DNA of 32,398 nucleotides from assembly GCA_027048495.1 (NCBI GenBank), contig JALTWS010000046.1:1-32398 (forward strand), written 5' to 3'. The position numbers were made by a program, and so were the translations under genes. Shown here one piece after another: positions 1 to 32,398 of this stretch (positions are counted from its first letter, which is position 1; the number at the start of each line of letters is the position of its first letter). The DNA is from Candidatus Azambacteria bacterium (GTDB taxonomy: Bacteria > Patescibacteriota > Minisyncoccia > GWC2-36-17 > M10-OD1-4). Below the pieces are notes generated by a model, which was given only the letters and a program-made list of their open reading frames with translations, was not told the origin of the DNA and made no database searches.

Positions 1-224
1 AACTTTATGCCTGCTTGGGCTGCTCCTGAAACAAAGTTATCAAGCCAGAGGTCTTTTCCTAAAGTTAAGCCTCCTTTTTTTGTTTGGTTTGTGTCTCCTA
101 TGTGAAGTGGGGCGGGGACGTTGTATGAGATTATATTAGACGCATTTGTTGCAAAACTAACCACAAAAACCCCAAAGGCTGGAAAAACAAAAAAAGATAA
201 AACTAAAAATACAATCTTTTTCAT
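1..224 (-). CDS. Secreted surface protein, N-terminal fragment (3' end off window)
   Basis: The reading frame opens at an ATG (222-224) and runs off the left edge, giving 74 codons. The start MKKIVFLVLSFFVFPAFG is a Sec-type signal peptide (two Lys, then a hydrophobic run). After it come a Thr/Asn-rich stretch and SYNVPAPLHIGDTNQTK, then GGLTLGKDLWLDNF. That phrasing resembles the N-termini of repetitive tail-fibre-like surface proteins of Patescibacteria, and the protein at the right edge of the window is of that general kind. The resemblance is from memory only. The gene lies downstream of the 5S terminator on the same strand. No clear Shine-Dalgarno is visible before the ATG. The function is unknown; a cell-surface or adhesin role is inference. 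Confidence 0.6.
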   Translation of the reverse strand, partial: MKKIVFLVLSFFVFPAFGVFVVSFATNASNIISYNVPAPLHIGDTNQTKKGGLTLGKDLWLDNFVSGAAQAGIK

Positions 225-308
225 AAAAAATATATTGAAATTTAATATAAACTAATGCACAATACCTATTATATATTTTAACAAAAAAACATAAAATAAA
301 CAAAAAAC

Positions 309-341
309 ACAAAAGCTCTGGTTAAAAACCAGAGCTTTTGT
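309..341 (-). terminator. Intrinsic terminator after 5S rRNA
   Basis: A perfect 15-bp stem with a 3-nt loop (arms 309-323 and 327-341). On the minus strand it is followed by a T-rich tract. It sits 43 nt past the 5S 3' end and should end the 23S-5S transcript. Confidence 0.9.
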
Positions 342-383
342 TCAAAAGTAGCTTCAAAAAAAATTTTTTAAAGCTACCTTCAA

Positions 384-500
384 TCCTCGCAATGACCTAC
401 TTTCTCATGGCCTTACGCCACAATATCATCGGCGGTGCGCATTTTCACGACTCTGTTCGGAATGGGAAGAGGTGGTTCCTACGCCCTATGATCACGAGGA
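384..500 (-). rRNA. rrf: 5S ribosomal RNA
   Basis: On the minus strand the window shows the 5S signatures GGAACCACC, CCCATTCCGAACA and GCCGATGATA. The 5' and 3' ends (TCCTCG and CGAGGA) pair to form helix I. The length of about 117 nt is typical. It lies about 75 nt downstream of 23S and is probably co-transcribed with it. Confidence 0.93.
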
Positions 501-520
501 AAATATTTTTATTTAAAAAA

Positions 521-551
521 CTTTGATAACTAAACACAGCAAAGTTACTCC
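521..551 (-). repeat. 3' arm of pre-23S processing stem
   Basis: This 31-nt segment is the reverse complement, with three mismatches, of 4049-4079 on the other side of 23S. In the transcript the two arms would close a long stem around the 23S, the classical RNase III pre-23S cut site. That the stem exists is read directly from sequence; its cleavage is inferred from rRNA processing in other bacteria. Confidence 0.85.
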
Positions 552-574
552 CACGGAGTTATTCCATTTCTTTC

Positions 575-3954
<3,380 letters not shown>

Positions 3955-4048
3955 AAATGAAAGTTAAGGAATAACTTCTCGCTCAGTAAAATTTCTTCCT
4001 GCAAGGCTCAAAATAAATTTGAGCACAGAAGAAACTTATCTGTTTGTA

Positions 4049-4079
4049 GGAATAACTTTACTGTATTTAGTTATCAAAG
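4049..4079 (-). repeat. 5' arm of pre-23S processing stem
   Basis: Partner of 521-551: 28 of 31 bases complementary in antiparallel orientation. It lies about 95 nt upstream of the mature 23S 5' end, inside the leader transcribed from the promoter at 4198-4226. Confidence 0.85.
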
Positions 4080-4087
4080 TTCATAAT

Positions 4088-4184
4088 GTTAAATAAAAAG
4101 CGCTTCAAAAGAAGCGCAATATCCACTGCAACAGATCGTCACTTTTAGCGCTTCTTTTTTATTAAATTGGCTTTTTTATTTAAC
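4088..4184 (-). promoter_or_regulatory. 23S leader with competing hairpins (attenuator-like)
   Basis: Read on the minus strand, the order is an outer arm (4170-4184), GAAGCGC (4148-4154), a 30-nt loop, GCGCTTC (4111-4117), TTTT, GAAGCGC (4100-4106), a T-tract, and the second outer arm (4088-4101). The middle GCGCTTC can pair downstream, making a 7-bp terminator followed by TTTTTATTT. It can instead pair upstream, which destroys that terminator. The outer arms are complementary as well. The whole structure begins right at the predicted transcription start. The alternation is visible in sequence; regulation of 23S by it is inference. Confidence 0.55.
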
Positions 4185-4197
4185 ATCAATGTCCAGT

Positions 4198-4226
4198 ATT
4201 TTATATTAAAACAAAAATAATGTCAA
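4198..4226 (-). promoter_or_regulatory. Sigma70-type promoter of the 23S-5S unit
   Basis: On the minus strand: TTGACA (4221-4226), a 17-bp spacer, TAAAAT (4198-4203). This is near consensus and places the start near 4190. It shows that 23S does not need to be transcribed from the 16S promoter. Confidence 0.8.
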
Positions 4227-4265
4227 CACTAAGCTTGCCCACAGATTTATTTGCTTTACAGCGCC

Positions 4266-4299
4266 ATCCTAGGGATAACCCTAGGGTTATCCCTAGGAT
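4266..4299. repeat. 34-bp perfect palindrome
   Basis: The 17-bp half 4266-4282 is exactly the reverse complement of 4283-4299. The core is CCCTAGGG, with TAGGGATAA in each arm. It is unrelated in sequence to the CACGATCGTG palindromes nearby. It lies about 40 bp upstream of the 23S promoter -35. It could be a bidirectional terminator or a protein site; nothing decides this. Confidence 0.8.
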
Positions 4300-4377
4300 A
4301 TAATCCCCAATATAAATTAAACGCTATATTTTTAAAACAACCCCAAAAGACCAAAACAACTAAAAAGAACCAAAACA

Positions 4378-4423
4378 AAAATAGTTAAAATAAAACACGA
4401 TCGTGTTTTATTTTAACTATTTT
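4378..4423. repeat. CACGATCGTG palindrome, copy 1 (46 bp, perfect)
   Basis: Centre at 4400/4401. The arms read AAAATAGTTAAAATAAAACACGA outward-in, with no unpaired loop. The same arms occur at 20649-20686 and 27931-27988. It lies between gpsA and the 23S promoter. The left flank (AACCAAAACAAAAATAG) also resembles the flank of copy 3, so the repeated unit is larger than the palindrome. Confidence 0.9.
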
Positions 4424-4509
4424 GAAAAAAGACTTAACAAATTAGCAATGTTGGATATTTAAATGTATAGTTTTATCTTTTAACGATAATATACCACACA
4501 AACAGCTTA

Positions 4510-5397
4510 CTAAAACTTATTAGTATGTGAAAATATTAACGAGCACGGATCGTGTTTGAAAATAATGCCAAAAATACTGCTTAAAACAGGAAGTTTGTTT
4601 GCTCTTTTTTTTATCATTTCAAAAACAACAGGCAAAGAGACTATACCTTCGCTTTTTACATCTTTTTTTCCTTTTGCAATTTTTGCTCCCGCTTCTCTGT
4701 TGTGTGAGTGCTTGCTCAAACCTGTTGCCAGAAGATCTCCAAGACCAGCAACCGAAAACGCCGTTTTTTTGTCCTGACCCAACATATTTAAAATATCTGC
4801 CATTTCGTCTACGGCTTTTGAAAACATATATCCTTTTGCATTTTCTCCAGCACCCATTCCATCTAAAATACCAATTGCCAAAGAGTATATATTTTTTAAA
4901 ACACCGCACAAAGCAACTCCAAAAACATCAGAGTTGTACTCAAGCTTTATGTTTGAATTTTCAAAAAGTTTAGAGACAGCCTCAAAAACATCTTTTTCAG
5001 AAGACGCCAAGACACCAAAAGTTGGCATACCTTTTTTAATCTCTTCTGCTATCATCGGACCTGCCAAAATGGCAAAGTTATTTTTATCTTCCAGCTCCTC
5101 TTTTAAAACTTTATCCATTGTTCTGCCTGAGCTTTCAATCCCTTTTGCCAAAGAAACCACAACAGCAGAATTTTTTAAAATTCCTTTTGTATTTTTTAAG
5201 CACTCTCTTTGCGCCCAAGACGGCACACATAAAAATAAAAAATCAGCTCCAGAAACAATATCTGAAAGCTCGGTTTCCTTTTTTAATTTAGACCTGTTTT
5301 TGTCCCAATACGAAACCTCCAGATTTTTATTTTTTTCCAAAACCTCGCCAATAGCGCTCCCTATATCTCCGGCTCCTATTATTGCTATTTTTTGCAT
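4510..5397 (-). CDS. gpsA: NAD(P)-dependent glycerol-3-phosphate dehydrogenase
   Basis: Reduces dihydroxyacetone phosphate to sn-glycerol-3-phosphate, the backbone for phospholipids. The N-terminal Rossmann motif IAIIGAGDIGSAIG follows directly after the chosen ATG. Other family marks are FLFLCVPSWA, SLAKGIE, ILAGPMIAEEI, the catalytic-domain GVLKNIYSLAIGILDGMGAGENAKGY region (the K of LKNI is the expected catalytic Lys), and GLGDLLATG. The length is 295 aa, slightly under the usual 325-340. The frame stays open to a TTG at 5475, which would add 26 residues of no family similarity, so the ATG at 5397 is preferred. There is no strong ribosome binding site. It follows rpiB on the same strand with about 160 nt between. 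Confidence 0.9.
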   Translation of the reverse strand: MQKIAIIGAGDIGSAIGEVLEKNKNLEVSYWDKNRSKLKKETELSDIVSGADFLFLCVPSWAQRECLKNTKGILKNSAVVVSLAKGIESSGRTMDKVLKEELEDKNNFAILAGPMIAEEIKKGMPTFGVLASSEKDVFEAVSKLFENSNIKLEYNSDVFGVALCGVLKNIYSLAIGILDGMGAGENAKGYMFSKAVDEMADILNMLGQDKKTAFSVAGLGDLLATGLSKHSHNREAGAKIAKGKKDVKSEGIVSLPVVFEMIKKRANKLPVLSSIFGIIFKHDPCSLIFSHTNKF

Positions 5398-5558
5398 AAA
5401 TTTTTTAAGAGAAAATCTTTCAAAAGAATATCTTGGAGATAAAAAAGATTGGTTTCCAAAATATTTTTTTGCCAAGAGCTCTAAAGACTGACTCCTCGCT
5501 TGGAGCTGGCCAAGACGGTTATTTCAAAAAATTTTCCCTTGTTTTACATCAACAAATA

Positions 5559-6014
5559 TTATCTGTTGCTTTCAAATTCAGATATTTTCTGTATTCTTCT
5601 TTTGTGTCTCTCTTCTTCAGAAAAAGGAGTTTTAAGCCAAAGCAAAACTGCCCTTTTGGCTTCCTCTTCACTTAAAAATCTAGCACCCAAAGAAAGTATA
5701 TTTGCGTTATTGTGTTCCCGGGAAAGCCTAACAATATCCTCCGAACCACCATAATAAACAACAGCCCTTATTCCATTTACTTTGTTTGCCGCTATCGCTT
5801 CTCCTTGGCCTGAACCTCCCAAAATTATTCCTTTTGAACCTTTATCTTTTGCTACTGCTTGTGCCGCTTTTAAAATAAAATCCGGATAATCGTCCTGCTC
5901 ATCATACACAAAATCACCACAACCCTCTATATCGTAGCCCTCGCCTTTTAAAAATTCTTTTAACTTTTCTTTAAGCTCAAACCCCGCATGGTCTGATGCA
6001 AAATATATTTTCAT
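5559..6014 (-). CDS. rpiB: Ribose-5-phosphate isomerase B
   Basis: Interconverts ribose 5-phosphate and ribulose 5-phosphate in the cytosol (non-oxidative pentose phosphate pathway). Marks of the RpiB/LacAB family: the N-terminal SDHAGFELKEKL, the anion-hole GGSGQGEAIAANKVNGIRA, and SREHNNANILSLGARF. Length is 151 aa, as usual. The proteobacterial active-site Cys is absent; the GGSGQGE form with Glu matches the actinobacterial subgroup, where Glu is the base. The first 12 codons are duplicated almost exactly at 6922-6960, on the far side of the toxin-antitoxin pair. It lies downstream of gap, with the pair between them. Confidence 0.93.
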   Translation of the reverse strand: MKIYFASDHAGFELKEKLKEFLKGEGYDIEGCGDFVYDEQDDYPDFILKAAQAVAKDKGSKGIILGGSGQGEAIAANKVNGIRAVVYYGGSEDIVRLSREHNNANILSLGARFLSEEEAKRAVLLWLKTPFSEEERHKRRIQKISEFESNR

Positions 6015-6033
6015 AAAGCTGCCTTATAACTTA

Positions 6034-6648
6034 TTATGAAGTGCTAAAATCTATTAAAGACTTTTTTATATCTTCAACAGAAGTTTCGTAACCTTTTTTG
6101 TAAATAATCTCTTCTGAATAATCAATATCTTCAAAATATACAAGCTGTTCTCTGAATGTTTTTTCATTAAATTCACCTTCAAATATTTCTCTTGCTTTTT
6201 TGGATATTTCATCTATACTATGATAATTTTTTAAAATAAAATAAAGATCAACATAATCTTTCCATTTTACTCTTCTTCCCAAAGCATAAGCTTTCATAGC
6301 CGCTAGTGTTAGTAAATTTGGAGTTTTAATAAAACCATCAAAATCATCTTCAAAAGATATTTTAAACGGATAATGAAAAAAAGTCATTTGAACATCGTTT
6401 AAAATAAAAGAGAATTCATCTTTTTCATCTCTTATAACTCTTTTTATTTTTTCTCCTGATGATACTATTATCCTTCTTATATTGTCATTTTCAAATTCAT
6501 TGCAAGAAAAAAGATCAAAATCTATAGATTCTCTGTGCCCGATATGCAAAGCAATAGCTGTTCCTCCAACAAGACCAAAATTATCAGAATATTTTTTCAA
6601 AAGAGGAAGAATCTCTTTTTGTTTTTCTGTAAGAACCTCATCGTGCAT
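6034..6648 (-). CDS. AbiEii/AbiGii-type nucleotidyltransferase toxin
   Basis: The minimal nucleotidyltransferase signature LVGGTAIALHIGHRESIDFDLFS near the N-terminus carries the GG and the D-x-D metal-binding pair. It is followed by the KAYALGRRVKWKDYVDLYFIL segment typical of the AbiEii/AbiGii toxin family, which transfers nucleotides to RNA or protein targets. The start MHDEVLTEKQKEILPLLKKY (204 aa) is chosen because it matches the family N-terminus and overlaps the upstream gene's stop by 11 nt, as in coupled toxin-antitoxin pairs. An ATG 78 nt upstream is in frame but would lie deep inside the upstream gene. The target is unknown. Confidence 0.8.
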   Translation of the reverse strand: MHDEVLTEKQKEILPLLKKYSDNFGLVGGTAIALHIGHRESIDFDLFSCNEFENDNIRRIIVSSGEKIKRVIRDEKDEFSFILNDVQMTFFHYPFKISFEDDFDGFIKTPNLLTLAAMKAYALGRRVKWKDYVDLYFILKNYHSIDEISKKAREIFEGEFNEKTFREQLVYFEDIDYSEEIIYKKGYETSVEDIKKSLIDFSTS

Positions 6649-6913
6649 GCCTTTGAAAATAAAGTTTAAAATAGTTTTTTGTTTTTTTATTATAATTACA
6701 CCTTTTTTTAGAAGCTGTTTTTTCAAATATAGAAGCTGTTTTTTTCATTCCCAATATCTCAATAATCTTTTTAACATCATCCCAATCACCATAATTTAAA
6801 ACAGCTTCAACAATGGCATCCTCTGAAAGTTTTTTCCTATCCTTAACATACCAGCAAATGTCGCTTCTTTTTTCTATAAACTCATTTATATCAATATTTT
6901 TTTTATTACCCAT
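6638..6913 (-). CDS. Putative antitoxin partner of the AbiEii-like toxin
   Basis: A 91-aa basic protein directly upstream of, and overlapping, the nucleotidyltransferase. The middle part, RSDICWYVKDRKKLSEDA followed by IVEAVLNYGDWDDVKKII, and the C-terminal NYNKKTKNYFKLYF pattern resemble the small helical proteins usually encoded before this toxin type. That comparison is from memory; no search was possible. It is not the winged-helix AbiEi antitoxin, being too short. The ATG follows the rpiB remnant by only a few bases, so translation may borrow signals from the inserted sequence. The antitoxin role is inferred from gene order. Confidence 0.6.
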   Translation of the reverse strand: MGNKKNIDINEFIEKRSDICWYVKDRKKLSEDAIVEAVLNYGDWDDVKKIIEILGMKKTASIFEKTASKKRCNYNKKTKNYFKLYFQRHAR

Positions 6914-6921
6914 AGTTTTTT

Positions 6922-6960
6922 ATCAAGCCCCGAATGGTCTGATGCAAAATATATTTTCAT
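6922..6960 (-). pseudogene. Duplicated 5' end of rpiB (remnant)
   Basis: Read on the minus strand from ATG (6958-6960), codons encode MKIYFASDHSGLD, against MKIYFASDHAGFE in intact rpiB. Nucleotide identity begins exactly at the ATG and lasts about 37 nt with three mismatches. The frame then runs into the antitoxin start region and stops. It lies 4 nt upstream of the gap stop end, so the toxin-antitoxin pair appears to have separated an original rpiB 5' end from the working copy. Confidence 0.8.
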
Positions 6961-6964
6961 GAAA

Positions 6965-7990
6965 TTAAACTAACTTAGATGCCTCTACAACATGCTTAAC
7001 AAGAGAATAAGTATATCCCATTTCGTTGTCATACCAAGCTAGAATTTTTACCAAATCTCCATCAACTACTTTTATAAAAGAAAGATCAACTATGGATGCA
7101 TACGGAGTGCCTATTATATCTGAAGACACAAGTTGCTCATCTGTTGTTGTAAAAATTCCCTGCCATCTTTCTTCTTTTGCCGCGTTTTTAAAAATTTCCC
7201 GCAACTCATCAACAGAAGTCTCTCTTTTTGCCAAAAATGTAAAGTCAGCAATTGAGCCAGTAACCACCGGAACACGCATTGCAATTCCGTCAAATTTTCC
7301 TTCAAGTTCATTTACTGCTTTTGTTACAGAAATTGCCGCTCCTGTTGTTGAAGGTATAATATTTTGCGCTGCCGCCCTTCCTCTTCTCCAGTCTTTTGCG
7401 TCCGGACCATCCACAATTTTTTGTGTTGCAGTATAGCCATGAATTGTATTTAAAAATGCTTTTTTAACTCCTACGGTTTCAGACATTATCTGTGCTACAG
7501 GAGAAGTTGCGTTTGTTGTGCAAGATCCGTTTGAAGAAACAAGGCATGCATTTAATTTATCGTTGTTTATCCCCATAAGGATAGTCTGCCCAATGCCTTC
7601 ATCTCCTTTTCCGGGTGCAGAAATTACAACTCTTTTTGCTCCAGCATCAATATGCGCTTTTGCGTCTTCGTATTTTGTAAAAAATCCGGTTGATTCAACA
7701 ACAATATCAATCTCCAAAGCTTTCCATGGTAAATTTGCAGGCTCCCTCTCTGAAACAAATCTTATTTTTTTGCCATTTACTACCAAAAATGTCTGTTCCG
7801 CATCTCGCTCAACTGAAATTTCTGCATCCCACCTTTTTTGGGCAGAATCATACTTTAAAAGATAAGCTAAATTATCTGGATCTCCCAAATCGTTTATAGC
7901 AACAATATCCAACTCCTCTTTTTGAAAAGCTACTTTTAAAAACTGTCGACCTATCCTTCCAAAGCCGTTTATCGCTATTTTTTTTGCCAT
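6965..7990 (-). CDS. gap: Glyceraldehyde-3-phosphate dehydrogenase
   Basis: Oxidises and phosphorylates glyceraldehyde 3-phosphate in glycolysis. The NAD-binding motif INGFGRIGR is at the N-terminus. The catalytic Cys157 lies in SSNGSCTTN (an unusual Gly where most have Ala), and the catalytic His184 in HGYTATQKIVDGP. RRGRAAAQNIIPSTTGAA and WYDNEMGYTYSL complete the family set. The length of 341 aa is standard. A TATAAT (minus strand, 8012-8017) lies upstream, divergent from the promoter of the zinc-ribbon gene. It heads the gap-(TA)-rpiB-gpsA run, so the toxin pair sits inside a central-metabolism cluster. Confidence 0.96.
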   Translation of the reverse strand: MAKKIAINGFGRIGRQFLKVAFQKEELDIVAINDLGDPDNLAYLLKYDSAQKRWDAEISVERDAEQTFLVVNGKKIRFVSEREPANLPWKALEIDIVVESTGFFTKYEDAKAHIDAGAKRVVISAPGKGDEGIGQTILMGINNDKLNACLVSSNGSCTTNATSPVAQIMSETVGVKKAFLNTIHGYTATQKIVDGPDAKDWRRGRAAAQNIIPSTTGAAISVTKAVNELEGKFDGIAMRVPVVTGSIADFTFLAKRETSVDELREIFKNAAKEERWQGIFTTTDEQLVSSDIIGTPYASIVDLSFIKVVDGDLVKILAWYDNEMGYTYSLVKHVVEASKLV

Positions 7991-8049
7991 ATTTTTACTA
8001 TTTAAAGTTTAATTATAAGTAATTACATAATACCACATCTCTTTTTTTA

Positions 8050-8077
8050 TTGACAAATATTTATTTTATAGTATTCT
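8050..8077 (+). promoter_or_regulatory. Promoter of the zinc-ribbon gene
   Basis: TTGACA (8050-8055), 16-bp spacer, TATTCT (8072-8077), about 40 nt before a GGGGG ribosome binding site. Confidence 0.6.
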
Positions 8078-8124
8078 AAAGAAGACATTGCACTTTAACA
8101 TTTCAAAATAAAAGGGGGTTAGAA

Positions 8125-8304
8125 ATGGAAACAGTTAAACACTGTCCTTGCTGTGGAAGAGAATATTCTTTGGTGCGACATTTGTGTGAGGATTGTCGAC
8201 AACCTAATCGTTACAAAGTTAGACTTAAAGAAGGAAAAGCTTCCTCACCTAATAATTACAATTGCAAATGCAAAAAATACGTAATGCTAACAATAAAAAT
8301 GTAA
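8125..8304 (+). CDS. Small zinc-ribbon-like protein (59 aa)
   Basis: The ATG follows a strong AAGGGGG ribosome binding site and a plausible promoter. The peptide opens with CPCCGREYSLVRHLCEDC, two CxxC-type knuckles spaced like a treble-clef or zinc ribbon, and ends with a lysine-rich tail containing CKC. It is the only gene on the plus strand between 4.2 and 20.8 kb and has its own terminator at 8411-8436. No family is recognised; metal binding is inferred from the cysteines. Confidence 0.65.
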   Translation: METVKHCPCCGREYSLVRHLCEDCRQPNRYKVRLKEGKASSPNNYNCKCKKYVMLTIKM

Positions 8305-8323
8305 AAATCAAAAGAGGCTGAAA

Positions 8324-8401
8324 ATGAAAAAATGACAAACACTAACACTAATAGCAATAATTTCTTTTTTGTTTGGATATTTTGTTTTAGGATCTTTTTA
8401 A
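8324..8401 (+). pseudogene. Micro-ORF for a one-helix membrane peptide, broken by UGA
   Basis: A GAGG eight bases before ATG (8324) gives MKK, then TGA (8333-8335). The same frame then continues QTLTLIAIISFLFGYFVLGSF to a TAA. Without the TGA this would be a 25-residue single-pass membrane peptide, with Trp (TGG) the obvious ancestral codon. UGA is a normal stop elsewhere in the window. An alternative is a 26-codon frame from the ATG at 8331. The weak length makes any coding claim tentative. Confidence 0.35.
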
Positions 8402-8410
8402 ACCCAAAAT

Positions 8411-8436
8411 AAAAGCCCCGAAAAACGGGGCTTTTT
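8411..8436. terminator. Bidirectional intrinsic terminator
   Basis: A 10-bp stem (8411-8420 with 8426-8435) with GC-rich top CCCCG, followed by TTTTTTCTTTT on the plus strand. On the minus strand it is followed by TTTTATTTT. It serves the zinc-ribbon gene, and possibly the convergent 8485-8928 gene's upstream-to-downstream readthrough. Confidence 0.85.
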
Positions 8437-8484
8437 TCTTTTATAAAATTTAGGGGTCGGACCCCCAAATACCTTTAAATAAAA

Positions 8485-8928
8485 TTAGCATTTGTATGGT
8501 TTTTTCCACTTCTTTTTTATGTAATCATCTATCTTTTTTGTCCTTTTAAAACCCCATTCTTCTGCTTTTTTGTCCGCATCAACTTCAAGTTTATTACCAT
8601 CTGATTTTTTCCAGTTTCTACTCTGAGTTGCGTGCCCAAGCTCATGCGCAATAACAAACTTTAAAACATCAATGGGAATACTATTTGGAATTGTGAGTTG
8701 AATTATTTTTACTTTATGTCCCGAAACTTCAAAATGCATCATCTGCCCCAAAACTCCTTCATGTAAAGCAACTATGCATAGATCTTTGGTCAAATCCTTA
8801 AAATCTTTTTTTGACATAGACAGAAAAACATCTTCAAATGCTTTTTGGGTCTTTTTGTAAAATTGCAGGCTTTGTTGTTTCTTTAGAAAATCTCTTATCT
8901 CTTTTTTTGTAGGCTTTATATTTTTCAT
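8485..8928 (-). CDS. HELGH-motif putative zinc metalloprotease
   Basis: A 147-aa basic protein. FVIAHELGHATQ holds a canonical HExxH at residues 95-99. A downstream EVDADKKAEEWGF places Glu115 or Asp117 as the likely third zinc ligand, the arrangement of small gluzincin-type or ImmA/IrrE-like peptidases. There is no signal peptide, so it would act in the cytosol. A GGAGG lies 18 nt before the ATG, farther than ideal, and a TAG closes the frame upstream, so no earlier ATG exists. Neighbours give no hint of its substrate. The family is uncertain. Confidence 0.6.
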   Translation of the reverse strand: MKNIKPTKKEIRDFLKKQQSLQFYKKTQKAFEDVFLSMSKKDFKDLTKDLCIVALHEGVLGQMMHFEVSGHKVKIIQLTIPNSIPIDVLKFVIAHELGHATQSRNWKKSDGNKLEVDADKKAEEWGFKRTKKIDDYIKKKWKKPYKC

Positions 8929-9119
8929 ACCTAATTTAGAAGTCTACCTCCTTAATTAATTTTAATAAAACTTAAAAATTTTAAAACTTTCAATTTTAAA
9001 TGCAGACCGAGGCAAAAGCTGTGAAATAAATTGAGTTATAAAAAGTTTTTAATTTTAACACCACTCTATAGATAAAATTTTTAAAAAATGAATACTTAAA
9101 TTTAAAATTCCCATGCAAT

Positions 9120-9246
9120 ATAAAACTTCTAAATTTGAGTGCAGGTCGCAGCTAAAAAGTTAGAGCGACGACGAGTCGTATTTGAAGACACGGCGAGACA
9201 AGCGATAATTTTTTAGCAAGAGATGCGCTAAATTTAGAAGTTTTAT
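9120..9246. repeat. Long inverted repeat overlapping the trxB stop
   Basis: Arms 9120-9136 and 9230-9246 are perfect 17-bp reverse complements (AAATTTAGAAGTTTTAT), enclosing about 93 nt. The right arm touches the last base of the trxB stop. The loop is much less AT-rich (many CG steps) than the surrounding non-coding DNA. The rest of the 8929-9245 gap is AT-rich with no gene visible. It may be a 3'-UTR structure or a small mobile repeat. Confidence 0.6.
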
Positions 9247-10172
9247 CAGTGGTTGGATTTTAGCCATTTGTAGCATTGCAACGCCGCCTTTGCTCCCTCG
9301 CCTGCTGCGATAATAGCCTGCCTTTCTTCTATGTCTGTTACATCTCCTGCGGCAAAAACCCCTGGTCTTGAAGTTGCGTTTGTTTTTGGGTTTATCACTA
9401 TTTGTCCGTATTGGTTTTTCTCGCAAAAATCTCCCAAAAAGTCTGAATTTGGTATTGAGCCTATGGAAACAAAAACCCCAGAAACTTCCAGTTCTTTTGT
9501 TTGTTTTGATTCTTTGTCTTTGTAAACCAAAGAAGTAACAAATTTATCTCCTTTTATCTCTTGAGTTTCCACTCCAAAAATAAATTCAACTTTCGGATCT
9601 TTTTTCAGCTTATCGTAAGTTACTGGATCACCTTTGACACTGCTTCTTACCAAAACATATATTTTTTCTGCATACTTGGTAAGTTGCAAAGCCGCATCAA
9701 GCCCGGTGTTTCCTGCGCCAACAACTGCAACTTTTTTTCCGCCAAACAAAGGCGCATCACAAGTTGCGCAATATGTAACACCTTTATTATAAAATTCCTC
9801 CTCTCCCGGAACTCCTAACTTTCTTGGCTTGGCTCCTGTTGCTATTATTACTGATTTTGCTTTTATTTGATTTCCGTTTTTATCCTCCACCACAAAAATT
9901 TCATGCCCATCATCTCCTTTCTCTGAATATATTTTTTCAACAACAAAGTTTTTGGTTTCTGCTCCAAAATCAGTTGCCTGTTTTTTCATCGTTTGCATAA
10001 GCTTTGCTCCGTCAAGTCCAGTATACCCGGGATAATTCCAAATCTCAGGCTGTAAAGCTGTCTGTCCCCCTTGCTCATATTCCAATACAATAACCTTCAG
10101 CTTTTTTCTAGCTGAATAAATTGCTGCTGTAAATCCAGAAGCTCCTCCTCCTATTATTAAAACATCATACAT
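9246..10172 (-). CDS. trxB: Thioredoxin reductase-like flavoprotein
   Basis: Transfers electrons from a reduced nicotinamide (or another donor) via FAD to a CxxC disulfide partner. FAD-binding IIGGGASGFTAAIYSARK is at the N-terminus, ATGAKPRKLGVPGE in the middle, redox pair C135-ATC-C138 in YCATCDAPLFGGK, and VFAAGDVTD near the C-terminus; 308 aa is standard. The second nucleotide site reads VVGAGNTGLDAALQL and is followed by VLVRSS instead of the HRRxxxR that binds the NADPH phosphate, so the donor may not be NADPH. It starts 2 nt after the glutaredoxin gene and clearly shares its transcript, making a two-gene disulfide-reducing pair. Confidence 0.92.
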   Translation of the reverse strand: MYDVLIIGGGASGFTAAIYSARKKLKVIVLEYEQGGQTALQPEIWNYPGYTGLDGAKLMQTMKKQATDFGAETKNFVVEKIYSEKGDDGHEIFVVEDKNGNQIKAKSVIIATGAKPRKLGVPGEEEFYNKGVTYCATCDAPLFGGKKVAVVGAGNTGLDAALQLTKYAEKIYVLVRSSVKGDPVTYDKLKKDPKVEFIFGVETQEIKGDKFVTSLVYKDKESKQTKELEVSGVFVSIGSIPNSDFLGDFCEKNQYGQIVINPKTNATSRPGVFAAGDVTDIEERQAIIAAGEGAKAALQCYKWLKSNH

Positions 10173-10174
10173 AC

Positions 10175-10408
10175 TTATAGATTTAATAATTCTCTCATTC
10201 TTGCTTCGTCAAAACCGATCATCATCTCATCATCAATAAAAATAACAGGCACACCCATCTGTCCTGACTTTTCAACCATTTCTGCTCTTGCTTGTTCGTC
10301 TTCTGCAACATTATGATCTTCAAACTCAATATTGTGCTCCGTTAAAAAATCTTTTGCCATTTTGCAATAAACACAAGTTGGCGTTGAATATATAACTACT
10401 TTTGCCAT
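10175..10408 (-). CDS. Glutaredoxin/NrdH-like redox protein
   Basis: A 77-aa thioredoxin-fold protein with the active site C12-VY-C15 in STPTCVYCKMAKDFL, a cis-Pro in GVPVIFID and the GFDEARM C-terminal motif. It is likely the direct substrate of the reductase encoded 2 nt downstream, as NrdH is of TrxB in other bacteria, and there is no thioredoxin in the window. The upstream region has an AATACGAAA inverted repeat that may control the pair. Confidence 0.9.
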   Translation of the reverse strand: MAKVVIYSTPTCVYCKMAKDFLTEHNIEFEDHNVAEDEQARAEMVEKSGQMGVPVIFIDDEMMIGFDEARMRELLNL

Positions 10409-10437
10409 AATTTTATAAACCCAAAACGAATATCTAC

Positions 10438-10456
10438 AATACGAAAATTTCGTATT
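10438..10456. promoter_or_regulatory. Possible operator upstream of grx-trxB
   Basis: Inverted repeat AATACGAAA-N-TTTCGTATT, with a further half site TTCGTATT at 10463-10470. It lies 30-50 nt upstream of the glutaredoxin start. A redox-regulator site is a guess from the position. Confidence 0.35.
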
Positions 10457-10521
10457 TTAGACTTCGTATTTCGGACTTAAGTTAATTAGTTAATTTTTAA
10501 TATGAAAGTATTTTATCACAT

Positions 10522-11694
10522 TTACAGCTCTATTTCCAATACTTTGTCATAATTGTTTGAAGGCGACCACATAAGCCAACCAGTATTTTCTTTTCCTAAA
10601 ACATCATATACTGCTTCTATCTGAGCTTTTATCATATCTGGGGTATATTTTGCTCCAAGATCAAAGACTTGAATCCAAGGCCTTATCTTTTGTTTTGCTT
10701 CTTGTTTTTTTTCACCCAAAGAATCTAAGCCTTGTTTTAAAGTCAAGTTAACCACTTCATAAGGATAGTCTGCTGGATTTGAAAATCCAAAATTTCCCGC
10801 CCCGTAATGAGATGGATAGACCATAGGATATACATAATCAAAATTATCAATTAACAAATAAAGCTTCTGCCCTATCCCAAGACCATCTCCCCTTAAAAAG
10901 GTATAGCCAAAAATATCCATAGATAACTTAACATTAGGATCGTGTTTTTTCAGTTCATTTTTAGAATATTCGCTGAATTTTCTTATAACTTCACTTTTTT
11001 GTTCCTTGCCATCCCAAAAAGGATACACTATGTTATCCAAATCTCCGTCAGTAGGAAATCTTATATAGTCATAGTTTATCTCATCAAAGCCAATATCTAT
11101 TGCTTTTTTTGAAATTGATATTACATAGTCCCACGCCTCTTTTGAAGCGGGATCAGCCCAAGCATAGCCTTTTTTGTCTCTCCAAATTTTGCCGTCTTTT
11201 GTTTTTAAAACAATTTTTGGGTTTGTCTTTGCAATTTCACTATCCTGAAAAACAGCAATTCTTGCTATTTTGTAAACATTCATCTCTGAAAGTTCAGACA
11301 ATACTTTTTCAAGAGATTTCACATTATCAAAAGCAAGTTTACCCGAAGAATCTTTCACATCTATAACTATGCTGTTTAATTCTGTTTTGTTTAAAACATC
11401 ATAAAGATAGCTTCTTTTTTTGCTTGAGTTTATGCTCCACATTGTGGCATAAATCGCTTTTAAAACATCAGGAGTATCAACTTTTTTAACAGGATTTTTC
11501 GCATTTTCATTAACAACATTTAACTTTTTTTCAATTTTTTTATCTTCTTTTATGCTTTCATCTTCCTTATTTTTTAAAGTTGATATATTGTCGCTTTTTT
11601 TTATTTGAAAAGTGCTGACAAGACCATCTTTTAAAACAAAAAAAGACAAAAGCACAGCAAAGATAATCCCAAAAAATATAAAATTTTCTTTCAT
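10522..11694 (-). CDS. Membrane-anchored putative glycoside hydrolase (DUF4015-like)
   Basis: A 390-aa protein. Residues 5-24 form one hydrophobic segment (signal anchor). Residues 30-75 are a charged Lys/Glu/Asn-rich linker, and the rest is a TIM-barrel-like domain. Family marks of the DUF4015 putative glycosyl hydrolase group are KAIYATMWSINSSKKRSYLY, LNSIVIDVKDSSGKLAF, FDEINYDYIRFPTDG, YVYPMVYPSHYG and NTGWLMWSPSNNY. Asp and Glu in DEINYDYIRFP are candidate catalytic residues. The ATG overlaps the superoxide dismutase TGA (ATGA), so the two are translationally coupled. It probably acts outside the membrane on glycans; the substrate is unknown. Confidence 0.8.
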   Translation of the reverse strand: MKENFIFFGIIFAVLLSFFVLKDGLVSTFQIKKSDNISTLKNKEDESIKEDKKIEKKLNVVNENAKNPVKKVDTPDVLKAIYATMWSINSSKKRSYLYDVLNKTELNSIVIDVKDSSGKLAFDNVKSLEKVLSELSEMNVYKIARIAVFQDSEIAKTNPKIVLKTKDGKIWRDKKGYAWADPASKEAWDYVISISKKAIDIGFDEINYDYIRFPTDGDLDNIVYPFWDGKEQKSEVIRKFSEYSKNELKKHDPNVKLSMDIFGYTFLRGDGLGIGQKLYLLIDNFDYVYPMVYPSHYGAGNFGFSNPADYPYEVVNLTLKQGLDSLGEKKQEAKQKIRPWIQVFDLGAKYTPDMIKAQIEAVYDVLGKENTGWLMWSPSNNYDKVLEIEL

Positions 11695-12254
11695 TGATTT
11701 AATCTTCTTGAAACTTCTTCCCAGTTAATATTTGCAAAAAAAGCTTCCAGATAACTTTTTCTGTCCATACCATAGTCAATCACAAAAGCATGTTCAAAAA
11801 CATCCATAACCAAAAGCGGATCAGCTCCTGCAAGGTATCCAAGATCATGCTCGTTTATCCATACATTAAAAAGCCTTCCTGATTGCTTATCAGAACACAA
11901 TATGACCCAGCCTATACCTCTCATCGCCCCTGTTGCCAAAAAATCAGACTTAAAATTTTCAAAAGACCCAAATTCTTCTGAAATCTTCTCGCTTAAATTT
12001 TGGCTTGGATTGCTTTTTTCTTTGCTGAGATTTGAAAAATAAAGCTCATGCAAACGCATTCCATTGAACTCCCAGCCGAATCTTCTTTTCAGTTCTGCAT
12101 ACTGTGGAGTAGCTTTATCCAGTTCTTTTAAAAGGTCAGAAACCTTGTTGACATTTGCAACATAGCCCTCATAAAGCTTAAAATGATTTTTTAAAAGCTC
12201 TTCTGAGAAGCCTTCCATTCCTATTAAATTTTCATAATTTTTTGCTTGATACAT
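11691..12254 (-). CDS. sodA: Iron/manganese superoxide dismutase
   Basis: Converts superoxide to oxygen and hydrogen peroxide. The four metal ligands of the family are visible: H24 in NHFKLYEGYV, H69 in MRLHELYF, then D151 and H155 in MDVFEHAFVIDYG. The length is 187 aa. FGSFENFKSDF and GIGWVIL are also typical. The exact metal cannot be told from this. The stop TGA overlaps the next ATG, and the FAD oxidoreductase gene lies 9 nt upstream, so the three genes form one operon of oxygen-related enzymes. Confidence 0.93.
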   Translation of the reverse strand: MYQAKNYENLIGMEGFSEELLKNHFKLYEGYVANVNKVSDLLKELDKATPQYAELKRRFGWEFNGMRLHELYFSNLSKEKSNPSQNLSEKISEEFGSFENFKSDFLATGAMRGIGWVILCSDKQSGRLFNVWINEHDLGYLAGADPLLVMDVFEHAFVIDYGMDRKSYLEAFFANINWEEVSRRLNQ

Positions 12255-12263
12255 ATTTTTATA

Positions 12264-13484
12264 TTAATTAATAATTAATTTTTTCAATTCAAAATTACTA
12301 TCTTTTAATTTATCTATTTTACCAGATAAGTCAATTTTTTTATCTATAAGCATAGTTAAAAATCCTTTTTCTTTGTTCATATTTATCTGAGTTGCGCCAA
12401 CTAGTTTTCCGTCCCTTAAAAAAAGCTGGCTGTACTCCTGTGTACTTGGATCTCCTCTTTTTACAACAACTGTATTTTCATCTTTTGTAACATCCCCCAA
12501 AAAAGACACATTAACCCCAAAGCTTATTATATTATACCCGGAAACATGCCTGCAAACTGTTTTTTCCCCTACCATATTAAGCCCTGCAATTTTGCCCTGC
12601 AAAAACGCCGCCGGCCAGTTGCCAAACATTTGATATTTTTCGGTTATAACATCATAAAATTCAACAACATCACCAGCAGAATAGATATCATCTATATTTG
12701 TTTTTAAATATTGGTCTGCCAGTATTCCGTTTTTTATCTTTATACCAGATTTTTCTGCAAACTCTAAATTTCTTTTTATTCCAACTCCAACACCCAAAAT
12801 ATCAAACTCAAACTCAGCTCCATTTTTTGAAATTGCTTTTTTGTCTTTTACTTTTTTTATCTCTTCTTTAAAAAACAATGATATATCATGTTTTTTAAGA
12901 TTGTCTACCAGTATATTGCTAGACTCTTGATCAAAAATATTTTTCCAAAACCTATCACCTCTTATAAACATTCCGACTTTCATTTTGTTTTTAGAAAATG
13001 CTTGAGCAAGCTCCAAAGCTATAAAACTAGAACCCAAAACCAAAGCTTTTTTTGAGTTTTTCATTTTTTCTTTGATTTTGTCCGCATCGTCTATTGTTTG
13101 AAAATAGCAAAGATCTTCATCATCAATTCCCTCAATTTGCATTTTGTTAACCCTTCCGCCTGATGCAATCAAAAGCTTTTCATAACTAAATTCATATTCG
13201 TTTTCTGAAAAAACAATTTTATTTTTTGTGTCTATACTTTTAACTTCACAGCCAAAAAAAGTATCTATATTTTTTTGTCTATAAAAATTTTCATCTCGTA
13301 AAAAAACTTTTTCTCTTGGCACTATATCTTTTATATAGTTTGGCAAAAGAACCCTTGAATACAAGGGGTATTTTTCATTTCCTAAAATAGCCAAAGAACC
13401 TTTTTTATCTTTTTCTCTTATGGTTTCTGCCGCTGTGGTTCCGGCTATTCCCGAGCCTATTATTATGTATTTGTATTTTTTCAT
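12264..13484 (-). CDS. FAD-dependent pyridine nucleotide-disulfide oxidoreductase
   Basis: A 406-aa flavoprotein of the rubredoxin reductase/NADH oxidase/NirB N-domain type. FAD site YIIGSGIAGTTAAETIREKD at residues 6-25; NAD site ALVLGSSFIALELAQAF near residue 150; SAGDVVEF near residue 275; and NWPAAFLQGKIAGLNMVG after it. The N-terminal YSRVLLPNYI matches the NirB-like subgroup. There is no catalytic CxxxxC, so it probably passes electrons from NADH to a small redox protein or oxygen. It sits upstream of superoxide dismutase, which fits an oxygen-defence role. Only a few bases separate a -10-like TATTAT from the ATG, so the message may be leaderless. Confidence 0.82.
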   Translation of the reverse strand: MKKYKYIIIGSGIAGTTAAETIREKDKKGSLAILGNEKYPLYSRVLLPNYIKDIVPREKVFLRDENFYRQKNIDTFFGCEVKSIDTKNKIVFSENEYEFSYEKLLIASGGRVNKMQIEGIDDEDLCYFQTIDDADKIKEKMKNSKKALVLGSSFIALELAQAFSKNKMKVGMFIRGDRFWKNIFDQESSNILVDNLKKHDISLFFKEEIKKVKDKKAISKNGAEFEFDILGVGVGIKRNLEFAEKSGIKIKNGILADQYLKTNIDDIYSAGDVVEFYDVITEKYQMFGNWPAAFLQGKIAGLNMVGEKTVCRHVSGYNIISFGVNVSFLGDVTKDENTVVVKRGDPSTQEYSQLFLRDGKLVGATQINMNKEKGFLTMLIDKKIDLSGKIDKLKDSNFELKKLIIN

Positions 13485-13512
13485 AATGCTTATAATATCA
13501 CAAAGAAAAAAC

Positions 13513-13531
13513 CCGCGCCACAGTAGCGCGG
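13513..13531 (-). terminator. Intrinsic terminator after the Cys-rich mini-protein
   Basis: CCGCGC stem with a 7-nt loop, followed on the minus strand by GTTTTTTCTTTG. It separates the mini-protein from the redox operon. Confidence 0.8.
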
Positions 13532-13535
13532 AAAA

Positions 13536-13697
13536 TTATAAAGCATGTTTATGTTTTTTTGCTTTGCATTTTGGATCTGGAGAAGGAAACAAGTTATGAA
13601 TTGGACATTCATTGCTTAAAAGAGCAACCCCATCATCAGGATCCGGGTTTTGACAATCACACTCATCAGTACATATACAAACATCTTCTTCTTTCAT
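13536..13697 (-). CDS. Cys-rich mini-protein (53 aa)
   Basis: The ATG at 13697 follows AGGAGG by a good distance. The longer frame begins inside the tRNA-Trp gene and is rejected. The peptide has CICTDECDCQNPDPDDG, CPIHN and PDPKCKAKKHKHAL: six Cys and several His, with acidic and then basic halves. A metal-binding or redox-buffer role is possible but unproven. It is expressed between tRNA-Trp and its own terminator. Confidence 0.65.
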   Translation of the reverse strand: MKEEDVCICTDECDCQNPDPDDGVALLSNECPIHNLFPSPDPKCKAKKHKHAL

Positions 13698-13730
13698 ATT
13701 GCACCCTCCTTGCTTTTGGATTAAAATCGG

Positions 13731-13802
13731 CGAGTCCGGCAGGATTTGAACCTGCAGTCCTGGTTTTGGAGACCAGTGGTTTACCAATTAACCGACGGAC
13801 CC
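13731..13802 (-). tRNA. tRNA-Trp (CCA)
   Basis: Anticodon stem-loop CTGGTCTCCAAAACCAG gives CCA. The acceptor GGGTCCG pairs with CGGACTC (one G-U). TTCAAAT T-loop present. The discriminator is G, as expected for Trp. The 3' CCA is not encoded. Confidence 0.93.
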
Positions 13803-13862
13803 TTGTTAAAAAGCAATTAAGCTAACTTTACAAATTTATTCTACCACTTTCAAAGTATATAC

Positions 13863-13894
13863 AAAAAGGCCTTTATTTGCAATCAGGCCTTTTT
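13863..13894 (-). terminator. Intrinsic terminator after rpmG
   Basis: 10-bp stem (13863-13872 with 13885-13894) reading AAAAAGGCCT, symmetrical enough to work in both directions. It is placed 8 nt past the rpmG stop. Confidence 0.8.
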
Positions 13895-13901
13895 GATGGT
13901 G

Positions 13902-14060
13902 TTATTTTTTAACTTCTTTGTGTAATTTGTGAGACCTGCATTTTTTACAAAACTTTTTTAGCTCAAGTTTATTTTGATTGGTTTTTTTATTTTTTGTTGT
14001 CCAGTAATTTATATTTTTGCACTCCTCACATCTTAGCTTTATTAGTGTATCTTGCGACAT
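13902..14060 (-). CDS. rpmG: 50S ribosomal protein L33
   Basis: A 52-aa protein starting [25 protein letters not shown], the L33 pattern, with the zinc-binding pairs CEEC and CKKC intact (the zinc-ribbon C+ form). It ends [10 protein letters not shown]. It is too short for many gene callers. The start overlaps nothing, and it lies between tRNA-Thr and the terminator at 13863-13894. Confidence 0.93.
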
Positions 14061-14118
14061 ATTGTTTTTGCTAATTATTATAAAGCCAAAACCAACTGGC
14101 CTGCCACTTTTTTAAGTG

Positions 14119-14191
14119 AGCCAAGACCGGGGATTGAACCCGGGACCTCACCCTTACCATGGGTGTGCTCTACCAACTGAGCTACCTTGGC
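14119..14191 (-). tRNA. tRNA-Thr (GGT)
   Basis: Anticodon loop ATGGTAA between CACCC and GGGTG. The acceptor GCCAAGG pairs with TCTTGGC (one G-U). The T-arm is GGGTTCAATCC. The 3' CCA is not encoded. Confidence 0.93.
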
Positions 14192-14196
14192 AAAGA

Positions 14197-14283
14197 TGGT
14201 GCGTGGTGAGGGATTCGAACCCCCGTAGCCACAAGGGCGTCGGATTTACAGTCCGATGCATTTGACCACTCTGCCAACCACGC
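14197..14283 (-). tRNA. tRNA-Tyr (GTA)
   Basis: Loop CTGTAAA gives anticodon GTA. A long variable arm (class II), acceptor GCGTGGT/ACCACGC, and discriminator A. The 3' CCA is encoded at 14197-14199. Confidence 0.94.
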
Positions 14284-14346
14284 TCTTTGGAAGTCTTTGT
14301 AAACCTACCAACATTTCGCTAAAAACAGCAAAATTCTTGATTTAGC

Positions 14347-14456
14347 ATTCAATGCCTTTGCTGGAGCCGCCCATCAGACTCGAACTGATGACCTACCGCT
14401 TACAAGGCGGTTGCTCTACCAACTGAGCTAGGGCGGCCCAAGCAAAGGCATTGAAT
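14347..14456 (-). repeat. Inverted repeat enclosing tRNA-Thr (TGT)
   Basis: Arms 14347-14362 and 14441-14456 are perfect 16-bp reverse complements (ATTCAATGCCTTTGCT). They lie immediately outside the acceptor stem, so the precursor would carry a long extension of the acceptor helix. Confidence 0.8.
14362..14437 (-). tRNA. tRNA-Thr (TGT)
   Basis: Anticodon loop CTTGTAA between ACCGC and GCGGT. The acceptor GCCGCCC pairs perfectly with GGGCGGC. T-arm AGTTCGAGT. The 3' CCA is encoded at 14362-14364. Confidence 0.94.
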
Positions 14457-14478
14457 TTACAAACAACATTTAAGTTTT

Positions 14479-14838
14479 TTATTTTTTGTTTTTGTCTTTA
14501 TTTTTGTAACTGAACCACTGATTTTCCCATTTCTCCTGCTGTGACTTTCTTTTTATATCTTTTGAAAGCAATTCTATTGTCTTGTGAATCTTCAGTGTTG
14601 TAAGTTTAAATCTGGATAATATCTTCTCAACAACTATCAAAGTATACATCTTTATTTTTTTCGGGTGAAAAACAGATATTGCTGACTTTAAAATTCTTTT
14701 TAAAAAAGCAAAAAAAGTTTCTCTGTTTTGAACAGACTCTGGTGGTATATTTTTAATAACCGGAATCTTTTTAAAAATTATATAAAATCCGGCAATAAAA
14801 CTCAAAACCGATAAAATTGGCAAAACAATATTTAACAT
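14479..14838 (-). CDS. Small membrane protein of unknown function, downstream of tsf
   Basis: A 119-aa protein. Residues 3-23 are a hydrophobic helix (IVLPILSVLSFIAGFYIIF) followed by KK. The rest is a basic, helical cytosolic tail ending KNKDKNKK. The ATG lies 1 nt after the tsf stop, so it is translationally coupled to EF-Ts. No family is recognised. Confidence 0.65.
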   Translation of the reverse strand: MLNIVLPILSVLSFIAGFYIIFKKIPVIKNIPPESVQNRETFFAFLKRILKSAISVFHPKKIKMYTLIVVEKILSRFKLTTLKIHKTIELLSKDIKRKSQQEKWENQWFSYKNKDKNKK

Positions 14839-14839
14839 T

Positions 14840-15289
14840 TTAAATTTCGTAACGAATAAAATTTCCTACAGTAATATTTTCGCCAACTTTTGCTACAACA
14901 TCAGTCAAAAGCTCAGAAACCTTTTTTTCCTGATCTTTTATAAAAGGTTGCTCTAAAAGCTCTTCTTTGCTTTGCGGATTCATTGCCGCAATATGCATGC
15001 AAATATCTTTTCCTAGGGCATTGAACTCCTCTGTTTTTGCAACAAAATCTGTTTCACAATTAAGCTCAAGCAAAACTCCTATTTTTCCGTTTTGATGCAC
15101 ATAAGCAAACACAAGCCCGTCGTTTGCTTCTCTTTGTGACTTTTTTTCTGCTATAAGCTTACCACGCTCTTTTAAAATTTCAAGCGCTTTTTTTTCATCT
15201 CCGCCAGCTTCATCTAAAGCTTTTTTAACATCAGACATTGAAGCAGAAGTTTGTTCTCTTAGTTTTTGTATTTGTTTTAAATCTGCCAT
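14840..15289 (-). CDS. tsf: Elongation factor Ts (short form)
   Basis: Nucleotide exchange factor for EF-Tu. The N-terminal UBA-like domain LREQTSASMSDVKKALDEAGG and the hallmark LNCETDFVAKTEEF are present. At 149 aa it has a single dimerisation subdomain, against about 280 aa in E. coli; such short forms are common in reduced genomes. It follows rpsB by 26 nt, the conserved rpsB-tsf order. No uridylate kinase or recycling factor follows; a small membrane protein takes that place. Confidence 0.95.
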   Translation of the reverse strand: MADLKQIQKLREQTSASMSDVKKALDEAGGDEKKALEILKERGKLIAEKKSQREANDGLVFAYVHQNGKIGVLLELNCETDFVAKTEEFNALGKDICMHIAAMNPQSKEELLEQPFIKDQEKKVSELLTDVVAKVGENITVGNFIRYEI

Positions 15290-15315
15290 TTTTTTATTTA
15301 TTACTTATGTTTGTT

Positions 15316-16020
15316 TTATTTAGTAGATAATCCTTCTTTAATTGACTTTTCAATATAGTCTAAAATAAATTTCAAAGATTTTACAGACTTATCATTTGCC
15401 GGTATTGGGTAGGTAACAGCTTCTGGATCTGAATTTGTATTTAATATGCCAACCATTGGAATGCCAACTTTATTTGCTTCTCTTACCGCAGTTGAATGCT
15501 CTTGAGCGTCTACAAGAAATATAACATCGGGATGTTTAGTAAGAGTTTTTATGCCTCCCATCTTTTTTTCCAAATCTTTTAATTCTTCTTCCATATCTAA
15601 CTGTTCTTTTTTTGTGTACTTTTCAAACTCGCCTTTTGCTTTTTTTTCTTCCTGCTTTAAAAAGTATTGAATTCTTTTTGATATAACATTGAAGTTTGTT
15701 AATGTCCCTCCTATCCATCTTTCAGAAACATACGGCATATTTAGGCCTTCTGCCAACTGCTTAACCAAAGGCTTTGCAGGCATAGCAACAGCAACAAAAA
15801 GTATAGTTCCTCCTTTTGATGCTACGCCTTTTAAAAATTCTGCCGCTTCTTGCATCTTTTGTGCAGTTTTATCTACATTTATAATGCTTATGTTTTGCCT
15901 TGTAGTAAACACAAAAGGCTTCATTTTAGGATGGCATACAGACTTTTTGCGTCCCAAGTGCACTCCAGCATCTAAAAGCTGGTCTAAAAGATTATTTTGA
16001 TTTTGGTTTTTCTCTTCCAT
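15316..16020 (-). CDS. rpsB: 30S ribosomal protein S2
   Basis: S2 family: LLDAGVHLGRKKSVCHPKMKPF, IINVDKTAQKM, VAMPAKPLVKQLAEGLNMPYVSERWIGGTLTNF split over residues 60-110, then DVIFLVDAQEHSTAVREA and GILNTNSDP. The length of 234 aa is standard. The start MEEKNQNQNN (16020) gives the expected N-terminus; ATGs at 16044 and 16068 are in frame but fall in or above a hairpin and have no ribosome binding site. None of the candidate starts has a clear Shine-Dalgarno. It heads the rpsB-tsf operon. Confidence 0.94.
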   Translation of the reverse strand: MEEKNQNQNNLLDQLLDAGVHLGRKKSVCHPKMKPFVFTTRQNISIINVDKTAQKMQEAAEFLKGVASKGGTILFVAVAMPAKPLVKQLAEGLNMPYVSERWIGGTLTNFNVISKRIQYFLKQEEKKAKGEFEKYTKKEQLDMEEELKDLEKKMGGIKTLTKHPDVIFLVDAQEHSTAVREANKVGIPMVGILNTNSDPEAVTYPIPANDKSVKSLKFILDYIEKSIKEGLSTK

Positions 16021-16033
16021 AATGAATTTATTT

Positions 16034-16079
16034 GCCGTTGCCATTAAGCGTTTTTGGCTAAAAACCAAAAAACGACGGC
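16034..16079 (-). promoter_or_regulatory. Hairpin in the rpsB leader
   Basis: On the minus strand GCCGT-CGTTTTTTGG is followed by CCAAAAACG and then ACGGC, making a two-part stem directly before the chosen rpsB start (14 nt away). It is a candidate S2 autoregulatory site, by analogy with rpsB leaders elsewhere; the sequence alone does not prove that. Confidence 0.4.
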
Positions 16080-16147
16080 GCTAATTAATTAAAAAGATAG
16101 GAAAATAATATCATAAATAACAAAAAATGCAAGGGACTGCACAGAAC

Positions 16148-16180
16148 AAAACACCTCCCGAAAAAATCGGGAGGTGTTTT
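16148..16180 (-). terminator. Intrinsic terminator after groEL
   Basis: 13-bp stem (16148-16160 with 16168-16180) containing CACCTCCCG, followed by TTTTGTTCTG on the minus strand, 9 nt past the groEL stop. Strong in both directions. Confidence 0.88.
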
Positions 16181-16188
16181 TTTAAATT

Positions 16189-17814
<1,626 letters not shown>

Positions 17815-17878
17815 TCAAAAACCTGCCAACTTTTTAATTTGCTTAATTAAGCAAATTAAATTGCCAGCAAGCTAAAAA

Positions 17879-18169
17879 TTAATTTATTATAGCCAAAACA
17901 TCATCTTCTCTTAAAATATAATATTCTTTATCATCAATTTTTATCTCTTGAGGAGAGTATTTTGAAAATAAAACTTTATCTCCCTTTTTTACTTGCATCT
18001 GTTGCCTTTTTCCGTCCTGTAAAAGCTTGCCAGGACCAACAGAGATAACCTCGCCTATTTGAGGTTTTTCTTTGGAGATAGAATCTGGCAAGATTATACC
18101 AGATTTTGTTTTTTCTTCCTGCTTTTGAGGAAGAACAACAATGTTATCTGATAAAGGTTGTAGTTTCAT
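17879..18169 (-). CDS. groES: Co-chaperonin GroES
   Basis: The heptameric lid of GroEL. 96 aa starting MKLQPLSDNIVVLPQKQEEKT, with the mobile loop KSGIILPDS, GEVISVGPGK and the C-terminal YYILREDDVLAII. It is the first gene of the operon behind a CIRCE-controlled promoter. Confidence 0.97.
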   Translation of the reverse strand: MKLQPLSDNIVVLPQKQEEKTKSGIILPDSISKEKPQIGEVISVGPGKLLQDGKRQQMQVKKGDKVLFSKYSPQEIKIDDKEYYILREDDVLAIIN

Positions 18170-18215
18170 ATATTTATAAATGTTAATTATTATTTATATT
18201 ACAATGCTTTTATAA

Positions 18216-18242
18216 TTAGCACTCTTTATTTAGGAGTGCTAA
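18216..18242 (-). promoter_or_regulatory. CIRCE operator (HrcA site)
   Basis: Perfect TTAGCACTC-N9-GAGTGCTAA, directly downstream of the groES promoter. HrcA is not encoded in the window but must exist if the site works. Confidence 0.95.
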
Positions 18243-18246
18243 TTAT

Positions 18247-18274
18247 ATTATATACACAAAAATATTGTTGTCAA
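18247..18274 (-). promoter_or_regulatory. groES-groEL promoter
   Basis: Minus strand TTGACA (18269-18274), 16-bp spacer, TATAAT (18247-18252). Start of transcription would fall at the edge of CIRCE, the usual arrangement for HrcA repression. Confidence 0.85.
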
Positions 18275-18299
18275 CAACAAAAAAATTAAGCCCACAAAT

Positions 18300-18328
18300 G
18301 CAAAAAGCGCTTAAAAAGCGCTTTTTGC
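18300..18328 (-). terminator. Intrinsic terminator after the MscS-like gene
   Basis: A 13-bp perfect stem GCAAAAAGCGCTT with a 3-nt loop, 22 nt past the stop of 18350-19042. Confidence 0.8.
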
Positions 18329-18349
18329 AAAAATGCTTTTTATAAAAAA

Positions 18350-19042
18350 CTATTCTTTTTCTGAGATGTCCCTTTTGATTTTTGCTATAAACTCAGAAGC
18401 ATGCTCTTTTCCTCCAAGACCAAACGCCAAACCACCAGCAATAGAGATCATAGCTACCAAACCTATATAAAGAGTATTTATAAAGGTTTGGGCAATTTGA
18501 AGTTGATCCAAAGCAGCAATAAAGGCAAATATAAATACAGACCATTTTGCAACTTTGCTTACAAAAGGAGCTGACTTAAGTCCAGCCGCTGATATGGAAG
18601 AGGCTACAACTCTTGCAACAAAATCAGCCACTATGACTCCAGCTATTAAAATAATAGCCGCAACAATTATGTTTGGAATATAAAGCAAAATACTTTCTAA
18701 AAATGAGCTTACTTGAGTAAGGTTAAGCACATTTGCCGCAACCAAAAGTCCAGAAATAATCAAAAACCATTTAACCAGACCTCCCAAAAATGCTCCTGAG
18801 TTTAGTGTTATTCCTGCTCTTTGAGCGGCTTTATCTGCCCCAACTTTTGCAAGCAAAGAGTCAACATTTAAAGACTTAACTCCATCTGCAACAAGCTTGC
18901 CCAAAGCAACTCCAACAATCCAAAACAAAGAAAACAAAATAACAGCCAATATCAGCTGGCCTAAAAACTCAATTAAACTAACACCCATAGAGGGTAAAGT
19001 TGTAGATAAAAACTCTGAAATGCTATAAAAAGAATTTTCCAT
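18350..19042 (-). CDS. MscS-like conserved TM-helix membrane protein
   Basis: A 230-aa integral membrane protein with four or five hydrophobic helices, near residues 27-48, 86-108, 118-146 and 165-210. Repeated GV(A/I)(L/V)(G/A) and SxxAAGL motifs, and a glycine-rich last helix AMISIAGGLAFGLGGKEHASEFI, resemble the pore-lining helix of small-conductance mechanosensitive channels and the TM-helix family linked to them. It lacks the long soluble beta domain of full MscS. A TATAAT-like element lies in the 19043-19162 gap. An osmotic-release channel role is inference. Confidence 0.78.
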   Translation of the reverse strand: MENSFYSISEFLSTTLPSMGVSLIEFLGQLILAVILFSLFWIVGVALGKLVADGVKSLNVDSLLAKVGADKAAQRAGITLNSGAFLGGLVKWFLIISGLLVAANVLNLTQVSSFLESILLYIPNIIVAAIILIAGVIVADFVARVVASSISAAGLKSAPFVSKVAKWSVFIFAFIAALDQLQIAQTFINTLYIGLVAMISIAGGLAFGLGGKEHASEFIAKIKRDISEKE

Positions 19043-19162
19043 ATTTTTTAAATTAATTATTAATTATTTAGAAAATTGCTTCAAACGACGACCTAAAAAC
19101 GCTCAAAGCATTATATTTTCTTTTTACTTAATTATTATAACATTTAAAACAAATAATATAAA

Positions 19163-19750
19163 TCATTTGTGGATAACAAAATCAAATATCATCTGCCTTA
19201 ACTTATCAACATTTTGCTTGTTTTTTGCAGAAACTGGCAGTAAATTTTCATAAAAGTTGCTTTTTATTTTTTCAATTTTTGCTTTAATTTCCGTTTTCTT
19301 AAGCTTATCTATCTTGTTTGCCGCAACTAACACAGAATATCCCTCTTGCTTTAAAATATCCAGCATTTGAAAATCAAGCTCGGTAGGTCCAACTTTTGCA
19401 TCAATTATCAAAACAACCAATTTGGGCATAGCCTCTTTTGAAGTAAAATACCATAAAATAAGCTTTCTTAATTTTTCGCTTGTTTTTTGAGACAGTTTTG
19501 CATACCCATAACCGGGCAGATCAACAAAATAAACTGCGTCATTTACCAAAAAAAAGTTTATTTGTCTTGTTTTTCCTGGAGTTGCACTTGATTTAACAAG
19601 GTTTTTTCTTTCTAAAATAGAGTTTATCAAGGTTGATTTTCCAACATTTGACCTGCCCACAAAAGCAATTTGACTTTTTGAATCTTTTAAAATCGGATTG
19701 GTTCCGATTATCCCTTTTATAAATTTTGCAGATTTTATTTTCACGCTCAT
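19163..19750 (-). CDS. engB: Ribosome biogenesis GTPase EngB (YihA/YsxC)
   Basis: Essential GTPase for large-subunit assembly. G1 GRSNVGKST, G2 around TPGKTRQINFF, G3 DLPGYGYAK, G4 NKID (TKxD in most relatives) and G5 PVSAKNK. The length is 195 aa. The ATG overlaps the stop of the upstream gene (TGATG). The stop is TGA at the expected length, good evidence that UGA terminates in this organism. Confidence 0.96.
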   Translation of the reverse strand: MSVKIKSAKFIKGIIGTNPILKDSKSQIAFVGRSNVGKSTLINSILERKNLVKSSATPGKTRQINFFLVNDAVYFVDLPGYGYAKLSQKTSEKLRKLILWYFTSKEAMPKLVVLIIDAKVGPTELDFQMLDILKQEGYSVLVAANKIDKLKKTEIKAKIEKIKSNFYENLLPVSAKNKQNVDKLRQMIFDFVIHK

Positions 19751-20535
19751 CAGTCAATTATTATATCAGAAACTTCAAAGCCAAATTCTTTTTGCGCGCT
19801 TCCGCCTTGAACTACTATTTCCAAAAATCTTTTTTTTGACATTCCAGAGCTTCCAACAACAACAGCGCTTTGTCCGTCCGGAACATCTTTTAAACTTTCA
19901 AAAAATTTAAAACTGCCTTTTTTAGTATGAAAAAACCCGTCAGATAAGTCAACATCTTCTTTTAAAATACTTGTTTTGCAATTTCCAAAGTTATCTATCC
20001 ACCAAATATTTTTTTTCATGTCCTCAATATCGCTTGCTGGCATTTGAAAAGATGCTATTTTTTCATTTTTTAACAAATAAGATGCAACCAGTGGTAAAAA
20101 CTCATAACTTCTAAATTGTGTTTTTAAAAGATATTTTTCTGTTTCTTTGCTTAAAAAACCTTTTTCTGACATTTCAAAAACAGCTTTTTTAAAGTCAATA
20201 ACATTTATTTTTTCAAAAAGTTCAAACTTTTTTGCCAAAGACAAACAAAAACCATCAACTGAAGATACAATAAGAACATTTTTAAAGTAAAAATATCCAA
20301 AAGGAGTTCCATTTTTCCACTTTTTTGCTTTTCCATTTCTTGGAGCAACATTTAACAATATAACCCCTTTGTTATCCTGATAAGCATCAAGCAAATCCAC
20401 AAGATTTCCTGAAGCTTCAATGTCATTTTTTACACTAACAAAATTTACAGGACTCAAAAACAAAGACCCTGCTCTTGCAACTTGCCTTCCTTTTGCATTT
20501 TCATCTTTGCAATCGTTTATTATTGAAACTATCAT
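19750..20535 (-). CDS. SAM hydroxide adenosyltransferase/hydrolase-like protein (DUF62 type)
   Basis: A 261-aa protein. The start MIVSIINDCKDENAKGRQVA is chosen over an ATG 36 nt upstream because it begins directly with the first beta strand. GVILLNVAPRNG, GYFYFKNVLIVSSVDGF and, in the C-terminal half, IWWIDNFGNCKTSI correspond in order to the DPGVG, GPDNG and DRFGN motifs of enzymes that split S-adenosylmethionine with water to adenosine and methionine. The first Asp-rich motif is poorly kept, so activity is uncertain. It is coupled to engB by a TGATG overlap. Confidence 0.55.
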   Translation of the reverse strand: MIVSIINDCKDENAKGRQVARAGSLFLSPVNFVSVKNDIEASGNLVDLLDAYQDNKGVILLNVAPRNGKAKKWKNGTPFGYFYFKNVLIVSSVDGFCLSLAKKFELFEKINVIDFKKAVFEMSEKGFLSKETEKYLLKTQFRSYEFLPLVASYLLKNEKIASFQMPASDIEDMKKNIWWIDNFGNCKTSILKEDVDLSDGFFHTKKGSFKFFESLKDVPDGQSAVVVGSSGMSKKRFLEIVVQGGSAQKEFGFEVSDIIID

Positions 20536-20648
20536 ATAAATTTTAAAATAATTAAGTTTACATACTAACAAATACTTTGCTTCATATCAATATTTAGTTA
20601 GATAAAATTTAAAATATCAAATTAACAAAATCAAATCTAAAACCAAAA

Positions 20649-20686
20649 TAGTTAAAATAAAACACGATCGTGTTTTATTTTAACTA
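20649..20686. repeat. CACGATCGTG palindrome, copy 2 (38 bp, perfect)
   Basis: Centre at 20667/20668. The arms are the same ATAGTTAAAATAAAACACGA as copy 1, shortened on the right, where ACTAAAAT replaces ACTATTTT. It lies between two divergent genes, so it is not a terminator at this site. Confidence 0.9.
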
Positions 20687-20806
20687 AAATTTTTGTAGTT
20701 TTTGTAGTTTTTAAAAATTAGTGATTGACATAATTTTATTTTTATAATAAACAATAAAACAGCACATTTACATTAAAATACAACCTAACCTAAAAAAGGA
20801 GAACCA

Positions 20807-22096
20807 ATGAAAACTGACTATCTGACAGAAATGGTTACAGAGGCCCTTATTCAAATATTCAGCCAGCATGAACCTCTAGGGCTTGTTGGCACAGAAGAAG
20901 AATATCTGCTGATAAAAGAAAATGGAGCTCTGGGAAGCACAGAAGAAGTATTTGACTTCTTTGAATCTCAAGGACTTGAAGTTGAGACGGATCCTGACAC
21001 AGATGTTGTTGTTGCCGTAAAAGAAGATTTTTATAGCATTCCAATAGGATCGGACGCTGGAGCAAACACAATAGAAATAAATCTGCCTCCGTGCGAGTCT
21101 ATCCATGATATAGAAACACATCTGAAAAGGGTTCTGGGGAAAGTGCAAGATGCATGTCTTGCAACCAACCAAAAAATACTTGGACTTGGAATTATGCCAA
21201 ATGTATTGCCAGAGCAAATCAAATGGCAAAAAAAGGGTAGATACAAAAAAATACGAGAAGTTCTGTTTCCAGAAATTGATATTATAACAACTACTGCCTC
21301 AAGCCAAACTCATATGGTCTTTGAAGCAAAAAATATGATAAGGGCGCTAAATGCTATTATGGCAGTATCAGGGCCCGTAATATCAATTACGGCAAACTCA
21401 AAAGTCCAACAAAACAAAATATCTGAATACGCATGCTCAAGAGAACATGTGTACCATACATTTAAAATGAGCCAAAGAGTAGGAATGCCAAAAAATCCTT
21501 TTTTTGACATAAAAGACTTTGCCAGATACTGCCTTGAGCAGGGAATGTTTTTGTACAAAGAAAAAGAAGGAGATCTTTCTTTTAAAAAATATCGTGGAAC
21601 ATTTGGGAGTTTTTTGAAAGATACAGGGACAAAAGACATACAAACTATAAAAAGGCACCTTAAAGTCCATATGGGAACTTTGTGGCTTTGCGTAAGGCCA
21701 AACCCTCAAGGAACAATAGAATCAAGAATGTGTTGCCAACAGCCCCCTTGGGCACAAGGCGCTGTGCATGCATTAAATATAGGCCTTATGCACAACTGGC
21801 AAGAGGTTGAATCTCTTGCTCGCTCAAAGCCATGGGACTTTTGGAAAAAAGCCTATATGCAAGCAATAAAAGATGGTCCTTTTGCTTGTGTAGAAAAAAT
21901 CCCATTATCTGATATTTCTTGGCAAGTCCTTGAAATATCAGAAAAAGGACTCCAAAAAAGAAACAAAAATGAAGAAGTTTATCTAAAAGACTTCAAAGAA
22001 AGGTTAGAAAATCCCAAAAAATCTCCCGCCTTTTTGGCAGAAAAAATATTTAATAAAAAATCAACAGCAGGACTTATGGAAAGGTTCTGCTATTAA
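20807..22096 (+). CDS. Glutamate-cysteine ligase family (GCS2) protein
   Basis: An ATP-dependent carboxylate-amine ligase of the plant-type/EgtA-like GCS2 family. GTEEEYLLI near residue 28 supplies metal-binding glutamates. Next come TIEINLPPCESIHD, TTTASSQTHMVFE and GTIESRMCCQQPPW, matching the order of the family motifs. The length is 429 aa. The ATG sits 8 nt after AAGGAG. A TTGACA (20733-20738 region) lies upstream. It may join glutamate to an amine or cysteine, but the true substrate is unknown. The neighbour is a glutamine amidotransferase, which hints at a shared product. It ends at a strong terminator. Confidence 0.78.
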   Translation: MKTDYLTEMVTEALIQIFSQHEPLGLVGTEEEYLLIKENGALGSTEEVFDFFESQGLEVETDPDTDVVVAVKEDFYSIPIGSDAGANTIEINLPPCESIHDIETHLKRVLGKVQDACLATNQKILGLGIMPNVLPEQIKWQKKGRYKKIREVLFPEIDIITTTASSQTHMVFEAKNMIRALNAIMAVSGPVISITANSKVQQNKISEYACSREHVYHTFKMSQRVGMPKNPFFDIKDFARYCLEQGMFLYKEKEGDLSFKKYRGTFGSFLKDTGTKDIQTIKRHLKVHMGTLWLCVRPNPQGTIESRMCCQQPPWAQGAVHALNIGLMHNWQEVESLARSKPWDFWKKAYMQAIKDGPFACVEKIPLSDISWQVLEISEKGLQKRNKNEEVYLKDFKERLENPKKSPAFLAEKIFNKKSTAGLMERFCY

Positions 22097-22099
22097 CAA

Positions 22100-22125
22100 A
22101 AAGGGCTTGCAAACGCAAGCCCTTT
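22100..22125 (+). terminator. Intrinsic terminator after the GCS2-family gene
   Basis: 11-bp perfect stem AAAGGGCTTGC with a 4-nt loop, then ATTTTTTTT. It separates the ligase from the amidotransferase. Confidence 0.92.
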
Positions 22126-22164
22126 ATTTTTTTTGTAAATATGATAATATAAAATCTTTGGAAA

Positions 22165-22908
22165 ATGAAAAAAATACTTCTGATACAATTTAGGACAGAC
22201 AAATCAGCCCCCCATGAAAGGGAGTGCTTTTTTAGATTTTGCCAAGATGATAAATCTTCTCTTGATGCCATAAATTCTCTGGACGATGACATTCCTTGGG
22301 ATAAGCCTAAAAAAATACTGGAAAAATACCATGCAATAATACTTGGAGGGTCAGGAGAGTTTTATTTTTCTGGAAACAAAGAAGAAAAAAAGCAAGAGCA
22401 ATTCCACACTCTTTTAAAAAATATAGAACCAACAATAAATTTTATAATAGAAAACGACATTCCAACACTAGGAGTCTGTTTTGGACACCAAACACTAGGA
22501 TATTTCCTTGAAAGCGAAGTAAAAAAAGATGCTTCCCAGGCAAAAGCAGGAACTCATAAAATAAACCTTCTTGATGAAGCAAAAAAAGACCGTCTATTTG
22601 ACGGACTACCAAATAACTTTGAAGCCCAATATGCACACAAAGACTCCTTAACAAACCTGCCAAAAGACTCTGTTTTGCTTGCAAACGGAGGAGAAAAATG
22701 CAAATTCAGCTCTTTTCGGCATAAAAACAATATATACGGCGTCCAATTCCATCCAGAGTTAAGACACAAAGATGTTTTGATTAAAATAGATATGTACCCT
22801 GATTATGTAAAAAACAAAGAAGCTTTCTTAAAAAATATAAAAGATACTCCAATAGCAACAAAAATAATAAAAAACTTTATAACCAACATAACAAAACCAG
22901 CGCTATAA
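22165..22908 (+). CDS. Class I glutamine amidotransferase
   Basis: A 247-aa GATase1-fold protein. Catalytic Cys105 in LGVCFGHQTLGYFLE, and His196/Glu198 in YGVQFHPELR. It resembles the stand-alone GMP synthase-like amidotransferases, with no synthetase domain attached. It would hydrolyse glutamine and pass ammonia to a partner, or hydrolyse a gamma-glutamyl bond. Gene order suggests the GCS2 ligase as partner. A TATAAT-like stretch (about 22147-22154) precedes it; the ribosome binding site GGAA is weak. The stop codon lies in the loop of the downstream terminator. Confidence 0.85.
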   Translation: MKKILLIQFRTDKSAPHERECFFRFCQDDKSSLDAINSLDDDIPWDKPKKILEKYHAIILGGSGEFYFSGNKEEKKQEQFHTLLKNIEPTINFIIENDIPTLGVCFGHQTLGYFLESEVKKDASQAKAGTHKINLLDEAKKDRLFDGLPNNFEAQYAHKDSLTNLPKDSVLLANGGEKCKFSSFRHKNNIYGVQFHPELRHKDVLIKIDMYPDYVKNKEAFLKNIKDTPIATKIIKNFITNITKPAL

Positions 22909-22921
22909 GCGCTGGTTTTGT
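22891..22921. terminator. Bidirectional terminator containing the GATase stop codon
   Basis: 14-bp perfect stem ACAAAACCAGCGCT with a 3-nt loop (22905-22907); TAA is at 22906-22908. Read on the minus strand it also sits just past tRNA-Ile. Confidence 0.85.
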
Positions 22922-22926
22922 AAGTG

Positions 22927-23000
22927 TGCGCGTGCCAAGACTTGAACTTGGGACCTCACCCTTATCAGAGGTGCGCTCTAACCAACTGAGCTACACGCGC
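22927..23000 (-). tRNA. tRNA-Ile (GAT)
   Basis: Anticodon loop CTGATAA. The acceptor GCGCGTG pairs with CACGCGC with discriminator A. T-arm AAGTTCAAGTCTT. CCA not encoded. It keeps the usual place of tRNA-Ile after 16S, but 23S is not behind it, and a hairpin at 23048-23077 separates it from 16S. Confidence 0.94.
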
Positions 23001-23047
23001 ATGATATAAAAATATAACACAAAGCCAAGCAAAAATAAAGACTAAAC

Positions 23048-23077
23048 AAATACACCTCCTTTTTTGGAGGTGTATTT
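23048..23077. terminator. Hairpin between 16S and tRNA-Ile
   Basis: 12-bp perfect stem AAATACACCTCC with a T6 loop. On the minus strand it is followed by TTTGTTTAGTCTTTATTTTT, on the plus strand by TTCATTTTTG. Likely a terminator for 16S; partial readthrough into tRNA-Ile is possible. Confidence 0.65.
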
Positions 23078-23078
23078 T

Positions 23079-23115
23079 CATTTTTGTCTTTTTACAGTTG
23101 CCTTGTTTCTCAAAC
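23079..23115 (-). repeat. 3' arm of pre-16S processing stem
   Basis: Near-complementary to 25280-25314 (both contain TTTTTGT..TTTTTA.AGTTGCCTTG as read on the same strand sense). The two arms bracket the whole 16S and would form the RNase III processing stem. Confidence 0.8.
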
Positions 23116-24244
23116 CCCGTTCTGCTTTTTCAGAACAGTTGCCGATTTTTAAGATGTTGTTCGGCCAACCATCATACTTTGCAAAAGCAAAGGCCGACCA
23201 TTCTAGAGTAGAATTTCAATCCCTGCTTATTTTAACAAAAGTTAAAATTAGGCAGAGACCAGCACCTCGCTGTCCGAAATTCTATTGCGCAATGCGCGTC
23301 CCTAGAAAGGAGGTGATCCATGCACAGCTTCCGCTACGCATGCCTTGTTACGACTTCACCCTTGTCACTGACCCCACCTTAGGCCCTCGATTAATTCTTG
23401 GGACTTCGGGTGTTGCCAGCTCCCTTGGTGTGACGGGCGGTGAGTACAAGACTCGAGAACGTATTCACCGCAGTATAGCTGACCTGCGATTACTAGCAAT
23501 TCCAACTTCATGAGGTCGAGTTGCAGACCTCAATCCGAACTGGGACCGGCTTTGGTGGGATTAGCTCCGCCTTACGGCTTGGCGACCCATTGTACCGGCC
23601 ATTGTAGCACGTGTGTAGCCCAGGGCATCAAAGGGCCATGCTGATTTGACGTCATCCTCTCCTTCCTCCCCCTGAACGAGGGCAGTTTCGCCAGACACTT
23701 GTAACTGGCAATGAGGGTTGCGTTCGTTACCCGACTTAACGGAACACCTCAAGGCACGAACTGACGGCAACCATGCAGCACCTGTCCAGCACCCTCGGAG
23801 GCTTCCCTCCTTTCGGAGGGCGTGCAGCTGGATTTCAAGCCCTGGTGAGGTTCGTCGGTTATCGTCGAATTAAACCACATGCTCCACTGCTTGTGCGAGT
23901 CCCCGTCTATTCCTTTGAGTTTTAAGCTTGCGCTCGTACTTCCCAGGCGGGATGCTTAACGCGTTAGCTTCGCCACTTGAAGGGTCGACACTTCAAATAG
24001 CCAGCATCCATCGTTTACGGCGTGGACTACAAGGGTATCTAATCCTTTTCGCTACCCACGCTTTCGTCTCTCAGCGTCAGAGACAGGCCAGTGTGATGCC
24101 TTCGCCTTTGGTATTCCCTATGATATCAACGGATTTCACCCCTACACCATAGGTTCTACACACCTCTCCTGCTCTCTAGTTTGCCAGTATCTGGCGCGGC
24201 CTCGGAGTTGAGCTCCGAGATTTAACACCAGACTTGGAAAAGCC

Positions 24245-24288
24245 TAGTATCTTTTTGAGCTTAACAAGCTAAGCGCAAAAAGATACTA
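24245..24288 (-). other. Expanded hairpin in 16S helix 21 region
   Basis: TAGTATCTTTTTG (24245-24257) pairs perfectly with 24276-24288, with a second inner stem AGCTTA/TAAGC-like. It follows GTAGGCGGTTTG, the start of the helix 20-21 region, and looks like a local expansion of that helix. Confidence 0.6.
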
Positions 24289-24509
24289 AACACAAACCGC
24301 CTACAGACGCTTTACGCCCAATAAATCCGGATAACGCTTGAGGTCTCTGTATTACCGCTGCTGCTGGCACAGAGTTAGCAACCTCTTATTCGTGTGGTAC
24401 CGTCATAACTTCGTCCCACACAAAAGAAGTTTACACCCCTAAGGGCTTCATCCTCCACGCGGTGTCGCTCCGTCAGGCTTTCGCCCATTGCGGAATATTC
24501 TCGACTGCG

Positions 24510-24546
<37 letters not shown>

Positions 24547-24584
24547 CGCTGGGGGCCATGCTCTCACACCCCCTACCCGTCATA

Positions 24585-24622
<38 letters not shown>

Positions 24623-24754
24623 ACATAGGCCTCTCCCAAAGCGCCGGAGCTTTACCCAACACAAGGTTGGGACTATCAGGTATTAGCCCACCTTTCGGCG
24701 AGTTATCCCTGTCTTTGGGGCAAGTACCAATGTGTTACTAGCTCGTTTGCCACT

Positions 24755-25207
24755 CTGGAGTCTGGATTCTAGTTACTAGTTTACTAGTTTTATTGTTAAA
24801 ATGAGATATTATAAATTTTGTTTAAGGCGTGTAAGCTGTTTACCAACAATGATATACTCATTTACAAGATGTTCATACTCACTTTTATCAATTAAGCCAA
24901 CATTAAAAGCATCTCTTAGATGACTTATCAGTTCATCACAAGAACCAATAGAATTAGATATATAATGCCTAAATTCTTTTTTAGACTTATTATATCCTTC
25001 TGTAACATTTGCATGAATAGAATTAGCAGATCTGATTATTTGGCTACCTAATTCCTTCTGATCAATAAATTTCCAAGAACGAACCATCTTGTACACACAA
25101 GGAAATAATTTGTTTGATCTTTGATAAACTTGAAGTTTTTGAAAATTATTCATAACTTCATCATTATACCAAATACTAGACGCTAGTTACCAGAATCCAG
25201 ACTCCAG
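24755..25207 (-). other. Intervening sequence (IVS) in 16S helix 6 with encoded protein
   Basis: The flanks read AAGTCGAACG / AGTGGCAAACGAG, the two sides of helix 6, and everything between is extra. Terminal inverted repeats of 25 nt (24755-24779 and 25183-25207, two mismatches, CTGGAGTCTGGATTCT...) would extend helix 6 into a long stem. Such stems in rRNA IVSs are cut by RNase III, leaving fragmented rRNA. No group I core or group II domain was seen, so this is an IVS and not a splicing intron. Confidence 0.88.
24809..25153 (-). CDS. S23-type four-helix-bundle protein encoded in the 16S IVS
   Basis: 114 aa, on the same strand as the rRNA. The start FQKLQVYQRSNKLFPCVYKM matches the F-x-x-L-x-V-(W/Y)-x-x-(A/S) opening of the rRNA-IVS (S23) family. 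The middle is SQIIRSANSIHANVTEGYNK (usual form IRRAAxSIPxNIAEG), and SNSIGSCDELISHL corresponds to the A.GS..E...L motif. The family forms pentameric four-helix bundles; its role in IVSs is unknown. It is the only protein gene inside either rRNA. No clear ribosome binding site is visible before the ATG. Overlapping plus-strand frames are spurious. Confidence 0.9.
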   Translation of the reverse strand: MNNFQKLQVYQRSNKLFPCVYKMVRSWKFIDQKELGSQIIRSANSIHANVTEGYNKSKKEFRHYISNSIGSCDELISHLRDAFNVGLIDKSEYEHLVNEYIIVGKQLTRLKQNL

Positions 25208-25233
25208 CGTTCGACTTGCATGCCTTATCCACA

Positions 25234-25269
<36 letters not shown>

Positions 25270-25279
25270 GTTAAGAAAA

Positions 25280-25314
25280 GTTTGAGTCAAGGCAACTATA
25301 AAAAAACAAAAATG
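25280..25314 (-). repeat. 5' arm of pre-16S processing stem
   Basis: Partner of 23079-23115, starting within 5-10 nt of the mature 16S 5' end. The 25315-25408 stretch upstream is 16S leader and promoter: TTGACA at the edge of the direct repeat, and TATAAA 14 bp further on, an unusually short spacing. Confidence 0.78.
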
Positions 25315-25408
25315 GACTCTTGCTATATTTTGTTTTTAAGGTTCTTTAAAAAATACACAACCTCACCACCTTGAGATTGTATATAACAGTTTATACAAAA
25401 AAATTTTT

Positions 25409-25490
25409 TTGTCAATATCATGTACTCGTCCATAACATATTGCACTTTTCAGCTTTGTAGTTGTTAATAATAAACTTCATGGAAGATATA
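25409..25490. repeat. 82-bp direct repeat, copy A (16S side)
   Basis: 77 of 82 positions are identical to 27414-27495. On the minus strand it ends with TTGACA, which can serve as a -35 for 16S. It also holds a 20-codon frame (MKFIINNYKAEKCNMLWTST), whose changes relative to copy B are at codons 7, 9 and 10. Confidence 0.9.
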
Positions 25491-25555
25491 ACCTAAAGCA
25501 TACGAGTATCCAAAGATAAAAAAGAGAGCGGTTTGTTAACTCGCTTAAAATTTTT

Positions 25556-26506
25556 TTAATTTTTAATTTCTAATAATTCATCTATTAAAGCATCTGTTAT
25601 TTGCATACCGGTTAACTCTTCTATCTAGACAAACTGACTGCCCGGATTCATTTCTAAAAAAACAATTTCATCTTTTGGGGTAATAATTAAATCAAAAGAT
25701 GCAAATTTCACATTAAATAATTTCATCATTTTTAGGAGATCAAATGTTGTCTTATTATCCAATTTGTACTCACTATGAGAAATCTCTTCACCGTATCTGC
25801 GCCAATCAACGCTTGTTTTACTACTTGACTGAGAATCAATCATACAAGCAAAAACTCTTTTGCCAACAATTGTAACTCTTAATTCAAACTTTTTTTCTAT
25901 ATATTCCTGCAGAATAACAGGAGAATATTTAATGGAATTAAATTTTGCTTTAATGTCTGGAGTAACTATGTGAGTGTATACTGCTTCAAATCCATTTGAT
26001 AACTTTTCACCATATCCAGACAAAGCCTTAATTGCTGTTTTATGACAGCCGTTAAGAAACTTTCTTGCTTCTTCAGGGTTATTTGTTATTAATGTTTTTG
26101 GTATATTAAACCCAATTTTTGAAGCAATTTGTAATTGTTTTATTTTGTTTCTTCCAAAAATTAAATCAATTTCTTTGTCTATCACAGGACAGTCCAATGC
26201 TCCCACAAGCCAACGCATAATAAAATCCCATTCTTGCTCTGCAAACTCACACGCCTTTGGATTATGTATGCTTAATTTTGGCTTCGCAATTCTTCTTAAC
26301 CAAGCGGATTGAAAGCTACCTAAATTGACTACTGAATTATTATGTGTAACAATAAATTTATTAAAGTTGTTATCTATTTGTAATTTCACATATCCAGCAT
26401 ACAACTCATCAGAATTTAACCTAAAAAATTTGATGCCTCTTTGTATAATTTTATTAATCACATAATCAGCTGTTGCATCCTCTTTTTTAGTGATAATCAA
26501 TAACAT
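25556..26506 (-). pseudogene. MvdC/MvdD-like ATP-grasp peptide ligase with in-frame TAG
   Basis: A RimK-fold ATP-grasp of the graspetide (microviridin-type) ligase group. The N-terminal MLLIITKKEDATADYVI then FFRLNSDEL, SAWLRRIAKPKL, EWDFIMRWLVGALDCPVID, GRNKIKQLQIASKIGFNIPK, VILQEYIEKKFELRV, SSKTSVDWRRYG, and the metal-site FLEMNPGSQFV. At 25625-25627 a TAG follows, yet the frame goes on IEELTGMQITDALIDELL to a TAA at 25556. Relatives read NPNGQWxWIEELTG here, so TGG to TAG is the simplest change. It may be a recent nonsense mutation (293-aa product) or amber readthrough (315 aa or more). A strong AGGAGGG precedes the ATG. Confidence 0.82.
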
Positions 26507-26550
26507 AATAATACCCTCCTATTTAATTTTTAAAGATCTCAACGTAAAAT

Positions 26551-27137
26551 ATGTTACAAAACTTTAAAAAAATCAATAATACAAAATTATTGCAAGCTTT
26601 TGACTTGGATCAAAAAGCGCTAAAAGAACCCGACGCTAAAAAAAAGCCTTATTATTTAAAAAATCATCTAAGATATACAAAGACATATTAAAAGTTAACC
26701 CGAATGACTGGTCAACTCTAAAAAATTATGCAAACCTTTTGTTGCATACTAAAAAATTTAAAAAAGCTTTAGAGATATATAAAAAACTACTTAAAATATC
26801 TACAAACAATCAAAAAACAAGTATATATAACGGCATAGGCAATGTTTTTAGAATGCTCGCTGAAACATCAAAAGATTCAATGAAATATAATAAAAAAGCT
26901 TTATCATATTATAAAAAAGCAATAAACTCTAATGCAAAATATAAGGGTTTATATTTTTCAAATGCATCGTATATATATGGGAAACTTAAAATGTGGGATG
27001 ATGCTATAAAAACATCTAAAAAGGCCATATACCTGCTAAAAAAAGAAGAAAAAGAAGGAATAAAACATGGAAACCAAATAAAAATACTTGAATTAGAAAA
27101 CAGTCTATACAAAGAATATAAAAAAAAGACCCAATAA
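26551..27137 (+). pseudogene. TPR-repeat protein with a one-base frameshift in an A8 run
   Basis: An ATG at 26551 opens MLQNFKKINNTKLLQAFDLDQ and continues to an A8 tract (26638-26645), after which that frame soon stops at 26689. The next frame continues without a break as KIYKDILKVNPNDWSTLKN, ANLLLHTKKFKKALEIYKKL and two further tetratricopeptide-like units to a TAA at 27135. One more A would join both parts into 195 aa. It is transcribed away from the ATP-grasp gene (44 nt between) and toward the small peptide gene. TPRs suggest a protein-binding role. Transcriptional slippage on the A-run could restore the product. Confidence 0.7.
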
Positions 27138-27152
27138 ATTAGCAATATTGGG
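27130..27152 (-). terminator. Terminator after the putative precursor peptide gene
   Basis: CCCAATA/TATTGGG stem with a 9-nt loop, followed on the minus strand by TCTTTTTTTTAT. It overlaps the last codons and stop of the convergent TPR gene. Confidence 0.7.
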
Positions 27153-27175
27153 CCTTAAAATTATTATGCAATCAA

Positions 27176-27325
27176 TTAGTCATCGTAGTCATCTTCTCTT
27201 CCAGCGGTACCAGTTGATTTTGACATATATGCCTCCCCTGGCCTCTCTTCGATAAATTCCCTCAATTGAAACATCAAAGGCTCCTCTGAGTAATATTCGC
27301 TATGATCAAGATCATCTTCTGACAT
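27176..27325 (-). CDS. Putative graspetide (omega-ester RiPP) precursor peptide, 49 aa
   Basis: The ATG lies 9 nt after a perfect AAGGAGG. Residues 1-15 are acidic and Tyr/Ser rich. PLMFQLREFIEERPG (16-30) resembles the amphipathic PFFxRFLE leader helix that docks on graspetide ligases. The tail SKSTGTAGREDDYDD (35-49) places Ser35, Ser37, Thr38 and Thr40 before Glu44, Asp45, Asp46, Asp48 and Asp49. These are the donor and acceptor residues that ATP-grasp ligases join as side-chain esters or amides. The gene shares strand and cassette with such a ligase (670 nt downstream). The product and ring pattern are not determined. Confidence 0.68.
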   Translation of the reverse strand: MSEDDLDHSEYYSEEPLMFQLREFIEERPGEAYMSKSTGTAGREDDYDD

Positions 27326-27413
27326 TATGATTTACCTCCTTAATAATAATCATTTAAAGAACATACAAAAGCATTAAAGCTACATATGTAAATATATTAT
27401 TTATATTATAGCA

Positions 27414-27495
27414 TTGTCAATATCATGTACTCGTCCATAACATATTGCACTTTTCAGGATTGTAGCTGTTAATAATAAACTTCATGGGTGATATA
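27414..27495. repeat. 82-bp direct repeat, copy B (distal side)
   Basis: Partner of 25409-25490 in the same orientation. On the minus strand it ends in TTGACA and runs into ATGCTATAATATAAATAATA, so it also places a -35 upstream of the precursor peptide gene. Confidence 0.9.
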
Positions 27496-27742
27496 AGTCC
27501 TAAAAAGAATGATGCGGTCTTTTTGTATTGTACCACAAAAGCCAGTTTGTCAGTTTGTCGTTGAATTTGTTTAAGTCATAAGCCAGTTTATTTAAATTAA
27601 ACTACAAACTTTTCTTTTGGGTTTTGTTGAATCTCTCTATGTATATGCGTCTTTTGTTATGGCTTGTATTCCATTATTTGTACCAAAATATTAGGATTTT
27701 TACTTTTTGCAAAACACACAAACTTTATTTCTCATTCCTATC

Positions 27743-27778
27743 CACTCACCCAACTCACGATCGTGAGTTAGGTGAGTG
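27743..27778. repeat. CACGATCGTG palindrome, copy 3 (36 bp, one mismatch pair)
   Basis: Centre 27760/27761. The arms are CACTCACCCAACTCACGA and its complement, different from the AAAATAAAA arms of the other type but with the same 10-bp core. Confidence 0.85.
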
Positions 27779-27800
27779 AATTTACTTATAAAAACTTTTA

Positions 27801-27834
27801 ACTCATTTAACTCACGATCGTGAGTTGGGTGAGT
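27801..27834. repeat. CACGATCGTG palindrome, copy 4 (34 bp, three G-T positions)
   Basis: Centre 27817/27818. The right arm TCGTGAGTTGGGTGAGT is nearly the same as in copy 3. The left arm has TTT opposite GGG, giving G-U pairs if transcribed. Confidence 0.82.
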
Positions 27835-27930
27835 GGGTTTATAATTAAGAATAATTAGTAATTTTTAGCTTCAAGCACAAATTACAAATTAACCTACCTT
27901 TTGCCTTTTGTTTTTTAATCTTAATTTTCA

Positions 27931-27988
27931 AAAACAAAAATAGTTAAAATAAAACACGATCGTGTTTTATTTTAACTATTTTTGTTTT
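27931..27988. repeat. CACGATCGTG palindrome, copy 5 (58 bp, perfect)
   Basis: Centre 27959/27960. The arms extend copy 1 outward by AAAACAA and match perfectly over 29 bp each side, with no loop. Confidence 0.92.
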
Positions 27989-28162
27989 AATTGTTTTGGT
28001 TTGTTGGAGTTATTTTTTAAAAATGGTGTTTAATTTATACACTACATTCCAACTAAAGCCGCCATATATGCTTGAACATTACCTGAATTTTAAATTGAAG
28101 GTAAGTTTATTTTTAAGATTTTTATTTTAAAATTTACGCACAAAGCAACAATTTAAAAAAAT

Positions 28163-28184
28163 CCCCCGACTGTATAGTCGGGGG
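28163..28184 (-). terminator. Intrinsic terminator after the lipoprotein gene
   Basis: 9-bp stem CCCCCGACT with a 4-nt loop, then ATTTTTTT on the minus strand, 12 nt past the stop. Confidence 0.92.
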
Positions 28185-28195
28185 CAATGCTTATT

Positions 28196-30916
28196 TTATG
28201 GTTTTATGGGTACTTCAGAGTACACAAAACTTCCGTTGTAGTTGTGTACGAAGTACAGTTTTTTGCCGGAAATTATATCAACATCCAAAGCACCGCTTCT
28301 TATGTCTCCCCACATTGGAGAGAATATGTCGGTTTTTCTCACGGCTTGGCTGTTCCAATTTCCGGACAAACTATCGTATTGATACTCAACCAAATTCATA
28401 TACCCACTTCTGTATTCTGACTCCTGTAAAGCAAGTATATTTCCGGTTGTTGTATCAAACCAAACTTTATGGGGGATTTTTGTATATCCAATAGCTCCAA
28501 TAACAAATGGCTCAAAATTACTAAGGTCGCCATAAATTATAGGAGCTACAAACACATTTTCCCATGTATCTCCATTATCACATGACCTTAAAACATATAT
28601 ATCTCCTTTGCTGTCTCTGTATGGATAATGCAAACAGGAAGCAAAAAGATATATTTTTCCTTTTGTAGGATGCCATATGGAGCTGTAGGAAAGTTTTTCT
28701 CCTATTTTTTTAGCAGGAGTAAAAATGTCATTTTGTATGTCATAGGACATATATTGTATTCCACTTGTCTGGCATCCAAATATTATATGCAAGACTCCGT
28801 TGTGTTTTCCAAAAGCATTCCTTTTGCAATTGTAATGTTCAATTTCATCTGGTCTGCTTTTTATCTGCCAAGACGCAGATTCATCAAAGCTGACAGCAAA
28901 ACCTCCACTGTTTGTGACGTATATTCCCTGCCCGTCAACAAATGCTCCTTTGATGCCAAAAGGAGCAACAACATACTGCCAGTTTGATGTGAAGCCGACA
29001 TTTCTCATAAGCCAGCTTCCATTGAACATAAACACATAAACAGTGCCTGCATCATCAACAAATGTGTATTCCGGATAAAATCCACTGGCAACAAACCCAG
29101 AAGGCTCAAATGTCTGTCCCTCATCGTAAGAGAAAGAGACATTCAAAGAACCTCCCGTTGATATGTATTTATCAGCCCAAAATGCAGCTATTTTGTTCTG
29201 ATAAACTGCCGTCTTTACCCAAAATACACTACTGTTTTCTATAACAAGCGGATCAATATTGTATATTTTTGGAGTAACATTTACAGTGGCTTTTGCTGTT
29301 GCTGTTGCTCCTCCGCTGTCTGTTACGATGTATACAAACTCATCCTGCCCTAAAAATTCGGCATTTGAGGTATACAACAAAGACTTCCCATCAGAGGAGA
29401 CAGACACCGTTCCGTTTTGCGGAGCCAAAGACACATCAACAGTATATGTGTCCTGCTCGTCAATATCAGAAACTTCTGGAGTTATAATAACTTGTGTTTC
29501 TGTTTCTGCAAAAACAGAAACGTCTGATGCCAAAGGAGGGTCATTGACCGGTGTAACGGTTATATATACCCTCGCTGTTTTTTCTACTATTCCATCACTA
29601 ACAATAAGCTCTGTATAAAACTCTCCGTTAAGATCAAAAAACGGAATTATACAGAGACTCTTTCTATCAAAAAACATCTCTATATCTTTCATAAACTGAA
29701 TTTTTGCACTGTAAGATCCGGGTCGACCAAAAAAATCCAATGGAGGACCATCAGGATCCACAATGTTAAGTTCATGACAAGTAAGACCACTGTCTTCATC
29801 TACAACTATGTATGTATCATCAATCCTTACTATAGGATCATCAACAGGATTTACATCTACAATTATCCTTTGATCAACAAACAAACCTCCAGAGTCTATT
29901 ATTCTTAAAACAAAATAGTCTTCTCCAAAATAATCCTTGTTTGGAGTGTAAGACACAGTTTTTCCGTTAGAAACTGCATTTCCATTCAAGGCGTTGGACA
30001 CTATTTCAAAAGTGTGAGAGTCTCCAACATCAATGTCTCTCACCTCAAAAGAAAATGTTCCTGTAGTGTCCTCATCAACAGATACAAAAACATCTGTAAC
30101 GCCTGATGGAGGATCGTTCACCGGAATAACCGTTATTTTTGCCACACCCTCAACAAAAAGTCCTTCCGAATCAATCGCTTTGTACCTGAAGCTGTCGCTT
30201 CCGTTGTAGTTTGGATTCGGAAAATACTCAAACGCTCCTGTAGGATACACACGAAGTGTTCCATGCTCAGGAAGTGTTAATGCTTCTACTTTGTGAGTAT
30301 CATCATCCGGATCTACAACAAGAGGCTTGCCAAGCCAAAACGAGTCTTCCTCTACAACAATCTCAAGAGAAGTTGAAGTTGGAGGCTGATTTGGCTTAGG
30401 AACAGGGTCAGGTTCTGGATCAGGAACGGGATCCGGCACAGGTTTTGGAGTAGGCTTCGGATCAGGAACGGGATCCGGCACAGGTTTTGGAGTAGGCTTC
30501 GGATCAGGAACGGGATCTGAAGCAGGACCTGAATTCTCTGGATTCTCAGAAGCGGCATCAGGCACAAATTCTGGCTCAGAATCAGGAACGGGATACGTCA
30601 CAGGCTCCGGAGCAGGACCCGGATTAAGAACGGGATCTGAAGCAGGACCTGAATTCTCTGGATTCTCAGAAACGGCATCAGGCACAAACTCCGGCTCCGG
30701 ACCAGAATAAGGTTCTGACAAAGGAGGCTCCTCCTCCAAAACCGGAACAGTTGAGCCAGATTCTGCATCTTCTTCTTGAGATGGGTTATTAGAAGTCACA
30801 ACAGGCATATTTTCTTCAGGAAAGGATACCTGTTTTTGAATGTCTTCTCCACCACCTCCTCCTCCGCAAGCAGACAGAAAAGACAACACAAACAAAGCAA
30901 AAATCAGCTTTTTCAT
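28196..30916 (-). CDS. Large lipoprotein: Pro-rich stalk, cadherin-like domains, BNR beta-propeller
   Basis: 906 aa. A type II signal with lipobox LSAC puts the acylated Cys at residue 17, followed by GGGGGG. Residues 25-185 are a Pro/Asp/Glu stalk with 40-residue (PEFVPDAxSENPENSGPASDP) and 14-residue (DPKPTPKPVPDPVP) repeats. Residues 185-555 hold about four cadherin/VCBS-like domains, each ending in PVNDPP and containing DxDxGD or NYNGSDSF motifs that suggest calcium binding. The C-terminal 350 residues carry Asp-box motifs SYDEGQTF, SFDESASW and SCDNGDTW, as in sialidase-type beta-propellers. It is therefore a surface-anchored, long-reach adhesin or glycan-binding protein. A strong AAGGAGG precedes the ATG. 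Confidence 0.85.
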   Translation of the reverse strand: MKKLIFALFVLSFLSACGGGGGGEDIQKQVSFPEENMPVVTSNNPSQEEDAESGSTVPVLEEEPPLSEPYSGPEPEFVPDAVSENPENSGPASDPVLNPGPAPEPVTYPVPDSEPEFVPDAASENPENSGPASDPVPDPKPTPKPVPDPVPDPKPTPKPVPDPVPDPEPDPVPKPNQPPTSTSLEIVVEEDSFWLGKPLVVDPDDDTHKVEALTLPEHGTLRVYPTGAFEYFPNPNYNGSDSFRYKAIDSEGLFVEGVAKITVIPVNDPPSGVTDVFVSVDEDTTGTFSFEVRDIDVGDSHTFEIVSNALNGNAVSNGKTVSYTPNKDYFGEDYFVLRIIDSGGLFVDQRIIVDVNPVDDPIVRIDDTYIVVDEDSGLTCHELNIVDPDGPPLDFFGRPGSYSAKIQFMKDIEMFFDRKSLCIIPFFDLNGEFYTELIVSDGIVEKTARVYITVTPVNDPPLASDVSVFAETETQVIITPEVSDIDEQDTYTVDVSLAPQNGTVSVSSDGKSLLYTSNAEFLGQDEFVYIVTDSGGATATAKATVNVTPKIYNIDPLVIENSSVFWVKTAVYQNKIAAFWADKYISTGGSLNVSFSYDEGQTFEPSGFVASGFYPEYTFVDDAGTVYVFMFNGSWLMRNVGFTSNWQYVVAPFGIKGAFVDGQGIYVTNSGGFAVSFDESASWQIKSRPDEIEHYNCKRNAFGKHNGVLHIIFGCQTSGIQYMSYDIQNDIFTPAKKIGEKLSYSSIWHPTKGKIYLFASCLHYPYRDSKGDIYVLRSCDNGDTWENVFVAPIIYGDLSNFEPFVIGAIGYTKIPHKVWFDTTTGNILALQESEYRSGYMNLVEYQYDSLSGNWNSQAVRKTDIFSPMWGDIRSGALDVDIISGKKLYFVHNYNGSFVYSEVPIKP
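30417..30720 (-). repeat. Tandem DNA repeats coding the Pro-rich stalk
   Basis: A 42-bp unit is repeated perfectly at 30417-30458 and 30459-30500, with a third start at 30501. A second block around 30521-30580 recurs 120 bp later at 30641-30700 with few changes. Both keep the frame, so the stalk length can change by slippage or recombination. Confidence 0.88.
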
Positions 30917-30980
30917 TTCACACCTCCTTTGGGTTGGGATTGAGTTTCTATTGAATTTTCAATGTTCAACTGTTAATTTA

Positions 30981-31008
30981 AATATAAAATATTTCTGTGA
31001 ATTGTCAA
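30981..31008 (-). promoter_or_regulatory. Promoter of the lipoprotein gene
   Basis: Minus strand TTGACA (31003-31008), 16-bp spacer, TATATT (30981-30986), about 60 nt before the ATG. Confidence 0.7.
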
Positions 31009-31073
31009 TGGTTTGTGGTAATGTCCAAGCACATATGACGGTTTTTAAATAAAACTAACACTTAAAAAAATAA

Positions 31074-32398
31074 TTACAATACATCAACTTCTATATTAAA
31101 CTGTAACAATGGCTCACAAGAACCAGGAGATGATTTTTTATACCAAACTTTTATACCTCCAAAACCAAATATACTATTTACAGCAGTTGCTTTCATAAGA
31201 AAATTAGAAGTTTTATCCGTTAATTCTCTTATAAGAAGACCATTTTCATATGTAATTTTAACATCCACAGGTTTAGAACAGGAGTCTATTCTGTATACCC
31301 ACAAGTATATTTTATATCCACTACTACTAGGACTAGAGGTTTTTATAACTCCCGAACTTTCTGTCACTTCTCCTAACTGGCCCATACTCCCTAAATTAAA
31401 ATCAACTAATCTATAATTATTATAAGCTCTTAACTGCGCCGTCCCATTATAAAAAGCACTACTAGGCCAAGAGCTTCTTGTAGTATTACCTATGTTAATA
31501 TACCTTAACTTAGAAGTTCCATAAGGATTAACATAGTAATTTGTATTATCTTTATCATAAAACACTCTTGCCCTTACTGAATTTAAAACTGACATACCGC
31601 CTGGACTAACATAGTATGACGTATCGTTTCTGTCTCTGAAACGGTCTGCTCTTATAGTCCCAGCAACTTCAAGAGTGTCATCTGGACTTGTAGTTCCTAT
31701 TCCAACATTTCCAGCTGCAGTTATAGTAAACATATTTGTTCCCATAGTATCTGATGATGCCCCTCCTGTTTTTGCAATAGAAAATGACGAATTTCCTATT
31801 CTTCCCAACTGCCAAGCCACTACACCCGGATAATGAAGCGATATTCCGGCTGTATTATTTGAATTTACATTAACATTAAAGGGAGCATAACCAGATCCTC
31901 TAATATTAAGCCTATTTAATAACGAAGTACCACTTGGATCAACATAATATGACGTGTTGTTTCTGTCTCTGAAACGGTCTGCTCTTATAGTCCCAGCAAC
32001 TTCAAGCTTATCATTTGGAACAGCAATTCCCAAACCAACGTTTCCTGCCATATCAGCAGACAAAACCCGGATCCAAGAACCCGCTGAATTATCCCACTGA
32101 TAAATGTTAAACTTACCTGCGTTTCTTTCAAGAAGTGTCATGTCTTGAGGATCTATTCCATCCGACTCAAAAAGCTTCAAATGACCGTTAGTTGTTGATA
32201 TACTTATTTGATTTGTCGTTGAACTACCTCTGTCTGTTACTGTTTGAAGAGTATCTGTTTCTGAGCCTTGAGAATCCGCCGCGCAAATCCAGCTTGTTCC
32301 GTCAAACTTTGCTATTTGCCCTGCTGAGCATGAGTCTAAGCTTAATGTTTGGGCAAGGTTGTTTGTTCTGACAAGGCAGGTTGTTGAGTTGCAGATGC
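31074..32398 (-). CDS. Tail-fibre-like surface protein, C-terminal part (5' end off window)
   Basis: The frame is open from the right edge to a TAA at 31074, 441 codons. A Met predicted at 32180 is really an internal TTG. The visible N-part has CLVRTNNLAQTLSLD and GQIAKFDGTSWICAAD. Three YYVxPxGxS units follow (DRNNTSYYVDPSGTS, DRNDTSYYVSPGGMS, DKDNTNYYVNPYGTS), interleaved with GNVGIGTTSP- and LEVAGTIRADRFRDR-type repeats, as in phage tail-fibre stalks and pilus-tip adhesins. The C-terminal 100 residues form a different, Cys-containing globular end (DSCSKPVDVKITY). It is probably exported and trimeric; this is inference. Confidence 0.75.
   Translation of the reverse strand, partial: ICNSTTCLVRTNNLAQTLSLDSCSAGQIAKFDGTSWICAADSQGSETDTLQTVTDRGSSTTNQISISTTNGHLKLFESDGIDPQDMTLLERNAGKFNIYQWDNSAGSWIRVLSADMAGNVGLGIAVPNDKLEVAGTIRADRFRDRNNTSYYVDPSGTSLLNRLNIRGSGYAPFNVNVNSNNTAGISLHYPGVVAWQLGRIGNSSFSIAKTGGASSDTMGTNMFTITAAGNVGIGTTSPDDTLEVAGTIRADRFRDRNDTSYYVSPGGMSVLNSVRARVFYDKDNTNYYVNPYGTSKLRYINIGNTTRSSWPSSAFYNGTAQLRAYNNYRLVDFNLGSMGQLGEVTESSGVIKTSSPSSSGYKIYLWVYRIDSCSKPVDVKITYENGLLIRELTDKTSNFLMKATAVNSIFGFGGIKVWYKKSSPGSCEPLLQFNIEVDVL
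31626..31673 (-). repeat. 48-bp exact repeat within the tail-fibre-like gene, copy 1
   Basis: Identical to 31959-32006, encoding the LEVAGTIRADRFRDRN segment. Identity at the DNA level over 48 bp, when the neighbouring repeats have diverged, points to recent duplication or gene conversion. Confidence 0.88.
31959..32006 (-). repeat. 48-bp exact repeat within the tail-fibre-like gene, copy 2
   Basis: The partner of 31626-31673, in the same orientation and frame, 333 bp (111 codons) away. Confidence 0.88.

Follow-up and report, generated by a model that had tools for sequence, protein, structure and literature searches.

Organisation of the locus

The window, that is the whole stretch of 32,398 nucleotides that was analysed, contains a small cassette adjoining the 16S rRNA gene (23306-25275, minus strand), and the ORFs for a ligase and a short peptide lie on the same minus strand. 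The genome has a size of 0.80 Mb and is 98.6% complete, consistent with the description 'CPR-type', and an earlier note on this DNA was right in placing a ligase and a peptide beside the 16S gene of such a genome. Its outline of the cassette holds with two corrections: both genes are present, but the stated span crosses an in-frame TAG and the ligase ORF itself covers only 25625-26506. The two genes are also separated by a frameshifted TPR gene on the plus strand, which is absent from the earlier description. The GC content of the cassette is 28.7%, compared with 32.2% in genome stretches, and about 4% of 412 windows are equally low. The cassette and its flanks comprise the following features.

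25409-25491, plus strand: left copy of an 83-nt direct repeat, equal to an insertion sequence right end plus 12 nt (repeat comparison)
25556-25624, minus strand: remainder of the ligase frame past the TAG, with 22 codons before a closing TAA; it includes the IEELTG segment and predicted helices and matches the C-termini of relatives in the alignment
25625-26506, minus strand: predicted ATP-grasp ligase of the MvdC/MvdD type, 293 aa up to its TAG stop (PF21068, TIGR04184/04187/04185, CdnC 7mgv)
26551-27137, plus strand: TPR-repeat protein gene, frameshifted, two frames joined at an A8 run at 26638-26645 (weak TPR_2/TPR_8 matches)
27176-27325, minus strand: predicted graspetide precursor, 49 aa (RBS AAGGAGGT; homologue beside the sister ligase; conserved G39, D45 and D48)
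27391-27420, minus strand: promoter-like site of the peptide gene, TTGACA-18-TATATT (11/12 consensus matches; consensus only)
27414-27496, plus strand: right copy of the 83-nt direct repeat, 94% identical to the left copy and 2005 nt apart from it

Other parts of the window have features of their own. The 16S gene carries an insert of about 450 bases (24756-25207) whose product is a four-helix bundle from the 23S intervening-sequence family (PF05635, E 1.1e-23), and the 16S gene of the family member G001 is without it. The rRNA operon is split, with the 16S gene and tRNA-Ile (22926-23000) about 19 kb from the 23S/5S genes (577-3954). Beside the tRNA-Ile, a glutamate-cysteine-ligase-like gene (20807-22096) is followed by a class I glutamine-amidotransferase-like gene (22165-22908), both on the plus strand and both below curated cut-offs. 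The minus strand at 28196-30916 encodes a surface-type protein of 906 aa, in which a proline-rich stretch accompanies Big_9/cadherin-like domains, and palindromes centred on CGATCG, perhaps terminators, recur between genes of this genome (27745-27985, L046 and L047, by eye).

Identity of the ligase

Profile and structure-chain searches of the ligase used the whole frame, translated across its stop. The search against graspetide ligase families that the earlier note had proposed gave 41.4 bits for PF21068 (MvdD pre-ATP-grasp; cut-off 27) and the RimK ATP-grasp domain PF08443 gave 33 bits (cut-off 21), whereas the best NCBIfam models, MvdD (1.3e-58), SAV_5884 (1.7e-58) and MvdC (5.3e-55), all stayed below their curated cut-offs. 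The closest solved chain by sequence is CdnC (7mgv, E 2.5e-37); the ATP-grasp ligases 5ig8 and 5ig9, which we take to be MdnB and MdnC, and AMdnB (7m4s) are also among the near ones.

For the tree and the column counts we used 39 relatives, drawn among other sources from the phylum and class samples. This set excludes the partial loci L006, L008, L102, L104 and L105, the weakly matching L025-L040 and everything from a second sample (23 matches). Residues K121, K160, R210, D234, R236, D272, E285 and N287 are identical in 39/39 relatives, while Q124 is shared by 37/39, Q200 by 38/39 and E208 by 31/39 (Asp in the other 8). These residues presumably have roles at the ATP and metal site, with the E285-x-N287 motif binding metal. 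The tree has 40 rows, and 12 of its 37 inner branches are left open; in it the ligase pairs at 100/100 with a sister ligase from genome G616 (L099/L106) to which it is 44% identical. Judged by the PF21068 match and by the proximity to CdnC, ORF 25625-26506 is a graspetide ATP-grasp ligase of the MvdC/MvdD type, as had been claimed from its motifs.

Precursor peptide

The peptide gene has a strong ribosome binding site, AAGGAGGT, with 8 bases before the ATG, confirming the earlier description, and is preceded by the promoter-like site (27420-27391). The leader P16-L-M-F-Q-L-R-E contains a Phhx(1,2)h motif (PLMFQL, residues 16-21) that is conserved in the sister L099, and an RPG lies close to the leader/core border. 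In the core, K36-S-T-G-T40-A-G-R-E44-D45-D-Y-D48-D, the Ser/Thr/Lys acceptors of K36-S-T-G-T40 come before the donors E44, D45, D46, D48 and D49. The KYPSD pattern of microviridins is absent from the 49 residues, so the core is indeed of a different kind, and searches of the peptide against Pfam and NCBIfam gave no family match at E 1.

Eleven precursors, chosen by eye as alignable and including the L020 peptide although it fails the scan described below, were aligned. All eleven have P16 and D45, and at least 90% have M1, E26, G39 and D48. At the position of KSTGT the other ten read TTSGT (five), TSTGY (two), TSSGT, TTCGT and, in the sister, RTQSS; D45 follows this site after four residues and is itself followed, after two more, by Asp (Glu in the sister). 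A lysine amide ring was considered as a defining trait and is unsupported because Arg replaces K36 in the sister precursor.

Pairing of precursor and ligase

In the sister genome a 50-aa peptide lies 78 nt past the ligase on the same strand. Its VPLVFQLREL and GGEDTYEA correspond to EPLMFQLREF and GREDDYDD of the window, so that the two peptides share a PL[MV]FQLRE leader and a similar [RG]ED.Y tail, with 13/36 identical residues and E 3e-7 in a single pairwise comparison. The peptide of L131 has FIEERP-EA and SGT/TGT in common with that of the window (10/17 identical, E 5e-4 for that pair).

Precursors were also sought with a scan for small ORFs that have an RBS, a leader of the form P-h-h-x(1,2)-h and a tail in which Ser/Thr comes before acidic residues. 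Matches were found at 19/35 ligase loci, our own included, compared with 1/15 control loci with weaker ATP-grasp matches, and at 10 of 17 further ligase loci. The first count leaves aside the duplicates L019, L080 and L081, the locus L026, the partial L104 and L105 and the Bacteroidota loci L003-L010, and the second the six duplicates L115, L119, L120, L126, L128 and L130. No peptide was returned by the scan at the other 16 of the 35 loci; candidates seen by eye in L014, L016, L020, L023 and L024 failed it, and the match in L021 (2278-2415), which overlaps the ligase in antisense, is probably false. The ligase matches of L023 and L024 (G184, G264) lie on the C-terminal side of longer ORFs, 608 and 603 aa in length, and the small peptides upstream of them end in TYST[HW]K[DS]DADDTND[DG].

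The pairing exceeds what chance would give, since the 49-aa peptide is the sole scan match in the whole window and only 4 occur in 446,968 background bases. A chance ORF was rejected on these counts and on the homologue beside the sister ligase. A like leader and tail were recovered beside the sister ligase, similarly built peptides were seen at other ligase loci of the phylum, and the pairing put forward in the earlier note stands: as far as the comparison of loci can tell, the 49-residue peptide belongs with the ligase as its precursor.

The gene between them gives only weak TPR matches (TPR_2, E 1.1e-5; TPR_8, E 8.7e-5), which cover 26739-27137 and stay below the Pfam cut-offs, and its product has slight similarity to the TPR proteins of L093 (E 0.001) and L012 (E 0.008). 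L012, L086 and L093 have the same layout, in which the peptide and ligase genes share a strand and the TPR gene between them runs the other way, and TPR genes also lie close to L083, L085 and L020. Other graspetides have been shown to depend on a partner protein (PMC13097080). Among 16 hand-picked neighbour proteins, 6 are TPR proteins, 6 are DUF6624 proteins (at L013, L016, L022, L084, L094 and L098) and 4 stay below every family cut-off. A search for DUF6624 in the genome of the window gave no match. A C39 peptidase domain is present elsewhere in this genome (C24, C15).

Truncation of the ligase

The ligase frame is interrupted by a TAG after residue 293 and continues for 22 codons to position 25556. 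A complete open frame is not a class-defining feature, and its loss here bears on whether this copy works. In the ligase alignment the TAG column holds Trp in 22, Phe in 15 and Met in 2 of the 39 relatives, and the segment past the stop aligns with their C-termini; where the window reads NPGSQFV, stop, IEELTGMQITDALIDELL, the sister ligase, whose frame is open, reads NPATQFFWIEELTGMPIADAIIDEIL. When the read-through frame was modelled with AlphaFold (mean pLDDT 72.3, 7 rows), helices were placed at 293-299 and 302-312, almost entirely within the part lost to the TAG, and the C-terminal 10-residue blocks have mean pLDDT of 59, 84 and 61.

We compared 482,773 bases of the genome with 648,565 bases of G001 in order to examine how stop codons are used. 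ORFs with a homologue ended within 15 aa of the homologue's end in 27/28 cases for TAG, 150/165 for TAA and 26/28 for TGA. TAG recoded as a sense codon is ruled out by the 27 of 28 TAG-ending ORFs that stop where their homologues stop, and TAG, by the same comparison, is a working stop in this genome. Frameshift-like splits were seen in 0/231 compared genes (77,842 aa). An in-frame stop occurs in 11 of the 231; of these, 7 have it close to one end of the alignment, 2 are doubtful ORFs whose rows contain three stops each, and 2 have it at alignment codons 24-25. An internal stop was found in one of 26 ligase matches of the class sample, the window's own, and in one of 23 matches of the second sample, from another genome. 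In the latter sample, the graspetide-type ligase match L134 (G853:C3:148369-149370) has one internal TAA, and its adjacent 46-aa peptide is identical to that of L135 in G859.

Insertion sequence, distribution and origin

The two 83-nt repeats that bracket the cassette are right ends of an insertion sequence, and similarity to it extends past the right copy (by eye). Further copies are found on contigs C5, C10, C11, C38 and C45. In 6 of 7 cases the right end is followed after 4-5 nt by a TTG that opens a -35-like box, namely in both copies of the window and those of C5, C11, C38 and C45 (L138, L141, L143 and L144), with C10 as the exception. The chance of this spacing is about 9e-8, or 1.6e-6 when the window pair is counted once, both estimates being post hoc; the element may insert beside promoters.

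The ligase was found in 25/383 sampled genomes of the class, own included, and in none of 8 other genomes of the order, and the peptide in 1/3 genomes searched in the family, its own. With the wider model TIGR04187, the phylum sample of 379 genomes gave matches in 66, all below the cut-off and most of them weak, and 7 of 14 control genomes matched as well; 14 of the phylum matches have E 2.4e-47 or better. Among plasmids only distant relatives appeared (78 records, all below 60% identity), and in the viral collection 9 stretches fit a pattern, with no relative among them. At the corresponding site of G001, ribosomal-protein and tRNA-methyltransferase-like genes, according to an ORF reading, lie upstream of the 16S start and the cassette is absent; G002 gave no match. 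The patchy spread of the ligase fits a horizontal gain, by which the cassette may have reached this genome.

Proposed pathway and state of the cassette

In a working cassette, the precursor would bind the ATP-grasp ligase via the PLMFQLRE leader helix. The enzyme would activate D45/E44 and D48 by phosphorylating their side-chain carboxylates, and would then transfer these to side chains of the acceptors S37 (or K36/T38) and T40. One or two ester (or amide) rings would thereby close within the last 14 residues, joining S37 (or K36/T38) and T40 to D45/E44 and D48. Maturation and release of the product, which may function in the interaction with a host or with rivals, would fall to a protease and an exporter encoded at other sites of the genome.

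We consider it quite likely that the locus is a graspetide biosynthetic cassette whose copy here is cut short and probably impaired. Three features make it probable that the copy in the window is impaired or decaying: a TAG that acts as a stop in this genome truncates the ligase, the TPR reading frame is broken by a frameshift, and remnants of insertion sequences lie on either side of the cassette. For the first two of these reasons, the earlier suggestion that this copy makes a graspetide product is not supported. An intact peptide gene with a strong RBS and a promoter-like site speaks against a long decay, as does the retention of the eight invariant catalytic residues of the ligase. Both the ligase stop and the TPR frameshift are read from one genome of the species, on which the distinction between sequencing error and real stop rests.

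The same intact peptide signals and the eight retained residues could also indicate that the cassette is fully active and makes its graspetide, with the TAG and the frameshift being sequencing or assembly errors or being bypassed by readthrough and by slippage on the A8 run; the TPR break does fall in a homopolymer, a usual site of indel error or slippage. We regard this as unlikely, given that TAG ends 27 of 28 ORFs at the expected place, that frameshift splits occur in none of the 231 compared genes, that two lesions fall in two adjoining genes and that only the window's own ligase has an internal stop among the 26 class-sample matches. A more elaborate proposal, which we rate as doubtful, is that the window and L099 form a distinct subclade with a basic-[ST]-x-[GS]-[ST]-x4-D-x2-[DE] core and a two-ring peptide, in which the truncated ligase works or is read through and the cassette has moved between insertion-sequence copies to a 16S-promoter site. 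It is likewise improbable that the 293-aa ligase is functional and the lost C-terminal helices dispensable: the stop falls right after the E285-x-N287 motif and the peptide is undamaged, but the lost segment aligns with the C-termini of relatives, begins at a column that is aromatic in 37/39 and comprises most of the two modelled helices with the block values given above. The reading as a RimK-like enzyme, or another amino-acid ligase, beside an unrelated small gene is hardly credible. RimK-family models do match, if more weakly (2.9e-16), but the enzyme has the MvdD pre-ATP-grasp domain, a homologue of the peptide adjoins the sister ligase, and a scan peptide occurs at a single one of the 15 control loci.

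Returning to the probably impaired graspetide cassette, the locus provides a precursor-ligase pairing, backed by related genomes, for a graspetide subclade of very small bacterial genomes, where graspetides might serve host interaction or rivalry; to our knowledge, no graspetide product has been isolated from such a genome. The window copy is an attractive but risky target, and the sister pair L099/L106 is the better one to test since its ligase frame is open whereas that of the window is shortened.

Comparison with known graspetide systems

The cassette has the same ligase family and the same kind of leader helix as the microviridin systems (MdnA/MdnB/MdnC), but only one ligase and no KYPSD core, and acetyltransferase and ABC transporter genes were not seen in it. 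In microviridins the leader helix is PFFARFL and the core of the TxKYPSDxx type. CdnC, the closest solved ligase, is presumably a chain of the chryseoviridin system from Bacteroidota, whose core pattern we take to be different from that of the window.

The cassette is also close to the graspetide loci of CPR bacteria, which were reported in 2022 with TPR genes and a Phhx(1,2)h leader (Makarova et al., PMC8939145). The earlier note was correct about the kind of cassette, but such CPR loci had already been described. Apart from PMC8939145, no CPR graspetide paper was found among the matches listed for the graspetide, microviridin and RiPP ATP-grasp literature (titles and abstract openings). According to Makarova et al., the loci of CPR branch 1 often, not always, have a TPR gene, and their cores mostly, not all, follow TxxxTx(6-10)Dx(1-4)D. 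The window is alike in its ATP-grasp ligase, its Phhx(1,2)h leader (P-L-M-FQ-L), its CPR-type genome and its TPR gene, weakly matched and in two frames, with TPR genes in the same place in L012, L086 and L093. It differs from branch 1, as described there, in its truncated ligase and in the lack of a DUF6624 match in the genome; our guess is that DUF6624 corresponds to cluster 23 of Makarova et al. 2022. Its core also fails the branch 1 pattern when this is read strictly, with K36 in place of the first Thr (KxxxT; Arg in the sister). CPR graspetide loci were known before, and the cassette is a further member with its own core variant.
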